A stretch of DNA of 64,000 nucleotides, from the NCBI RefSeq assembly GCF_002240565.1, contig NZ_MZMO01000001.1, forward strand, positions 1,860,001-1,924,000. The letters are read 5' to 3'. The translations under genes were made by a program, and so were the position numbers. This document shows positions 1 to 64,000 of the stretch, in pieces. The stretch's first letter is position 1, and every line of letters starts with the position of its first letter. The stretch is from Clavibacter michiganensis subsp. insidiosus. Lineage in GTDB: Bacteria; Actinomycetota; Actinomycetes; Actinomycetales; Microbacteriaceae. Below the pieces are notes generated by a model. The model saw only the letters and a list, made by a program, of their open reading frames with translations. It searched no databases and was not told where the DNA came from.

Positions 1-740
1 TGCACCGTGCGGCGGATGCGGCTCGCCGTGTGCAGCGCCCGACTCGCCCAGCGGACGGGCAGGGGCGTGCGGAGCGTCTCCGCCTGCACCCGGGCCGCCT
101 CGACGGCGATCTCCTTCGCGCGCACCTGCGACATGCCGCCGGCGGCGAAGACCGCGAGCGGCACGTGCACGACGACCGGCCGGACGCCGGATCGCAGGAG
201 CCGGGCCGTGAGCTCGTAGTCGCCGACGACGCGGAAGCGGAGGTCGTAGCGGGCACCGCGGATGCGGGATCCCGGATACAGGATCGCCTGGTGGGACGTG
301 GGCAGCCCGTGGTGGATGTAGATGGGAGGACGGGCCGTGCGGAGGATCTCGCCGCGGCCGGTGTCGAGCAGGTAGTCGCCGAGGAGCAGCTCGTTGTCGC
401 CCGCCGCGCGCAGGATCCCGGACAGCAGCTCCCAGGACTCGACGTGGGACCGGTCGCCGCCGTTGAGGAACCAGACGAACCTGCCGGTCGAGCGGGCGAT
501 GCCCTCGTTCATCGCGTCGTAGATGCCGTCGTCGGGGCCGCTCGAGAGGTCGACCGGGACGCCCGAGGCGGTCACGACCTCGTCGAGGCCCTCCCCCGTG
601 CCACCGTCGACCACGATGACCTCGATCGCGTCGCCCGCGTCATGGACGAGCTGGCGCACCGACCGGAGCGTGCTGCCGAGCCCCGGCAGGTCCCGGAAGG
701 TGACTACGACGACGGACACGAGCGGTGGGGGTACCGGCAT
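1..740 (-). CDS. Family 2 glycosyltransferase (WcaE-like), 3' end outside window
   Basis: Only the first 246 codons are visible; the reading frame is still open at base 1. The protein opens with a VSVVVVTF strand at residues 8-15, then a nucleotide-binding region with VVDGG, a conserved block with DGIYDAMNEGI and a FLNGGD element, the order typical of GT-A inverting transferases such as WcaE of colanic acid synthesis. It probably adds one sugar to a lipid-linked repeat unit at the cytoplasmic membrane. The start at 740 is the only ATG that keeps the first beta strand, but it lies about 100 bases inside the end of the upstream polymerase gene and has no strong ribosome binding site, so coupled translation is likely. 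The acceptor and donor sugar cannot be told. Confidence 0.85.
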   Translation of the reverse strand, partial: MPVPPPLVSVVVVTFRDLPGLGSTLRSVRQLVHDAGDAIEVIVVDGGTGEGLDEVVTASGVPVDLSSGPDDGIYDAMNEGIARSTGRFVWFLNGGDRSHVESWELLSGILRAAGDNELLLGDYLLDTGRGEILRTARPPIYIHHGLPTSHQAILYPGSRIRGARYDLRFRVVGDYELTARLLRSGVRPVVVHVPLAVFAAGGMSQVRAKEIAVEAARVQAETLRTPLPVRWASRALHTASRIRRTV

Positions 741-1923
741 GGGGAGCGACCAGGCTTTCGTTGCAGGCGACGAGCGTCGCGATGAGGAGGGCGGTCATGA
801 CGGCGTACTCGGGCAGCATTATCCCACCGGAGAAGAATAGGGTCCCGAAGAGCCACAGCGGCGCCACGGCTCCCCAGGTCGAGCGCCTGCTGCGCAGCAT
901 CGCGCGGATCGCCAGGACGGCGAGGGCCGCGATGAGCACCAGGCCGATCCACCCGAAGTAGAACACCAGCACGTACAGGCCGTTGTCGAGCGACGTGCCG
1001 AGCTCCGCGCCGTTGTAGAGGTCATAGCCCAGCAGGATGTTCGACACCGAGCCGAGGGCGTGGCCGATGGGCGTGTGCAGGAGCGTGTCCCCCAGGACCT
1101 GCAGCGGCGCCACGAGGCGGTAGTTCGTGCTGGATCCGGACGTGCTGAAGCTCTCCAGCCGGGTCTGCAGGTACGTGCCGCTGGCCACCCCCACGACCGC
1201 GAGGCCGCTGAGGACGACGATGCTCGCGCCCGGGCGGGAGCGGAGGGCGACCACGACGCCGATGATGAGCAGCAGCAGGAGCCCGGTCGCGGAGCGGGAC
1301 ATGAGCACGCCGAGGATGCCGACCGCGATGGTGCCGCGGAAGTGGCGGCCCGTGAGCAGCGAGATGAGCGTGAGCGTCCCGATGACGAAGGCGTCGTAGG
1401 ACGGCTCGAGGAAGAAGCCCTGCGCCCGCGGGATGGGATTGAACTGGAGGTAGGGCTGGTACTCGTACAGGTACTGGAAGCGCCCGAACACGTTGAAGAA
1501 CGCCTCGCTGCCGAGCGTCCCCGCGGCCACCTGCAGGACCGACAGGCCGACGACGATGAGGAGCATGGCCGAGACGGCCGTGGAGAAGGCCCTCGAGCTG
1601 ACGAACCCGGGGTCGAGGCCCGCGGATCCGGCCACGATCACGATGACCGCGAGGATGAACAGCGCGAGCGTGCGGAGGAACGACAGCGGATCGCTGCCCT
1701 CCATGCCGGTCACGAGCGCCGCCGACGCCGTGAGCGCCACGACCGCGCAGAGCACGAGGACGAGGCGGCGGGCGTACCCGCCACGCGACAGCAGGAGGAT
1801 CAGGGGCACGCCCACCACCAGCCCGAGCGTGACGGGGTAGCCGGCCGCCTGGACGATCATGAAGTGCTGGCCGATGACGGCGACGCCCATGAGCCACGCC
1901 TCGCGCCGGTAGCTGCGGGTCAT
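640..1923 (-). CDS. Polysaccharide polymerase / O-antigen ligase-like membrane protein (Wzy-like)
   Basis: A 427-residue polytopic membrane protein with about ten to twelve hydrophobic segments and a larger extracytoplasmic loop after the middle (roughly residues 150-180, containing RFQYLYEYQP and IPRAQGFFLEPSY). The PRAQGFFLEPS element resembles the periplasmic loop of Wzy/WaaL-type proteins, in which arginine and glutamate contribute to polymer transfer. In this operon the likely role is polymerising lipid-linked exopolysaccharide units. The start ATG overlaps the stop of the preceding gene as ATGA. The last ~35 residues are Arg/Pro/Ala-rich, unlike the rest, and are encoded by the stretch that overlaps the next glycosyltransferase gene. 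Polymerase versus ligase cannot be decided from sequence alone. Confidence 0.82.
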   Translation of the reverse strand: MTRSYRREAWLMGVAVIGQHFMIVQAAGYPVTLGLVVGVPLILLLSRGGYARRLVLVLCAVVALTASAALVTGMEGSDPLSFLRTLALFILAVIVIVAGSAGLDPGFVSSRAFSTAVSAMLLIVVGLSVLQVAAGTLGSEAFFNVFGRFQYLYEYQPYLQFNPIPRAQGFFLEPSYDAFVIGTLTLISLLTGRHFRGTIAVGILGVLMSRSATGLLLLLIIGVVVALRSRPGASIVVLSGLAVVGVASGTYLQTRLESFSTSGSSTNYRLVAPLQVLGDTLLHTPIGHALGSVSNILLGYDLYNGAELGTSLDNGLYVLVFYFGWIGLVLIAALAVLAIRAMLRSRRSTWGAVAPLWLFGTLFFSGGIMLPEYAVMTALLIATLVACNESLVAPHAGTPTARVRRRSHLPGPAGARQHAPVGAPARP

Positions 1924-3152
1924 GCGGACACCAGCTCCTCGTACACGGCGCGGTACTCGTCGGCCATGCGCCGCGGATCGAAGCGCCGGACGTCGCGCGT
2001 CTGGCGATCCGCGCGGCCGCCCGCGCGCTCGTCCGCGAGGAGCGCTGCCGCGAGCTCCCGGCCCGTGCCCACGACCGTGACGTCGGGGTGGTCGCCGAAC
2101 TCGCGGATCGCCGGCGAGTCGACGGCGAAGACCCGCATGCCGGCCGTCAGCGCCTCGGAGACGGTGAGCGGGAAGTAGTCGACCCGCGAGGTGAAGACGA
2201 GGCGGTCGTGGCGCCGCATCACGCGCGCCAGCTCGACGCGGTCGCCGGTGGCGGGCAGGCGCGCGGCGCCCGGGGCGTCCTCGGGTGCGTCGTCTCCCAT
2301 GATGGTGAGCCCTTCGGTCGTGTCCGCGGCGATGGCACGGAGCGCGTCCCAGTCGACCTTCGCGGGATCCCGGAGGTCGCGGCAGATGAACAGCGCCCCC
2401 GAGCGCGGTGCGTCCGATGGTACCCGTGCCGCGGTCGCCTCCGACCAGAACGCGCGGTCGACGGAGTTCGTGATCGTGCGCACGTCGTCGAAGCCGGCCG
2501 TGGCCGCCTCGGCCGCGAGCCAGTGCGCGCAGGCCACCACGGCCGAGGGCACGGCCAGGCGGAGGGCGGCGATGTCCTCGCGCCGCCGGGTGAAGACGCG
2601 CGCGGCGTTGTCGACGCGGGCGGGCGGGTACGCCTGGAGGTCCGGGCAGCGCGGGCAGCCGTCCTCCCAGAGCCGGCACGTGCCGGGCTGGGCGCAGCGG
2701 CCCGTCATGATCCACTGGTCGTGCAGGGTCCACACCACGGGCGTGCGCGCGGCGGCGATCTCGCGGAACAGCCACCGGGGCGGCAGCCAGTAGCTGTGGA
2801 CGATGTGCAGGTGCACCACGTCGGCGGCCGCGATGGCCGCGCGCAGCTCCTCGCGGCGGCCGGATGCCGGACGGACGACCTCGGTGCCGACGACGAGGTG
2901 CGCCGCCATGTTCAGGGCGGCGCGGGGCCGGGACGTGACGCGCAGCGACGCGCGGGCGTCCGCGCCGCCGGAGTCGCGGCCGCCGGGGCCGTAGCCGTAG
3001 GCGAAGGAGCCGTCCACGCCCAGCTCGCCCAGCTCGTGCATCAGCGTCCGCGCGACGCCGGCCGCGCCCCCCTCGCCGAGGCGCACGCTGAGGTGGAGGA
3101 CGCGGAGGGGCGGGGTGGCGGCACCCGGATCCGCGGCGGGCACGCCGCTCAT
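1920..3152 (-). CDS. Family 4 (GT-B) glycosyltransferase
   Basis: A 410-residue protein whose N-terminal half starts with VLHLSVRLGEGGAAG, the usual GT4 acceptor-domain opening with a glycine-rich loop, followed by VVHLHIVHSYWLPP and WTLHDQWIMTGRCAQPGTC, a stretch typical of WcaC/WbaZ-like polysaccharide transferases. The cysteines near residues 145-160 (CAQPGTC, CPRCPDL) are also seen in that group. The C-terminal half carries FTSRVDYFPLTVSEALTAG, matching the donor-binding E-x7-E region. It overlaps both neighbours by ATGA, so it is translationally coupled to the pyruvyl transferase upstream and the polymerase downstream. Role: addition of a sugar to the exopolysaccharide repeat; specificity unknown. 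Confidence 0.87.
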   Translation of the reverse strand: MSGVPAADPGAATPPLRVLHLSVRLGEGGAAGVARTLMHELGELGVDGSFAYGYGPGGRDSGGADARASLRVTSRPRAALNMAAHLVVGTEVVRPASGRREELRAAIAAADVVHLHIVHSYWLPPRWLFREIAAARTPVVWTLHDQWIMTGRCAQPGTCRLWEDGCPRCPDLQAYPPARVDNAARVFTRRREDIAALRLAVPSAVVACAHWLAAEAATAGFDDVRTITNSVDRAFWSEATAARVPSDAPRSGALFICRDLRDPAKVDWDALRAIAADTTEGLTIMGDDAPEDAPGAARLPATGDRVELARVMRRHDRLVFTSRVDYFPLTVSEALTAGMRVFAVDSPAIREFGDHPDVTVVGTGRELAAALLADERAGGRADRQTRDVRRFDPRRMADEYRAVYEELVSA

Positions 3153-4084
3153 CCGGCCACCGGGAGCTGCGCCTTCCAGGCGTGGATCTCGTCGTACGGG
3201 AGCCGCACGTCGAGGGGCGCGCGGCGCTCGACCGTCGCGCGGATGGCCTCCCGCTCGCCGCGGGCGTGCACGGGGAGGCCGGTGTCGCGGCTGATCTCCA
3301 GCGCCCGGTTGTCGACCGCGACGATGACGCCCCACGCCCCCGTCTCGAGCGCGCGGACGCCGCCGTGGAGGCGCGTGCCGATGTAGTCGGAGTCGCCGAC
3401 GGCGAGGAGCGCGTCGTAGGCGGCGAGCGTGGGCTCCGCGATCGTGAAGTCGCCCGTGAGCGTGCGCGCGTAGGCCGCGTCGCGGATGGACTGCGGCCAG
3501 ATCACGACGCGCGCGTAGTGCTCGGCGGCGAGGGCGATGAGCCACTCGTCCTCGGCGACGTCGCGGTTGTAGTCGGTGAGCGTCAGGATCGCCTGCGCGG
3601 GGCGCGCGCTCGCGACGCCGTTGTGCCGGTCGAGCCCCCACATGGTCGGGCACGCGGTGTTCACCACCTGGAAGCCCATCCGCTCGAGGCGCACCTTCGT
3701 GTACTCGTCGCGGACCGAGTGCACGAGGTCCGGCGAGAGGACCTCCCAGAGCATGTGCGTGGTGTAGCGGTTGGGCTCGTCCTGGTACTGCCACCAGCCG
3801 ACGCCGAGCAGGACGACCTTGTGCTTGAGGCTGCGCGCAACGATCGGGTCGAGCTTCCACTGCCGGTACCAGGGCATGTTCGAGGACAGGAGGTTGGTGC
3901 CGCCCACGATGGCGAGCTCGGCGTCGGCGGCGGTCCGGCGCTGGCTGCGGGTCAGGCGCGTCTGCGTGGGCAGGCTGCCGGTGATCGGCACGACGCCGTC
4001 GAGCGCCCGGAGGACGTTCTCGCGGATGATCTGGTCGCCGATGTTGGCGGACGAGATGGAGGGATCGAGCAGGAGTCCGTTCAT
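3149..4084 (-). CDS. Polysaccharide pyruvyl transferase family protein
   Basis: A 311-residue protein of the CsaB/WcaK/ExoV superfamily. It shows the N-terminal SSANIGDQIIRENVLRAL element, a glycine-rich IVGGTNLLSS stretch near residue 60, and the conserved C-terminal DSDYIGTRLHGGVRALETG motif around residues 230-250, whose arginine and histidine are hallmark residues of this family. These enzymes transfer a pyruvate ketal from phosphoenolpyruvate onto a sugar of a surface polymer. Known exopolysaccharide of Clavibacter contains pyruvate, which fits. The gene follows a ~100-base spacer after the acetyltransferase gene and overlaps the next gene by four bases. The acceptor sugar cannot be predicted. 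Confidence 0.88.
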   Translation of the reverse strand: MNGLLLDPSISSANIGDQIIRENVLRALDGVVPITGSLPTQTRLTRSQRRTAADAELAIVGGTNLLSSNMPWYRQWKLDPIVARSLKHKVVLLGVGWWQYQDEPNRYTTHMLWEVLSPDLVHSVRDEYTKVRLERMGFQVVNTACPTMWGLDRHNGVASARPAQAILTLTDYNRDVAEDEWLIALAAEHYARVVIWPQSIRDAAYARTLTGDFTIAEPTLAAYDALLAVGDSDYIGTRLHGGVRALETGAWGVIVAVDNRALEISRDTGLPVHARGEREAIRATVERRAPLDVRLPYDEIHAWKAQLPVAG

Positions 4085-4187
4085 GATGGAGCCTTCGTTC
4101 AGGGCGGCGACGGCAGATGCGGTCGCCGGCGGGAGAGGGATGGCCGCGGTGCGCGGGGCGCGCCGGAGCGGCCGGAGGACGCGCGCG

Positions 4188-4769
4188 TCAGCGTCCGGAG
4201 AAGCGCGACCCGACCACGGTGCAGTCGGGTCCCGACACGATCGCGCCAGCCGGCACGTCGCCCGCGACCACGGTCATCGGCCGGGCGAGCGCCGAGCGGC
4301 CCACGTGCGCGCCGCCGAGGACCAGGCAACGCGACGTGATCCACGCGCCCGGCTCGATGACGATGGGGCGCGTGAGGAGGGCCATGTCGCGCCGGTGCGC
4401 GTGGCTGCCCGTGGTGAGCATCGTCTCCTGGGAGAGCACGACGTCATGGCCGACGGTGATGAGGTCCTGGTTGTGGAACCAGACGCCCTCGCCGATCCAG
4501 GAGCGGTCGCCGATGCGCAGCTTCCATGGGAACTTCACCCGCGTGCGCGGCCGGAAGACCACCCCGTCGCCGATCTCGGCACCGAAGGCCCGGAGCGCCC
4601 GGACCCGGAGCGACGAGCTGATCTGCCACGGGTTCGTGACGAGGAGCAGCTCGACCACGGCCCAGAGGTAGACCGTGCGCTTGGGGCGGTCCCAGGCCTG
4701 GTGCTCGCCGGGCGCCCGAGAGAGGTCGATGACCGGGACGTCGGTCGAGGGGTCCTGCGCCGCCGTCAC
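4188..4769 (-). CDS. WcaF-like left-handed beta-helix acetyltransferase
   Basis: A 193-residue hexapeptide-repeat protein. An N-terminal hydrophobic stretch (YLWAVVELLLVTNPW) precedes imperfect hexapeptide turns such as AEIGDGVVFRPRTRVKFPW and LRIGDRSWIGEGVW; NQDLITVGHDVVLSQE and the TTGSHAH segment hold the catalytic histidine region of the LbH acetyltransferases. It most resembles WcaF, the colanic-acid acetyltransferase, and probably O-acetylates a sugar of the exopolysaccharide using acetyl-CoA. Its start overlaps the stop of the WcaI-like gene by ATGA. After its end lies about 100 bases without a gene before the pyruvyl transferase. Confidence 0.87.
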   Translation of the reverse strand: MTAAQDPSTDVPVIDLSRAPGEHQAWDRPKRTVYLWAVVELLLVTNPWQISSSLRVRALRAFGAEIGDGVVFRPRTRVKFPWKLRIGDRSWIGEGVWFHNQDLITVGHDVVLSQETMLTTGSHAHRRDMALLTRPIVIEPGAWITSRCLVLGGAHVGRSALARPMTVVAGDVPAGAIVSGPDCTVVGSRFSGR

Positions 4770-6052
4770 GCGCGCACCCCGGCGCCCATGGTGGCCAGCG
4801 ACTGCGCGAACCGCACGTACCTGGCGTGGGCGCTCACGGGCGAGTAGCGGCTCTGGTACATCCGCTGCGCGGCGGTGGTGAGGGCCGCGGCGCCGTCGCT
4901 GTCGCAGCGGAGGTCCTGCGCCGCCTGGAGGAGCCGCTCCGGGTCGCCCGGCGGGATGATGGCCGCGGCCCCGTGCTCGCGCACGACGCTCTCGGTGATG
5001 CCGCCGTCCTCGACCGCGGCGATGATCGGGCGCCTGCTGCTCGTGTACGACGTGAGCTTCGACGGCATGCTCATCTCGCGCACGCCCGGCTTCTCGTTGA
5101 GCAGGAGCGCATCAGCCGCGGCCAGCGCGTACGGGTAGTCGTCGCCGTCGAGCGGCGGGACGAAGCGCAGCGAGCGGATCCCCGCGCCCTGCGCCTCGAG
5201 GGCGGCCCGCTGGTTGCCGTCGCCCACGAGCACGAACTCGATGCCGAGGTCGCGGGCATCGGAGAGGCGCGCGGCCTCGACGACCGACTCCAGCCCCTGC
5301 TTCATGCCCATGTTGCCGGTGTGGACGACGGTGAACGCGTCGCGGGTCCAGCCGAGCCGGGTGCGGGCGGCCGCGGTGGAGACGTCCACCGGCGTGATGT
5401 GCGTGAAGTTCGGGAGCCCGGAGATGGATCCGTCGGGCAGGCCCTGCTGGACCAGCAGGTCGCCGAAGCGGGGCGTGATGACGCCGATCCGGTCGGCGCG
5501 ACGCAGGAGCGCGTACTCCCCCGACGCGATGAGCCGGGAGGCGCGACCGCCCGTGGTGCCGGACTCGCCCGCGGCGTTGCCCGTGAGGTCCTGCACCAGG
5601 ACGCCGAACGGACGGCGGCCGCGGCCGAGCGCCCCCGCGGCGAGGCCGGCGAGCGACGGCGTGACCGCGATGACGATCTCGCTCGTGTCGCGTCGCACCT
5701 CGCGGAGCGCTCCACGCAGGAAGCTCGCCTCGAGCCTCGCCCGGCCCGCGAGGTCCGGCGTCTCCGGGATGGTGTGGCGGACCCGGGTGATGCGGACGCC
5801 GTCGCGCATCTCCTCCCAGCGCCTGCCCTCGGCGTACCGCTCGTCCTGCAGCTTCCACTGCGGGTAGTGCGGTATCCCGGTGACCACGTGCACCGACGCC
5901 CCCGCGTCGGTGAGCGCCTCGGCCATCGCGGTCGTGTACGGCGCGATGCCCGTGGTCTCCGGCCAGTAGTTGATGCCGACCAGGCAGACCGTGAGGCCCC
6001 CCAGGTCCGCCGTCTGCGTGCGCGCAGCATCGGTCGTGCTCAGATCCCCCAT
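4766..6052 (-). CDS. WcaI-like family 4 glycosyltransferase, first gene of EPS operon
   Basis: A 428-residue GT-B glycosyltransferase. Near the N terminus VCLVGINYWPETTGIAPYT is the signature of the WcaI family, followed by HVVTGIPHYPQWKL, VTPSLAGLAAGAL and, in the C-terminal Rossmann domain, VVHTGNMGMKQGLESVVEAA and FVPPLDGDDYPYALAAADALLL. WcaI in colanic-acid synthesis is thought to transfer fucose, which would match the gmd-fcl pair divergently encoded on the other side of the promoter region; that link is inference. The gene is the first of a six-gene minus-strand operon whose members overlap by four bases or sit close together. The ATG at 6052 follows an ~170-base divergent intergenic region. 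Confidence 0.88.
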   Translation of the reverse strand: MGDLSTTDAARTQTADLGGLTVCLVGINYWPETTGIAPYTTAMAEALTDAGASVHVVTGIPHYPQWKLQDERYAEGRRWEEMRDGVRITRVRHTIPETPDLAGRARLEASFLRGALREVRRDTSEIVIAVTPSLAGLAAGALGRGRRPFGVLVQDLTGNAAGESGTTGGRASRLIASGEYALLRRADRIGVITPRFGDLLVQQGLPDGSISGLPNFTHITPVDVSTAAARTRLGWTRDAFTVVHTGNMGMKQGLESVVEAARLSDARDLGIEFVLVGDGNQRAALEAQGAGIRSLRFVPPLDGDDYPYALAAADALLLNEKPGVREMSMPSKLTSYTSSRRPIIAAVEDGGITESVVREHGAAAIIPPGDPERLLQAAQDLRCDSDGAAALTTAAQRMYQSRYSPVSAHARYVRFAQSLATMGAGVRA

Positions 6053-6115
6053 GGACCCATTCTGGTGCCTCGAGGTTTCGATGTCGTTAACGCACAGCGC
6101 GGCGTCGTACCCCGA

Positions 6116-6145
6116 TTGCCGTCCACCGCCGCCCTCACGTTAGAT
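6116..6145 (+). promoter_or_regulatory. Probable sigma-70-type promoter for gmd-fcl
   Basis: TTGCCG at 6116-6121 and TTAGAT at 6140-6145 are separated by 18 bases, a good match to the actinobacterial housekeeping consensus. It lies in the divergent gap between the EPS operon and gmd, leaving a ~70-base leader and a strong GGGGGGA ribosome binding site at about 6212-6218. The opposite promoter for the EPS operon must also lie in this gap, but I cannot identify it confidently. Confidence 0.5.
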
Positions 6146-6222
6146 TCGACCGGACGGACGGCCGCGCCGGGCGACCGCCCCGCCGCCGTCGCGTCGCACC
6201 GCATGAGAATCTGGGGGGATCC

Positions 6223-7275
6223 ATGGCCAAGAAGGCTTTCATCACCGGCATCACCGGGCAGGACGGCTCGTACCTGGCGGAGCTGCTGCTCGCCAAGGGC
6301 TACGAGGTCCACGGCCTCATCCGCCGCTCGTCGACGTTCAACACGTCCCGCATCGACCACCTGTACCAGGACCCGCACGAGGACGGCGCGAAGCTCTTCC
6401 TCCACTACGGCGACCTGAGCGACGGCTCGCGCCTCACGACGCTGATGATGCAGATCCAGCCCGACGAGGTCTACAACCTCGCGGCACAGTCGCACGTGCG
6501 CGTCTCGTTCGACGAGCCGGAGCACACCGCGGACACGACGGGCACCGGCACCATCCGCCTGCTCGAGGCCGTGCGCCTCTCGGGCATCGAGACCCGCTTC
6601 TACCAGGCCTCCTCGAGCGAGCTGTACGGGGCCACTCCCCCGCCGCAGAGCGAGACCACGCCGTTCTACCCGCGCTCGCCGTACGGGGCCGCGAAGCTCT
6701 ACAGCTTCTGGATCACGAAGAACTACCGCGAGGCGTACGACATGTTCGCCGTCAACGGGATCCTCTTCAACCACGAGTCGCCCCGCCGCGGCGAGACGTT
6801 CGTGACGCGCAAGATCACGCGCGCGGTCGCCGCCATCAAGGCCGGCAAGCAGGACCACGTCTACCTCGGCAACCTCGACAGCATCCGCGACTGGGGCTAC
6901 GCCGCCGAGTACGTCGAGGGCATGTGGCGGATGCTGCAGGCCGACGAGCCCGACGACTTCGTGCTCGCCACCGGCGGCAACTTCACCGTGCGCGACTTCC
7001 TCGAGACCGCGTTCTCGCATGCGGGCCTCGACTGGTCCGAGCACGTGCGGTTCGACCCGCGCTACCTCCGCCCCACCGAGGTCGACGCCCTGGTGGGCGA
7101 CGCCACGAAGGCCGCGGAGAAGCTCGGCTGGAAGGCCACGGTCGACACCACGATGCTCGCCCGGATCATGGTCGACGCTGACATAGCCGCGCTCGAGGCC
7201 GAGGGGCGTCCGTGGATCGACTCCGTGAAGCTGGCGAGCTGGGGCACGGCCGACGCGACCGCGGTCGACGCGTGA
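6223..7275 (+). CDS. gmd: GDP-mannose 4,6-dehydratase
   Basis: Converts GDP-D-mannose to GDP-4-keto-6-deoxymannose, the first step towards GDP-L-fucose. The 350-residue protein is an extended short-chain dehydrogenase: NADP-binding TGITGQDG at residues 8-15, IRRSSTFN just after, catalytic SSSE near 130-133 and the Y154/K158 pair in SPYGAAK. Further GMD-specific text includes [16 protein letters not shown] and [13 protein letters not shown]. Length equals the usual family size. A strong purine-rich ribosome binding site sits five bases before the ATG. The stop overlaps the GTG start of fcl, so the two enzymes are made together. It supplies activated fucose for the neighbouring polysaccharide operon. 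Confidence 0.97.
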
Positions 7276-8276
7276 GCGCGGCCCCCGCGTCCGGCGCCGA
7301 CGAGCGCGACGCCGTCGCCTTCACGCCCGCGCCGCTCGACCGCTCAGCCCGCGTCTACGTGGCCGGCCACCGCGGGCTCGTCGGCTCGGCGATCGTGCGC
7401 CGGCTCGAGGCGGAGGGCTTCACCGACGTCATCGGCCGCACGTCCGCCGAGCTCGACCTGAAGGACCGCGACGCGGTCTTCGCGTTCTTCGCCGAGGAGA
7501 AGCCGGTGCACGTGGTGCTCGCGGCCGCGAAGGTCGGCGGGATCCTCGCGAACAGCACCTACCCGGTCGACTTCCTCAGCGACAACCTGCGCATCCAGGT
7601 CAACGTGCTCGACGCGGCGCTCGAGCACGGCGTCGACCGGCTGCTGTTCCTCGGCTCCTCGTGCATCTACCCGAAGCTCGCGCCGCAGCCCATCACCGAG
7701 GACAGCCTCCTCACGGGGCACCTCGAGCCCACCAACGACGCCTACGCGATCGCGAAGATCGCGGGCATCATGCAGATCCAGGCCGTGCGCCGCCAGTACG
7801 GCCTGCCGTGGATCTCGGCCATGCCCACGAACCTCTACGGGCCGGGCGACAACTTCTCGCCGCAGGGCTCGCACGTGCTGCCCGCGCTCATCCGCCGGTA
7901 CGACGAGGCGCGCGCGTCCGGCGCGGAGTCGGTGACCAACTGGGGCACGGGCACGCCGCGCCGCGAGTTCCTGCACGTCGACGACATGGCCGCCGCGTGC
8001 CTCCACCTCCTCGAGCACTACGACGGGCCCGAGCAGGTCAACGTGGGCACGGGCAGCGACGTGACGATCCGCGAGATCGCGGAGACCATCGCGCGCGTCG
8101 TCGGCTACGAGGGCCGCACGGAGTGGGACACGTCGAAGCCGGACGGCACGCCGCAGAAGCTGCTGGACGTGTCCAAGCTCGCCGACGCCGGGTGGACCTC
8201 CTCCATCGGTCTCGACGAGGGCCTGCGCTCCACGGTCGAGTGGTACCGGGAGCACATCACGACGCTCCGGGAGTAG
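7272..8276 (+). CDS. fcl: GDP-L-fucose synthase (epimerase/reductase)
   Basis: Epimerises and reduces GDP-4-keto-6-deoxymannose to GDP-L-fucose. I place the start at GTG 7272, which overlaps the gmd stop as GTGA and gives 334 residues. An N-terminal tail of ~25 residues precedes the NADP-binding GHRGLVGS (32-39). The catalytic set is visible: LGSSCIYPK around 127-135, and Y158/K162 in [29 protein letters not shown] and [16 protein letters not shown] are family hallmarks. A longer open frame reaches back to 7212 but would add residues with no family resemblance inside gmd. A strong hairpin follows the stop. Confidence 0.96.
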
Positions 8277-8283
8277 CCGCTCC

Positions 8284-8331
8284 CGCACGACGACGGCCGC
8301 CGCGCATCCGCGCGGCGGCCGTCGTCGTGCG
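8284..8331. terminator. Bidirectional U-less terminator hairpin between fcl and acyltransferase
   Basis: Perfect 22-bp inverted repeat: arms 8284-8305 and 8310-8331, loop ATCC. It starts 8 bases after the fcl stop and lies 34 bases from the convergent acyltransferase stop. No T-run on either side. Its base (CGCACGACG/CGTCGTGCG) is shared with four other hairpins in this window. Confidence 0.8.
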
Positions 8332-8365
8332 CCCGAGCGGACGGGTGCCCTCGCGTGCCCGCGGA

Positions 8366-10558
8366 TCAGGCCGGCACGCCCGCCAGCGCCTCGTCCAGGA
8401 TCTGCCGGAACGCCGGGGTGATCACGGCCGCGTACTGAGGCGTCGTGTGGACGCTGTCGCGCTTCGTGGGCGTGCTGCCGACGAAGGACGGGCAGCGCTC
8501 CTCCCAGCAGAACAGGGACGAGGTGTCGACGTAGGCGATTCCCAGCGCGGTGGCCGCGTCCTCCTGGGCGCGGTCGCCCACCTTCCAGGCGCCGGGGATC
8601 GAGGCCTGGCAGTCGGCGGGCGACGAGACCTTCGTGGCGCAGGTCTCGAGCGGCTGGCCGGTGGGAGGCGAGGAGACGAGGACGACCTTCCCGACGCTGG
8701 CGCGCACCTGGCCGATGGTGCTCTGCACGCCGGCCGACCACTCGGCCACGGCGTCGTCGCCCGTCGCCTTGGACGCGAGCTTGAGGACCTGCCCGTAGCT
8801 GTTGCTGACGAACAGGATCTCCGGCTTCTCCTCCTGGATCGCGGCGATCGCCTGCTGCCGGAAGTCCAGGCAGCCGCCCTTCGTGGACGCGTCGGGGAAG
8901 TCCCACTGGACGTCCATGACGGCGCAGCCGGCGAAGGTGAGCCCGCGGATGTGGTGCGTCGCCTCGAACATCGCCCGCACCGTGGGCAGCAGCGTGATGC
9001 CGGTCGAGTCGCCGAGGACCATGATCGTGGGCTTCCGGCTGTCGCCGAAGGAGCAGGAGCGCGGGTTCGCCACGTCGGTGCGGCCGCAGCCCTGGCCGTC
9101 CTCGACGGGCACGGCGGACTTCTCCAAGCCGTCGATCGCGGGGTCGAGCGCGGGCCAGCTGGTGGCGGCGAGGGCGTCGCGGATCTGGACCTGCAGCGCG
9201 CCGAGGTCGCCGGCCGCGAGCACGGCGGGGTCCGTCGGATCCTCCTCGCCGGAGGCGGCGGGGCCCGGCGCGAGGCGCGACGCCTCCTGGATCTCCTGCT
9301 GTCGCACGACGGCGAGGCTGATGAACGTGACCGTCAGCAGCGCGGCCGTGCCGAGGGCGGCGACCTTCGTGCCCGTGGACGCCCCGAAGCCGGGATGGCG
9401 ACGCGCGCGCTTCTTCTTCCGGCGCGCGGCGGCACCGGGCTCGAGCCAGTGCGAGCGGCGGATCGGGTCCTCGAGGCCGTGGTACGAGAGCACCGAGAGG
9501 CCGAGGGTCAGCACGAGCACGATGACCGGGTAGCCGAGCCCGGCGGTGTCGGAGACGGCCGCGAGGATCACGATGACCGGGAAGTGCCACAGGTAGAGCG
9601 AGTACGAGATGTCCCCGAGGTAGCGCGAGACGGGGTTCGTGAGCGGCCAGAGGAAGCGCTGCGCGCCGCCCGTGCCGCCGGCGATGACGAGCGCGGCGCC
9701 GACGACCGGGATCGCGGATCCGGGAGCCGGGATCGGCGACGCGCTGCTCAGCGCGAACAGGCCGTAGCCGATGACGGCGAGGCCGGCCCACGCGATGACC
9801 GGCCGGGCGGCGTCCGGGATGCGGCGCAGCAGCGGCGCGGCGACCGCGAGCAGCGCGCCGACGCCGAGCTCCCAGGCGCGGGAGAGCGTGGAGAAGTACG
9901 CGACCGCGGCGTTGCCCGCGGTGTCGGCCATCGCCCAGGCGAACGAGCCGACCGTGACGACGAGGAGGATCGCCGTGAGGATCCCCCGGTAGCGGCCGGG
10001 CCCCCGGAAGCGCAGCGAGAGCGCGAGGCCGAGCGTGAGGAGGATCGGCCAGACGACGTAGAACTGCTCCTCCACGCCGAGCGACCAGTAGTGCTGCACG
10101 GGCGAGACGGCGCTGTCGGCGGCCCAGTAGTCGGTGTCGGTCGCGGCGAAGCGCCAGTTGGCGACGAAGAAGAACGCGGCGACGCTGTCCCACGCGATGG
10201 CGGACGCGCGGCCGGAGAGGAAGACCATCCAGCTCGCGAGCACCGTGACGAGGAGCACGGCGGTCGAGGCCGGCAGGATGCGCTTGACGCGCTTGCGGTA
10301 GAAGTCGGCGAACGAGATCCGGCCGAGCTTGTCGTGCTGGCGGAGCAGGAGCGACGTGATGATGAAGCCGGAGATCACGAAGAAGACGTCGACGCCGAGG
10401 AAGCCGCCGGACGGCCAGGCGAGCAGGTGGTCGAGGATGACCGCTATCACGGCGAGGGCGCGCAGGCCCTGGATGTCGCCGCGGAACGACCGGGTGCTCG
10501 ATCCCTCCGGCGCGACCGTCGTCGATCGGCTCGTGCGGGTGGGTCGCGTGCTCGTCAT
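8366..10558 (-). CDS. Membrane O-acyltransferase (acyltransferase 3 family) with C-terminal SGNH domain
   Basis: About 730 residues, OafA-like. After a short charged tail comes DIQGLRALAVIAVILDH, the acyltransferase-3 signature with its conserved arginine and histidine, then FFVISGFIITSLLL and about ten membrane segments to roughly residue 390. A tenth or eleventh helix and linker lead to a periplasmic SGNH-type domain: VLGDSTGITLLPTV holds the GDS nucleophile, FVSNSYG a block III-like Asn, and DSVHTTPQYA the DxxH. Such two-domain proteins acetylate sugars of surface polysaccharides or peptidoglycan outside the cell. The start at 10558 follows GAGGACACG; an in-frame extension upstream to 10840 runs into the tRNA and is Arg/Pro-rich, so I reject it. 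Adjacent EPS genes suggest exopolysaccharide as substrate. Confidence 0.9.
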   Translation of the reverse strand: MTSTRPTRTSRSTTVAPEGSSTRSFRGDIQGLRALAVIAVILDHLLAWPSGGFLGVDVFFVISGFIITSLLLRQHDKLGRISFADFYRKRVKRILPASTAVLLVTVLASWMVFLSGRASAIAWDSVAAFFFVANWRFAATDTDYWAADSAVSPVQHYWSLGVEEQFYVVWPILLTLGLALSLRFRGPGRYRGILTAILLVVTVGSFAWAMADTAGNAAVAYFSTLSRAWELGVGALLAVAAPLLRRIPDAARPVIAWAGLAVIGYGLFALSSASPIPAPGSAIPVVGAALVIAGGTGGAQRFLWPLTNPVSRYLGDISYSLYLWHFPVIVILAAVSDTAGLGYPVIVLVLTLGLSVLSYHGLEDPIRRSHWLEPGAAARRKKKRARRHPGFGASTGTKVAALGTAALLTVTFISLAVVRQQEIQEASRLAPGPAASGEEDPTDPAVLAAGDLGALQVQIRDALAATSWPALDPAIDGLEKSAVPVEDGQGCGRTDVANPRSCSFGDSRKPTIMVLGDSTGITLLPTVRAMFEATHHIRGLTFAGCAVMDVQWDFPDASTKGGCLDFRQQAIAAIQEEKPEILFVSNSYGQVLKLASKATGDDAVAEWSAGVQSTIGQVRASVGKVVLVSSPPTGQPLETCATKVSSPADCQASIPGAWKVGDRAQEDAATALGIAYVDTSSLFCWEERCPSFVGSTPTKRDSVHTTPQYAAVITPAFRQILDEALAGVPA

Positions 10559-10815
10559 CGTGTCCTCGCGGGTGGCGGCGGGCCCGACGCGCGCGCTGGC
10601 GCCTCGTCGGCGGGTGGCCGGTGGCGGTCGTCGGGCGCCCTCCGGACCCCCGCGACCGGGGTGATTTCGGTACCCATGGTAGTAGAGCGGACATCGCCGT
10701 GGCGGTCCGCGCGGCACCGTGCCTGTGCGGCGGCGCACCCCAGTCCGAGGGGGGCGTGCGATCGGGGGCGTGCCGCGAGGCACTCGATCGCGCGCGCGGA
10801 GAGGCGACGTGGGAG
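10559..10815. other. Intergenic region between acyltransferase gene and tRNA(CAU)
   Basis: About 257 bases without a convincing gene. It must hold the acyltransferase promoter on the minus strand. Around 10665-10690 the sequence is locally AT-richer and contains a palindromic GGTACCCATGG-like stretch, but I cannot name -35 and -10 boxes with confidence. Confidence 0.4.
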
Positions 10816-10889
10816 TAGGGCGGATGGGACTTGAACCCATGACCGACGGATTATGAGTCCGCTGCTCTGACCAGCTGAGCTACCGCCCC
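10816..10889 (-). tRNA. tRNA with CAU anticodon (tRNA-Ile2 or elongator tRNA-Met)
   Basis: A 74-nt cloverleaf on the minus strand: acceptor GGGGCGG with CCGCCCT, D-arm GCTC/GAGC, anticodon stem GCGGA/TCCGT with loop CTCATAA (anticodon CAU), variable loop, T-arm ATGGG-TTCAAGT-CCCAT, discriminator A. CCA is not encoded. It is not the initiator, since the anticodon stem lacks the three G-C pairs. The GAGCAGCGGACTCATAATC and TTCAAGTCC context looks more like the lysidine-modified Ile2 tRNA of other bacteria than elongator Met, but this is not decisive. The first pair would be G-U, which is unusual. Confidence 0.88.
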
Positions 10890-10901
10890 GAGGCGGCGGA
10901 T

Positions 10902-12161
10902 CTAGGCGGCGCCTGAGCCGTCCGTCACGCCGCGTGCCTCGTCCGTGACCGGCGCGGCCACGGACTCGCCACGATACAGGCTCTCGAACGTCGAGATCGT
11001 GCGCTCGATGTCGTGCGAGGCGACCACGGCGAGGCTCTCGCGCTTCATGCGCTGGAGCCCATCCTCGGGCAGCTCGAGCACCCGCTGCAGCTTCGCGGCG
11101 AGATCGTCGACGTCGCCCGGGCGGAAGAGGTAGCCGTTCTCGCCGTCGTGCACGAGGTGCGGGAGGGCCATGGCGTCGGCGGCCACGACGGGGAGGGCGG
11201 AGGCCATCGCCTCCATCGTGACGATGGACTGCAGCTCGGCGATGCTCGGCATCGCGAGGACGGTCGCGCGCGTGTAGGCGCGGCGCAGCTCCTCGTCGGA
11301 CACGTACCCGGTGAAGGTGGTGCGGTCGGCGATGCCGAGGTCGGCGGCGAGCTTCTCGAGCGCCGTCTTCTGGTCGCCCCCGCCGACGATCTCGAGCTCC
11401 GCGTCGAGCGACGCGGGCAGGATGGCGAAGGCGCGGAGCAGGACGTCGATCTGCTTCTCCCCCGTCACCCGGCCGACGAACACGATGCGGTTGCGGGTGC
11501 GCGGGGTGAAGTCGGGCGTGTAGTTCGCCGCGTCGATGCCGCAGGAGATGGCGATGACGCCCTCGAGCCCCGTGTAGCGCTCGAGGAACTGGGCAGCGCG
11601 ACGCGTGGGCGTCGTGACGGCCTCGGCGCGCCCGAAGGTGCGGCGCGCCGCCTTCCACGCCATGGAGATGGCCTTGTCCTGCCACGCGACCGGCAGGAGG
11701 GTGTGCTGGAGCATGTTCTCCGGCATGAAGTGGTTGGTGCCAATGATGCGGATGCCGCGCTTCTCCGCCTCGATGCTGAGGCCGCGCCCCGTGAGGATGT
11801 GGGACTGGAAGTGCACCACGTCGGGCTGCACCGCGTCGAGGATGCGGGCGCAGTCCCGGTTGACGGACCACGGCTGGGCGAAGCGCAGCCAGTCGTGCGG
11901 GTACCAGCGGTAGCTGTGCAGGCGGTGCGCGGTCATCTCCTGGCCGTCGTGCACCTCGGTCCACGTGCCGTGCTTGCGGCTGGCCGCCGGCGCGACGATG
12001 TGCACCTCGTGGCCGCGGCGGACGAGGCCTCCGGCGAGGCGCTCGGCGAACCGCGCGGCGCCGTTCACGTCCGGCGGGAAGGTGTCCGCGCCGATGAGGA
12101 TGCGCAGCGGTCGACCGGGGGTCGCGGGCTCGCGCGGGGTCTGCCCTGAGGTGTTCGGCAA
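10902..12161 (-). CDS. Family 4 glycosyltransferase (mannosyl/diacylglycerol-glucosyltransferase type)
   Basis: A 419-residue GT-B enzyme. ILIGADTFPPDVNGAARFAERLA opens the acceptor domain, with HVHSHI replaced here by HFQSHILTGRGL, then GTNHFMPENML, and the C-terminal FVGRVTGEKQIDVLLRAF, ELEIVGGGDQ and PSIAELQSIVTMEAMASALPVVA, the E-x7-E donor site. The overall pattern resembles actinobacterial alpha-mannosyltransferases (PimB/MgtA) and glucosyl-diacylglycerol synthases, so a membrane glycolipid or lipoglycan function is more likely than the EPS cluster nearby. The ATG follows an AAGAAGTG-type stretch preceded by a GGAGAGAC ribosome binding site. It lies just upstream of the tRNA gene on the same strand. 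Confidence 0.86.
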   Translation of the reverse strand: MPNTSGQTPREPATPGRPLRILIGADTFPPDVNGAARFAERLAGGLVRRGHEVHIVAPAASRKHGTWTEVHDGQEMTAHRLHSYRWYPHDWLRFAQPWSVNRDCARILDAVQPDVVHFQSHILTGRGLSIEAEKRGIRIIGTNHFMPENMLQHTLLPVAWQDKAISMAWKAARRTFGRAEAVTTPTRRAAQFLERYTGLEGVIAISCGIDAANYTPDFTPRTRNRIVFVGRVTGEKQIDVLLRAFAILPASLDAELEIVGGGDQKTALEKLAADLGIADRTTFTGYVSDEELRRAYTRATVLAMPSIAELQSIVTMEAMASALPVVAADAMALPHLVHDGENGYLFRPGDVDDLAAKLQRVLELPEDGLQRMKRESLAVVASHDIERTISTFESLYRGESVAAPVTDEARGVTDGSGAA

Positions 12162-12338
12162 GAAGTGTCTCTCCAGTGGTGTCGGCGTCCGGCGCGCGTC
12201 ACGTGGATCTGGGTGGCGCGGGCCGGGTATCGCAGAGCAACGTATCGCACGGGTCCCGGGACGGACCGACGGCGCACCGCGGTCGCGGCGGCCGGGCCGG
12301 CGAGGCCGGAGCGCGGTCGGCCACGGACCGGCGCGCGA

Positions 12339-13250
12339 TCAGGACGCGTGCGGGTGGTGCTTGGCGAGCTGGAAGACCCCGACGACGGCCACGGCGCCCG
12401 CGACGAGGAAGGCGATGCCCGCGTACACGGGAGCGTCCGCGGCCTCGCCCAGGACGGTGACGCCGATGCAGACGGCGACGAGCGGGTCGACGACCGTGAG
12501 GCCGGCGATCACGAGGTCGGGCGGGCCCGACGAGTACGCCGTCTGGACGAAGTACGCGCCGAGCAGGGTCGCGGCCACGAGCGCGACGATGCAGACCGCG
12601 GTCAGCACGTCGAAGTCCCCCGTCGTGAGGCGGTTGATGACGACCTTGGCGAGCGTGGCGACGAAGCCGTAGAGCACGCCGGCGCTGATGATGTAGAAGA
12701 TCGCGCGCACGTGCTTCCGGAAGTAGAGGAACAGGCCGCCGAGCAGCGCGAGGACGAGCGCGAGGATCACCAGGATCGTGATGAGCTCGGGCGTGCGGAT
12801 GGGGGTCTCCTTCGCGAAGACGGCCGCGAAGACGACGAACAGGCCGACGCCTCCGATGCAGAGCGCGACCGCCCGCTTGGCCTTGAGCTCGAGCCGCTTC
12901 CCCGTCGCGCGGGAGTTGAGGACGGCCGTGACCACGAGCGCCACCGCGCCGAGGGGCTGCACGACGATGAGGGGCGCGAGGCGCAGGCTCGCGAGCTGGA
13001 ACACGATGGCGAGGCCGAGCATCACGGTGCCGGCGACCCACGACGGACGGCCGAGCAGCGCGCCGAGCTGGCGCAGGCTGAGACCCGCCGTGCTCTTCTT
13101 GCCGCGCGCCTCCATCTTCGCCACGCCCTGCGACTGTAGCTGCGCGCCCAGGGACAGGAACACGGCGCCGACGAGCGCGATCGGGATCCCGAGCGCCTGG
13201 TAGGGGGTCAACGAGGCGGCCTGGAGAACGGGGCTGGCGTCGAAGGGCAC
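12339..13250 (-). CDS. DMT-superfamily (EamA/NIPA-like) membrane transporter
   Basis: A 303-residue integral membrane protein with nine or ten predicted helices arranged as two similar halves, typical of the drug/metabolite transporter superfamily. Notable elements: GIPIALVGAVFLSLGAQLQSQG at the N terminus, IVVQPLGAVALVVTAVLNS in helix four, and VAGLTVVDPLVAV-like IAGLTVVDPLVAVCIGVTVLGE near residue 250. The QPLG and DPLV elements are found in actinobacterial DMT proteins that also resemble the magnesium transporter NIPA. Substrate unknown. The gene is divergent from def with only ~40 bases between the two starts, so both promoters are compressed there. Confidence 0.8.
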   Translation of the reverse strand: MPFDASPVLQAASLTPYQALGIPIALVGAVFLSLGAQLQSQGVAKMEARGKKSTAGLSLRQLGALLGRPSWVAGTVMLGLAIVFQLASLRLAPLIVVQPLGAVALVVTAVLNSRATGKRLELKAKRAVALCIGGVGLFVVFAAVFAKETPIRTPELITILVILALVLALLGGLFLYFRKHVRAIFYIISAGVLYGFVATLAKVVINRLTTGDFDVLTAVCIVALVAATLLGAYFVQTAYSSGPPDLVIAGLTVVDPLVAVCIGVTVLGEAADAPVYAGIAFLVAGAVAVVGVFQLAKHHPHAS

Positions 13251-13289
13251 GCCCCGACCCTACCCGGCGGCCCGCCTATCATCGGCAGC

Positions 13290-13856
13290 ATGGCCGTCCT
13301 CCCCATCCGGATCACCGGAGACCCCGTCCTGCACGCCCCGGCCCGCGAGGTGGAGGCGTTCGACGACGACCTGCGCGCCCTCGTGGCCGACATGTACGAC
13401 ACCATGGACGAGGCGCCGGGCGTGGGCCTCGCGGCACCCCAGGTGGGCGTACCGCTGCGCGTGTTCGTGTACTCGTACGAGACCGACGAGGGCGAGCCGC
13501 TGCGGGGCGTCGCCGTGAACCCGGACCTGTTCATCACGCCCGTCGCGGTCCGCGAGGCCGACGAGGACACCGAGGAGGAGGGCTGCCTGTCGTTCCCGGG
13601 CGAGCGCTTCCCCCTCGTGCGCGCCGACCGGGCGATCCTCCGCGCGGTCGACCTCGACGGGCGGCCGTTCGAGATCGAGGCGGCCGGGTGGTTCGCGCGC
13701 ATCCTGCAGCACGAGTTCGACCACCTCGACGGGCTGCTCTACACCGACCGCCTCGCGCACGAGCACCGGAAGCCGGTGGCGAAGGTGATCCGCCGGAGCG
13801 GCTGGGGCGTGCCCGGGCAGTCGTGGCTGCCGGGACGCGACCACCTCGAGGACTGA
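13290..13856 (+). CDS. def: Peptide deformylase
   Basis: Removes the formyl group from the N-terminal methionine of new proteins. The 188-residue protein has all three family motifs: GVGLAAPQVG (44-53), EEGCLS (96-101, metal-ligand C99) and HEFDHLDG (141-148, with metal ligands H141 and H145 and catalytic E142). Length is normal for an actinobacterial type I enzyme. The C terminus carries a basic tail with KVIRRSGWG. It starts ~40 bases after the divergent DMT gene and is followed by tRNA-Asn. Confidence 0.97.
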   Translation: MAVLPIRITGDPVLHAPAREVEAFDDDLRALVADMYDTMDEAPGVGLAAPQVGVPLRVFVYSYETDEGEPLRGVAVNPDLFITPVAVREADEDTEEEGCLSFPGERFPLVRADRAILRAVDLDGRPFEIEAAGWFARILQHEFDHLDGLLYTDRLAHEHRKPVAKVIRRSGWGVPGQSWLPGRDHLED

Positions 13857-13905
13857 GGGACGCGCCCGGGGCTCCCCCGTGAGCGGAGGGGCCCGGAATC
13901 TTTGC

Positions 13906-13911
13906 TACGCT
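13906..13911 (+). promoter_or_regulatory. Possible -10 box for tRNA-Asn
   Basis: TACGCT lies 21 bases before the mature tRNA, a plausible position for a -10 element giving a short 5' leader. I see no clear -35 at the expected distance, so the assignment is weak. Confidence 0.3.
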
Positions 13912-13931
13912 TTCCAGGTTGCTCCACGTGA

Positions 13932-14004
13932 TCCTCGATAGCTCAATTGGCAGAGCAGCCGGCTGTTAACCGGCAGGTTGTTGGTTCGAGTCCAACTCGG
14001 GGAG
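13932..14004 (+). tRNA. tRNA-Asn (GTT)
   Basis: A 73-nt cloverleaf: acceptor TCCTCGA with TCGGGGA, D-arm with AGCTCAATTGGCAGAGC, anticodon stem-loop GCCGG-CTGTTAA-CCGGC (anticodon GTT), T-arm GTTGG-TTCGAGT-CCAAC, discriminator G. CCA is not encoded. It is followed within a few bases by a classical hairpin and T-run terminator. Confidence 0.96.
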
Positions 14005-14008
14005 CGAA

Positions 14009-14038
14009 GGCCTCGCGGCTCCACCCGCGGGGCCTTTT
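14009..14038 (+). terminator. Intrinsic terminator after tRNA-Asn
   Basis: Ten-base-pair stem GGCCTCGCGG/CCGCGGGGCC (one T-G pair), six-base loop, followed by TTTT and a further CCTTT. It is the only terminator in the window with a classical T-run. Confidence 0.88.
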
Positions 14039-14119
14039 CCTTTGCCCGCTGGCTATGGCGCTGGCGCTGGCGTGCGGCGGATCCCGACCCTCGTCCCCTC
14101 GGCCGGGTAGCGTCGGGCC

Positions 14120-14494
14120 ATGGGGATGTTCCAGGTCGTGGTCGCGCGTCCGAACGACGCGGACCGGCTGTGGACGCTGCTCGACGAGGACGTCCGCTCG
14201 CGCGACGACGCGGGTGACGCGGCCGACGATCCGGTGGCCGCGGCGATCCGCACCCGCGCGACCGACGGGCCCGCCGACACGCTGCCCGTCCTCGAGGCCC
14301 GGCGCGAGCGCATCGTGGGCCTCGTGTCGGATCCCGTGCGCCCCGTGCTCATCGCCTACTCGGGCATCCGGGCCGTCGGCTTCGCGCTGATGGACCGCAA
14401 CGGGGTCGACGGTCGGGCGTTCACGTCCGCCGGCTGGCGCGGGCTCGGGGTCGAGGAGGAGATCCGGGCGGCCGCTCCCCTGCTGCTGCGCTGA
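14120..14494 (+). CDS. Conserved-looking hypothetical protein
   Basis: A 124-residue protein I do not recognise. The N-terminal half is acidic and rich in Asp/Arg/Ala (residues 12-45). The C-terminal half has a hydrophobic strand pair, VRPVLIAYSGIRAVGFALMDRNG, then FTSAGWRGLGVEEEIRAA. That last part faintly recalls the acetyl-CoA loop of GNAT enzymes, but no catalytic region is present and I would not assign the function. The ATG is preceded by a purine-poor region without an obvious ribosome binding site. The gene converges with the lactonase gene, leaving 14 bases between the stops. High third-position GC supports coding. Confidence 0.6.
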   Translation: MGMFQVVVARPNDADRLWTLLDEDVRSRDDAGDAADDPVAAAIRTRATDGPADTLPVLEARRERIVGLVSDPVRPVLIAYSGIRAVGFALMDRNGVDGRAFTSAGWRGLGVEEEIRAAAPLLLR

Positions 14495-14508
14495 GCCGCG
14501 CGCGCGGG

Positions 14509-15549
14509 CTAGCCGACGGGCAGGAGGTACGTCGGGCTCGGCACCGCGATCACGGCGGGCCCGGCGGTGGGCAGCCCGGTCGCCGGGTCGAGCCGGAACG
14601 AGGCGACCGTGCCGGATCCCTGGTTGGCCACGTGCAGGCGGTCGTCGACGATCACGTGGTGGCGCGGCGTCGCGCCGCCGCAGTCGAACGCGGCGACGGG
14701 GGCGAGCGCGCCGTCGGCGGCGATGCCGACGACCGCGATCCGCTCGGAGCCGCGGAGGCCGACGTACGCGAGGCGCTCGTCGGCGGACACTCGGACCTCG
14801 GCGGCGGAGTCGCGCGCGTCCGGCTCGGCCGCGCACGCGGTGGAGGCGGCGACGCGCCAGGACGCGCCCTGGCCCTCGAGCGCGTGGAGCGTGCCGTCGA
14901 GCTCGCCCACGAGGAGCACGCGGCCCGACGACAGGAGGGCCATGTGGCGCGGTCCCGTGCCCGGCGGCAGGGCGACGGTCCCGATGCGGTCGAGGCGGCC
15001 GTCGCGGAGCTCGTGCACGTGGACGGCGTCGGTGCCGAGGTCCGCGCTGAGGACGATGCCGCCGCCGACATGGAGCGTGGCGTGCGCGTGCGGGCCGTCC
15101 TGCTGCGGGCGGGGGCCGGATCCCTCGGATGCGAGCAGCTGCACGGCCTCGCCGAGGGAGCCGTCGTCGGCGAGCGGGTGCACGGCGACGGTGCCGTCGC
15201 CGTAGTGCGAGGTGAGGAGCAGGCCGTCGACGACGTGCAGGTGGCAGGGGCCGGATCCGCCGCTCGGCTGTCCGCCCGCCCACTGCAGCGAGCCACCCGG
15301 CCCCCGGCGGAACGCCTCCACCCGGTCGGCCGCCTCGCCCACCGCGTAGACCATGTGGCCGTGCACGAGGAGGCACGAGGGCGACGGCGTCTCCACCGCG
15401 GTGCCGACCACCGCGAGGTCGCCGGTGATGGCATCGACCGCGAGGGCCGTGATGCCGACGCCCGATCCGCCGACGTCGGCGGTGTAGCCGCCCGCCCACA
15501 TCGAGACCTCGGGCACGGCGGCTTCCTCGGGCGTCATCACGCCGCTCAC
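14509..15549 (-). CDS. Lactonase family (6-phosphogluconolactonase-like) beta-propeller protein
   Basis: A 346-residue seven-bladed propeller of the Pfam lactonase family (YbhE/Pgl type). It starts with WAGGYTADVGGSGVGI, followed by SPSCLLVHGHMVYAVGE, HLHVVDGLLLTSHYGDGTVAVH, GPHAHATLHVGGGIVLSADLGTDAVHVHEL, GPRHMA and RHHVIVDDRLHVANQGSGTVASF, the repeated HxH/GxGPRH motifs of the family. Members hydrolyse sugar lactones, or carry out unknown reactions. No signal peptide, so it is cytoplasmic. It sits 54 bases downstream of the 2-hydroxyacid dehydrogenase gene on the same strand and may be the last gene of the ABC transporter transcript. Confidence 0.85.
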   Translation of the reverse strand: MSGVMTPEEAAVPEVSMWAGGYTADVGGSGVGITALAVDAITGDLAVVGTAVETPSPSCLLVHGHMVYAVGEAADRVEAFRRGPGGSLQWAGGQPSGGSGPCHLHVVDGLLLTSHYGDGTVAVHPLADDGSLGEAVQLLASEGSGPRPQQDGPHAHATLHVGGGIVLSADLGTDAVHVHELRDGRLDRIGTVALPPGTGPRHMALLSSGRVLLVGELDGTLHALEGQGASWRVAASTACAAEPDARDSAAEVRVSADERLAYVGLRGSERIAVVGIAADGALAPVAAFDCGGATPRHHVIVDDRLHVANQGSGTVASFRLDPATGLPTAGPAVIAVPSPTYLLPVG

Positions 15550-15603
15550 CCTACGGGGCCCGCCGACCGCGCGCGGGCGGACGAGCGGCCGACGAGGCCG
15601 GCG

Positions 15604-16623
15604 TCAGTAGCCCGAGCTCGGCTCGACGATGCCGACGAAGTCGCCCGTGCGGAGGAAGGCCTCGGTGTTGAGGCGGATCCGCTCGGCCAGCAGCGGCCGC
15701 ACCATGTCCGGGGTGTCGGCGGTGTGCGGCGTGACGATGCAGCGCGGCTCGGAGAACAGCGGGTGGCCGTCGGGCAGCGGCTCGGGCGACGTGACGTCGA
15801 GGCCCGCGCCGTGGATCCCGCCGGAGCGGAGCGCGGCGAGCAGCGCGTCGGGGTCGACGAGCGCGCCGCGCGCGATGTTGACGAGCACGGCGGTGTCCTT
15901 CATGGCCGCGAGCTGCGCGGCGCCGATGAGCCCGGCGGTGTCGTCAGTGCTGGCGGCGGCGAGCATCACGACGTCGGCGCCCGGGAGCACCTCGTCGAGC
16001 CGGTCGGCCGTGACGGTGCGGTCGGCGCCCTCGACGGGGTCGCCGCTGCGGCGGACGACCGTCACGGAGCAGTCGAACGGCGCGAGCAGCCGGACGTACT
16101 CCAGCGCGATGCCGCCCGCGCCGACCACGACGACCTCGGAGCGGTACAGCGAGAGGCCGGCGGAGGATCCCCACGAGGTCGCCCGGGCGCGCTCCGGCAG
16201 CTGCCGCAGGGTCGCGAGCGTCAGCGCGAGGGCGTGCTCGGCGACCGGCTCGGAGTAGGCGCCCTTCGCGCTCGTCCAGACGAGGTCGGGGCGGTCGCAC
16301 TCCCGGAGGGTGTCGGCGAAGGCGTCGACGCCCGCGAACGGCAGCTGCACCCACTGGACCTGCGGGTTCGCGGCGAGCGTGTCGGTGAGCTCCGCGGCGC
16401 GGCGGATGGAGAGCCAGACGATGCCGCGGGTCTCCCCCGACAGCTCGGCGACCTCGCCGCCGGCCTCGTGGACGGCCTCGAGGTAGGCGTCCTCCGTGCG
16501 CGGCAGCATCGCGATGGGGCCGGGCGTCGGACGCGCCTCGCCCGTGAGGCGGTGCGGCGTGGCGCCGTCGACCGCGCGGTGGACGCGGCGGGGGCCGGAT
16601 GCGGGTGCGGTGGTGTCGGTCAT
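15604..16623 (-). CDS. D-isomer-specific 2-hydroxyacid dehydrogenase
   Basis: A 339-residue NAD-dependent oxidoreductase that interconverts 2-keto and D-2-hydroxy acids. The NAD-binding fold shows VVGAGGIALEYVRLL, a variant of GxGxxG. Downstream, NIARGALVDPDALLAAL holds the conserved arginine, GLDVTSPEPLPDGHPLF the glutamate region, and VTPHTADTPDMV the catalytic histidine. The N-terminal substrate domain has VQWVQLPFAGVDAF. Its ATG overlaps the stop of the upstream ATPase gene as ATGA, so it is translationally coupled to a peptide ABC transporter. This suggests a catabolic partner for the imported substrate, though the exact acid is unknown. Confidence 0.88.
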   Translation of the reverse strand: MTDTTAPASGPRRVHRAVDGATPHRLTGEARPTPGPIAMLPRTEDAYLEAVHEAGGEVAELSGETRGIVWLSIRRAAELTDTLAANPQVQWVQLPFAGVDAFADTLRECDRPDLVWTSAKGAYSEPVAEHALALTLATLRQLPERARATSWGSSAGLSLYRSEVVVVGAGGIALEYVRLLAPFDCSVTVVRRSGDPVEGADRTVTADRLDEVLPGADVVMLAAASTDDTAGLIGAAQLAAMKDTAVLVNIARGALVDPDALLAALRSGGIHGAGLDVTSPEPLPDGHPLFSEPRCIVTPHTADTPDMVRPLLAERIRLNTEAFLRTGDFVGIVEPSSGY

Positions 16624-17576
16624 GTGCGGGGCCTCCGGGGGTGCGGCACGCGGGCGGGCGGTTCAGGGGTGCGCAGCGTGACGATCGGGTCGACGGGGTC
16701 CGGATCCGGCTCGGCGGGCTCCCGGCCGGAGTCCGCGGCCGTGCGCGACTCCGCGAGTCCCCGCACGTAGGGGTGCGTGGGATCCGCGAGCACGTCGTCG
16801 ATCGCGCCGTACCCGACCAGCGTGCCGCGGTGCAGCACGGCGAGGCGGTCGGTGAGGCGCTCGACGACGGCGAGGTCGTGGCTGACCACGAGGGCGGAGA
16901 AGCCGCCGCGGGACTGCAGGTCGCGCAGCAGGTCGAGCACGGCGACGCGGCTCATCACGTCGACGCCCGACGTCGGCTCGTCGGCGATGAGGAGGCGCGG
17001 GCCGAGCACGAGCGCGCGGGCGAGGGCGACGCGCTGGCGCTGGCCGCTGGAGAGCTCGTGCGGGTACCTGTCCTGCGTGCCGGGCGGCAGGTCGAGCGCC
17101 GTGAGCAGGGTCACGACGCGGCGCGCGGCCACCTGGCTGTCGAACCGGCGGTCGCGGGAGAAGATCGGCTCGGCGATGGCCTCGCTCGCGGTGAGCTGCG
17201 GGTGCAGCGTCGTGCCGGCGTCCTGCGGGACGTAGCCGATGCCGTACGTGGTGCGCGTGCGCGCGCGGCGTCCCATGCGGCGGAGGCCCTGGCCGAGGAC
17301 GGAGGCGTCGCCGCCCGTGATCCGCGGCACGGCCGCCCCCTCGTCGCCCGACGGGACGAGGCCCGCGAGCACGCGCGCGAGGGACGACTTGCCGGATCCG
17401 CTCGCGCCCACGACGCCGAGCACCTCGCCCGGCTCGATCCGCAGCGTGATCCCGTCGACGGCCGGCGGCGTCTCGGCCCCGCGGCGCGCGGGGTACGCCA
17501 GCCGCAGGTCGCGGGCGTCGAGCACGGGCCCGGCGGATCCGCCGTCCGCGTCGGCGTCTCGGGGGGTGTGCGTCAT
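16620..17576 (-). CDS. ABC transporter ATP-binding protein (third NBD of peptide importer)
   Basis: A 318-residue nucleotide-binding subunit: Walker A GASGSGKSS near residue 58, Q-loop in GYVPQDAGTT, signature LSSGQRQRVALARAL, Walker B LLIADEPTSG, and switch His in VVSHDLAVVE. It is most like DppD/OppF. The preceding gene already encodes two fused ATPase domains, so this is a third NBD in the operon. The C-terminal tail is rich in Pro, Asp and Glu (EPAEPDPDPVDPIVT). I place the start at ATG 17576; open frame further upstream gives an Arg/Ala-rich shadow. A 113-base gap separates it from the dual ATPase gene. The stop overlaps the dehydrogenase start. Confidence 0.9.
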   Translation of the reverse strand: MTHTPRDADADGGSAGPVLDARDLRLAYPARRGAETPPAVDGITLRIEPGEVLGVVGASGSGKSSLARVLAGLVPSGDEGAAVPRITGGDASVLGQGLRRMGRRARTRTTYGIGYVPQDAGTTLHPQLTASEAIAEPIFSRDRRFDSQVAARRVVTLLTALDLPPGTQDRYPHELSSGQRQRVALARALVLGPRLLIADEPTSGVDVMSRVAVLDLLRDLQSRGGFSALVVSHDLAVVERLTDRLAVLHRGTLVGYGAIDDVLADPTHPYVRGLAESRTAADSGREPAEPDPDPVDPIVTLRTPEPPARVPHPRRPRT

Positions 17577-17689
17577 GCGCTGCTCCGTCCTCGGCGTGGT
17601 CGTGCGGCCGGCCGGCGTGACCGGCCGCACGACGGATGCGGGTTCCGACCCATCATGCCCGGGGTCGGCCGGGCCCCGCTCGGAGCCCG

Positions 17690-19402
17690 CTAGCCGGCCG
17701 GCCGCTCGGCGGCCCGGAGCGCGTGCAGCCGGGCGCGGCGCTCGGCCTGCTCGGCCGGGTCCGGCACGGGCAGCGAGGCCAGCAGGCGCTGCGTGTACGG
17801 GTGCTGCGGGTTGCCGAGCACCTCGGCGCCCGTCCCCTCCTCCACCAGCTCGCCGCGGTACAGCACGGCGATGCGGTCGGCGAGCAGGTCGACGACGGCC
17901 AGGTCGTGGCTGATGAACAGCGCCGCGAATCCGAGCTCGCGCTGCAGCTCGGCGAAGAGCTCCAGCACGCGCGCCTGCACGGACACGTCGAGCGCGCTCG
18001 TGGGCTCGTCGGCGACCAGCAGCGACGGCTCGAGCGCGAGCCCGCGGGCGAGGCTCGCGCGCTGGCGCTGCCCGCCCGAGAGCTCGTGCGGGTACCGGTC
18101 GCCGAAGGCCTTCGGCAGCTGCACGGCCTCGAGCAGCTCGTCGACGCGGCCGCGGGCGGCCTGCGGCGACTTCGCGCGCCCGTGCACGATGAGCGGCTCG
18201 GCCACGCACTCGGCGATCGTGAGGCGCGGGTTGAAGCTCGTCGCCGGATCCTGGAACACGAACCCGATGTCGGCGCGGAGCTTCCGGAAGTCGCGCTCGC
18301 GCACGCCCAGCATCTCGGTGCCGAGGACCTGCAGGGATCCGCCGGTCACGTTCGTGAGCCCCGCGATGGCGCGGCCGATGGTGGTCTTGCCGGAGCCCGA
18401 CTCCCCCACCAGCCCGAGGACCTCGCCGGCGTCGATGCGCAGGTCGACGCCCTTGACGGCCCGGAAGGCGGGCGAGCCGAGACGTCCCGGGTACTCGATC
18501 TCGAGCCCCTTCGCGACGACGACGGGCGCCGCCTCGCCGTCCGCCGCCGCGCGGGCCCGGGTGCGCACCGCGGCGCGCTCCACCGTCGCGGCGACGCCCT
18601 CGCCGAGCTTCGGGACGGACGCCAGCAGGTTCCGGGTGTACTCCTCCTTCGGCGACGCGAACAGCGTGGCGACGTCGGCCTGCTCCACGAGCCGCGAGCG
18701 GTACATGACGGCCACGCGGTCGGCGAGGTCGGCCACGACGCCCATGTTGTGCGTGATGAGGATGACGGCCGCGCCGAACTCGTCGCGGCAGCGGCGCAGC
18801 AGGTCGAGGATCTCGGCCTGCACGGTCACGTCGAGCGCCGTGGTCGGCTCGTCGGCGACGATGAGCCCGGGATCCAGCACGAGCGCCATCGCGATGACGA
18901 CGCGCTGCTTCTGCCCGCCGGAGAACTGGTGCGGGTAGTGGTCGACGCGGGTCTCGGGGTCGGGGATGCCCACGCGGCGGAGGATGTCGATCGCCTTCGC
19001 GCGGCCCTCCTTCTTCGAGACGCGGCCGTGGGCGCGGAGGCCCTCGATGATCTGCCAGCCCACCGTGTGCACGGGGTTGAGCGCCGTGGACGGCTCCTGG
19101 AACACCATCGCGACGTCGCGGCCGCGCGCGCGGCGCAGCTCGTCGGCGGAGATCGCGAGCACGTCGACCGCGCCCTGGCCGGTGCGGTCGCTGAGGAGGA
19201 CGGCGCCGTCGGTGACGGCCGTGTCCGGCAGGAGGCCGAGGATCGTGCGGGCGGTGACGGACTTGCCCGACCCCGACTCCCCCACGATGGCGAGGATCTC
19301 GCCGGGCGACACCGTCAGGGACACCCCGTCGACCGCGCGGACGTCGCCGCCGTCGGTCGCGAAGGTGACCCCGAGGTCGCGGATGGAGACGACGTCGCTC
19401 AT
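17690..19402 (-). CDS. Dipeptide/oligopeptide ABC transporter, fused two-domain ATPase
   Basis: A 570-residue protein with two complete ABC ATPase domains. Domain one: GESGSGKSVTARTILGLL (about 38-55), signature FSGGQKQRVVIAMAL, Walker B LIVADEPTTALD, LITHNMGVVADLA. Domain two: GESGSGKTTIGRAIAGL (about 345-360), LSGGQRQRASLARGL, LLVADEPTSALD, FISHDLAVVDLLA. Each domain ends with the oligopeptide-binding-cassette extension. It corresponds to fused DppD-DppF (GsiA-like) and energises uptake through the two permeases encoded just upstream. The start at 19402 overlaps the DppC stop by ATGA. Confidence 0.94.
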   Translation of the reverse strand: MSDVVSIRDLGVTFATDGGDVRAVDGVSLTVSPGEILAIVGESGSGKSVTARTILGLLPDTAVTDGAVLLSDRTGQGAVDVLAISADELRRARGRDVAMVFQEPSTALNPVHTVGWQIIEGLRAHGRVSKKEGRAKAIDILRRVGIPDPETRVDHYPHQFSGGQKQRVVIAMALVLDPGLIVADEPTTALDVTVQAEILDLLRRCRDEFGAAVILITHNMGVVADLADRVAVMYRSRLVEQADVATLFASPKEEYTRNLLASVPKLGEGVAATVERAAVRTRARAAADGEAAPVVVAKGLEIEYPGRLGSPAFRAVKGVDLRIDAGEVLGLVGESGSGKTTIGRAIAGLTNVTGGSLQVLGTEMLGVRERDFRKLRADIGFVFQDPATSFNPRLTIAECVAEPLIVHGRAKSPQAARGRVDELLEAVQLPKAFGDRYPHELSGGQRQRASLARGLALEPSLLVADEPTSALDVSVQARVLELFAELQRELGFAALFISHDLAVVDLLADRIAVLYRGELVEEGTGAEVLGNPQHPYTQRLLASLPVPDPAEQAERRARLHALRAAERPAG

Positions 19403-20376
19403 GCGGCCACCTTCTTCGTCGAGGCGCGCTTGCGGGCGCGCAGCTTGGGGTCGGAGATGTCGTTGACGCTCTCGCCCACGAGCGTGAGCCCGAGGACGAG
19501 CAGCACGATGGCGACGCCGGGGAAGACGCCCGTCCACCAGACGCCGCTCGCGGTGTCCGCGAGGGCGCGGTTCAGGTCGTAGCCCCACTCGGCGGCCGAC
19601 GTCGGCGAGATGCCGAAGCCGAGGAAGCCGAGGCCCGCGAGCGTGAGGATGGCCTCGGACGCGTTGAGCGTGAGGATCAGCGGCAGCGTGCGGGTGGAGT
19701 TCCGCAGCACGTGCACGAACATGATCCGCGGCGTCGACGTGCCGATGACCTTGGCGCTCTCGACGAACGCCTCCGCCTTCAGCCGCACGACCTCGGCGCG
19801 GATGACCCGGAAGTACTGCGGGATGTAGACGACCGTGATGCTCACGGCCGCGGCCAGGATGCCGCCCCAGAGGCTCGACTGCCCGCCGGTGAGCACGATG
19901 CTCACGACGATCGCGAGCAGCAGCGTCGGGAAGGGGTAGATGGCGTCGGCGATGACCACGAGGATCCGGTCCAGCCAGCCGCCGAGGTAGCCCGAGACGA
20001 CGCCGAGCAGCACGCCGAGGAACAGCGACAGGACCACGGCGATCACGACGACCGAGAGCGCGGTCTGCGTGCCCCAGACGACGCGGGAGAACACGTCGTA
20101 GCCGCCGACCGTCGTGCCCCAGATGTGCGCGGCGTCGGGGGCGGCCTGGCGCGTGAAGGAGCCCGCGTCGTCCCGGTCCTGGTCGAAGCCGAACGGGGCG
20201 ATGAGCGGCGCGAACGCCGCGAGGAGGATGAAGACCCCCGTGATGACCATGCCGGCGACGAGCATGCCGCGCTGGAGGCCGACGCTCTGCCGCACGTGCG
20301 AGACGAGGGGCAGGCGCTGGAACAGGGTGCGGCGCGCGGGGACGGGCGCGGGCGCCGTGGTGGTGGTGTCGGTCAT
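19399..20376 (-). CDS. Peptide ABC transporter permease, DppC type
   Basis: A 325-residue permease. One membrane helix near residues 40-60 is followed by a periplasmic loop (DAAHIWGTTVGGYDVFSRVVWG, the conserved HxxGTDxxGRDxxSR-like element of DppC proteins, here with GGYDVFSR) and five further helices. The EAA loop reads EAFVESAKVIGTSTPRIMFVHVL, which contacts the ATPase. FGISPTSAAEWG and WWTGVFPGVAIVLLVLGLTLVGE are also family features. It overlaps the dual ATPase gene by ATGA and follows the DppB gene after one base. Substrate likely oligopeptides. Confidence 0.93.
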   Translation of the reverse strand: MTDTTTTAPAPVPARRTLFQRLPLVSHVRQSVGLQRGMLVAGMVITGVFILLAAFAPLIAPFGFDQDRDDAGSFTRQAAPDAAHIWGTTVGGYDVFSRVVWGTQTALSVVVIAVVLSLFLGVLLGVVSGYLGGWLDRILVVIADAIYPFPTLLLAIVVSIVLTGGQSSLWGGILAAAVSITVVYIPQYFRVIRAEVVRLKAEAFVESAKVIGTSTPRIMFVHVLRNSTRTLPLILTLNASEAILTLAGLGFLGFGISPTSAAEWGYDLNRALADTASGVWWTGVFPGVAIVLLVLGLTLVGESVNDISDPKLRARKRASTKKVAA

Positions 20377-20377
20377 G

Positions 20378-21469
20378 TCAGTACCTCACTCGCGGGTCGA
20401 TGAGCGCCGCGATGACGTCGACGATGAAGTTGGTGACCGCGACGATCACGGCCAGGAGCGCCACGATGCCCTGCACGGCCACGAAGTCGCGCGCCGCCAG
20501 GTACTGCGCGAGCTGGAAGCCGAGGCCCCTCCACTCGAACGTGGTCTCGGTGAGCACCGCCCCGCCGAGCATCACGGCGATCTGCAGGCCCACCACGGTG
20601 ATGATCGGGATGAGCGCGGGCTTCAGCGCGTGCCGGGTGGTGAGCCGGAACTCGCCGACGCCGCGGGAGCGCGCCGCGTCCACGTACTCCGTGCCGAGCG
20701 TGGAGATGACGTTGGTGCGCACGAGCCGCAGGAAGATGCCCGCCGTGAGGAGGCCCAGCGCGAGCGCCGGGAGCACCGCGTGCTCGAGGACGTCGCTCAC
20801 GGCGGTGGGGCTGCCGAGGCGGAGCGCGTCGATCAGGTAGATGCCGGTCGGGTTGTCCAGCCGGCCGAGGGCGACCTCGACGCGCGTGTCCGCGCGGCCC
20901 GACAGCGGCAGGATCCCGAGCCAGACGGAGAAGACGAGCTTCAGCAGCAGGCCCGCGAAGAAGACGGGCGTCGCGTAGGCGAGGATCGCGAGGATCCGCA
21001 GCACTGCGTCGGGCGTGCGGTCCTTGAAGTAGGCGGCGACGAGGCCGAGCGGGATCCCGATGAGGAACGCGACGATGAGCGAGTAGACGACGAGCTCGAG
21101 CGTGGCCGAGCCGTACTGCAGCAGCACCTCGCTGATGAGCCGGTTGTCGGTGAGCGAGCGGCCGAAGTCGCCCGTGGCGATCTGGCCGAGGTACTCGAGG
21201 TACTGGACGATGATCGGCCGGTCGAACCCGGCGGTCGCGAGGCGCTCCTGCAGCTGCTCCGGGGTGAGGCGGTCGCCCACGGCGGCGGAGATCGGGTCGC
21301 CCACGATGCGCATGAGGAAGAAGACCAGCGTCACGAGGATGAGCACGGTCGGGATGATGAGCACGGCGCGGATGAGGATGTACTGGCCGAGCCCGATCCC
21401 CTGCTTCCGGGCCTTGGGCTGCGCCCCGGGGGGCGCGGACGCGGGTACGGCGTCCGGGATGACGGTCAC
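20378..21469 (-). CDS. Peptide ABC transporter permease, DppB type
   Basis: A 363-residue six-helix permease. A ~30-residue cytoplasmic tail precedes the first helix (YILIRAVLIIPTVLILVTLVFFLMR), then RIVGDPISAAVGDRLTPEQLQ, the conserved DppB loop. Helices follow, with GDFGRSLTDNRLISEVLLQYG. The EAA-type loop, EYVDAARSRGVGEFRLTTRHALKPALIPI, is clear near residue 255. It forms the channel with the DppC-type partner. An in-frame extension upstream to 21572 lacks resemblance. The gap of 146 bases to the binding-protein gene holds a strong hairpin. Confidence 0.93.
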   Translation of the reverse strand: MTVIPDAVPASAPPGAQPKARKQGIGLGQYILIRAVLIIPTVLILVTLVFFLMRIVGDPISAAVGDRLTPEQLQERLATAGFDRPIIVQYLEYLGQIATGDFGRSLTDNRLISEVLLQYGSATLELVVYSLIVAFLIGIPLGLVAAYFKDRTPDAVLRILAILAYATPVFFAGLLLKLVFSVWLGILPLSGRADTRVEVALGRLDNPTGIYLIDALRLGSPTAVSDVLEHAVLPALALGLLTAGIFLRLVRTNVISTLGTEYVDAARSRGVGEFRLTTRHALKPALIPIITVVGLQIAVMLGGAVLTETTFEWRGLGFQLAQYLAARDFVAVQGIVALLAVIVAVTNFIVDVIAALIDPRVRY

Positions 21470-21542
21470 GGCGGATGGGCCTTTCAGGTCGTCGGAGGAT
21501 CGGGGCGGGTGCGGTCGGCGGCACCGCGGGTGACACAGGAGT

Positions 21543-21570
21543 GGGGCGTCCCGCCGCAGCGGGACGCCCC
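21543..21570. terminator. Intercistronic hairpin between binding-protein and permease genes
   Basis: Perfect 12-bp inverted repeat GGGGCGTCCCGC/GCGGGACGCCCC with a four-base loop, in the 146-base gap. No T-run follows. Placed after the binding-protein gene, it could act as a partial terminator or protect the 3' end of the processed mRNA, giving more binding protein than permease. Confidence 0.6.
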
Positions 21571-21615
21571 ATCCGGGGAGGGCGTCCGCCTATCGAGCGC
21601 CCTCCCGCGTCCTCA

Positions 21616-23271
21616 TCAGCCCTTGGCGATCGGGGCGTAGCGGAACTTGAAGGAGGCGTCGAGCGTCACGCCCGTTACGTCCTTGCCGGCCACCGCGACC
21701 TGCGAGCCCTGGAGCAGGGGCAGGGTCGGCAGGTCGGCGGCGACGTCGTCCTGGATCTGGCCGATGATCTCGGCGCGCTTCGTGGAGTCAGCCTCCGACA
21801 GCTGCTGCGTGATGAGGTCCGTCACGGTGGCGTTGTCGTAGTGGTTCTTCACGAAGGACTGCGGGGAGAAGAACGGCGTGAGGTAGTTGTCCGCGTCGGA
21901 GTAGTCGGGGAACCAGCCGAGCTGGTACGCCGGGTACTCGTCGTTGACGCGGGCCTTGCTGTACTGGTCCCAGATCGTGGACTGCAGGTTGACCTGGAAC
22001 AGGCCGGTCGCCTCGAGCTGCTGCTTGATGAGCGCGTACTCGTCGTCCGAGCCGGCGCCGTAGTGGTCCGGGTTGAACTGGAGCTGCAGCGCGACGGGCG
22101 TCTGCACGCCGGCGTCGGCCAGGGCCTTCGCGGCCTTGTCCGCGTCCGGCCCGCCGTTCCCGTCGCCGTAGATGCCCTTGAGCGCCTCGTTGGCGCCGGA
22201 GAGGCCGTCGGCCACGTAGGAGTAGAGCGGCGTGTAGGTGCCGTTGTAGACCTGGGTCGACAGCTCCTCGCGGTCGACGAGGTCGGCGGCCGCCTGGCGT
22301 ACGGCGAGGGCCTTGGCCTCGTCGGCCTCGCCCGTGGTCTTGCCGAAGGGCTGCGTGTTCAGGTTGAAGGTGATGTAGCGGATCTCGCCGCCGGGGCCCT
22401 CGATGACCTGGACGGAGTCGTCCTTCTTGAGGTCCGCGATGTCGGTCGCGCCGAGCGAGCGTCCTGCGACGTCGATCTCGCCGTTCTGCACGGCGAGCTT
22501 CATGGTGGTCTCGTCCGCGTAGTAGCGCGCGGTCACGCCGCCGTTCGCGGCCTTCGGCAGGACGCCCTGGTAGTCGGCGTTCGGCGCGTAGGCGACGAGC
22601 TGGTTGAGCTGGAAGTCGGTGATGACGTACTGGCCCGCGAAGGCGTTCGCCGCGACGATGGCGGCCGGGTCGGCCAGCGCGTCGACCGGGAAGACCTCCT
22701 CGTCGACGATGGGGCCGGCGGGGCTGGAGAGCACCTGCTCGAACGTCTGGTCGTTGGCGGTCTTGAGCGTGAAGACGACGGTGGTGTCGTCCGGCGCCGC
22801 GACGGACTCGACGTTGGCGAGGAGCGACGAGGGGCCGTTGCCGTTGTCGGCGCCGTTGGCCGCGATGGTCGCGATGCGGTCGAACGTGAACTTGACGTCG
22901 CTCGCGGTGAGCGCGTGGCCGTTCGCGAACTTCAGGTCGGGCTTCAGCTCGACCGTGAACTCGTTGGGCGAGGTGTACTCGCCGGAGACGGCGAGGTCGG
23001 GCTCGACGTCCGGGCTGCCGTAGGGGCTGTTGAACAGGAACGGGTAGACCTGGTTCTGCACCGCGAACGAGCCGTTGTCGTAGGAGCCGGCCGGGTCGAG
23101 CGAGAGGACCTTGTCCGTCGTGCCGACGACGATGGATCCGCCGCCGGACGCGCCGTCCTCGGCGAGCGGGTCGCCGGATCCGCCGGAGCAGCCGGCGAGG
23201 ACAAGGGCCGCGGCGGAGAATCCGGCCGTGGCGAGCAGGACGCGTGAGCGCCGGGTGAATGCGGACGTCAT
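21616..23271 (-). CDS. Solute-binding lipoprotein of peptide ABC transporter (SBP family 5)
   Basis: A 551-residue extracellular lipoprotein. Residues 1-28 form a lipoprotein signal with basic RRSR, a hydrophobic core and lipobox LAGC (Cys28), then a Gly/Ser/Asp-rich linker. The mature part carries SLDPAGSYDNG, the LKPDLKFANGHALTASDVKFTFDR element typical of DppA/OppA, and IRYITFNLNTQPFG. It captures peptides and hands them to the DppBC permease. The ATG at 23271 follows AAAGAGG by ~11 bases; upstream in-frame codons are non-homologous. First gene of a minus-strand operon ending with the dehydrogenase or lactonase. The ~200 bases before it contain a locally AT-rich TTAGAAAT element that may be its promoter. 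Confidence 0.93.
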   Translation of the reverse strand: MTSAFTRRSRVLLATAGFSAAALVLAGCSGGSGDPLAEDGASGGGSIVVGTTDKVLSLDPAGSYDNGSFAVQNQVYPFLFNSPYGSPDVEPDLAVSGEYTSPNEFTVELKPDLKFANGHALTASDVKFTFDRIATIAANGADNGNGPSSLLANVESVAAPDDTTVVFTLKTANDQTFEQVLSSPAGPIVDEEVFPVDALADPAAIVAANAFAGQYVITDFQLNQLVAYAPNADYQGVLPKAANGGVTARYYADETTMKLAVQNGEIDVAGRSLGATDIADLKKDDSVQVIEGPGGEIRYITFNLNTQPFGKTTGEADEAKALAVRQAAADLVDREELSTQVYNGTYTPLYSYVADGLSGANEALKGIYGDGNGGPDADKAAKALADAGVQTPVALQLQFNPDHYGAGSDDEYALIKQQLEATGLFQVNLQSTIWDQYSKARVNDEYPAYQLGWFPDYSDADNYLTPFFSPQSFVKNHYDNATVTDLITQQLSEADSTKRAEIIGQIQDDVAADLPTLPLLQGSQVAVAGKDVTGVTLDASFKFRYAPIAKG

Positions 23272-23472
23272 GTTCCGAGTGCCTCTTTCATGAAGGGGAT
23301 TCGCGCCCGCGCATCGGGAAGACACGGACGCTGTGCTGTGCATGATTTCTAACACACGGGAAACACCAGCCCGGACCCGGGGGACGCGCGGGGACGCTTC
23401 TTCACACGAATGAAACATGGCGAGCGCGCGATATCCGCGCGCGGATCGCGGCCCGCGCGGACGGATCCGGGG

Positions 23473-25365
23473 CTATTCGCGGAGCGCGCGGCGCTCGGCC
23501 TCGACCTGCATCAGCTCGCGCTGGATCTCCTGGTACCGCTCGCGCTCATGTGTCGCGTCGGTGCGCTGCAGCCGCCCGATGAGGTCGGCCTTGCGGCGCA
23601 GCAGGTCGCGCCCGACGAGCTCCGCCGTGACGCCCTTCACGTAGACGGCGAGCTTGTCGGCGTCGCCCCGGTTCGGCAGCGGCGCGACCCCGAGCTGCTT
23701 CACGAGCGTCGCGAACGACTCGGGGACCTCGAGGGCCACGCGCGACAGCCAGTCCGCGCCCCCGAGGGCGTCCATGCTCCCGATGACGCCGTCGCGGACG
23801 ACCGCGAGGCTCTCGTTGACGAACGTGACCTGCGCTGCGCGCATGACGAGGTCGTTCCCCACGAGCTCGGGGTGCTGCAGCATCGCCATGAGGGCGTCGC
23901 GCTCGAGTCGGGTGGCCAGGTCGGTGGGCAGGTCCATGAGCGACATCGAGCGGGACGCGTCGCCCGCGCCGTCGTCGTCCGGGCCGTGCCCGCCCTGCGC
24001 GTGACGGCCCTGCGGCGACCCGCCCGAGCGGTCGGCTCCGTCGGCGGGCATGCTGCGGCCGGCGGTCTGGACGGCGCGGCCGACCTCGGTGAGGTCCATG
24101 CCGAGCCAGCCCGCGAGCTCGCGCGCGTAGCCGGGGCGCAGCGACGGGTCGCGGATGTCGGCGACGACGGGGGCCGCCGCCCGGAGCGCGGCGACGCGGC
24201 CCTCGACGGTGTCGAGGTCGTGGTCGGCGAGGATCTGCTTGATCGCGAACTCGAACATGGGCTTCTTGCCCTGGATCATGCGGCGCACGGCGTCGTCGCC
24301 GCGGGTGAGGCGGAGGTCGCAGGGATCCAGCCCCTCGGGCCCGACCGCGACGTAGGTCTGGGCGGCGAAGCGCCGCTCCTCGGAGAACGCGCGCATGGCG
24401 GCCTTCTGGCCTGCGGCGTCGGGGTCGAAGGTGAAGACGACCTCGCCGAGGCCGCTGTCGTCGCCGAGCACGCGGCGGAGCACCTTGATGTGGTCGACGC
24501 CGAACGAGGTGCCGCACGTGGCGACGGCCGTCGTGATGCCCGCGAGGTGGCACGCCATGACGTCGGTGTACCCCTCGACCACGACGACCTGGCGGCCGCG
24601 GCTCACGTCGCGCTTGGCGAGGTCGAGCCCGTAGAGCACGGAGCTCTTGTGGTACACGGGCGTCTCGGGGGTGTTGAGGTACTTGGGGCCCTTGTCGTCC
24701 TCGCGGAGGCGGCGCGCGCCGAAGCCGACGGTGGATCCCGTGAGGTCGCGGATGGGCCACACCAGCCGGCCGCGGAACCGGTCGTAGGCGCCGCGGTCGC
24801 CCTGGCTGAGGAGGCCGGCGGTCACGAGCTCGGCCTCCGTGTAGCCCTTGGCCTTCAGGTGCGACGAGAGCGCGTCCCAGCTCTGCGGGGCGAAGCCGAC
24901 GCCGAAGCGCTGCGCCGCGCCCTGGTCGAATCCGCGCTCCCCGAGGAAGGTGCGGCCGATCTCCGCCTCCTCGGATCCGAGCTGCTCGACGAAGAACTCC
25001 GCGGCCGCCTCGTTGGCGCCGAGGAGCCGGGAGCGGTTGCCCTGGTCGGTGGCGGCCTGGCCGTCCTCGTAGTGCAGCTGGTAGCCGATGCGCTGCGCCA
25101 TGCGCTCCACGGCCTCGGCGAAGGTCACGTGGTCCATGCGCTGGAGGAACGTGTAGACGTCGCCGCCCTCGCCGCAGCCGAAGCAGTGGTAGAAGCCGAC
25201 CTGCGGCCGCACGTGGAAGCTCGGGGTGCGCTCGTCGTGGAAGGGGCAGAGGCCCTTGAGCGACCCGACCCCGGCGGACTTGAGGGTGACGTACTCCCCC
25301 ACCACGTCGCCCAGGTTGACCCGGGAGCGGACCTCGTCGATGTCGCTCTTGCGGATCAGGGCCAT
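23473..25365 (-). CDS. dnaG: DNA primase
   Basis: Makes RNA primers at replication forks. The 630-residue protein begins with the zinc-binding domain (C40, H43, C61, C64 in CPFHDERTPSFH and HCFGCGEGGD). The RNA polymerase core follows, with FGARRL near residue 215 and the Toprim motif VVVEGYTDVMACHLAG at about 265-280, VATCGTSFG, and the acidic FTFDPDAAGQKAA. The C-terminal part (from about 430) is the helicase-binding domain with a Gly/Asp/His-rich linker. Length is normal for Actinobacteria. It lies directly downstream of dgt (61-base gap), a pairing common in Microbacteriaceae. Confidence 0.97.
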   Translation of the reverse strand: MALIRKSDIDEVRSRVNLGDVVGEYVTLKSAGVGSLKGLCPFHDERTPSFHVRPQVGFYHCFGCGEGGDVYTFLQRMDHVTFAEAVERMAQRIGYQLHYEDGQAATDQGNRSRLLGANEAAAEFFVEQLGSEEAEIGRTFLGERGFDQGAAQRFGVGFAPQSWDALSSHLKAKGYTEAELVTAGLLSQGDRGAYDRFRGRLVWPIRDLTGSTVGFGARRLREDDKGPKYLNTPETPVYHKSSVLYGLDLAKRDVSRGRQVVVVEGYTDVMACHLAGITTAVATCGTSFGVDHIKVLRRVLGDDSGLGEVVFTFDPDAAGQKAAMRAFSEERRFAAQTYVAVGPEGLDPCDLRLTRGDDAVRRMIQGKKPMFEFAIKQILADHDLDTVEGRVAALRAAAPVVADIRDPSLRPGYARELAGWLGMDLTEVGRAVQTAGRSMPADGADRSGGSPQGRHAQGGHGPDDDGAGDASRSMSLMDLPTDLATRLERDALMAMLQHPELVGNDLVMRAAQVTFVNESLAVVRDGVIGSMDALGGADWLSRVALEVPESFATLVKQLGVAPLPNRGDADKLAVYVKGVTAELVGRDLLRRKADLIGRLQRTDATHERERYQEIQRELMQVEAERRALRE

Positions 25366-25426
25366 CGGCTCATCCTACGTCGGGCGCCCTCGGCCACCCG
25401 GGGCCCGCGACCGCGCCCCGCGGGCA

Positions 25427-26701
25427 TCAGAAGACCGGCCTGGCGCACAGGCGCTCGTACCAGGAGATGGCCGACTGGTCGGTGAGGCTGGCGACCTGGT
25501 CGACGATGACGCGCTTGCGCGCGCCGTCGTCTCGGGCCTCGCGCCAGTCGCCCGCGAAGCCCGGGTCGAGCTCGTCGGCGCCGCGCGCGTGCAGCGCGTC
25601 GGCGAGGCCGGCGAGCACCTCGCGCTGACGGGCGTAGATGGGCTGGCGCGTGTTCTTCGACATCACGAAGGCCGCGACGATGCCCTTGAGCACGGCGATC
25701 TCCGCCTGGATGGCGCGCGGCACGACGACGTGGGCGCCGAAGCGGATGAGGCTGCGGTCGGTGTGCGTGGCCCGCGTGAGCTGCGTGGCAGCGCCCGCGA
25801 ACCGCCCGATGAGCTGGCTCGTGAGGTCCTTGAGCGCCGCCTGCGCGCCGCGGCCGCCGTCGTACTCGTCGACCCACACGTCGAGCGAGTCGAGCCGGTC
25901 GAACGCCTGGATGAGCTCCTCGTGCGAGTGGGCGCCGCCGATCCACGCGACCATCGAGTCGACGAGCTCCTCGTGGTCGACCCGCGCGCCGAGCGCGCGC
26001 ACGTCGACGTAGCCGCCGACGATGGCGTCCTCGAAGTCGTGCACGGAGTAGGCGATGTCGTCGCTGAGGTCCATGACCTCCGCCTCGATGCAGCGGCGGC
26101 CCGTGGGCGCGCCCTCGCGCAGCCACTCGAAGGCGGCCACGTCGTCGTCGTAGAAGCCGAACTTGCCGCGGCCCGAGGGGTCGGGCACCGACTGCGAGCT
26201 CGGCCACGGGTACTTGCAGCTCGCGTCGAGGCTGGCGCGCGTGAGGTTGAGCCCGTAGGGCCGTCCCTCCGGCCCGATGACCTTGGGCTCGAGCCGCGTG
26301 AGCAGGCGCAGCGTCTGCGCGTTGCCCTCGAAGCCGCCGATGTCGGAGGCCCAGTCGTTGAGGGCCCGCTCGCCGTTGTGGCCGAAGGGCGGGTGGCCGA
26401 TGTCGTGCGCGAGGCACGCGGTGTCGACCACGTCGGGATCCAGGTCGAGGCTGGAGGCCAACTCGCGGCCCACCTGCGCCACCTCGAGGGAGTGCGTGAG
26501 GCGGTTGCGCGCGAAGTCGAGCCCGGCCATGGGGCTCAGCACCTGCGTCTTGGCGGCCAGGCGGCGAAGCGCGCTGGAGTGGAGGAGCCGGGCGCGGTCG
26601 CGCGCGAAGTCGCTCCGCCTCGAGGAGTGCTGCTCCGGGTACCAGCGCTGGGCGTCGGTCTCGCTGTACGTGGACCTCGTCGTCGTGCTCTCAACCGCCA
26701 C
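25427..26701 (-). CDS. dgt: Deoxyguanosinetriphosphate triphosphohydrolase-like protein
   Basis: An HD-domain phosphohydrolase that cleaves dNTPs to nucleoside and triphosphate. Motifs: HSSALRRLAAKTQVLSP, RNRLTHSLEVAQVGRELA with the first metal His, TACLAHDIGHPPFGHNGE with the HD pair, and DLSDDIAYSVHDFEDA with the last Asp. I prefer the GTG start at 26701 (424 residues) because GGGGAG stands ten bases before it. An ATG at 26737 would add a short basic stretch lying inside dusB. The gene overlaps the end of dusB by about 11 bases with this start. Confidence 0.94.
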   Translation of the reverse strand: MAVESTTTRSTYSETDAQRWYPEQHSSRRSDFARDRARLLHSSALRRLAAKTQVLSPMAGLDFARNRLTHSLEVAQVGRELASSLDLDPDVVDTACLAHDIGHPPFGHNGERALNDWASDIGGFEGNAQTLRLLTRLEPKVIGPEGRPYGLNLTRASLDASCKYPWPSSQSVPDPSGRGKFGFYDDDVAAFEWLREGAPTGRRCIEAEVMDLSDDIAYSVHDFEDAIVGGYVDVRALGARVDHEELVDSMVAWIGGAHSHEELIQAFDRLDSLDVWVDEYDGGRGAQAALKDLTSQLIGRFAGAATQLTRATHTDRSLIRFGAHVVVPRAIQAEIAVLKGIVAAFVMSKNTRQPIYARQREVLAGLADALHARGADELDPGFAGDWREARDDGARKRVIVDQVASLTDQSAISWYERLCARPVF

Positions 26702-27917
26702 TGTTGTGGATCTCCCCGTCCGCGATCTCCATCGCATCCTGCGCGTCGATGTCGCGGCTCTCGAGCCACCGGTCCGGCAGCGCCGTGCGCTTCATGCTGC
26801 CCTGGCGGCCGCGCGCGCCCTCGGCCCCGGCGCCCGGGTAGGGCTGGTCGCGATCGAGCGTGGCGAGCAGGCCGTCGATCTCCTCCAGCGAGGACGCCGA
26901 CGCGAGCGCGGCCCGCAGGTCGCCGCCGACGGGGTAGCCCTTGAAGTACCAGGCGACGTGCTTGCGCGCGTCGCGGCAGCCGCGCTCCTCGCTCTCGAAG
27001 AACTCGGCGAGGAGCTCGACGTGGCGGCGGAACGTATCGGCGACCTGGCCCTGCGACGGGTGCGCACGGGGTGTGTCGGCGGGATCGAGGCCGGAGGCGC
27101 GCGCGTGGAACGCGGCCGCGAGGTCGCCGAAGAGCCAGGGCCGGCCGAGGCAGCCGCGGCCGACGACGACGCCGTCGGCGCCCGTCTCGTCCATCATCCG
27201 GATGGCGTCCTCCGCCGCCCAGATGTCGCCGTTGCCGAGCACGGGCACGCTCTCGATGGCCTGCTTGAGCGTCGCGATGGCCGACCAGTCGGCGTGGCCG
27301 CTGTAGTAGTCGCTCGCCGTGCGCGCGTGCAGCGCGATGGACGCGACGCCCGCGCCCTCGGCGGCGCGCCCGGCCTCGAGGTAGGTGAGGTGGTCGGCGT
27401 CGATGCCCTTGCGCATCTTGACCGTGAGGGGGATGTCGCCCGCGGCCTTCACGGCGCCCTCGACGATGTCGGTGAAGAGCCCGAGCTTCCACGGGAGGGC
27501 CGCTCCGCCGCCCTTGCGCGTGACCTTGGCGACCGGGCAGCCGAAGTTCAGGTCGATGTGGTCGGCGCGGTCCTCCGCGACGAGCATGGTGACGGCCTCG
27601 CGGACGGTCTTCGGATCCACCCCGTAGAGCTGGATGGAGCGCACCTTCTCCGACGGGTGGTGCGTGATGAGCCGCATGGACTCGGGCGTGCGCTCGACGA
27701 GGGCGCGGCTCGTGATCATCTCGCTGACGTACAGGCCGGCGCCGAACTCGCGGCACAGGCGCCGGAACGCCGTGTTGGTGATGCCCGCCATGGGGGCGAG
27801 CACCACGGGGACGTCGAGCGGGATGCCGCCGATGCGGAGGGCGGGCTCGGCGGCGGGCGCGGGCGCGCCGGGAGCGTCGGCCGCGGAGGGGACGGGGGCG
27901 AGGGTCGGAGAGGACAT
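26691..27917 (-). CDS. dusB: tRNA-dihydrouridine synthase, DusB type
   Basis: Reduces specific uridines in tRNA to dihydrouridine using FMN and NADPH. The 408-residue protein has a TIM-barrel with LAPMAGITNTAFRRLCREFG (FMN site), YVSEMITSRAL, the catalytic-cysteine motif DLNFGCPVAKVTRKGGGAAL, VKMRKGIDADH, ALHARTASDYYSGHADW and NGDIWAAEDAIRMM, followed by the helical tRNA-binding domain. Preceded by ~35 residues of Ala/Pro-rich tail. The ATG at 27917 is followed directly by family-like sequence after the tail; the in-frame stretch upstream is Arg-rich shadow. Coupled to dgt downstream. Confidence 0.95.
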   Translation of the reverse strand: MSSPTLAPVPSAADAPGAPAPAAEPALRIGGIPLDVPVVLAPMAGITNTAFRRLCREFGAGLYVSEMITSRALVERTPESMRLITHHPSEKVRSIQLYGVDPKTVREAVTMLVAEDRADHIDLNFGCPVAKVTRKGGGAALPWKLGLFTDIVEGAVKAAGDIPLTVKMRKGIDADHLTYLEAGRAAEGAGVASIALHARTASDYYSGHADWSAIATLKQAIESVPVLGNGDIWAAEDAIRMMDETGADGVVVGRGCLGRPWLFGDLAAAFHARASGLDPADTPRAHPSQGQVADTFRRHVELLAEFFESEERGCRDARKHVAWYFKGYPVGGDLRAALASASSLEEIDGLLATLDRDQPYPGAGAEGARGRQGSMKRTALPDRWLESRDIDAQDAMEIADGEIHNSGG

Positions 27918-28009
27918 GACGGCTCGATTCTCCCAGACGGGACGGCGGGCGGCGGACGCGGGGCGCGATCCCCGCGGGGGCCAGGCGGCGGGCGCCTGGG
28001 GAGGGACGG

Positions 28010-28216
28010 TCAGATGGCCCGACCGGCGTCGATCGCGTCGCGGACGCGCGCGAGGTCGGCGGCCGCCGACGCGTCGTCCGCGGCGGCGGTGTCGGCGGTG
28101 GAGGCGCCGGGCACGAGGCACGCGTCGCCCTCGCATGCGGCGGCGTCGGATGCGCCGAGCATCGTGAACGGGCTCGCGGCGACGGGCAGCGCGCCGGTGG
28201 CGGGCGCGGCGCTCAT
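28010..28216 (-). CDS. Small hypothetical protein with a Cys pair, co-translated with FrnE-like gene
   Basis: A 68-residue protein I do not recognise. Its ATG overlaps the stop of the upstream FrnE-like gene as ATGA, the same coupling used by many genes here, which is the main evidence that it is real. The sequence is Ala/Asp-rich, with a central ACEGDACLVPG stretch containing two cysteines five positions apart and a C-terminal helix-like segment (DLARVRDAIDAG). No signal peptide. Coupling to a thiol oxidoreductase together with the Cys pair suggests a redox partner or substrate, but that is speculation. Confidence 0.6.
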   Translation of the reverse strand: MSAAPATGALPVAASPFTMLGASDAAACEGDACLVPGASTADTAAADDASAAADLARVRDAIDAGRAI

Positions 28217-28938
28217 CGGGCCGACTCCTCGCCGGCGACGACGCGGACGGTGTCGCCGTCGCGCGCGGCCAGCGCCTCGCCGAGGGCGGAGGCGAACACC
28301 TGCGGGTCCTGCGCGCCGGAGATGCCGAAGCGCTCGTCGATCACGAAGAAGGGCACGCCCTGGATCCCGTAGGCGAGCGCCTGCGCCTGGTCGGCGCGCA
28401 CGTCGTCGAGGTGCCGGTGCGACTCCAGGGCCTCGCGCGCCTCATCCGCGTCGAGGCCGACCTCGACCGCGAGCTCGACGAGATCCGGCACGCGGCCCAC
28501 GTGGCGCCCCTCGGTGAAGTACGCCTTCAGCAGCCGCTCCACCATCTCGAGCTGCACGCCGCGGACGCGCGCCAGGTGCAGCAGCTCATGCGCGAGCACG
28601 GTGTTGGTGTGCTGCAGCGCGTCGTAGTCGTAGGCGAGGCCCTCGGCGGCGGCGAGCCGGGTCATGTCCTCGAGCATCGTCGCGACGCGGTCGGCCGGGA
28701 TGCCCTTGTGGCCCGCGAGGAAGTCGACCTCGGTGCCCTGGAAGTCGACCGGGGTGTCGGGCGCGAGCTCGAAGGAGCGGTAGGTGAGCTCGATGTCCGG
28801 CGCACCCGGCGTCCGCTCGGCGAAGGCGCGCGCGCCGGCCTCGAAGCGGCGCTTGCCGACGTAGCACCACGGGCACGCGATGTCCGACCAGACGTCGACG
28901 CGGATGGCGGGCAGGGCGGGGGCGGAGGAGTCGGTCAC
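28213..28938 (-). CDS. DsbA-family thiol oxidoreductase, FrnE-like
   Basis: A 241-residue cytoplasmic thioredoxin-fold protein. After a short tail comes VDVWSDIACPWCYVGKRRFE, with the CPWC active site at residues 22-25. It continues with YRSFELAPDTP, NTVLAHELLHLARVRG, LKAYFTEGRHVG and the cis-Pro element GVPFFVIDERFGISGAQ near residue 190. This is the FrnE/2-hydroxychromene-2-carboxylate isomerase-like branch of DsbA proteins, which acts on thiols in the cytoplasm. I chose GTG 28938 as start because upstream in-frame sequence is unrelated. The neighbour on the opposite strand, ybaK, starts 51 bases away, so a divergent promoter lies between. Confidence 0.9.
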   Translation of the reverse strand: MTDSSAPALPAIRVDVWSDIACPWCYVGKRRFEAGARAFAERTPGAPDIELTYRSFELAPDTPVDFQGTEVDFLAGHKGIPADRVATMLEDMTRLAAAEGLAYDYDALQHTNTVLAHELLHLARVRGVQLEMVERLLKAYFTEGRHVGRVPDLVELAVEVGLDADEAREALESHRHLDDVRADQAQALAYGIQGVPFFVIDERFGISGAQDPQVFASALGEALAARDGDTVRVVAGEESAR

Positions 28939-28989
28939 GGGTGGGCAACCGGTCGGGAAGGCGGGGCATTCCCGCGGTGTTGCCCGAGC

Positions 28990-29523
28990 ATGTCCGACAC
29001 CTCCCCGTCCCCCGCCCGTCCCGCATCCGACGACGCCGCTCCCCGCGGCCGCGCCCGCGTGCTCGCGCACGCCGCCCGCCTCGGGATCGACGTCGAGGTC
29101 GTCGAGCGCCCCGACGCCTCCTCGCTCGAGGAGGCGGCGGCGGGCCTCGGCATCGCGCCGGCCCACCTCGTGAAGTCCCTCGTGGTGAAGCGCCACGACG
29201 GCGCCCTCCTCATCGCGCTCGTGCCGGGCGACCGGCAGATCAGCTGGGCGAAGCTCCGTGCGCTCGTGGGCGTGAACAAGCTGTCGATGCCCGCGCCCGA
29301 GGTCGCGCTCCAGGCGACGGGGTACGAGCGCGGCACGATCACGCCGCTCGGCGCCGACGGCGACCTGCCCGTCTACGCGGACGAGCGGATCGCGGGTCGA
29401 CGCATCGGCATGGGCGGCGGCGAGCACGGCGTCTCGGCCCTCGTGGACGCGGACGCGCTCGTGGCCGCGCTCGGCGCGACCGTCGGCGACATCACGGACG
29501 AACTGACGATCCGCCGCCCCTGA
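28990..29523 (+). CDS. ybaK: YbaK/EbsC-family aminoacyl-tRNA deacylase
   Basis: A 177-residue protein of the YbaK/ProX editing family, which hydrolyses mischarged aminoacyl-tRNAs such as Cys-tRNA(Pro). The conserved lysine lies in HLVKSLVVKRHDG, followed by LIALVPGDRQISWAKLRAL, TGYERGTITPLGADGDLPVYAD and IGMGGGEHGVSALVDADAL, a standard family layout. A disordered ~20-residue N-terminal tail precedes the fold. The ATG at 28990 is the first start that avoids overlap with the divergent FrnE-like gene. It converges with glyS. Confidence 0.9.
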   Translation: MSDTSPSPARPASDDAAPRGRARVLAHAARLGIDVEVVERPDASSLEEAAAGLGIAPAHLVKSLVVKRHDGALLIALVPGDRQISWAKLRALVGVNKLSMPAPEVALQATGYERGTITPLGADGDLPVYADERIAGRRIGMGGGEHGVSALVDADALVAALGATVGDITDELTIRRP

Positions 29524-29577
29524 CCCGCGCGAGGCGGGCGAGGGACGGCGGATCGGCCGTGCGGAGGGCGCGGGTCA
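29521..29577. terminator. Inverted repeat spanning both stop codons of ybaK and glyS
   Basis: TGACCCGCGC at 29521-29530 and GCGCGGGTCA at 29568-29577 form a perfect 10-bp inverted repeat; the arms contain the stop codons of the two convergent genes. Inside is a smaller hairpin ACGGC/GCCGT at about 29545-29560. Likely bidirectional transcription end; no T-run. Confidence 0.45.
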
Positions 29578-30960
29578 GGCGCCGATGAGCTGCCCGGCCA
29601 GGTACGCCATGAGCTGGTCGAGCGGGATGCGCTCCTGCGCCATGGTGTCGCGCTCGCGCACCGTGACGGCCTGGTCGTCGAGCGTGTCGAAGTCGATGGT
29701 CACGCAGAACGGCGTGCCGATCTCATCCTGGCGGCGGTAGCGGCGGCCGATGGCGCCCGCGTCGTCGAACTCGATGTTCCAGACCTTGCGCAGCGCGGCG
29801 GCGAGCTCGCGCGCCACCGGCGACAGCCTCTCGTTGCGCGACAGCGGCAGCACGGCGACCTTGACGGGCGCGAGCCGGCGGTCGAGGCGCAGGACCGTGC
29901 GCTTGTCCACGCCGCCCTTCGCGTTCGGGGCCTCGTCCTCGTGGTACGCGTCGACCAGGAACGCCATCATCGACCGGGTGAGGCCGGCCGCGGGCTCGAT
30001 GACGTACGGGATCCACCGCTCGTTCTTCGTCTGGTCGAAGTAGGAGAGGTCCTGGCCGGACGCCTCGGAGTGCGTGCGCAGGTCGTAGTCGGTGCGGTTC
30101 GCGATGCCCTCCAGCTCGCCCCACGCGCCGCCGGTGAAGCCGAAGCGGTACTCGATGTCGACCGTGCGGGTGGAGTAGTGCGAGAGCTTCTCCTGCGGGT
30201 GCTCGAAGAGGCGCAGGTTCTCGGGGTCGATGCCGAGGTCGGTGTACCAGGCGTAGCGGGCGTCGATCCAGTACTGGTGCCACTCGGCGTCGGTGCCGGG
30301 CTCGACGAAGAACTCCATCTCCATCTGCTCGAACTCGCGCGTGCGGAAGATCCAGTTCTGCGGCGTGATCTCGTTGCGGAAGCTCTTGCCGATCTGGCCG
30401 ATGCCGAACGGCGGCTTCTGGCGCGCGGCGCTGAGGACGTTGGCGAAGTTGACGAAGATGCCCTGCGCGGTCTCGGGGCGGAGGTAGTGCAGGCCCTCCT
30501 GGTTGTCGACCGGGCCGAGGAAGGTCTTGAGGAGGCCCGAGAAGTTCTGCGGCTCGGTCCAGGATCCGGGCTGGCCGGTGTCCGGGTCGTTGACGTCGGC
30601 GAGGCCGTTGGCCGGCGGGTGGCCGTGCTTGGCCTCGTATGCCTCGAGCAGGTGGTCGGCGCGGTAGCGCTTGTGCGTGTGCAGCGACTCGACGAGCGGG
30701 TCGCTGAAGACCTCGACGTGGCCGGACGCCTCCCACACGCGGCGGGGCAGGATGACCGAGGAGTCGAGGCCCACGACGTCGTCGCGGCCGTTGACCATGG
30801 TCTGCCACCACTGGCGCTTGATGTTCTCCTTCAGCGCCACGCCGAGCGGCCCGTAGTCCCACGCGGAGCGCGAGCCGCCGTAGATCTCACCCGCCTGGAA
30901 GACGAACCCGCGCCGCTTGGCGAGGTTGATGACCGGGTCGAGACGCGAGGGGGTTGCCAC
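29575..30960 (-). CDS. glyS: Glycyl-tRNA synthetase (dimeric class II type)
   Basis: Charges tRNA-Gly. The 461-residue enzyme is the single-chain homodimeric form typical of Actinobacteria. It starts with [33 protein letters not shown], then motif 2 [24 protein letters not shown] near residue 205-230, and motif 3 [17 protein letters not shown] near residue 325. The C-terminal anticodon-binding domain has [12 protein letters not shown] and [20 protein letters not shown]. The start is GTG 30960 with TAGGAGC upstream. About 100 bases before the gene, TAGACT (31055-31060, minus strand) could be its -10 box. Confidence 0.97.
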
Positions 30961-31071
30961 GTTTGCTCCTAGGTGGGGCCGGACTGGATGCCCGGTCGGC
31001 GGACGGCGACGGGCCGGCGGGATGCCGGCATCGCCGGGAAAGGCGGCCCCCAGTCTACGGGCGCGTCCCGC

Positions 31072-32181
31072 TCACTCCTCGTCTCCCGCGGTCCGCCGGT
31101 GCGCGAGCTCGACGATGCGGACCGTCTCGAGGGAGTCGCGGGGCTCGACCGGCACGGGTCCGCGTCCGCGCACCGCGTCGGCCATCGCGGCGTAGAAGTC
31201 CGCGTAGCGGCCGCGCTCGGTGGGGACGCGCTCCCCTGCGGGATCCCCCGCCGCCTCGACGAGCGTGCCCCACTCCGCCTCGGGCGCCTCGCCGAAGCCG
31301 GGGTCGGTCGGCGACGCGCCGTCCTTCAGCAGCGGCTCCTGCGGGTCGAGCCCGTGCACGGCGTACGCGCCCGCGGTTCCCAGCACGCGGAATCGGGGGC
31401 CCGCCAGCGCGGCCACGCGGCTGACGGTGATGTGCGACTGCACGCCCGACTCGTGCAGCAGCGAGTAGAAGGCGTCGTCGTCGCTCGCGGATCCGTCGCG
31501 CACGGTCGCGAGCTCGGCCGCGAAGTCGGCGACGGGCCCGAACAGCTCGAGCGCCTGGTCGATGAGGTGGCTGCCGAGGTCGTAGGAGATGCCCGCGGCG
31601 TCGGCCGGCGTCTCGCGGTCCTGCCAGCGGTCGCGCACGGGTCCGCCCCAGCGCTCGAAGGTCGACTCGAAGCGGTGGACCGCGCCCAGGCGGCCCGACG
31701 CGATGAGCGCCTGCACGGTGAGGAAGTCGCCGTCGAGGCGCCGGTTCTGGAAGACGGAGAACGGGATCCCGAGGGCCTCGGCGCGCTCGATGAGCATGAG
31801 CGCCTCGTCCACGGTCGCGACGAACGGCTTGTCCATGACGACGGCGAGGTGCGCGTCGAGCGCCTGCAGCCCCTGGCGGAGGTGCGCGGAGGCGGGCGAC
31901 GCGATCACGATCATGTCGAGCTCGGCGGAGCGCGCGAACAGCGCGTCGGCGGACGGGACGACGTCGGCGCCGGGGTGGCGCTCGCGCACCTGCGCGGCGC
32001 GGTCCGGGTCGGAGGTGGAGACGAGGGCGATCCGGTACTCGGGGCTCGCCGCGAGGAAGGGCGCGTGGAAGACGCGGCCGGCGAGGCCGTAGCCGACGAT
32101 GCCGACGCGGATGGGCGCGTCGCCGCCCGCGGAGGAGGAGACGGAGGAGGACGGACGGGGCGCGGTGTCGGGTGCGGTCAC
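31072..32181 (-). CDS. Gfo/Idh/MocA-family oxidoreductase
   Basis: A 369-residue NAD(P)-dependent sugar/inositol dehydrogenase-like protein. The Rossmann motif is VGIVGYGLAGRVFHAPFL near residues 27-45; VIASPASAHLRQGLQALDAH and VMDKPFVATVDEALML follow, holding the catalytic-site lysine of the EKP-like motif (DKP here). The second domain has FSVFQNRRLDGDFLTVQALI and GISYDLGSHLIDQALELFG with the conserved GSHLID. Substrate unknown. The start is GTG 32181; an upstream in-frame stretch is unlike the family. Separated from uppS by ten bases, so likely co-transcribed with recO and uppS. Confidence 0.9.
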   Translation of the reverse strand: MTAPDTAPRPSSSVSSSAGGDAPIRVGIVGYGLAGRVFHAPFLAASPEYRIALVSTSDPDRAAQVRERHPGADVVPSADALFARSAELDMIVIASPASAHLRQGLQALDAHLAVVMDKPFVATVDEALMLIERAEALGIPFSVFQNRRLDGDFLTVQALIASGRLGAVHRFESTFERWGGPVRDRWQDRETPADAAGISYDLGSHLIDQALELFGPVADFAAELATVRDGSASDDDAFYSLLHESGVQSHITVSRVAALAGPRFRVLGTAGAYAVHGLDPQEPLLKDGASPTDPGFGEAPEAEWGTLVEAAGDPAGERVPTERGRYADFYAAMADAVRGRGPVPVEPRDSLETVRIVELAHRRTAGDEE

Positions 32182-32191
32182 GCTCGCGATG

Positions 32192-33052
32192 CTACTGAGC
32201 GGTCGCGGCGCCGTCGGCCTCCGCGTCCGGATCCTCGGCCGACCCCTCGTCGGCGTCACCGGCGTGCGCGTCGACCGCGCCGCCGAACCGCCGGTCGCGG
32301 TGCACGTAGCTCTCCACGGCGTCCCACAGGTCCTTCCGGCGGAAGTCGGGCCAGAGCCGGTCGAGGAACACCATCTCCGCGTACGCCGACTGCCATAGGA
32401 GGAAGTTGCTGGTGCGCTGCTCGCCGGAGCTGCGGATGAAGAGGTCCACGTCCGGCACGTCCGGCAGGTACAGGTAGCGCTGGATGGTGCGCTCGTCGAC
32501 GCGCGACGCCTTGAGCCGGCCGGCGTCCACGTCCTCGGCGATGCGGCGCACGGCGTCGCCGATCTCCGTGCGGCCGCCGTAGTTGATGCACATCGTGAGG
32601 GTCATCCCGGTGTTGTCCTTCGTCATCTCCTCGGCGACCCGCAGGTCGTCGATGACGCTGCGCCACAGGCGCGGGCGACGGCCCGCCCAGCGGATCCGGA
32701 CGTTCCAGGCGTTCAGCTGGTCGCGACGGCGGTGGATCACGTCCCGGTTGAAGCCCATGAGGAAGCGGACCTCGGCGGGCGAGCGCTTCCAGTTCTCCGT
32801 CGAGAACGCGTAGACCGACAGGTGCGTCGCACCGAGCTGCACGGCGCCCGCGACGGTGTCGAACCACGCCTCCTCCCCCGCCTGGTGGCCGGCCGTGCGC
32901 GGGAGGCCGCGCTGGTTGGCCCAGCGGCCGTTGCCGTCCATCACGACCGCGATGTGCTTCGGCACGAGGTCGGCGGGGATCGCGGGCGGCTGCTCGCCGG
33001 TCCAGTCGAGCGGGAGGTCGGCGCGGCCGGGGACCTGGGGGCGTCGGCTCAT
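32192..33052 (-). CDS. uppS: Isoprenyl transferase (undecaprenyl diphosphate synthase type)
   Basis: A cis-prenyltransferase that makes the C50/C55 polyprenyl diphosphate carrier for cell-wall polymers. The 286-residue protein shows [21 protein letters not shown] (Asp39 catalytic), [15 protein letters not shown], the [14 protein letters not shown] region, and [20 protein letters not shown] followed by SAYAEMVF. The C-terminal tail of ~25 residues is acidic and Ala/Asp-rich. Its ATG overlaps the stop of recO as ATGA, a pairing common in Actinobacteria. Its product would also serve the exopolysaccharide genes. Confidence 0.96.
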
Positions 33053-33960
33053 GGGGTCGTCTCCTGTGCTCGGGGGCGGTCGGCGGGAGGGGCGGGCTCG
33101 GCGGCGGCCGGCGTGGACCGGACCGCGGACGCGGTCGCGGCGGCGAGGGCCGCGGCAAGATCCGGGTCGGCGCCGTCGAGGTCGGGCGCGTCGAGCGGCA
33201 CGGGCCGCTCGGTGGGCGGGAGGAGCTGACGCGCGTCGCTGCGGTCGACGAGGCCGAGCGAGCGGATCCCCCGGTCGAGGTGCCACTGCGCGTACGCGGC
33301 GACCACGCCGCTCGCGCGCGCCTGCGATCGGAGCGTGGCGGCCTCGGCGTGCGGCCAGTCGCCCGTGAGGAGCGCGGACAGGAGCGCGAGGGTGTCGGGG
33401 TCGAGCCGCGGGGATCCGGGCGGGGCGGCCGCGTCCGCGACCGCGCCGCCGAGCTGCACGACGAACGCGGAGTGCGGGCCGGGCGCGCCCGTCACGGCGC
33501 AGTCCTGGAAGCTCGGCGCCCATCCGGCCATCGACAGGCTCCGCAGCAGGTAGGAGTCGAGCGTGAGGCTCGCGCCGTGCTCCCGGCGGCTGAGCGACCG
33601 GAGCGCGCCGACGAGGAGCAGGTACTGCTGGAGCGACCCCTCGTCCTCGGTGACGCGGTCGGCCGTCTCGACCATGGCGCTGGCCGCGGTGTAGCTGCCG
33701 TAGTCGGCCGCGATGAGGGCGCCGTAGGAGGCGATCGACTCGGCCTGCGTGATGATGTCGAGCGTACGGCCCTCGAAGAACTGGGCGTCGGCGACCATGA
33801 ACGGCTCGAGCCGGGCGCCGAACTGCGACTGCGTGCGGCGCACGCCCTTGGCCACCGCGCGGATCTTGCCGTGCTGCCGGGAGAGCATCGTGACGATCCG
33901 GTCCGCCTCGCCCAGCTTGTGGGTGCGCAGGACGACGATCTCGTCACGGTAGAGGGGCAC
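33049..33960 (-). CDS. recO: DNA repair protein RecO
   Basis: Recombination mediator that loads RecA with RecR. The 303-residue protein starts with [25 protein letters not shown], the N-terminal OB-fold, followed by [25 protein letters not shown] and a helical domain. The usual zinc-finger cysteines are largely absent: only one is visible (FQDCAVTG), which is common in actinobacterial RecO. The C-terminal ~40 residues are Ala/Pro/Asp-rich. The GTG start at 33960 sits right before the conserved PLYRDE; upstream in-frame codons are shadow. Overlaps uppS by four bases. Confidence 0.93.
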
Positions 33961-34069
33961 CCCTCGATTATCCGCCCCGCGCCCGCGCTCCCCCGCCGCC
34001 GCGCGGGCCGGGCCGCCCGGCGTCACGCGGCCGTGCATCGCGCCAGCCCTGTGCTATCAAGGGGAGGCC

Positions 34070-34747
34070 ATGGATCCCGTCCCCCTCACCATCCCGCTCT
34101 GGGCGGACCTCCTGGCGGTCAGCATCGGCAGCCTGCAGGGCGCCATGTTCGCGGCGGGCTTCCGCGACCGCAAGCTCGACCTGCTCGGCATCGCCATCAT
34201 CGGCACGGCCACGGGTCTCGGCGGCGGCCTCCTCCGCGACGTGTTCCTCGATGTCACGCCCGCGGCGCTCTCCAGCAACTGGCTCATGCTCGTCGCGGTC
34301 GCGGCGGCCCTCGGCGGCATGCTCCTGGAGCGGATCTTCACGCGCCTCGACGCCGTCATCACCGCCCTCGACGCGCTCACCATCGGCCTGTTCTGCGCCA
34401 TCGGCACGTCGAAGGCGCTGGCGGCCGGGGTGCCGGAGGTCCCGGCCGTCTTCATCGGCGTCGTGTCGGCGGTCGGCGGCTCGTTCGTCCGCGACCTCCT
34501 GCTCAACCTGCCCATCGCGATGATGCACGTGGGCTCGCTCTACGCGGTCGCCGCGGGCGTGGGCGCCGTCATCGTCGTGCTGCTCGCGACGTTCGGCGTG
34601 CCCATGTGGATCGCCGCCATCGTCTGCGTGGCCGTCACGGCCACCACCCGGCTGCTCGCGGTGCGCTTCGGCTGGAGCCTGCCGGAGCAGCGCGCGCTCA
34701 GCCGCCTGCGCTTCACGGCGCTGCGCCGGCCGCGTCCGCGGCGCTGA
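34070..34747 (+). CDS. TRIC-family (UPF0126/YadS) cation channel protein
   Basis: A 225-residue membrane protein with seven helices made of two similar halves. Each half holds the glycine-rich kink motif: IGTATGLGGGLLRDVFLD near residues 42-60 and IGVVSAVGGSFVRDLLLN near residues 127-145, the GGxxRD signature of bacterial trimeric intracellular cation (TRIC) channels. It is expected to conduct K+ in the cytoplasmic membrane. The ATG at 34070 follows GGGGAGGCC. Convergent with leuA, with a strong hairpin between. Confidence 0.9.
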   Translation: MDPVPLTIPLWADLLAVSIGSLQGAMFAAGFRDRKLDLLGIAIIGTATGLGGGLLRDVFLDVTPAALSSNWLMLVAVAAALGGMLLERIFTRLDAVITALDALTIGLFCAIGTSKALAAGVPEVPAVFIGVVSAVGGSFVRDLLLNLPIAMMHVGSLYAVAAGVGAVIVVLLATFGVPMWIAAIVCVAVTATTRLLAVRFGWSLPEQRALSRLRFTALRRPRPRR

Positions 34748-34748
34748 C

Positions 34749-34784
34749 GCACGACGGCCGGGCGTCGCCGCCCGGCCGTCGTGC
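34749..34784. terminator. Bidirectional U-less terminator hairpin between TRIC gene and leuA
   Basis: Perfect 16-bp inverted repeat, arms 34749-34764 and 34769-34784, loop TCGC. It begins 2 bases after the TRIC gene stop and ends 24 bases before the leuA stop. No T-run. Shares the GCACGACG/CGTCGTGC base with other hairpins here. Confidence 0.8.
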
Positions 34785-34807
34785 ACGCGCACGTCGCGCG
34801 GAGCGGA

Positions 34808-36680
<1,873 letters not shown>

Positions 36681-36739
36681 GGGACCACGGTACACCGGCG
36701 CCGCGGGCGTCCGCACCCGCCGCGGCCCGCGGGCGGGGC

Positions 36740-39304
36740 TCACCGGGCGGAGCGGAGCACGCGCGTGAGTTCGCGCACGGACGTCGACGGCAGGTAGGCC
36801 CGCGTGAGCGCGAGGCCCACGGTCGGCAGGGCGGTCGCGTCCGGGTAGGCCATGATCAGCGGCACCAGCTCCGGCTGGAACTTGCGCTTGAACTCGAGCA
36901 GCGAGCGGAACCCGTAGACCGGCTCCAGCGACTCGGCGAGGAACTCGAGGATCCACTCGACCGCGCTCTCCTGCCGTTCCTGGCCGGCGCCGGCATCCTC
37001 GTGACCGCCCTTCGGGGAGGCCGCGCGGGTCTGCGCGAGCGGCGCGGCGGACAGGCTCATGAACTCGATGCCGTCCTCCTTCATCCGCATGGCGGAGCGG
37101 GCGATGAGGAACTCCATCACGCCGTGGACGCCGTCCGGGCGGCGGCGCATGAAGTCGAGCGTCCAGCCGACGACCTCGCCGTCGCGCAAGGTGGGCAGCC
37201 AGCTCGTGGCGGCCTGCACGTGGTCATCGGCGTCGATGGCGAGCATGAGCCGCACGGCGGGATCGCGGAGCTCCTCCACGCCGCCGAGCGTGAAGCCCAT
37301 CTCGGGCAGCTCCTTCTCCGCGACCCACTCCTCGGACATCTGCTCGATCTGGCTCGCCCACGCCAGCGGCAGCTCGGCCCAGGTGGTCCACTCGGCGCGG
37401 ATCCCGGCGCGGTCGGCCCCGTTGATGGACGTGCGCACTTTCTGCCACTTCTTGCCCGTGGTCTGCCAGGTACCCGGCCGCACGACGGTCTCCTCGGCGA
37501 CGACGAGCGTCTCCCAGCCCATGTCGCGGAACAGCGGCGTCATCGACGCGGGGACGCTGTAGAAGACGGGCGTCCACCCGTTGTCGTCGGCGAAGCGCGC
37601 GAACTGGCCGAGGACGTCGCGGAGCGCCCCGTCGTCGTCGGGCGGGCCGAGCGGCGCCGCCGTCGTGATGGCGACGCTGCCCACCACGCGATACGCCACG
37701 ACCGTCTGCCCGTCGGCGGCGATCCAGTACGAGTTGCCCGGCCATGTCGCCATGTGCGACAGGGAGCCGATCGCGCCGCGGCGGAGGGCCGGCGCGACGC
37801 GCGCCTGCGCCCGGGGCACGGCGGCGATGCGGACGTCGGCGATGGCGCGCAGGCTCGCGACCACCAGGATGATCCAGAACACCGGCCCCACGCCGCGGTA
37901 CACGACGTCGGTGATCGGGTCGGTCGGCAGGAAGTCGAGCGACTCCCCGCGCAGGAACGAGGCCGGGATGAAGCGGTCCGGCGCCTCGGCCAGCAGGTCG
38001 TTGAGGTCCACCGGCCGGGTGAAGGCGTCGGAGAGCGCGAGCCCGGTGGCCACGAAGAGCGCCATGAGCCCGGCCAGGGCGACGCCCGTCGTCACGAGGA
38101 AGCGCCGGATGGCGGGGGCCGTCGACAGGATCGTGAAGTGCCGGCGTAGGAGCACGAGGACGATCGCGCTGCCGAGCGGCAGCGTCACCGACGCGATGAG
38201 CGCGGCCACCGCCTCCGGGTGCGCGGACGGCGACGCGGACAGGCGCGGCGAGACCATGTCGCGGTGCACGAGCATGCCGAACGCGTAGGCGGACAGCACG
38301 GCGAGGAGCAGGTTGACGCTCACGGCGAGCCACACGGCGAAGCGCCGCCCGCGCGCCAGGCCGTACGCGGCGACCAGCAGCGCCAGCAGCGGCGCCACGG
38401 AGAGCAGGATCGGGCCGACCCCGCCGCCGATCCGCGCCAGCATGATCTCCTGCAGGCAGTCGTGCGTGAAGTCGCTCGACAGGCAGCGGGTGGAGATCGC
38501 GTCGCCCGGCACCCGGTCGTCGACGAACAGCAGCGCGATGGGCGCGAGCGGACCGTAGCGGCTCCGGGACAGCAGGGCGATGACGGGGCCGGTGCCGAGG
38601 ATCGCGACGACCCAGGCGAGCATCACGCGCACCTCGTGGTGGGAGCTGCGCTGCCAGAGCGCTCCCCCGGCCGGCCGGTGCAGCAGGGCGCCGACGACGC
38701 CCCCGACGAGGATCGCGAGGAGCCGGTAGAGGTCGCTCGGTTGGCCCGAGTAGAGGAGGAACACGAGCACCACCACGACGAGCACCACGCGGATGCGCCG
38801 CCGCCACAGGACGCCGGCCCACGCGCTCGAGAGCGCGAGCACGCCCGCCACAGCCGTGAGCGGATCCGCCGTCGCGATGCCCCGCACGCCGTGCGACCAG
38901 AGCTCGCCGTCCACGAGGCCCAGGGCCTGGACGGCGATGCCGAGGAGCGAGCCGACGGTGCCGGTGAGCACGAACCCGAGCAGCGTGCGCCACCAGCCCA
39001 TGAGGTGCTCCGCGACGCCGACGAGCACCAGCACCGCCAGGAGCGAGACGACGAGCTCCACGGGCCCGTCCGTGAGGAAGGCGGCGGTGGCGGTGGTCCA
39101 CCAGTGGCCGCGCTCGACGACCGCCTCGTAGCCCGTCGCGAGCTCGTGGCGGACGACGCGGCGCCATGTGGCGGAGACGGCGGGCAGGACGGCGAGGAGC
39201 AGGATCGCCGCGGCGATCCCCAGGGTCACCGGCTGCGCGACGAGGCGCGTGAGGAGCGCCCGGGCTGCGCCCTGGAACGTGAGGATGCGGGGGCGCGTCG
39301 TCAT
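36740..39304 (-). CDS. Aminoacyl-phosphatidylglycerol synthase-like protein (DUF2156) with polytopic N-terminal domain
   Basis: An 854-residue protein. The first ~210 residues form a six-helix membrane domain that looks rhomboid-like (VERGHWWTTATAAFLTDG, then EHLMGWWRTLLGFVLTG) but lacks a GxSx protease motif. More helices follow to about residue 480. The C-terminal ~330 residues are the DUF2156/MprF catalytic domain: LSHMATWPGNSYWIAADG, VAYRVVGSVAITTAAPLGP, TTGKKWQKVRTSINGADRAG, and VYGFRSLLEFKRKFQPE near the end. Such enzymes transfer Lys or Ala from tRNA to phosphatidylglycerol, lowering membrane charge and raising resistance to cationic peptides. ATG overlaps the esterase stop by ATGA. 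Confidence 0.85.
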   Translation of the reverse strand: MTTRPRILTFQGAARALLTRLVAQPVTLGIAAAILLLAVLPAVSATWRRVVRHELATGYEAVVERGHWWTTATAAFLTDGPVELVVSLLAVLVLVGVAEHLMGWWRTLLGFVLTGTVGSLLGIAVQALGLVDGELWSHGVRGIATADPLTAVAGVLALSSAWAGVLWRRRIRVVLVVVVLVFLLYSGQPSDLYRLLAILVGGVVGALLHRPAGGALWQRSSHHEVRVMLAWVVAILGTGPVIALLSRSRYGPLAPIALLFVDDRVPGDAISTRCLSSDFTHDCLQEIMLARIGGGVGPILLSVAPLLALLVAAYGLARGRRFAVWLAVSVNLLLAVLSAYAFGMLVHRDMVSPRLSASPSAHPEAVAALIASVTLPLGSAIVLVLLRRHFTILSTAPAIRRFLVTTGVALAGLMALFVATGLALSDAFTRPVDLNDLLAEAPDRFIPASFLRGESLDFLPTDPITDVVYRGVGPVFWIILVVASLRAIADVRIAAVPRAQARVAPALRRGAIGSLSHMATWPGNSYWIAADGQTVVAYRVVGSVAITTAAPLGPPDDDGALRDVLGQFARFADDNGWTPVFYSVPASMTPLFRDMGWETLVVAEETVVRPGTWQTTGKKWQKVRTSINGADRAGIRAEWTTWAELPLAWASQIEQMSEEWVAEKELPEMGFTLGGVEELRDPAVRLMLAIDADDHVQAATSWLPTLRDGEVVGWTLDFMRRRPDGVHGVMEFLIARSAMRMKEDGIEFMSLSAAPLAQTRAASPKGGHEDAGAGQERQESAVEWILEFLAESLEPVYGFRSLLEFKRKFQPELVPLIMAYPDATALPTVGLALTRAYLPSTSVRELTRVLRSAR

Positions 39305-40704
39305 CGGGTGAGCCCCAGACGCTGACCGAGGGTGGGGAGGGCGTCGGCCGTGCACCACTTGACCGTCCCCCAGTCGTGCGAGCTGCCGGGCGCGAGGCTC
39401 AGCCGCGCGTCGATCCCCGCGGCGACAGCGGCTGCCTCCACCTGCTCCACGCCGGGACGGTACCCGGAGTCCTCCTCGCCCACGCAGAACACGGCCTGGG
39501 TGTCGGCGTAGGGGGCGCGGCTGGCCATGACGGCCGAGGGGATCGATGCCGCGTACCTGTCGCGCGACCCGCCGAAGGCGACGTCGATGGTCTCGGGGCC
39601 GGCCCACGGGCCGATCTCGCCGGAGATGTCGACGAAGGAGCCGTACAGGTCGGTATGCGCGGCGCCGAGCTGCGCGGCGCACGTGCCGCCCTGCGAGAAG
39701 CCGAGCAGGGCCCACGACGTGCGATCGTCGAGCACGCGGAGGTTCGCGCGGATCCAGGTGGGTACGTCGACCGTGAGGTAGGTCTCCGAGTTGCCCAGGG
39801 ACGAGTCGATGCACATGGGGTTCGCGTCCGACGCGCCCAGCTGGTCCGGCATGACGACGATGGGCGCGAGGCCGTGGTGGTCCGCGGCGTAGGCGTCGAG
39901 GATCGACTCGAATCGGCCGGACGCGAGCAGGTCGAGCGGCTTGCCCGGCTGCCCCGACATGGCGATGACCACGGGCAGCTGGGGGGCGTCCGGCACGAGC
40001 GCCGCGGGCGGGAGGTAGACGATGGCGTCGCGCGCCGTGAAGCCCGACTGCGTGCTCGGGATGGCAACGGATCCGACGCGGCCGTGGGCGGGGAGCTCCT
40101 CGCCCGGCGTCCACGACTCCTCGATCGGCACGGTGGAGTCCGGGGCCGGCTCCCCGTCCGCGGGCTGGGCCGACGGGAGGTCGGTCGTGTCGAGCGGACC
40201 GACGCGGGTGAGGCCGAAGGCCGCCGCCACGTTCGGGTACTCCTGCAGGTCCGCGTTGATGCCGATGGCGGACGTCAGCACGACCAGCGGCACCACGAGC
40301 ACGGCGAGCACCCGGTGCAGGACGCGCAGACGTCGCGTCGGCCGCCCGGTGCCGCCCACCCCGGTGACGCTGCGGCCGCTGCGCACGACGGCGACGACGA
40401 GGATGCCGAGCCCCATGCCGCCGACGGCCGTCCAGCCGCGTGTCGGCAGGGACAGGACCACCCCGAACAGGTCCATCACGTCGCCGAGGACGAAGGCGAG
40501 GGCCAGGCCGCCCAGCGCGCCGATGAGGGCGCCCAGGGCGAGCTCGCCGGCCGTGCGCCGGGGATCCGCGGCGCGCGCGCCCGTCGTCTGGCGCGCGCGA
40601 CGGGCCACGACAGCGAGGAGGACGATGCCAATCACGGGCGCGAGCGTGGTGGCCGTGACCGTCGACGCGCTCAGCAGCGACAGGTCTTCGAGATCGTGGA
40701 GCAT
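39301..40704 (-). CDS. Membrane-anchored alpha/beta-hydrolase (esterase D/antigen-85 type)
   Basis: A 467-residue protein. The N-terminal third has four hydrophobic segments (about 20-38, 55-75, 85-105, 128-150). An extracytoplasmic esterase domain follows: YLPPAALVPDAPQLPVVIAMSG, LGFSQGGTCAAQLG with the nucleophile Ser, FVDISGEIGPW, and SSHDWGTVKWC with the likely catalytic His. The cysteine residues suggest disulfides outside the cell. It is encoded immediately before, and overlapping, the aminoacyl-PG synthase-like gene. In Corynebacterium an alanyl-PG synthase is paired with an alanyl-PG hydrolase of this fold; the same antagonistic pairing is my inference here. Confidence 0.83.
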   Translation of the reverse strand: MLHDLEDLSLLSASTVTATTLAPVIGIVLLAVVARRARQTTGARAADPRRTAGELALGALIGALGGLALAFVLGDVMDLFGVVLSLPTRGWTAVGGMGLGILVVAVVRSGRSVTGVGGTGRPTRRLRVLHRVLAVLVVPLVVLTSAIGINADLQEYPNVAAAFGLTRVGPLDTTDLPSAQPADGEPAPDSTVPIEESWTPGEELPAHGRVGSVAIPSTQSGFTARDAIVYLPPAALVPDAPQLPVVIAMSGQPGKPLDLLASGRFESILDAYAADHHGLAPIVVMPDQLGASDANPMCIDSSLGNSETYLTVDVPTWIRANLRVLDDRTSWALLGFSQGGTCAAQLGAAHTDLYGSFVDISGEIGPWAGPETIDVAFGGSRDRYAASIPSAVMASRAPYADTQAVFCVGEEDSGYRPGVEQVEAAAVAAGIDARLSLAPGSSHDWGTVKWCTADALPTLGQRLGLTR

Positions 40705-40762
40705 GGTGGTCCTCTGGCGACGGGAGCGGGCAGGCGACAGGAATCTAGCCGACGGGGATGCG

Positions 40763-40790
40763 AGCGGCCTCCCGCCGATCGGGAGCGGCT
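40763..40790 (-). terminator. Possible hairpin terminator after response regulator
   Basis: An imperfect stem (AGCCGCTCCCG with CGGGAGGCCGCT, one mismatch and one bulge) begins in the stop codon of the response regulator and lies before the esterase gene. No T-run. Weak support. Confidence 0.35.
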
Positions 40791-41475
40791 AGCCCTGGGT
40801 CGGGGATCCGTTCAACCGGTGCTCGAAGGCGAAGACCACGAGCTGCACGCGGTCGCGGAGGCTGAGCTTCGCGAGGATGCGGCTCACGTGCGTCTTCACC
40901 GTCGCCTCGCTGAGGAACTCCGCCTGCGCGATCTCCGCGTTGCTGAGGCCGCGTGCCGCGAGGACGAAGATCTCCCGCTCGCGCGAGGTCAGCGACGCGA
41001 ACGCGGGCGGCGCGACTCGGGGCCGGGAGCCCGGGTCGAAGTGCTCGAGCAGCTGGCGGGTGGCGGACGCCGCGATGACGGAGTTGCCCGCGTGGACGGT
41101 GCGGATCGCGGCGAGCAGGAACTCGGGGTCGGCGTCCTTCAGCACGAAGCCGCTCGCCCCTGCCCGGATCGCGCGCGCGGCGCTCTCGTCGAGGTCGAAG
41201 GTCGTGAGCACGAGGACGCGCGGCGGGCGGTCGCCCCGCGCGTCCGCCGCGCGCAGGACCTCGGCCGTGGCCTGGATCCCGTCCATCACGGGCATGCGGA
41301 TGTCCATGAGGATCACGTCGGGGTGCTCGGTGCGCGCGAGCTCGACGGCCTCCTGGCCGTTGGCGGCCTCGCCGGCGAACTCCAGGTCGGGCTGCGAGGA
41401 GATGAGCATGCGGACGCCCGTGCGGAACAGGGCCTGGTCGTCGACCAGGGCGACGCGGATGGGTGGGGTGGGCAC
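40789..41475 (-). CDS. LuxR/NarL-family response regulator
   Basis: A 228-residue DNA-binding regulator. The receiver domain has the acidic pair D12-D13 (VALVDDQALFRTG), phosphorylation site D58 in VILMDIRMPVMDG, Thr in VLVLTTFD and Lys in GFVLKDADPEFLL. The C-terminal helix-turn-helix is LTSREREIFVLAARGLSNAEIAQAEF followed by VKTHVSRILAKLSLRDRVQLVVFA. It is 54 bases downstream of the frameshifted sensor kinase and upstream of the esterase/aminoacyl-PG synthase pair, so a cell-envelope stress response is plausible. Confidence 0.94.
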   Translation of the reverse strand: MPTPPIRVALVDDQALFRTGVRMLISSQPDLEFAGEAANGQEAVELARTEHPDVILMDIRMPVMDGIQATAEVLRAADARGDRPPRVLVLTTFDLDESAARAIRAGASGFVLKDADPEFLLAAIRTVHAGNSVIAASATRQLLEHFDPGSRPRVAPPAFASLTSREREIFVLAARGLSNAEIAQAEFLSEATVKTHVSRILAKLSLRDRVQLVVFAFEHRLNGSPTQG

Positions 41476-41529
41476 GGGGGTCCTTCGATCGGGGGCGGCG
41501 TGGGAAGGGTATCGCGGAGGCGCGACGGG

Positions 41530-43033
41530 TCAGGATCCGCCGGGCCGGTCGTCGCGCGCGCGGCGTGCCGCGGAGGCGGATGCCCCGCGGGCGGCGGCGG
41601 TGCGGTGCGGGCTGACGTGCGCGGCGGGCCTGCCGGGCGTCGCGGTGCCCGCGGCCGCGGCCTCCGGCGGGAACAGCTCGTCGAGGGTGAGGGGGCGGCT
41701 GGGCGCGTCCGCGCCCGTGCTGACGGACGCTCCCGCGACGGGCACTCGGGGCACGGGGCGCGTGGCGGGAGCGAACGGGATCCACGCGGACACGGTCCAC
41801 ACGCCCTCGCGCACGCCCGCGGAGAAGCGGCCGCCGGACAGCGTGGCGCGCTCGCGCATGCCGGCGAGGCCGTGGCCGACCGGCTGCGCCGGGGTGGCGG
41901 GGGCGGGCGGCAGCACGGGGAGGGCGATGATGCCCGTCGTCGTGCGCGCCGGGCGCACCGGATCCGGGAGCGTCCGGCTGCGCACCGACACCGAGACGCC
42001 GTCCGGCTCCCAGGCGAGCTCCACCTCGACGGGGTGCCCGACGTCGCCGTGCCGCAGCACGTTGGTCAGCGCCTCCTGCACGATCCGGTATACGGCGAGC
42101 TGCTGCCCGGTGCCGAACTCGCCGGGCTGGCCCGACTCGACGAACTCGATGGTGAGGCCCGTGGAGCGCATCTGGTCGATGAGGTCGCTCAGCTCCTTGA
42201 GCTCGGGCTGCGGGGCGTCGTCCTCGCTATGCCGGAGCTGCGCCAGGAGGATCCGCACGTCGCCGAGCGCCTGCCGGGCGGTGGTGGAGATGGTGCGCAG
42301 CGCCTCGTCCGCCGCCTCGGGATCCACCAGCCGTGCGTAGCGCGCGCCGTCGGCCTGCGCGATCACGACGGCGAGCGAGTGGGCGACGACGTCGTGCATG
42401 TCCCGCGCGATGCGGTTGCGCTCCTGCTCGACCACGACGTCCTGCAGCGCGCGCCTGGTCGCGCTCGGCGGCCTCCTGCGCGTCGCGGCTCGCGTGCGAC
42501 GCGCGGGACGCGACGACGAGGCGGCCGGCCGTCCACGACGCGAGCAGCACGCTCCACGCGCACAGCAGCAGGAACAGGGTCGCGAACGCGGTCCACTCCC
42601 CCGAGTTGAACGCGGCGCTGCCGATGGGCACTCGGCCCGAGGCGTACGAGAGGTAGGAGGCGGCGACCACGCCGCCGACGATGGCGGAGGCGAGGCCCAG
42701 CGCCCGGACGATCCGGCCGCCGTAGGCCGCGGTGCAGTAGACGACGCCCGCGATGGCGATGTCGCCGGGCTCGACCGCGGCTCCCGCCCCCATCTGGATG
42801 ATCGCGCCCGCCCAGGCGACGGCGAGCGAGAGCCCCGGCGCGAGCCGACGGACGGCGAGGGCCGCGCCCATGAGGACCACGAGGACCAGCGAGACCTCGG
42901 AGGTCGTGAACGAGAAGACCCCGAACGCGCTCGCGGCCGCGACGCCGATCGAGCCGGGAGCGAGGACGGCGACGAACGCCGCCGCGAGGACGACGTCGAG
43001 GACGAGCTGGTACCTCGGGATCCGTCGGAGCAT
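41530..43033 (-). pseudogene. Sensor histidine kinase (HisKA_3 type), frameshifted
   Basis: Two halves in different frames. The 5' part (43033 to about 42450) starts MLRRIPRYQLVLDV and encodes five or six membrane helices followed by SHASRDAQEAAERDQAR. The 3' part (about 42455 to 41530) encodes ALQDVVVEQERNRIARDMHD with the phospho-accepting His in DMHDVVAHSL, the N box IVQEALTNVLRHGD and the GHGLAGMRERA G box, then a Pro/Ala-rich tail. They join at a (GC)4 tract, 42447-42454. The 1504-nt span is not a multiple of three; one base less or one GC unit more restores ~500 residues. Without correction, the sensor and kinase parts are not made as one protein. Neighbouring response regulator is intact. 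Sequencing error cannot be excluded. Confidence 0.82.
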
Positions 43034-43142
43034 GCGACCACCGTACGTGCCGCGCCCCGCCGAGGAGCCCGCGGCGGCCGAGGATCCCCGCCGCGGCGCG
43101 CCGATCTCATCCGCGGGATGTACGCGGGATCGGCACCTCGGG

Positions 43143-44207
43143 TCAGAAGCCGAGGCGGCCGAGCAGCTTCGGGTCGCGCTGCCAGTCCTTGGCGATCTTC
43201 ACGCGCAGCGACAGGAACACGCGCGTGCCGACGAGCGGCTCGATCTGCGCGCGCGCCACCTGCCCCACGTGCTTGAGCCGCGACCCCTGCGCGCCGATGA
43301 CGATGCCCTTCTGGCTGTCGCGCTCGACGAAGAGGTTCGCGTAGATCTCGAGGAGCTCCTTGTCCTCGCGCTGGATCATGTCGTCGATCGTCACGGCGAG
43401 GGAGTGCGGCAGCTCGTCCTGCACGCCCTCGAGCGCCGCCTCGCGGATGAGCTCCGAGATGCGCGCCTCGAGCCCCTCCTCGGTGACCGCGTCGGACGGG
43501 TAGAGCTGCTCCGAGACGGGCAGCGCCTTCAGCAGCTCGCCCACGAGCGCGTCGAGCTGGATCGCCTCGACGGCGGAGACGGGCACGATCGCGTCCCAGT
43601 CGCGCAGCTCCTGCACCGCGAGCAGCTGCTCGGCGACCGCGTGCCGGGAGGCGGAGTCCGTCTTCGTGACGATGGCGATCTTGCGGGCGCGCGGGTACTC
43701 GTCCAGCTGCTCGTTGATGAAGCGGTCACCCGGGCCGATCCGCTCGTCCGCGGGGATGCACAGCCCGATGACGTCCACGTCGCCGAGCGTGGTCTGCACC
43801 AGCGCGTTGAGCCGCTCGCCGAGGAGCGTCCGCGGGCGGTGGATCCCGGGGGTGTCGACGAGGATGAGCTGCCCGTCCGGCCGGTGCACGATGCCGCGGA
43901 TGGCCTTCCGCGTCGTCTGCGGCTTGGAGCTGGTGATGGCGACCTTCTCCCCCACCAGGGCGTTCGTGAGCGTGGACTTGCCCACGTTCGGGCGGCCGAC
44001 GAACGAGACGAAGCCGGCGCGGTAGGCGGGCGCCCCGCCGCGCGGCTTGCGCTTCGCGCGCGACGGCTCGGCGGCGCGGTCGATGCCCCAGGCCTCGTCG
44101 GACAGCGGGGCCGGCTCGGCCGTCGCGTCGGCGGGCGCCGCGTCGGCGGGCGCCCCGTCGCGCGGTGCGGCCTCAGCGGCCGTCTCGTCGTCCCGGGGGT
44201 CAGTCAT
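43143..44207 (-). CDS. era: GTPase Era
   Basis: Ribosome-assembly GTPase that binds the 3' end of 16S rRNA. The 354-residue protein has an extra ~60-residue N-terminal tail rich in Ala/Asp/Pro with APADAAPADA repeats. The G domain follows: G1 GRPNVGKST (71-79), G2 TTRKAIRG, G3 DTPG, G4 TKTD. The C-terminal KH domain has GIVIGAQGSRLKHVGQVARAQIE. The tail is absent from E. coli Era; such extensions occur in some Actinobacteria. A start closer to the G domain would be possible only at non-ATG codons. It overlaps the CorC-like gene by eight bases and is the last gene of the hrcA operon. Confidence 0.96.
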   Translation of the reverse strand: MTDPRDDETAAEAAPRDGAPADAAPADATAEPAPLSDEAWGIDRAAEPSRAKRKPRGGAPAYRAGFVSFVGRPNVGKSTLTNALVGEKVAITSSKPQTTRKAIRGIVHRPDGQLILVDTPGIHRPRTLLGERLNALVQTTLGDVDVIGLCIPADERIGPGDRFINEQLDEYPRARKIAIVTKTDSASRHAVAEQLLAVQELRDWDAIVPVSAVEAIQLDALVGELLKALPVSEQLYPSDAVTEEGLEARISELIREAALEGVQDELPHSLAVTIDDMIQREDKELLEIYANLFVERDSQKGIVIGAQGSRLKHVGQVARAQIEPLVGTRVFLSLRVKIAKDWQRDPKLLGRLGF

Positions 44208-45519
44208 GGGCGTGTCCTCTGCTGGCGGGGGCCGCCTCGTGGTGGTCGTCGTCGTCGTCGGCGTCGCCCGCGCGGTCGCGCTCGACGAGGATCGTGCTGA
44301 TGCGCGTGCGGCGCCCCTCGACCCGGTCGGCCGTGAGGACCAGCCCGCCGACGCGCACCACGGATCCGCGCTCGGGAAGGCGCCCCAGGGTCTTCGCGAG
44401 GAGGCCGCCGGCGCTGTCCACGTCGTCGTCGTCGAGCTCGAGCCCGAACAGGTCGCCCAGCTCGTCGATCGGGAGCCGGGCGCTCACACGGTACACGCCG
44501 TCCCCGAGGTCGTCGAACTCGGGCACGTCGCGGTCGTACTCGTCGCTGATGTCGCCCACGAGCTCCTCGATGAGGTCCTCGAGCGTGACGAGCCCGGCGA
44601 TGCCGCCGTACTCGTCCACCACCATCGCGAGGTGGTTCGACTCGAGCTGCATCTGCCGCAGCAGCGCGTCGGCCTTCTGCGACTCGGGGACGAAGACGGC
44701 GGGGCGCGCGAGCTGGTCGACGGTCGTGCGCTCCGCCTCCTCGGGCCGCTCGTGGACCATGCGCGCGAGGTCACGGAGGTAGAGGACGCCCTCGATCTCG
44801 TCGGAGTCGCGACCCGTCACGGGCGCGCGGGAGATGCCGCGGGAGAGGAAGAGGCCGAGCGCCGATCCGACGTGCACGGTCTGCTCGACCACCACCATGT
44901 CCGTGCGCGGGATCATCACCTCGCGCACGACGGTGTCGTTGAACTCGAAGATCGAGTGGATGAGCTCCCGGTCGTCCTCCTCGAGCACCTCGAGCTCCGT
45001 GGCCTCGTCGACCATGCTGAGCAGCTGCTCCTCGCTCGTGAACGTCGCGACGGTCTTGGGGCGGCCGGGGGTGACGCGGTTGCCGAGCGCGACGAGGGCG
45101 TCGGCGACCGGGCCGATGGCGACGCGGATCACCCGCACCATGAGCGCCGTCCACGCGAGGAGCGGGCGCGCGTGCACCCGGCCCACCGAGCGCGGGCTGG
45201 CGCCCACCAGCACGAAGGACACGGCCGTCATGATCGCGGCGGCCACGAGCATCGTGATCCACCACTCGTCGATCGTGTACGCGAGCGCCAGCGTCACGAG
45301 CACGGCGGCGCTCGTCTCCGCGATGATGCGCACGAAGCTCAGCGAGTTGACGTACGCGCCCGTGTCGCTGGAGATGGCGAGCATCGACCGGCGGGCGCGC
45401 GAGGTGAGGGCGAGCTCCTGGATGTCCGCGCGGGACAGCGACGAGATGGCGGACTCGGCGGCCGCGAACAGGCCGCCGAACACGACCAGGAGGGACGCGG
45501 GGAGGAGGAGGGTGAGCAT
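44200..45519 (-). CDS. Hemolysin/CorC-family membrane protein with CBS pair
   Basis: A 439-residue protein: a DUF21/CNNM-type membrane domain with three or four helices (LTLLLPASLLVVFGGLFAAAE, then ALAYTIDEWWITMLVAAAIM), two CBS domains (FEFNDTVVREVMIPRTDMVVVE and ADALLRQMQLESNHLAMVVDE with YGGIAGLVTLEDLIEELVGDI) and the C-terminal CorC/HlyC domain. The end is acidic and His-rich (DADDDDDHHEAAP), a possible metal-binding tail. Family members take part in Mg2+/Co2+ efflux. The ATG at 45519 is eight bases after the ybeY stop. Confidence 0.93.
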   Translation of the reverse strand: MLTLLLPASLLVVFGGLFAAAESAISSLSRADIQELALTSRARRSMLAISSDTGAYVNSLSFVRIIAETSAAVLVTLALAYTIDEWWITMLVAAAIMTAVSFVLVGASPRSVGRVHARPLLAWTALMVRVIRVAIGPVADALVALGNRVTPGRPKTVATFTSEEQLLSMVDEATELEVLEEDDRELIHSIFEFNDTVVREVMIPRTDMVVVEQTVHVGSALGLFLSRGISRAPVTGRDSDEIEGVLYLRDLARMVHERPEEAERTTVDQLARPAVFVPESQKADALLRQMQLESNHLAMVVDEYGGIAGLVTLEDLIEELVGDISDEYDRDVPEFDDLGDGVYRVSARLPIDELGDLFGLELDDDDVDSAGGLLAKTLGRLPERGSVVRVGGLVLTADRVEGRRTRISTILVERDRAGDADDDDDHHEAAPASRGHAHD

Positions 45520-45527
45520 CGAGGCGG

Positions 45528-45989
45528 TCAGCGCCCGCGCTCGCTCATGGCGAACCCGATCAGGATGTCGCGCTGGAGGCCGAACATCTCGCGCTCCTCG
45601 TCGGGCTCGGCGTGGTCGAAGCCGAGCAGGTGCAGGATGCCGTGCGCCGTCAGCAGCAGGATCTCCTCCATCGTGGAGTGCCCCGCCGCCACTGCCTGCT
45701 CGGCCGCGACCTGCGGGCACACGACGATGTCGCCGAGGAGCCCGGCGGGCGTCGGCCGGTCCTCGGTGCCGGGCCGGAGCTCGTCCATCGGGAAGCTGAG
45801 GACGTCGGTGGGGCCGGGCTCGTCCATCCACTGCACGTGCAGCTGCTCCATCGCGCCCTCGTCCACCATCACGATGGCGAGCTCGGCGTCGGGGTGCACG
45901 TGCAGGGTGTCGAGCGCGTAGGTCGCGAGCCGCTGGATGAGCGGCTCGTCGACCTCGATCGCCGACTCGTTGTTGATCTCGATGCTCAT
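45528..45989 (-). CDS. ybeY: Endoribonuclease YbeY (rRNA maturation factor)
   Basis: A zinc-dependent RNase needed for 16S rRNA 3' end processing and ribosome quality control. The 153-residue protein has the family motif [11 protein letters not shown] near residues 115-125, three histidines as zinc ligands, preceded by [10 protein letters not shown] and [12 protein letters not shown]. Length is typical. Its ATG overlaps the stop of the PhoH-like gene, a conserved pairing in most bacteria, and the CorC and Era genes follow in the usual order. Confidence 0.96.
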
Positions 45990-47035
45990 CGGGTGCTCCC
46001 AGGGGCGGTGCGGCGCTCGGCGCGGAGGTGGTCGGCGGCCTGGCGCTCCGCGTCGTAGCGCGTGTACGCGTCCACGATGCGGCCGACCAGGGTGTGTCGC
46101 ACGACGTCGTCGCTCGTGAGACGGGAGAAGTGGATGTCGTCCATCCCGTCGAGCACGCGCGTGACGAGCTGCAGGCCGCTGGACCCGGTGGGCAGGTCGA
46201 CCTGGGTGATGTCGCCCGTGACCACCATCTTCGAGCCGAAGCCGAGGCGCGTGAGGAACATCTTCATCTGCTCGGGCGTGGTGTTCTGGGCCTCGTCGAG
46301 CACGACGAACGCGTTGTTCAGCGTGCGGCCGCGCATGTAGGCGAGGGGCGCGACCTCGATGGTGTTCGAGGCCATGAGCTTCGGGACGAGCTCCGGATCC
46401 ATCATCTCGTTGAGCGCGTCGAACAGCGGGCGCAGGTACGGGTCGATCTTGTCGGTGAGCGAGCCGGGCAGGTAGCCGAGCCGCTCCCCCGCCTCGACGG
46501 CCGGGCGCGTGAGGATGATGCGCTCGACCTCCTTGCGCTGCAGCGCCTGGACGGCCTTCGCCATCGCGAGGTAGGTCTTGCCCGTACCCGCGGGGCCGAT
46601 GCCGAACACGATGGTGTTCTCGTCGATCGCCTGCACGTACTGCTTCTGGCCCTGCGTCTTCGGCCGGACGGTGCGGCCGCGCGACTGCACGATGGCCTCG
46701 CTCAGCACGTCGGACAGGGTCCGCGCGTCGTCCTCGCCGAGCCGGCGCGCGCTCGTCTCGATCTCCTGGGGTTCCACGTGCTGTCCGTCCTCCACCATCG
46801 CCACGACCTCGTCGATGAGCCGACGGGCCGCGGCCACATCCGCTCGGGTGCCGACGAGCGTGATCTCGTTGCCGCGGACCCGGACGTCGACGTCCGGGTG
46901 CTCGCGTTCGATCTGCCGGAGCAGCCGGTCCTGCGGCCCCAGGAGGCGCACCATGAGCACGCCGTCCATCGTCGCCGTCTGCTCGACGCGGTCATCCGCC
47001 GTCGATGCGTCGCCGCGCGGGTCAGAGCCCGACAT
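45986..47035 (-). CDS. PhoH-like protein (PhoH/YbeZ ATPase)
   Basis: A 349-residue ATPase. The N-terminal ~110 residues contain a KH-like fold ([20 protein letters not shown]), the PhoH domain follows with Walker A GPAGTGKT at 147-154, [19 protein letters not shown], Walker [22 protein letters not shown] and [16 protein letters not shown]. YbeZ-type PhoH proteins act with YbeY, encoded right after, in rRNA processing. Start at 47035 overlaps the HIT gene by 14 bases. Confidence 0.95.
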
Positions 47036-47378
47036 GGTCCCCCTGGTCGAATCCGGCGAGCACGTGCGCGTGCACGTGGAACACGGTCTGGCCGGCGTCG
47101 GCCCCCGTGTTGAAGAGGAGGCGGAACTGCCCGCCCGCGCGCTCGGCGGCGATGCGCGACGCGAGGTCGACGACCTCCGCGAGGAGCGCGGGGTCGCCCG
47201 CGGCGAGCTCGACGACGTCGCGGTACGCGGCCGTCTTGGGCACGACGAGCACGTGCACGGGCGCCTTGGGCGCGATGTCCTCGAAGGCGATGACGCGGTC
47301 GGTCTCCGCGACGATCTCGGCCGGGATCTCGCGCGCGACGATGCGCTCGAAGACGGTGGGCTCTGGGCTGCTGGTCAT
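47022..47378 (-). CDS. HIT-family nucleotide-binding protein
   Basis: A 118-residue HINT-type hydrolase. The histidine triad HVHAHVL is at residues 101-107, preceded by FNTGADAGQTVFH; the N-terminal part has FERIVAREIPAEIVAETDRVIAFEDI and HVLVVPK. These proteins hydrolyse adenosine phosphoramidates or similar nucleotides. The position between rsmE and phoH is conserved in Actinobacteria. The ATG at 47378 is 28 bases after the rsmE stop. Confidence 0.94.
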   Translation of the reverse strand: MTSSPEPTVFERIVAREIPAEIVAETDRVIAFEDIAPKAPVHVLVVPKTAAYRDVVELAAGDPALLAEVVDLASRIAAERAGGQFRLLFNTGADAGQTVFHVHAHVLAGFDQGDHVGL

Positions 47379-47406
47379 GCGCCCAGCCTACGCGGGACCC
47401 GCGACG

Positions 47407-48159
47407 TCACCATCGCCCGAGCGCGGCGTTGACGAGCGCCAGCGCGGCCGGTCCGGCGGTGGACGTGCGGAGGATCCCCGGGCCGAGCGCCACCGGGATC
47501 GCGCCCGCCGCCCGCAGCGCCTCGACCTCGGCCGGGCCGATGCCGCCCTCGGGGCCGACCACGAGCAGCACGTCGCTCGCGGCGTCGCCGTCGGCCGTGG
47601 CCAGGTCGAGCCGCGACAGCCGCGCCTCGGCGGTCGGGTCGAGCACGAGCACGCGCGCGGTCGCTGCCATGCGCACGAGGTCCTTCGTCGTCGCGAGCGG
47701 CTCCACCTCGGGCACGCGGGGGCGGATGGACTGCTTCACGGCCTCGCAGACGATCGCGCGCCAGCGCTCCCGACCCTTGGCGACCTTGGCGCCCTCCCAC
47801 CGGGAGACCGAGCGCTGCGCCTGCCACGGGATCACGGCGTCGACGCCCAGCTCGGTCGCGGCCTGCACGGCGAGCTCGTCGCGGTCGCCCTTCGCGAGCG
47901 CCTGCACGAGCACGACGCGCGGCGACGGCGCCGGGTGCGCCTCGACGGACTCGACGCGCAGCTCCAGGCGCTGCGGATCCGCCGTCGTGACGACGCAGGA
48001 CGCGATGGTCCCGCGCCCGTCGCCGACGAGCAGGCCCTCCCCTGCGCGCACGCGGCTCACCGTGACGGCGTGCCGCGACTCCTGCGGTCCGAGCGCGACG
48101 ACGCGGCCGACGGCGAGGTCGGCCGCGTCGAGGTCGTCCGCGAGGTGGAAGTGCGCCAC
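47407..48159 (-). CDS. rsmE: 16S rRNA (uracil1498-N3)-methyltransferase
   Basis: Methylates U1498 of 16S rRNA with SAM. The 250-residue protein has an N-terminal PUA-like domain (LGPQESRHAVTVSRVRAGE) and a SPOUT knot with LVQALAKGDRDELAVQAATELGV, QAQRSVSRW and the SAM-binding LLVVGPEGGIGPAEVEAL plus LGPGILRTSTAGPAAL, the hallmark of the family. It starts with GTG 48159 two bases after the dnaJ stop. The same order dnaJ-rsmE-HIT-phoH occurs in many Actinobacteria. Confidence 0.95.
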   Translation of the reverse strand: MAHFHLADDLDAADLAVGRVVALGPQESRHAVTVSRVRAGEGLLVGDGRGTIASCVVTTADPQRLELRVESVEAHPAPSPRVVLVQALAKGDRDELAVQAATELGVDAVIPWQAQRSVSRWEGAKVAKGRERWRAIVCEAVKQSIRPRVPEVEPLATTKDLVRMAATARVLVLDPTAEARLSRLDLATADGDAASDVLLVVGPEGGIGPAEVEALRAAGAIPVALGPGILRTSTAGPAALALVNAALGRW

Positions 48160-48161
48160 GG

Positions 48162-49277
48162 TCAGACGTTGAGGAAGCGGTCGCGGAGCTTCTGGAACAG
48201 GCCCTGCTGGAAGTGCGCGAGGTGCGGCGCGGGGGCCTTGTTGCGGCGCGCGAACTGCTGGATGAGGTCGCGCTCCCTGTGGTCGAGCTTCTGCGGCGTG
48301 ACCACCTGGATGCCGATCTTGAGGTCGCCGCGCCCCGAACCGCGGAGCTTCGTCACGCCGCGGCCGCGCACCGTGATGATCTCGGCGCTCTGGATCCCGG
48401 GGCGCAGCTCCAGGTCGACGTCGCCGTCGAGCGCCTCGATGTGCGCGTCGCTGCCGAGGATGGCGTCGACCATGCTCACCTCGACGGTCGCGAGGAGGTC
48501 GTCGCCGTTGCGGCTGAACACCTCGTGGTGCGTGACCTTGATCTCGAGGTAGAGGTCGCCGTTCGGGCCGCCCGCCGGGCCGACCTCGCCGGAGCCGGGC
48601 ATCTGCAGGCGGAGGCCCGTGTCGACGCCGGCCGGGATGTCGACCGGCACGGTGCGGCGCGCGCGGACGCGGCCCTGGCCCTGGCAGGTGGGGCACGGGT
48701 GCGGGATGACGGTGCCGTAGCCGCGGCAGGTGCCGCACGGGCTCGACGTCATGACGTTGCCGAGCAGCGAGCGCACCTGGCGCTGGATGCTGCCGGAGCC
48801 GCGGCAGATGTCGCACGTGACGGCGCTCGTGCCGGGCTGGGCGCAGGAGCCGTGGCACGTGTCGCATACGACCGCCGTGTCGACCTCCAGGTCGCGGTGC
48901 ACGCCGAAGATGACCTCCTCGAGCTCGACCTCCACGCGCAGCAGCGCGTCCTGGCCGCGCTCCTGCCGCGAGCGCGGGCCGCGTCCGCCCCCGCCCTGCT
49001 GGCCGCCGAAGAACGTCTCGAAGATGTCGCCGAACCCGCCGAAGCCCTGGCCGCCCTGGCCGCCGAACCCGGCCTGCGGGCCGAGGTCGTACTGCTGGCG
49101 CTGCTGGGGATCCGACAGCACGTCGTACGCGTGCGTGACGAGCTTGAACCGCTCAGCGGCGTCGGGGGCGTCGTTGACGTCCGGGTGGAGCTGGCGCGCC
49201 TGCTTGCGGTACGCCTTCTTGATCTCCTCTGGCGTCGCCTCGCGGCTCACGCCGAGTACTTCGTAGTGGTCAGCCAC
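48162..49277 (-). CDS. dnaJ: Chaperone protein DnaJ (DnaJ2 type)
   Basis: Hsp40 co-chaperone of DnaK. The 371-residue protein has the J domain with HPD at 31-33, a Gly/Phe-rich linker ([17 protein letters not shown]), four zinc motifs and the C-terminal beta domains. The first zinc motif is CDTCHGSC, ending in Cys rather than Gly; the others read [16 protein letters not shown] and CPTCQGQG. It is cotranscribed with hrcA (60-base gap) and so should be under HrcA/CIRCE heat-shock control. A second dnaJ with dnaK is expected elsewhere in the genome. Confidence 0.96.
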
Positions 49278-49337
49278 GTCGGGCCCTTCGGTGGTGATGG
49301 TCGTGGGGAACAGGGGCGGTGCGCCGGCGCGGGGCCG

Positions 49338-50360
49338 TCACCGCTCCTCGAGCAGGCGCGAGAGGTAGCGCGCGACCGCGCGCACCGACGCCATGTTGGT
49401 GGAGTAGTCCATCCGGGTCGGGCCCAGCACGCCGAGGCGCGCGAGCACCCCGCCGGACGAGCTGTAGCCGCTGGTGAGCACGCTGGTCTCGCCGAGGCCG
49501 AACGGGGCGTTCTCCCGGCCGATGCTCACCGAGACGCCGTGCTGGTCGGCCTCCATCTCGCCGAGCAGGCGGAGGAGCACCACCTGCTCCTCGATGGCCT
49601 CGAGGACGGGCGAGATGCTGCCGGGGAAGTCGCGCTCGGTGCGGGCGAGGTTCGCGGATCCCGCCAGCAGCAGCCGCTCCTGCCGGTTGGCGAGCACCTG
49701 CTCCACGAGCGTGCCCGCGAGCACCGACGCCGCGGCGCGCTGGCCGGGCTCGACCTCGTCGGAGAGGGTCTCGAGCCGGGCGGCCGCCTCGGCGAGGCCG
49801 AGCCCGCCGACGGCCTGGTTGATCCGCGTGCGCATGACCGCGAGGAACGCGTCGTCCGGATCGCCCGCGAGCTCCACGACGCGCTGCTCGACGCGGCCCG
49901 TGTCGGTGATGAGCACCGTGAGCACGCGCGTGGTCGACAGCGCCACGAGCTCGACGTGCTTCACGTGGCTCGTGGCGAGCGACGGGTACTGCACGAGCGC
50001 GACCTGGTTGGTGAGCTGCGCGAGGAGGCGCACGGTGCGCGCGAGCACGTCGTCGAGGTCGACGGACTCGCCGAGGAACACGTGGATCGCCTGGCGCTGC
50101 GCGGGCGTCAGCGGACGCACGTCGGCGAGCTGGTCAACGAAGAAGCGGTACCCCTTGCCCGTCGGCACGCGCCCGGACGAGGTGTGCGGCGCGGCGATCA
50201 GCTCCTCCTCCTCGAGGAGGGCCATGTCGTTGCGGATGGTGGCGGCCGAGACGCCGAAGGCGTGGCGCTCGACGATGGACTTGGAGCCCACGGGCTCCCG
50301 CGAGGACACGTAGTCCTTCACGATCACCCGGAGGACGTCGAGTCCGCGTTCCGAGACCAT
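49338..50360 (-). CDS. hrcA: Heat-inducible transcription repressor HrcA
   Basis: Represses heat-shock genes by binding the CIRCE inverted repeat. The 340-residue protein begins with a winged helix (LDVLRVIVKDYVSSREPVGSKSIVE, then VSAATIRNDMALLEEEELIAAPHTSSGRVPTGKGYRFFVDQL), followed by a GAF-like dimer domain with an insertion. The C terminus has GVLGPTRMDYSTNMASVRAVARYLS, typical of the family. A CIRCE-like element lies 12 to 39 bases before its own ATG, so it controls itself and dnaJ. First gene of an eight-gene transcript to era. Confidence 0.96.
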   Translation of the reverse strand: MVSERGLDVLRVIVKDYVSSREPVGSKSIVERHAFGVSAATIRNDMALLEEEELIAAPHTSSGRVPTGKGYRFFVDQLADVRPLTPAQRQAIHVFLGESVDLDDVLARTVRLLAQLTNQVALVQYPSLATSHVKHVELVALSTTRVLTVLITDTGRVEQRVVELAGDPDDAFLAVMRTRINQAVGGLGLAEAAARLETLSDEVEPGQRAAASVLAGTLVEQVLANRQERLLLAGSANLARTERDFPGSISPVLEAIEEQVVLLRLLGEMEADQHGVSVSIGRENAPFGLGETSVLTSGYSSSGGVLARLGVLGPTRMDYSTNMASVRAVARYLSRLLEER

Positions 50361-50372
50361 GGCGGCTCCCTC

Positions 50373-50399
50373 CTGGCACTCGTCGGTTCTGACTGCCAA
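50373..50399 (-). promoter_or_regulatory. CIRCE operator for the hrcA-dnaJ operon
   Basis: Read on the minus strand: TTGGCAGTC, nine bases, GAGTGCCAG. The consensus is TTAGCACTC-N9-GAGTGCTAA; 14 of 18 arm positions match and the spacer is exactly nine. The 3' arm abuts the GGAGGGAG ribosome binding site of hrcA, so HrcA binding would block both transcription and access to the start. Just upstream TACGAT (50404-50399) could be the -10 box. Confidence 0.85.
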
Positions 50400-50547
50400 T
50401 CGTACCGCGGGTCCGCGGGTGCTCGGCGTTGCCGGGCGCGCGCCGTCGGCGGTACCGTGGATGAGCCCGGTGCTGCCTGGCTCCACGCACGATCCGTCCG
50501 CGTCCGCCGATCCCCGGTCGTCGCCCGGCACCGAGAGGCTCTCCGCG

Positions 50548-50943
50548 ATGTCCGCACCCGATCCCCACCCGTACGGCGCGCCCGCTCCGCTCACGCCGAG
50601 CGAGGACCGCCTCTGGGCGTCGCTCACGCACTTCCTCGCGATCCTCATCGTGCCGTCGTTCATCGTCTGGCTCGTGTTCCGCGAGCGCGGCCGGTTCACC
50701 GACCAGGAGGGCAAGGAGGCGACCAACTGGACCATCAACGTCGCGGGCGCCCTCGTCGTCCTCAACGTGCTGCAGGCGGTGTTCCTCGTGATCCCCTTCC
50801 TCGGGATCATCCTCAACCTCCTCCTCGGCCTCGTGATCTTCGCGGTGGTCGTGGTCAACATCGTGTTCGCGATCATCGGCGGCACGCGCGTCCAGGCCGG
50901 CCGGCCCTACCGCTACCCGCTCAACATCCGTTGGATCAAGTAG
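50548..50943 (+). CDS. DUF4870-family small membrane protein
   Basis: A 131-residue protein with a short Pro-rich N-terminal tail, then LWASLTHFLAILIVPSFIVWLVF, RFTDQEGKEATNWTINV, and two further helices ending in GGTRVQAGRPYRYPLNIRWIK. The DxQGKEAxNWxI element and three to four helices are characteristic of DUF4870 (Tic20-like) proteins. Function unknown. I choose the ATG at 50548 because GAGAGG precedes it; an in-frame extension to 50359 lies over the hrcA promoter and is unlikely. Possibly cotranscribed with the VOC gene that starts ten bases later. Confidence 0.87.
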   Translation: MSAPDPHPYGAPAPLTPSEDRLWASLTHFLAILIVPSFIVWLVFRERGRFTDQEGKEATNWTINVAGALVVLNVLQAVFLVIPFLGIILNLLLGLVIFAVVVVNIVFAIIGGTRVQAGRPYRYPLNIRWIK

Positions 50944-50953
50944 GCGGTCGCCC

Positions 50954-51367
50954 GTGAGCGCCCGGATCCGGCACGTCGCCATCGACTGCGGGGACCCGCA
51001 CGCGCTCTCCCTCTTCTGGGCCGGCGTGACGGGCTTCGCGGAGGACCCGGACGAGCCGAACCTCCCCGGCGAGGACGTGGCATGGCTCGGCGACCCCGTC
51101 TCGGGACTCGGGATCATCCTGCAGCGGGCGGACAGCCCCAAGACGACGAAGAACCGGCTCCACCTCGACCTGGCGCCCGACGACCGCACGCGCGACGAGG
51201 AGGTCGACCGCGTGCTCGAGCTCGGAGCGTCGCTCGTCGCCGACCGGCGCAACGCGGACGGCAGCGGCTGGGTCGTGCTCGCGGATCCCGAGGGCAACGA
51301 GTTCTGCGTGGAGCGCAGCGACGCCGAGCGCGAGGCCGGCGACGAGGTGGGCGCGGTCGTCCTCTGA
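50954..51367 (+). CDS. VOC-superfamily (glyoxalase-like) protein
   Basis: A 137-residue protein of the glyoxalase/bleomycin-resistance superfamily. It starts with IRHVAIDCGDPHALSLFWAGVTGF, continues with LGIILQRADSPKTTKNRLHLDL, in which the histidine is a metal-ligand position, and ends with WVVLADPEGNEFCVERS, the usual C-terminal DPEGNxFC. This subfamily is common in Actinobacteria and functionally undefined. The start is GTG 50954, ten bases after the DUF4870 stop. Converges with hemW. Confidence 0.88.
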   Translation: MSARIRHVAIDCGDPHALSLFWAGVTGFAEDPDEPNLPGEDVAWLGDPVSGLGIILQRADSPKTTKNRLHLDLAPDDRTRDEEVDRVLELGASLVADRRNADGSGWVVLADPEGNEFCVERSDAEREAGDEVGAVVL

Positions 51368-51385
51368 CGCCCGGCCGGGCCGCGG

Positions 51386-52609
51386 CTAGTCCTCGAGCAG
51401 CCGGCGCACGACGGCGTCGGCCAGAAGGCGCCCCTGCAGCGTGAGCACGAGGGTGCCGGAGAGCGCGGCACGCGGATCCACCAGGCCGTCCGCGATCAGG
51501 CCCGCGACCTGGCGGCGGCCCTCCGCGGTGAGCGTCGGGATCGCCAGCCCGTCGCGGATGCGGGCGCCGAGGAGCACGCGCTCCACCTCGCGCGTCGCGT
51601 CGTCGAGCGATTCGCGTCCCGCGCCGGGTGAGGCGCCTGCTAGCACGCGGTCGGCGTACGCGGCGGGGTGCTTGACGTTCCACCAGCGGACGCCGCCCAC
51701 GTGGCTGTGCGCGCCCGGTCCCACGCCCCACCAGTCGTGGCCCTGCCAGTAGGCGAGGTTGTGGCGGCTGCGACGGCCGTCGCGCGCCCAGTTGCTCACC
51801 TCGTACCACTCGTAGCCGGCCTCGCCCAGCAGGCGGTCGGCGAGCTCGTACATGTCGGCCTGGAGGTCCTCGTCGGGCTCGGGCACCTCGCCGCGGCGGA
51901 TCTGCCGCGCGAGCTTCGTCCCCGGCTCGACGATGAGCGCGTACGCGGACAGGTGGTCGGGCTCCTGCGCGATCGCCTGCTCGAGCGAGGCGCGCCAGTC
52001 GTCGATGGTCTCCCCCGGCGTCCCGTAGATGAGGTCGAGGCTCACCTCGAGGCCGGCCGCCCGGGCGCCGCGGACGACGGGCGCGATGCGCGCGGGATCG
52101 TGCGTACGCTCCAGCGTCGCGAGCACGCGCGGCACGGCGGACTGCATGCCAAAGGAGACGCGCGTGAAGCCGCCCGTCGCGAGGGCCGCGAGGTACGCGT
52201 CGTCGACGCTGTCGGGGTTCGCCTCCGTGGTGACCTCGGCGCCCTCGGCGATGCCCCACGTGTCGCGCACGGCGTCGAGCATGCGGACGAGGTCCTTCAC
52301 CGGGAGGAGCGTCGGCGTGCCGCCGCCGAGGAAGACGGTGGAGGCGGGACGCGGGGGGACGCCCGACTCGTGCAGCGCGGATGCGGCGAAGCCCACCTCC
52401 TGCACGGCCTGCGATGCGTAGTCGGACTGCTTCACGCCGCGCAGCTCCGGTGCCGTGTAGGTGTTGAAGTCGCAGTAGCCGCAGCGGACGCGGCAGAACG
52501 GGACGTGCAGGTAGACGCCGAACGCGCGGGTCTCGGCGTCGACCGCGGCGGAGGCCGGCAGCAGCCCGTCGGCGGGGGCGGGATCGGCGAGGGGCAGGGC
52601 GGACGGCAT
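51386..52609 (-). CDS. hemW: Heme chaperone HemW (coproporphyrinogen oxidase-like radical SAM protein)
   Basis: A 407-residue radical-SAM protein. The iron-sulfur motif FCRVRCGYCDFN has cysteines at 39, 43 and 46; VFLGGGTPTLLP, VTTEANPDSVDDAYLAAL, RVSFGMQSAVPRVLATLERTH and SLDLIYGTPGETIDDW are characteristic of HemW/HemN. It lacks the HemN-specific N-terminal extension, so it is likely the heme chaperone rather than oxygen-independent coproporphyrinogen oxidase. The start at ATG 52609 is preceded by a divergent ~75-base gap to the HAD gene. Confidence 0.94.
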   Translation of the reverse strand: MPSALPLADPAPADGLLPASAAVDAETRAFGVYLHVPFCRVRCGYCDFNTYTAPELRGVKQSDYASQAVQEVGFAASALHESGVPPRPASTVFLGGGTPTLLPVKDLVRMLDAVRDTWGIAEGAEVTTEANPDSVDDAYLAALATGGFTRVSFGMQSAVPRVLATLERTHDPARIAPVVRGARAAGLEVSLDLIYGTPGETIDDWRASLEQAIAQEPDHLSAYALIVEPGTKLARQIRRGEVPEPDEDLQADMYELADRLLGEAGYEWYEVSNWARDGRRSRHNLAYWQGHDWWGVGPGAHSHVGGVRWWNVKHPAAYADRVLAGASPGAGRESLDDATREVERVLLGARIRDGLAIPTLTAEGRRQVAGLIADGLVDPRAALSGTLVLTLQGRLLADAVVRRLLED

Positions 52610-52684
52610 CCGTCCATCATCCCCCGCGCGGGGAGCACCTCGGTGCGGTCCGTGCCCGACCCCGCCCTCCGGCAGGATGGGCGC

Positions 52685-53386
52685 ATGACCGACGCCTCCT
52701 CGCCCCGGCCCCTGCACGTCCTGTGGGACGTCGACGGCACGCTCCTGCTCAACGGCCCGCGCGCCGGGGGCATGTACCACCGCGCGATCGAGCTCGCCGC
52801 GGGCGAGGAGCTCGAGGACCGCACGGTCCACGCGCACGGGAAGACGGACGGCCAGATCATCTGGGAGACGCTCGACCTCTACGGCCTGCCCGCCTCGCTG
52901 CACGCCGCGGTCCGCGAGCAGCTCGAGGGGATGTCGCGCGTCGAGCACTACGGTGCCGGACGCCGCGAGGTGCCGGTCGGCGTGCCGCGGCTCGTCGCCG
53001 ACGTCGCCGCGCGCGGCTGGGTGAACGCGCTGCTCACCGGCAACTCGCCGCTCCGCGCGCGCTACAAGCTGGACGGGGCGGGGCTCGACGTCGGCCTGTT
53101 CGACTGGGACGCGTCGTTCTTCGGGCATGAGGCGCGGATCCGCAGCGACCTCACGCTCCGCGCCGCGGAGGCGCTGGCCGGGGCCGCGGTCGTGATCATC
53201 GGCGACACCCCCGCCGACGGCGTCGCGGCCGAGGCGGCCGGCTTCCCGTTCGTGGCCGTCGCCACGGGCGCCTACGACGTCGCGCAGCTCCGGTCGCCGG
53301 ACGCGCACGCGGCCGTCGTGGTCCCCGATCTCCAGGCCGGCCACGACGAGGTCATGGCGTACCTGGACGGGCTCGCCGCGGGCTGA
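52685..53386 (+). CDS. HAD-family hydrolase
   Basis: A 233-residue phosphatase-like protein. Motif I WDVDGTLLLNG near residue 14, an alpha-helical cap (residues 20-95), motif II LLTGNSPLRARYKLDGAGL, motif III region around HEARIRSDL, and motif IV VIIGDTPADGVAAEAAGF. Similar to phosphoglycolate-phosphatase-type HAD enzymes; the substrate is unknown. Converges with the DUF1990 gene with 21 bases between the stops. Confidence 0.9.
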   Translation: MTDASSPRPLHVLWDVDGTLLLNGPRAGGMYHRAIELAAGEELEDRTVHAHGKTDGQIIWETLDLYGLPASLHAAVREQLEGMSRVEHYGAGRREVPVGVPRLVADVAARGWVNALLTGNSPLRARYKLDGAGLDVGLFDWDASFFGHEARIRSDLTLRAAEALAGAAVVIIGDTPADGVAAEAAGFPFVAVATGAYDVAQLRSPDAHAAVVVPDLQAGHDEVMAYLDGLAAG

Positions 53387-53407
53387 TCCCGTGCGGCGGG
53401 CGGCGGA

Positions 53408-54061
53408 TCAGGCGGACGCGACCGCCGGGTGCAGCGACCGCAGGTACCGGCGCATGAAGACGCCCTGCACGATCCGGAGCACCGGGCTGGCCAGCCGCAT
53501 CGGCCACGACGCCGGTCGCGAGAAGACGCGCAGGGTGAGCCACACGCTGCCGTCGGGCTCCCGGGAGACGAGGAACGCCTCCTCGCCGCTCAGCGGGTGC
53601 CCGTGCACGGTGCCGTACGCGAAGCCGACCCGGTCGGTCTCCTGCACGGTGTACACGACGCGGACGGGTGCCTCGGGGTGGAACGGACCGAACGGCATGC
53701 GCAGCACGGCTGACGTGCCCGACGTGATCCACGCAGTGCCGTCGTCGCCGTACAGCGTCTCGCGCGGCCGGTCGACGGGCACCTGGGGCACCCCGTCCTC
53801 GTCGAACTCGAGGCCGGTGTAGCCGGGGTCGTCCGGCACCTCCTGCTCGATGCGCGTGACCTTGATCCCGCTGCCGCGCTGCACGCCCCACGTCATGAGG
53901 AGGGCGACGGCCTGCTCGAAGCGCTCGTCGCCGCTGCCGAGCCGGGCGCTCGCCTCGGCGGGACGGTAGCCCTCGGGCGGGTAGGTCATGATGTCGACGG
54001 CCTGGGTGCCGCCGACGGAGCCGTACGTGACGGCGGTCGCGGTGTAGGTGCTACGGCGCAT
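53408..54061 (-). CDS. DUF1990-family protein
   Basis: A 217-residue protein starting MRRSTYTATAVTYGSVGGTQ, followed by PPEGYRPAEASARLGSGDERFEQAVALLMTWGVQRGSG, VRVVYTVQETDRVGFAYGTVHGHPLSGEEAFLV and WLTLRVFSRPASW, the layout of DUF1990 proteins, which have a SRPBCC/START-like fold. Function unknown; plant and actinobacterial homologues exist. The start at 54061 matches the family N terminus better than the in-frame ATG at 54157. Confidence 0.85.
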   Translation of the reverse strand: MRRSTYTATAVTYGSVGGTQAVDIMTYPPEGYRPAEASARLGSGDERFEQAVALLMTWGVQRGSGIKVTRIEQEVPDDPGYTGLEFDEDGVPQVPVDRPRETLYGDDGTAWITSGTSAVLRMPFGPFHPEAPVRVVYTVQETDRVGFAYGTVHGHPLSGEEAFLVSREPDGSVWLTLRVFSRPASWPMRLASPVLRIVQGVFMRRYLRSLHPAVASA

Positions 54062-54355
54062 GCCGTCAAGACTACGGCGTGTCGCTGGGCGTCCCGCGCG
54101 TGCCGACGACGCGGCCTCTGCCATCCGTCGCGCCGCCGGATCGGGGGTGGACATCATCCGTCATCCCTGCGGAGGACGTGCGGGCCCCGCCCGTCATCCC
54201 GGCGCCGTAGCGCCCACCGGAGCGTCACCGGATCGTGACCTGGACGAGCGCGGGGCGACCTCCGCGCCCCCTAGCCTTCACACGACGACGGGCCTCCCGG
54301 CGCCGCCCCCACCCCATCCCGACGCTCCCCGTCGATCATCGGAAGGCTCTCCCGC
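54062..54355. promoter_or_regulatory. Divergent upstream region of secreted repeat protein gene
   Basis: About 294 bases without a gene. The last ~50 bases resemble the leader of the downstream paralogue: CCACCCCATCC at 54309-54319, CGACGCTC at 54320-54327 and CGGAAGG at the ribosome binding site recur before the second gene in the same order. A TAGCCT at about 54272 may be a -10 box; the paralogue has TAGCTT at a similar place. Confidence 0.4.
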
Positions 54356-55135
54356 ATGCTCCGCTCCCTCACCGCCCTCGCCGTCGTCGGCACCCTCGCC
54401 GTCGGCGGTCTCGTGGTCGCGACCCCCGCATCCGCCGCATCGGCGAGCGGCACGTTCTACTCGGTGCCCTACGACTCGACGCTCTTCGAGGTCTCTACGG
54501 TCGACGGTCGCCCGTACGTCGAGCCCGCGTCCTTCGAGTCGTGGCGCTCCGCCGGCTTCCCCAAGCCGGTCGCCGCCCCGACGGACTATCGACGATTCAC
54601 CTGGGACGCGACGATCTACGCCGTCTCAGCGGCGGGCTCCGCCTCCTTCTCCACCTACATCGACGGCGCCCAGTGGCGGCGCGTGGGATCCCCCGCACCC
54701 CGCACCGACCGACTCACCCCCTCGGCCACGATCCTCCAGTACCAGGGCTCGGACGAGCTCTTCGTCGTCGACGGCGGACCCTCCTGGGCAGATGACAACC
54801 CGGGCTACCACCAGCTGACCTTCGCCGAGTACGCGCACCTCGGCTACCCGGCGGTGGACCAGACCTCGCCGCGCATCTTCACGAAGCTCTCGTGGAACCC
54901 GACGCTCGTCGGGCCCATCTCGAGCACGGGCGAGACCGGCCCGGTGCCGTTCGACGTGTGGGACTACTTCGCCCGCCCCACGCCCGCCGTGGTCGCCTCC
55001 TACGACGGTGACAAGTTCTGCCAGGCTGCCGGAGCGGACGAGATCCGCTACATCGGCCAGGCCGCTCCGGATGGCATGGCGCTGACGTTCGGCGAGTGGG
55101 TCGCGGCTGGATCGCCGAAGCCCGCCACCTGCTGA
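54356..55135 (+). CDS. Secreted repeat protein of unknown family (paralogue 1)
   Basis: A 259-residue protein I do not recognise. Residues 1-29 are a Sec signal peptide (hydrophobic core, ATPASAASA cleavage region). The mature part consists of five repeats of ~43-52 residues, each ending in a W/Y-x3-G-x-P-x-P-like signature: FESWRSAGFPKP (60-71), AQWRRVGSPAP (105-115), FAEYAHLGYPA (156-166), FDVWDYFARPTP (199-210), FGEWVAAGSPKP (245-256). Repeat cores include DSTLFEV and DATIYAV. Only two cysteines, C222 and the terminal C259, flank the last repeat and may form a disulfide. No sortase or lipid anchor. Strong GGAAGG ribosome binding site. A tandem paralogue follows. Confidence 0.88.
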   Translation: MLRSLTALAVVGTLAVGGLVVATPASAASASGTFYSVPYDSTLFEVSTVDGRPYVEPASFESWRSAGFPKPVAAPTDYRRFTWDATIYAVSAAGSASFSTYIDGAQWRRVGSPAPRTDRLTPSATILQYQGSDELFVVDGGPSWADDNPGYHQLTFAEYAHLGYPAVDQTSPRIFTKLSWNPTLVGPISSTGETGPVPFDVWDYFARPTPAVVASYDGDKFCQAAGADEIRYIGQAAPDGMALTFGEWVAAGSPKPATC

Positions 55136-55501
55136 GCCTGTCCGCACGGCACGACGCGCCCCCCGCCTCCTCGGCGGGGGGCGCGTCGTGCGTCTGGGCT
55201 CCGGCAGCCGATCGGGACGTAGCACGGGTCGGATCCCCTGTCATCACCCCGTGTGGTGACGGCCCCTCCTCCCCGCGCGCCACCCCGTCCGGGGGTCATT
55301 TCCTAAGTGATGAAACCGTGATCAGAAAGGGATTCCGGTGACGCGGGGAACCGCTAGCTTGAGCGTGCGACGGCAAGCCGGAACGGGTCGGAGCGGATCG
55401 GGTCACCCGATGCGCACGTGCCACATGGGCGCCGCAGCTCCTGTTCCCCTCCACCCCATCCACCCTCTCCGACGCTCGTCGTCGACCACCGGAAGGCCAC
55501 C
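55136..55501. promoter_or_regulatory. Intergenic region between the two secreted paralogues
   Basis: 366 bases without a gene. It starts with the hairpin at 55149-55191; then comes a GC-rich stretch, then an unusually AT-rich segment at about 55300-55335 (GGTCATTTCCTAAGTGATGAAACC) with a nearby TAGCTT at about 55354-55359 that could be the -10 box of the second gene. The last 50 bases repeat the leader elements of the first paralogue. Confidence 0.4.
55149..55191. terminator. U-less terminator hairpin after secreted paralogue 1
   Basis: 19-bp inverted repeat: arms 55149-55167 and 55173-55191, loop TCCTC, 13 bases after the stop. No T-run. Outer stem GCACGACGCG/CGCGTCGTGC is the same as in the hairpin after the second paralogue. 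Confidence 0.8.
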
Positions 55502-56280
55502 ATGAACCGCTCACTGCCCGCCCTCGCCCTCGTCGGGGCGCTCGCCCTCGGCGGCTCGCTGCTCGCCGCGGCGCCCGCCCAGGCCGCCGCCGGGGGGACC
55601 TACTACTCGGTCCCCTTCAGCGACTCCCTCATCCTGGAGTCCTCCATCTCCGCCGACGAGCCCGGCGTCGGGTACGCGTCCTACGCGGAGTGGAAGGCCG
55701 ACGGCTTCCCGCGCCCCGTGCCCGCCGACGCGGAGTACCGCGTCCTCCCCTGGGACAGCACCGTCTTCGCCGACGTGATCGGCACGCACTCCGGCCTCAC
55801 CGCGACGCTGTCCGGCGCCGAGTGGCGCCGCGCGGGATCGCCGACCCCCACGCGCAACGTGCTCCCGATCTCCTCCCTCGTCGTCCAGTACGACACGTCC
55901 GACGAGCTGCTCGTCCGCACCGGCACGCTCTGGGGTCGGACGCCGCCGAGTGGCACACGATGACCTTCTCCGAGTGGCGGACCCTCGGCTACCCGGCCGT
56001 CGACTACCGCCCCGGGACCGGCTTCTCACGGCTGGCCTGGCTCGACACGATCGTCGGCCCGGACCCCGTCAAGGCCGGGGACGGCCCGATCGGCTACGAC
56101 ACGTGGCTCGACGCCGGTCGCCCGACGCCGAAGGTCCTGCAGGCGTTCCCGTTCGACAAGTACTGCTCCACCCCGGGCAGCGCCGAGATCCGCTACGTCG
56201 GCATGGCCGCTCCCGAGGGGCTCGCGTTGACGTTCCGCCAGTGGGTCGCCGCCGGCTCGCGGACGCCGACCGCCTGCTGA
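55502..56280 (+). pseudogene. Secreted repeat protein paralogue 2, frameshifted
   Basis: Signal peptide (MNRSLPALALVGALALGG with AQAAAG cleavage region), then the same five-repeat architecture as the upstream gene. The frame breaks at a GGGG tract, 55932-55935: up to LVRTGTLWG the first frame matches paralogue 1; after it the next frame continues SDAAEWHTMTFSEWRTLGYPAVD through to FRQWVAAGSRTPTAC. The span is 779 nt against 780 in paralogue 1; adding one base gives exactly 259 residues, identical in length. The final Cys pair is kept. As it stands, translation stops about 154 residues in. Sequencing error, pseudogenisation or phase variation are all possible. Confidence 0.88.
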
Positions 56281-56295
56281 CGCTCCCTCCCTGCA

Positions 56296-56337
56296 CACGA
56301 CGCGCCCCCTGCCTCTCGAGGCAGGGGGCGCGTCGTG
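56296..56337. terminator. Bidirectional U-less terminator hairpin between paralogue 2 and lepA
   Basis: Inverted repeat with arms 56296-56315 and 56318-56337 (20 complementary bases; the innermost pairs must open to give a loop of ~6). It is 15 bases after each of the two convergent stops. No T-run. Confidence 0.8.
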
Positions 56338-56351
56338 CGTGCGGGAGCCGG

Positions 56352-58199
<1,848 letters not shown>

Positions 58200-58309
58200 G
58201 CGTTCCTTACGGGTCTCGTCGGTGGAGCGGAACCCCGATCATCCCACGGGAGGCCCGGGGGCCGTCCCCGCGGCGCGCGGCCGACCGGCCCGACCGCGCC
58301 GCGGGACGG

Positions 58310-59292
58310 TCAGCGGCGCACGATGTCGGCGACGGCCGCATCCAGCTCCGGCCACCGGAACCGGTACCCAGCGGCCTCGAGCGTCTCCGGGACGACCCAG
58401 CGGCTCTTGAGCACGAGCTCGGGCTCGGTGCGGAACAGCCACATGCCGACCTCGAGCATCCACCGGTTCGCGGCGAGCCCGATGGGCATGCCGACCGTGC
58501 CGCGGAGGACCTTCATCAGCCGCCGGTTCGTGACGGGCGAAGGGCTCGACGCGTTGACCGGGCCCTCGAGCGACGGGGTGTCGCGCACGAAGCGGATGAT
58601 GCCGACGAGGTCGTCGATGTGCAGCCAGCTGAAGACCTGGCGGCCCTTCGTCGGCTGGAAGACGTGGTGCGCGCCCGCGCGGATCCGCGACGGGCGGCCG
58701 GGGAAGCGCCCGTCGAGCTGCGGACCGCCGAGGCCGAAGCGCGCGAGGCCGAGGAGGGGCTGCAGCGCGCCGTCGCGGCCGAGCACGATCGCGATGCGGA
58801 GCGCGACGCGGCGCGGCGCGTGGACGGCAGCTCGGGCGCGAAGAACACCCGCTCCCACGCGCGGCCGACCGACGGCGAGAAGTCCTCGCCGAGCTCGCCG
58901 GTCGACTCGGTCTGCGGACGGTCGGTGGCGTGCCGGTAGACGGTGGCGGTGGAGGCGTTGATCCAGAGCGGCACGGGCCGCGCGCTGTCGGCGACGGCGC
59001 GCGCGAGCTCGGCGGTCGTCTCGACGCGCGAGCGGAGGATCTCCCGCCGGTTCGCGACGCCGTACCGGCAGTTCACGCTCTTGCCCGCGAGGTTCACGAG
59101 GAGGTCGGCGCCGTCGACGACGCGGCGGATCCCGTCCTCGTCGCCCCAGCGCGCGTCCGCGCCGGAGCGGCCGATCGTGAGGACGCGATATCCCTCGTCG
59201 GCCAGCTCGCGGACGAGCACCTGCCCGATGAAGCCCGACGCGCCCGCGACGACCGCGGTGCGCGGGGCGGCGGTTCCCTGTGCGTCGCTCAT
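58310..59292 (-). pseudogene. TIGR01777-family SDR epimerase (YfcH-like), frameshifted
   Basis: NAD-dependent epimerase-like protein. The 5' frame (59292 to ~58825) encodes VVAGASGFIGQVLVRELADEGY, VVDGADLLVNLAGKSVNCRY, ILRSRVETTAELARAV and WINASTATVYRHATDRPQTE to WERVFFAPELPSTRR. The 3' frame (~58815 to 58310) continues RVALRIAIVLGRDGALQPL, VFSWLHIDDLVGIIRFV and the family C terminus with DUF1731. They meet at CGCGCCGCGCCGCG, a 5-bp tandem repeat. Removing one unit of five bases yields an uninterrupted protein of ~325 residues that reads STRRVALRI, exactly as the family expects. ATG overlaps the amidohydrolase stop. Disruption may be real or a read error. Confidence 0.83.
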
Positions 59293-60548
59293 GCGCCGAA
59301 GCGCGTGCGGCGCTCGACCGTCGTGCCCGTGCCGTCGGCCCAGGTGTAGACCGTGTCGCCGCCGATGATGACGTGCTCGGCGCGGGACTGGACGTCGAGC
59401 GGGTCCCCCGACCAGATCACGACGTCGGCGTCGAGGCCCGGCGTGAGCGCGCCCACGCGGTGGTCGAGGCGGAGGATCGCGGCCGGGTTCGCCGTGATGG
59501 CACGGATGGCGACGTCGGCGGGCAGCCCGTCCTTCACCGCGAAGGAGGCCTGGTGCACCAGGAAGTCGATCGGCACCACGGGCGCGTCGGTCGTGATCGC
59601 GACGAGGACGCCCGCGCGGTGCAGCGCCGCGAGGTTGGCGACGGCGCGGTCGCGGAGCTCGACCTTGGAGCGCGAGGTGATCATCGGGCCGAAGATCACC
59701 GGGATGCCGCGCTCGGCGAGCACGTCCGCGATCTTGTCGCCCTCGGTGCCGTGGTTGACCACCAGGCGGTAGCCGAACTCGTCGGCGAGGCGGATCGCGG
59801 TGGCGATGTCGTCGTGGCGGTGCGTGTGCTGGTCCCAGGCGAGCTCGCCGTCGAGCACGCGGACGAGCGTCTCCTTGCCCAGGTCGCGGGAGAACGGCTT
59901 GCCCTCCTTCGCGGCGTGGTCGCGGGCGGCGCGGTAGTCCTCCGCGTCGCGGAACGCTCGGCGGATCACCATGGCGACGCCGAGGCGCGTCGACGGCGTG
60001 CGGTCCTTGGCGCCGTAGACGCGCTTGGGGTTCTCGCCGAGCGCGCTCTTGACGCTGACGGAGTCGCTGACGAGCTGCTCGTCGATCGTGCGGCCGCCCC
60101 ACGACTTGATCGCGACGGACTGGCCGCCGATCGGGTTGCCGGAGCCGGGCTTGACGACGATGGTCGTGACGCCGCCCTTGAGCGCGTCGCGGAAGCCCTC
60201 GTCGTCGATGTCGATGGCGTCGATCGCGCGCACCGAGCTCATGTCCGGGTCTGTCATCTCGTTGGTGTCGTTGCCCGCCGGGCCGTTGGCCTCCTCGTGG
60301 ATGCCGACGTGGCCGTGCGCCTCGACGAAGCCGGGGAGCACCCAGCTGCCGGCAGCGTCGATGACGGTCGCGCCCTCGGGCACGTCGACGTCTCCGCCCT
60401 GCCCGACCGCGGCGACGAGGCCGTCGCGGAGGAGGACGGTGCCGCCGGGGATGGGCGCGCCGTCGACGGGGACGACGTGGCCGCCGACGATGGCGGTGAC
60501 GGAGGAGGCGGAGGCGCGGACGGGGGACGTGCTGTCGGAGAGGGGCAT
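59289..60548 (-). CDS. Amidohydrolase (imidazolonepropionase-like)
   Basis: A 419-residue metal-dependent hydrolase of the amidohydrolase superfamily. An N-terminal composite beta domain (VTAIVGGHVVPVDGAPIPGGTVLL) precedes VLPGFVEAHGHVGIHEE with the first metal-binding histidines, VTTIVVKPGSGNPIGG, a histidine-rich WDQHTHRHDDIATA and VVNHGTEGDKIADVLAE, then AITTDAPVVPI with the catalytic Asp, and the end GLDADVVIWSGDPLDVQSR. Clusters with imidazolonepropionase-type proteins of unknown substrate. Its stop overlaps the epimerase start. A divergent ~120-base gap separates it from the Nudix gene. Confidence 0.9.
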   Translation of the reverse strand: MPLSDSTSPVRASASSVTAIVGGHVVPVDGAPIPGGTVLLRDGLVAAVGQGGDVDVPEGATVIDAAGSWVLPGFVEAHGHVGIHEEANGPAGNDTNEMTDPDMSSVRAIDAIDIDDEGFRDALKGGVTTIVVKPGSGNPIGGQSVAIKSWGGRTIDEQLVSDSVSVKSALGENPKRVYGAKDRTPSTRLGVAMVIRRAFRDAEDYRAARDHAAKEGKPFSRDLGKETLVRVLDGELAWDQHTHRHDDIATAIRLADEFGYRLVVNHGTEGDKIADVLAERGIPVIFGPMITSRSKVELRDRAVANLAALHRAGVLVAITTDAPVVPIDFLVHQASFAVKDGLPADVAIRAITANPAAILRLDHRVGALTPGLDADVVIWSGDPLDVQSRAEHVIIGGDTVYTWADGTGTTVERRTRFGA

Positions 60549-60671
60549 GCTCCGAGCCTAGGACGCAGACGGGGCGTGACGGGCGGCGCGGGGCCTCCGC
60601 GGGCGCGGGCCTCCGCGGGTGCCGCACCCGCGGAGCGCGGGCGGTGCAGCGGGTGTCGGTACGCTCGCGGG

Positions 60672-61190
60672 ATGGGCATCCCCGACTTCATCGTCTCCCT
60701 CCGCGAGCGGATCGGCACCGCTCCCCTGTGGCTCTCGGGCGTCACCGCCGTGATCCTCGACGGGCCGCGCGTCCTCCTCGTCCGACGCAGCGACACCGGC
60801 GAGTGGGCGCCCGTGACGGGGATCCTCGATCCCGGCGAGGGGCCGGCCGTGGCCGCCTGGCGCGAGGCCGAGGAGGAGACCGGCGTGGCCGTGGAGGTGG
60901 AGCGGCTGGTGGCCGTCGGCACGACCGGCGAGATCACCTACCCCAACGGCGACCGCGCCAGCTACCTCGACCTGACGTTCCGCTGCCGCTACGTGTCGGG
61001 CGAGGCGCGCGTCAACGACGACGAGTCGCTCGAGGTCGCGTGGTGGCCGGTGGACGCGCTGCCGGACATGTCCGCCGACTTCCTCGCGCGGATCCGGAAC
61101 GCGCTCGATGACGGACCCGGGACCCGCTTCGTGCGACCCGGCGACGACGTCCCGCGTCCGGCCGGCGACGCGCGGGGCCCTGCCGCCTGA
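60672..61190 (+). CDS. Nudix hydrolase
   Basis: A 172-residue pyrophosphohydrolase. The Nudix box is G-x5-E-x7-REAEEETGV at residues 50-72, with an initial helix (IPDFIVSLRERIG) and strand VTAVILDGPRVLLVRRSDTGEWAPVTG before it. After the box come ITYPNGDRASYLDLTFRCRYVSGEARVNDDESLEVAWWPVDALP. It resembles mutator/ADP-ribose-type Nudix proteins; the substrate is undefined. The C-terminal ~20 residues are Pro/Asp/Arg-rich. Start ATG at 60672. Confidence 0.92.
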   Translation: MGIPDFIVSLRERIGTAPLWLSGVTAVILDGPRVLLVRRSDTGEWAPVTGILDPGEGPAVAAWREAEEETGVAVEVERLVAVGTTGEITYPNGDRASYLDLTFRCRYVSGEARVNDDESLEVAWWPVDALPDMSADFLARIRNALDDGPGTRFVRPGDDVPRPAGDARGPAA

Positions 61191-61325
61191 TTTCCCGGCC
61201 CGGACCTGGTATCGTCGCCTGTTGGCTTGCGTGTGATCCTCCCCGATCACGCGGTATCGCCGCAGGCGCCCTCTCTCGCTGAGCGGCAACTCATACGACG
61301 ACAATTCGAACGGAAGACATAACAC

Positions 61326-61589
61326 GTGGCAAACATCAAGTCGCAGATCAAGCGCATCGGCACCAACAAGAAGGCCCAGGAGCGCAACAAGGCCGTCAAG
61401 AGCGAGCTGAAGACGGCCATCCGCTCCGTCAAGACCGCCATCGCCGCGGGCGACAAGGACGCGGCCGTCAAGGCCGTCAGCCTCGCCGGCAAGAAGCTCG
61501 ACAAGGCCGCCAGCAAGGGCGTCATCCACAAGAACCAGGCCGCGAACCGCAAGGGCGCGATCGCCAAGCAGGTCGCCAAGATCGGCTGA
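61326..61589 (+). CDS. rpsT: 30S ribosomal protein S20
   Basis: Primary 16S rRNA-binding protein. Eighty-seven residues, extremely Lys-rich and Ala-rich, starting [22 protein letters not shown] and ending [23 protein letters not shown], the full family pattern. A long ~135-base leader precedes the gene with an imperfect hairpin GTGATC/GATCAC at about 61230-61252. The ribosome binding site is AGAC-poor (CGGAAGACAT). It stands alone, opposite holA, as in many bacteria. Confidence 0.97.
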
Positions 61590-61603
61590 CCGCCCCTGGT
61601 GTG

Positions 61604-61640
61604 GACGACGGGCCCCGCGCATCGCGCGGGGCCCGTCGTC
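61604..61640. terminator. Bidirectional U-less terminator hairpin between rpsT and holA
   Basis: 17-bp perfect inverted repeat, arms 61604-61620 and 61624-61640, three-base loop ATC, 14 bases after the rpsT stop and 49 bases from the holA stop. No T-run. The base GACGACGG/CCGTCGTC is similar to the other hairpins. Confidence 0.82.
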
Positions 61641-61689
61641 GTATCCGGGTGCGGGTCGCGAGCCAGCCGGTCGGCGCCGTCGGCGACCG

Positions 61690-62718
61690 TCAGTCGCGGC
61701 CGCGGGAGGCGATGGTGCGCACCATGCGCTCCAGCGAGTAGACGGGATCGCGCCCGCCGCCCTTGACCTGCGCGTCCGCTTCGGCGAGGGCCTCGATGGC
61801 CCGGCCGAGGCCCGCGTCGTCCCACAGCTGCAGGTCGCGTCGGGCGCGGTCGACCTGCCACGGCGCCATGCCGAGCTTCGACGCGAGCTGGCCCGACGCG
61901 CCGGAGACGCCCGACACCTTCGCCATCGTGCGGATCTTCATGGCGAAGGCCGCGATGAGGGGCACCGGATCCGCGCCCGAGGTGAGCGCATGCCGGAGCA
62001 GCACGAGCGCCTCGCCGCTGCGGCCGGCGATCGCCGCGTCCGCGACCGCGAAGGCGTTGATCTCGACCCGGCCGCCGTAGTACTGGTCGACCGTGACCTC
62101 GGTGATCTCGTGGGCCGTGTCGGAGATGAGCTGCTGGCACGCCGACGCGAGCTCGCTCACGTCGTCCTGGAACGCCGCGACGAGCTGCCGCACGGCACCC
62201 GGCGTGATGGAGCGCTTCGCTGCCCGGAACTCGGCGACGGCGAAGTCGTGCTTCTCGCTGTCCTTCTTGAGCTCCGCGCACACGATCTCGATGCCGCCGC
62301 CGGTGCCCGCGCGCACGGCATCGAGGAGCTTCTTGCCGCGCACTCCCCCGGCGTGCCGGAGCACCACGTAGGTGTCGTCGGCCGGCGAGTCGAGGTAGGC
62401 CACGGCGTCGAGCAGGAACTGGTCCGAGCACTTCTCCACGTTGACGACCCGGATGAGCCGCGGCTCGGCGAAGAGGGACGGGCTCGCCAGCGTGATGAGC
62501 TCGCCCGGCGCGTACGAGTCGGCCTCGATGTCCGAGACCTCGATGCGGGGGTCCTCCGCCGTGAGGATGTCGCGGAGGCGTCGCATCGCCCGGTCGGCGA
62601 GGAGGGCCTCGGTGCCGGACACGAGGACGATGGGCGCCGGCCGCACCGCGTCCCACGGGAGCTGCGGGATGGCCGCGGAGGGCTTCGCGGCCGTGCTGCG
62701 GGACGTCCTGGTCGCCAT
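61690..62718 (-). CDS. holA: DNA polymerase III delta subunit
   Basis: Clamp-loader subunit that opens the beta clamp. The 342-residue protein has an Ala/Ser/Lys-rich N-terminal tail, then APIVLVSGTEALLADRAMRRL, SLFAEPRLIRVVNVEKC, the mid-domain DDTYVVLRHAGGVRGKKLLDAV and the three-helix C-terminal region with MAKVSGVSGASGQLASKLGMAPWQVDRARRDLQLW. Length is typical. The usual holA-comEC pair is kept: comEC lies upstream on the same strand, 93 bases away, with a hexamer repeat in the gap. Confidence 0.95.
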   Translation of the reverse strand: MATRTSRSTAAKPSAAIPQLPWDAVRPAPIVLVSGTEALLADRAMRRLRDILTAEDPRIEVSDIEADSYAPGELITLASPSLFAEPRLIRVVNVEKCSDQFLLDAVAYLDSPADDTYVVLRHAGGVRGKKLLDAVRAGTGGGIEIVCAELKKDSEKHDFAVAEFRAAKRSITPGAVRQLVAAFQDDVSELASACQQLISDTAHEITEVTVDQYYGGRVEINAFAVADAAIAGRSGEALVLLRHALTSGADPVPLIAAFAMKIRTMAKVSGVSGASGQLASKLGMAPWQVDRARRDLQLWDDAGLGRAIEALAEADAQVKGGGRDPVYSLERMVRTIASRGRD

Positions 62719-62736
62719 GCGGGTCCTTCCGGGAGC

Positions 62737-62759
62737 GTGCGGGTGCGGGTGCGGGTGCG
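62737..62759. repeat. Hexanucleotide tandem repeat upstream of holA
   Basis: GTGCGG-type unit repeated about 3.8 times (three exact GGGTGC units at 62741-62758). It lies 19-41 bases upstream of the holA start, before the GGAAGGA ribosome binding site. Each unit is 6 bp, so copy number changes would not alter a frame but might alter the leader. Confidence 0.7.
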
Positions 62760-62811
62760 TCGACGTGCACCGGGTGGCCCGGCGGTGGGCGGGTGGTCGG
62801 GCGGATCCAGG

Positions 62812-64000
62812 TTAGCCGCCGGGGGCGACGTCGCCCGGCCCCGCGACGGCGTCCGGAGGTCGTCGCGGCGCTGCGGGTCGACCGAGCGCGACCACCGCGA
62901 CGACCAGGGCGATCGCGACCGCGAGGGCGATGACGCCGACGGGCCCGGCTGCCCAGGGCACGCGGCCCGCGGGGAGACGCGACGTGACGGACGCGACCGC
63001 GGCGATCCACGATGCGGGCAGCCACGCCAGCCGCAGCACGAGACCGCCCGCCGCCGGCCAGACGGGCAGGACGACGCAGGCGACGAGCCCGCCGATGGTG
63101 GCGGGGGCGGCGGCGGGCTCGGCGAGGACGTTGGCGAGCACGCCGTGCACGGGCAGGCCGGGTTGCAGCACGAGGAGCACCGGCTGGCACGCCACCTGCG
63201 CGGCGACCGGGATCGCGAGCGCCTCGGCCAAGCGGCGCGGCATGCGGCGCGACAGGCGGTCCGCGAGCGGCGGCGCGAGCACGAGGAGCCCGGCCGTCGC
63301 CAGCACGCTCAGGGCGAAGCCGAGGTCGCGGGCCAGCCAAGGATCACCCGTGAGCAGGGCGACCACGGCCGCGGAGAGGGCGGGCAGGCCGCGGGAGGGC
63401 CGGCCGGACGCGGTGGAGACGATGAGCACGGCGGCCATGACGGCGGCGCGCAGCACGCTGGGCTGCGGGGTCACCAGGATCACGAACGCGCCAAGGGCCG
63501 CCAGCGCCGCGACCGCTCGCGCCGGTCGCCGGAGCCCGACGGCGGCCGCCAGCGCGAGCACGAGCCCCACGATGACCGCGCAGTTCGCGCCGGAGACGGC
63601 CGTGAGGTGCGTGAGCGAGCTGTCCTTCATGGTCTGCGCGAGGGCGGGCGTCACCGCCGACACGTCGCCGATCGCGAGCCCGGGCAGCAGCTGCGCCCCC
63701 GGTCCGCCGAGGTCGGCGGCGGCGCCGGCGAGGCCGGAGCGGAGGCCGTCGGCGATCCCGAACGGGCCGACGGGATCGCCCACGGGCTCGGGTGCGCCGC
63801 GCGCGAGGAGGAGGTAGGCCGCGCGATCACCAGCATCCGCGGCCCGGACGGCGGCGGTCAGCCGCACGACGGCCCCCACGCCCAGTCGATCCCGCCCGGG
63901 ACCATCGCCGGGGTCGCCGGCAGCGGCGAAGACCACGACGGGCACCGGGGCCGGCAGCAGCAGCGTGTCGTCCACCGTCCGCCCGCCCGCCTCGCGGCCG
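62812..64000 (-). CDS. comEC: ComEC/Rec2-type DNA uptake membrane protein, 5' part outside window
   Basis: The competence channel through which single-stranded DNA crosses the membrane. About 396 codons are visible; the frame is open beyond base 64000. It shows AQLLPGLAIGDVSAVTPALAQTMKDSSLTHLTAVSGANCAVIVG, the core of the Competence domain, then eight or more helices including VLRAAVMAAVLIVSTASGR and LSVLATAGLLVLAPPLADRL. The C terminus ends at residue ~GDVAPGG right after the last helix, so the metallo-beta-lactamase nuclease domain of ComEC in Bacillus is missing. Mycobacterial ComEC also lacks it. Sits upstream of holA, as expected. Confidence 0.93.
   Translation of the reverse strand, partial: GREAGGRTVDDTLLLPAPVPVVVFAAAGDPGDGPGRDRLGVGAVVRLTAAVRAADAGDRAAYLLLARGAPEPVGDPVGPFGIADGLRSGLAGAAADLGGPGAQLLPGLAIGDVSAVTPALAQTMKDSSLTHLTAVSGANCAVIVGLVLALAAAVGLRRPARAVAALAALGAFVILVTPQPSVLRAAVMAAVLIVSTASGRPSRGLPALSAAVVALLTGDPWLARDLGFALSVLATAGLLVLAPPLADRLSRRMPRRLAEALAIPVAAQVACQPVLLVLQPGLPVHGVLANVLAEPAAAPATIGGLVACVVLPVWPAAGGLVLRLAWLPASWIAAVASVTSRLPAGRVPWAAGPVGVIALAVAIALVVAVVALGRPAAPRRPPDAVAGPGDVAPGG

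What the first reader, a model, noticed from the sequence alone, without database searches (positions are those of the whole stretch)
54356..56280. Tandem secreted proteins built of five W-x3-G-x-P-x-P repeats, family not recognised
Each ~45-residue unit has a strand-like core (D-x-T-[IL]-[YF]-x-V) and ends in a W/Y-x3-G-x-P-x-P box, at spacings of 44, 52, 43 and 46 residues in paralogue 1. A signal peptide and one C-terminal disulfide candidate suggest a stable extracellular binding protein. In a plant-associated actinobacterium, such a protein might bind a host or cell-wall polymer; this is inference.
Basis: partly seen in the sequence, partly recalled or inferred. Interest (0 to 1): 0.7.

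Follow-up and report, generated by a model that had tools for sequence, protein, structure and literature searches.

The report
Unnamed five-unit secreted repeat proteins
A plant-associated bacterium carries a tandem pair of secreted five-unit proteins, the second of them broken here; relatives of the same module are attached to wall-cutting and other secreted enzymes in other bacteria, so it is probably an undescribed module that binds cell walls or polysaccharides.

Summary
The observation largely holds. Window 54356-55135 encodes a 259-aa protein with a signal-like leader and five W/Y-x3-G/A-x-P boxes at the stated spacings (0 of 100,000 shuffles give four). The second copy (55502-56280) lies in two reading frames: broken here, intact in other genomes. 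No Pfam or NCBIfam model reaches its cut-off on the repeat. Two predicted models (pLDDT 85, 91) show five beta-beta-beta-alpha units; neither has a significant PDB match. EccB1, whose repeats resemble a phage wall-binding subunit, is the best weak one for the second model.

In other actinobacteria the repeat is fused to M23 and VanY peptidases, SpoIID, polysaccharide deacetylases, CAP, GH71, GH6, GDSL, GmrSD_C and Excalibur domains. Best reading: a secreted wall- or polysaccharide-binding module, here free-standing.

In 13 of 18 Clavibacter genomes an array of 1-5 copies sits between a DUF1990 gene and lepA. In 4 others a sortase-type Ig-repeat gene takes that slot; never both. An MtrA-box-like motif precedes the slot's first gene in 15 of 16 genomes. 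Ligand and regulator are untested.

The parts
54356..55135 (+). paralogue 1: probably exported 259-aa protein of five repeat units, intact
54449..54580 (+). unit 1 (about residues 32-75; E34-37, E40-49, E52-57, H60-65; box W63)
   Evidence: boundaries approximate
54581..54712 (+). unit 2 (about residues 76-119; E76-80, E87-93, E96-102, H104-109; box W107)
   Evidence: boundaries approximate
54713..54865 (+). unit 3 (about residues 120-170; E124-129, E135-139, E150-154, H156-161; box Y159)
   Evidence: boundaries approximate
54866..54994 (+). unit 4 (about residues 171-213; E176-178, E181-187, E194-196, H199-204; box W202)
   Evidence: boundaries approximate
54995..55132 (+). unit 5 (about residues 214-259; E220-223, E231-234, E237-242, H245-250; box W248; holds Cys222 and Cys259)
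   Evidence: boundaries approximate
55502..55963 (+). paralogue 2, first open piece (homologous to residues 1-147 of paralogue 1)
55951..56280 (+). paralogue 2, second open piece in another frame (homologous to residues about 146-259)
54224..54239 (+). MtrA-box-like repeat upstream of paralogue 1; one of 12 such places in this genome
   Evidence: regulator untested
55307..55322 (+). related direct repeat upstream of paralogue 2, shared with the Ig-repeat gene that takes this slot in other species
   Evidence: regulator untested
53408..54157 (-). flank: DUF1990 gene, borders the slot in 17 of 17 genomes where the slot lies on one contig
56352..58199 (-). flank: lepA (elongation factor 4), other border of the slot

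Best explanation
Each unit folds as three short strands and a short helix that carries the conserved Trp, closed by a G-x-P-x-P turn; five units make one domain (predicted). The domain is an undescribed binding module of secreted actinobacterial proteins. In many relatives it is attached to other secreted domains, several of them enzymes that cut or modify peptidoglycan or polysaccharide, and would hold them to their substrate (inferred). In Clavibacter it is free: an exported protein locked by one C-terminal disulfide, which I think coats or reads a cell-envelope polymer, most likely the cell's own wall or glycans, possibly plant wall polymers that pass by (inferred). Copies multiply, diverge and are replaced at one chromosomal slot, whose first gene may answer to the MtrAB system (inferred from the DNA motif only).
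For: Unit repetition and fold. Partners: of the 120 listed hits of P0025 (itself included), 37 have Excalibur, 17 GmrSD_C, 8 CAP, 5 polysaccharide deacetylase, 1 GDSL, 4 Rv1352/Rv1906c, 3 sunset. From whole genomes: Peptidase_M23 (L079 and L083), GH71 (L077), GH6 (L085); VanY (L139), SpoIID (L133), GmrSD_C (L131), TIG (L134). Weak fold echo: EccB1 is the best PDB hit of the second model in Foldseek and VIA and of the first in VIA; EccB1 repeats are reported to resemble PlyCB, a wall-binding phage subunit (PMC4769845, passages). Cys pair 37 of 37. The same slot holds an LPxTG surface-type protein in other species.
Confidence: 0.58

Rival explanations
1. The free Clavibacter proteins bind plant polymers (cellulose, xylan, pectin) or plant surface proteins and act as adhesins or decoys in xylem.
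For: Genus is plant-associated (homologues named Clavibacter; genus habit recalled and in PMC7839047, abstract). Module is fused to GH6 and GH71 in relatives. Copy number varies from 0 to 5 among species, as for niche genes.
Against: Named relatives outside Clavibacter include Saccharothrix, Arthrobacter and Cellulomonas, and partners include peptidoglycan peptidases. Gene-wide dN/dS is 0.10-0.62 in 16 of 16 pairs, so no gene-wide sign of an arms race.
Confidence: 0.22
2. The module is a scaffold or protein-protein domain: it brings secreted proteins together or acts as an inhibitor, with no glycan ligand.
For: Partners are mixed, including nuclease-type GmrSD_C (17 of 120), Excalibur and CAP.
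Against: Repeated association with wall- and polysaccharide-active enzymes of unrelated families (M23, VanY, SpoIID, deacetylase, GH71, GH6) is the usual mark of an accessory binding module.
Confidence: 0.15
3. Related to the necrosis protein Nec1, i.e. a plant-active virulence protein.
For: Pfam nec1 is the best-scoring Pfam row, E 0.043, and rings weakly in 6 of 23 members of A1, best E 0.012.
Against: 13.8 bits against a cut-off of 27, and only residues 3-48, i.e. the leader and about 20 residues.
Confidence: 0.02

Closest known systems
EccB repeat domains (type VII secretion) and phage wall-binding subunit PlyCB
   Same: about 45-55-residue beta-strand/helix units with proline-rich linkers, extracytoplasmic (PMC4769845, passages); best weak hit
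   Different: EccB has four repeats round a central domain and a membrane anchor; no profile similarity found
Five-bladed beta-propellers (GH62; tachylectin type recalled)
   Same: five units; single units align with single blades (about 31-41 residues)
   Different: three strands plus helix per unit; TM-score 0.17 or less in all rows listed
Excalibur-domain secreted proteins of actinobacteria
   Same: 37 of 120 relatives carry Excalibur, after the repeat in the three whose positions I saw (P0025, P0050, P0057)
   Different: the window protein ends at the fifth unit; Excalibur is a separate, named domain
Accessory wall- or carbohydrate-binding modules (LysM, SH3b, CBM; recalled)
   Same: small, exported, shuffled among enzymes of several unrelated families
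   Different: no match above cut-off to any named module on the repeat in Pfam or NCBIfam; ligand unknown

Membership tests
EccB/PlyCB-type repeat | significant structural match over the repeat | tested here: inconclusive
EccB/PlyCB-type repeat | profile similarity to EccB | tested here: not met
Five-bladed beta-propeller | closed ring of five four-stranded blades | tested here: inconclusive
   five units, but three strands each and no whole-domain match; coordinates not available
Pfam nec1 | score above gathering cut-off over the mature protein | tested here: not met
   13.8 of 27 bits, residues 3-48 only
Excalibur protein | PF05901 domain | tested here: not met
   none in the window protein; found in relatives
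Wall- or carbohydrate-binding module | fusion to several unrelated wall- or glycan-active enzymes | tested here: met
   in relatives; the window copies are free-standing
Wall- or carbohydrate-binding module | binds a glycan or wall fraction | not testable with these tools
   needs a bench assay
MtrA regulon | box of the published form upstream, MtrA encoded | tested here: met
   for the window genome; MtrA and MtrB equivalogs above cut-off, LpqB. GTNAC is its own reverse complement, so the paralogue 1 site can also be read as an inverted repeat
MtrA regulon | MtrA binds the box and changes expression | not testable with these tools
   no binding or expression data; no loose box found in the 7-kb mtrAB-lpqB stretch

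The most novel reading that the evidence does not exclude
A previously unnamed five-unit wall-binding domain family of actinobacteria, used in Clavibacter as a switchable surface cassette: one chromosomal slot, under one shared operator, is filled either by a secreted array of these proteins (1-5 diverging copies) or by a sortase-anchored Ig-repeat protein, so that species and lineages present different surfaces to the plant or to phages.
Probability: 0.22. Interest if true: 0.7.

Novelty: new variant of a known kind. Interest (0 to 1): 0.52.

Why it matters
Finding its ligand would tell where a set of secreted actinobacterial enzymes is held. In Clavibacter the exclusive swap with a sortase-type protein at one slot, behind one operator-like motif, makes the question of surface change between plant-associated species directly testable.

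Tried and rejected
Nec1 kinship: rejected, leader and about 20 residues only. Other sub-cut-off Pfam rows: DUF5065 (residues 4-30); DUF7422 in 3 of 23, CysA_C_terminal in 2, Nbas_N, DUF6732 and CTD2 in 1 each (best E 0.069); NHase_beta_N on P0087 residues 83-150, 15.9 of 21.5 bits; none followed. Two newer Pfam accessions stand in the precomputed column, PF27111 (4 proteins) and PF27542 (3), and gave no row in the local copy for the members rescanned; their counts equal those of Rv1352/Rv1906c (4) and sunset (3), and most repeat-bearing proteins lack them, so I take them for those tails, unproven. EccB homology by profile: not supported. Closed propeller: Foldseek and VIA gave no whole-domain match, which does not exclude it. 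Viral fold library: 0 matches with E <= 0.001. Phage records: no match to P0025. Plasmid records: 56 rang with P0106; of the 20 listed, two Paenibacillus records matched residues 243-340 (29% of the query) and 18 only the C-terminal Excalibur part. PDB by sequence: none. Gene-wide positive selection: not seen, 16 ortholog pairs, dN/dS 0.10-0.62 (Nei-Gojobori). Other genes with the c2 element: it occurs once in the genome at up to 3 mismatches. MtrA autoregulation box: no loose box in the mtrAB-lpqB stretch, either strand, which counts against calling the motif an MtrA box. Sigma-70-type promoter scan: 0 sites. Secretome papers: PMC5217389 (passages and section 12) lists CMM_1557 'putative secreted protein' among others, but locus tags could not be mapped to the array; PMC7839047 (abstract, outline, passages that show parts of its tables) has no CMN_0153x or CMN_0154x entry in its main text, and I could not map the array to tags there either. 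Literature on the family: searches listed nothing whose title or abstract start describes it; PMC8067393, the one hit for Clavibacter with excalibur, was not opened; the library lacks most subscription journals.

Limits: the class-wide search scored at most 6 candidates per genome, so 3 of 394 is a floor, as is 9 of 249 in the family (at most 9 scored). The tree is the quick one; the careful search did not finish; the broken copy is not in it. Gene calls are mechanical ORFs filtered by GC3. On re-checking, I lowered the probability of the novel case from 0.25 to 0.22, because the half-site is self-complementary and leaves the regulator more open.

Full report
WHAT IS THERE. Window 54356-55135 (+) is one open frame of 259 codons with a hydrophobic leader (leader read by eye). 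Of 100,000 shuffles, 93,791 had none, 6,047 one, 160 two, 2 three and none four or more. The second copy is in two frames: first piece 42% identical to paralogue 1 over 110 aa, second piece 47% over 113 aa. By its upstream element and its C-terminal residues it goes with the second-position copies of G004, G010, G013 and G016, which are intact, so the break is particular to this genome, or a sequencing error. Homologues place the window in Clavibacter (best: 95% identical, a C. nebraskensis entry); no tool names the species.

FAMILY. P0001 finds 25 proteins; those with an organism in the source name are Clavibacter. Its distant hit P0025 finds 154; names among the 120 listed include Saccharothrix, Actinosynnema, Arthrobacter, Pseudarthrobacter, Cellulomonas, Antribacter, Microbacterium, Cryobacterium and Clavibacter. 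No Pfam or NCBIfam row reached its cut-off on the repeat in the proteins scanned; the Pfam rows for P0001, nec1 (residues 3-48) and DUF5065 (4-30), are below cut-off. Partners in the 120: Excalibur 37, GmrSD_C 17, CAP 8, polysaccharide deacetylase 5, GDSL 1, DUF7034 1, Rv1352/Rv1906c 4, sunset 3. Whole-genome loci add Peptidase_M23 (L079, L083, two species of one genus), GH71 (L077), GH6 (L085), VanY (L139), SpoIID (L133), TIG (L134) and another GmrSD_C (L131). Of the 14 proteins scanned carry the repeat and one (L070) is the Ig-repeat gene; 8 of the 13 had a partner above its Pfam cut-off and 5 had none. The GH71 and SpoIID fusions hold about three units and the VanY fusion about ten (by eye). 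In my reading this set is what an accessory binding module of secreted enzymes looks like; the nuclease-type GmrSD_C is the odd one out.

THE SLOT IN CLAVIBACTER. Of 18 genomes of the genus, own included, 13 have array members. lepA and the DUF1990 gene are in all 18 (named). In 17 the slot between them lies on one contig; all 13 arrays lie there with 1, 2, 3, 4 or 5 copies, 37 intact copies in all plus the broken one. Three array-less genomes (G005, G012, G017) have instead a protein ending in LPVTG or LPMTG, a hydrophobic stretch and basic tail (Big_13 in the G012 protein). A search with the G012 protein finds it in 4 of 18 genomes, G003, G005, G012 and G017 (in G003 on the contig of lepA), and in none of the 13 with the array. 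In G009 only 3 bases lie between the matched parts of the flanks. All 37 intact copies have exactly two mature cysteines, 38 (34 copies) or 39 (3 copies) residues from the end and at the end. In the quick tree, copies group partly by position in the array rather than by genome, so some duplications predate several species. Paralogue 1 of the window and its counterpart in G010 differ by dS 0.45 while lepA differs by 0.14 and the DUF1990 gene by 0.23: replacement by recombination is likely. dN/dS in 16 pairs was 0.10-0.62.

CONTROL DNA. Reading upstream regions, I saw GTCAC-N6-GTGAC before paralogue 1 and GTGAT-N6-GTGAT before the second-copy class and before the Ig-repeat gene, whose products are unrelated. 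Published MtrA sites are direct repeats (GtnAcC-n5-GTnAcn, quoted in PMC13189361; passages; also PMC5650626, passages). I then tested GTNAY-N6-GTNAY on the gene strand upstream of the slot's first gene: present in 15 of 16 genomes, summed expectation from shuffles 0.11; in 5 of 5 second-copy upstreams. The third sequence class (GTTAT..GTGAY, seven genomes) lay outside the stretch printed and was the real test; G013 is the miss. Related genomes are not independent, so this is about three events. GTNAC is its own reverse complement, so the paralogue 1 site can also be read as an inverted repeat for another regulator. The stricter GTNACCN5GTNAC occurs 13 times at 12 places in the genome, control 0; three other places lie just upstream of a subtilase, an ABC ATPase and a Bmp lipoprotein gene, the rest I did not resolve. 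MtrA and MtrB equivalogs and LpqB are encoded, but no loose box lies in their own 7-kb stretch.

MECHANISM. Shown: sequence repeats, wide family, partners, slot, exclusivity, Cys pair, DNA motif. Predicted: five-unit fold. Inferred: export, disulfide, binding of a wall polymer or polysaccharide, MtrA control. My estimate is 0.58 for a wall- or polysaccharide-binding module, with the cell's own envelope likelier than a plant polymer.

VERDICT. A good observation, incomplete at the second copy, that leads to an undescribed domain family rather than to a unique protein. Interest 0.52.

Noticed in passing
L063, L070, L075 and L088 (slot between DUF1990 gene and lepA in G005, G012, G017; G003 contig of lepA): An LPxTG-type Ig-repeat surface gene takes the place of the array; array and Ig gene never occur together in 18 genomes.
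   Followed up: partly
window 54224-54239 and 55307-55322: MtrA-box-like repeats upstream of both copies and of the unrelated Ig-repeat gene in other species.
   Followed up: partly
G001, G002, G006, G007, G011, G015: Six of 18 Clavibacter genomes carry a second relative of the repeat at another locus (Excalibur-like tail in L036, Rv1352-like tail in L037, by eye); the window genome has none.
   Followed up: partly
L086 about 3100-4790 (-), G023: A repeat module next to a GH6-like domain, broken across frames in that genome; the relative in G105 (L085) is intact.
   Followed up: no
L139 1021-3144 (+), G640: A protein with two repeat blocks (about ten units by eye) in front of a VanY peptidase.
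   Followed up: no
L080, L081 (G201) and L138 (G640): Free-standing members are also tandem pairs outside Clavibacter.
   Followed up: no
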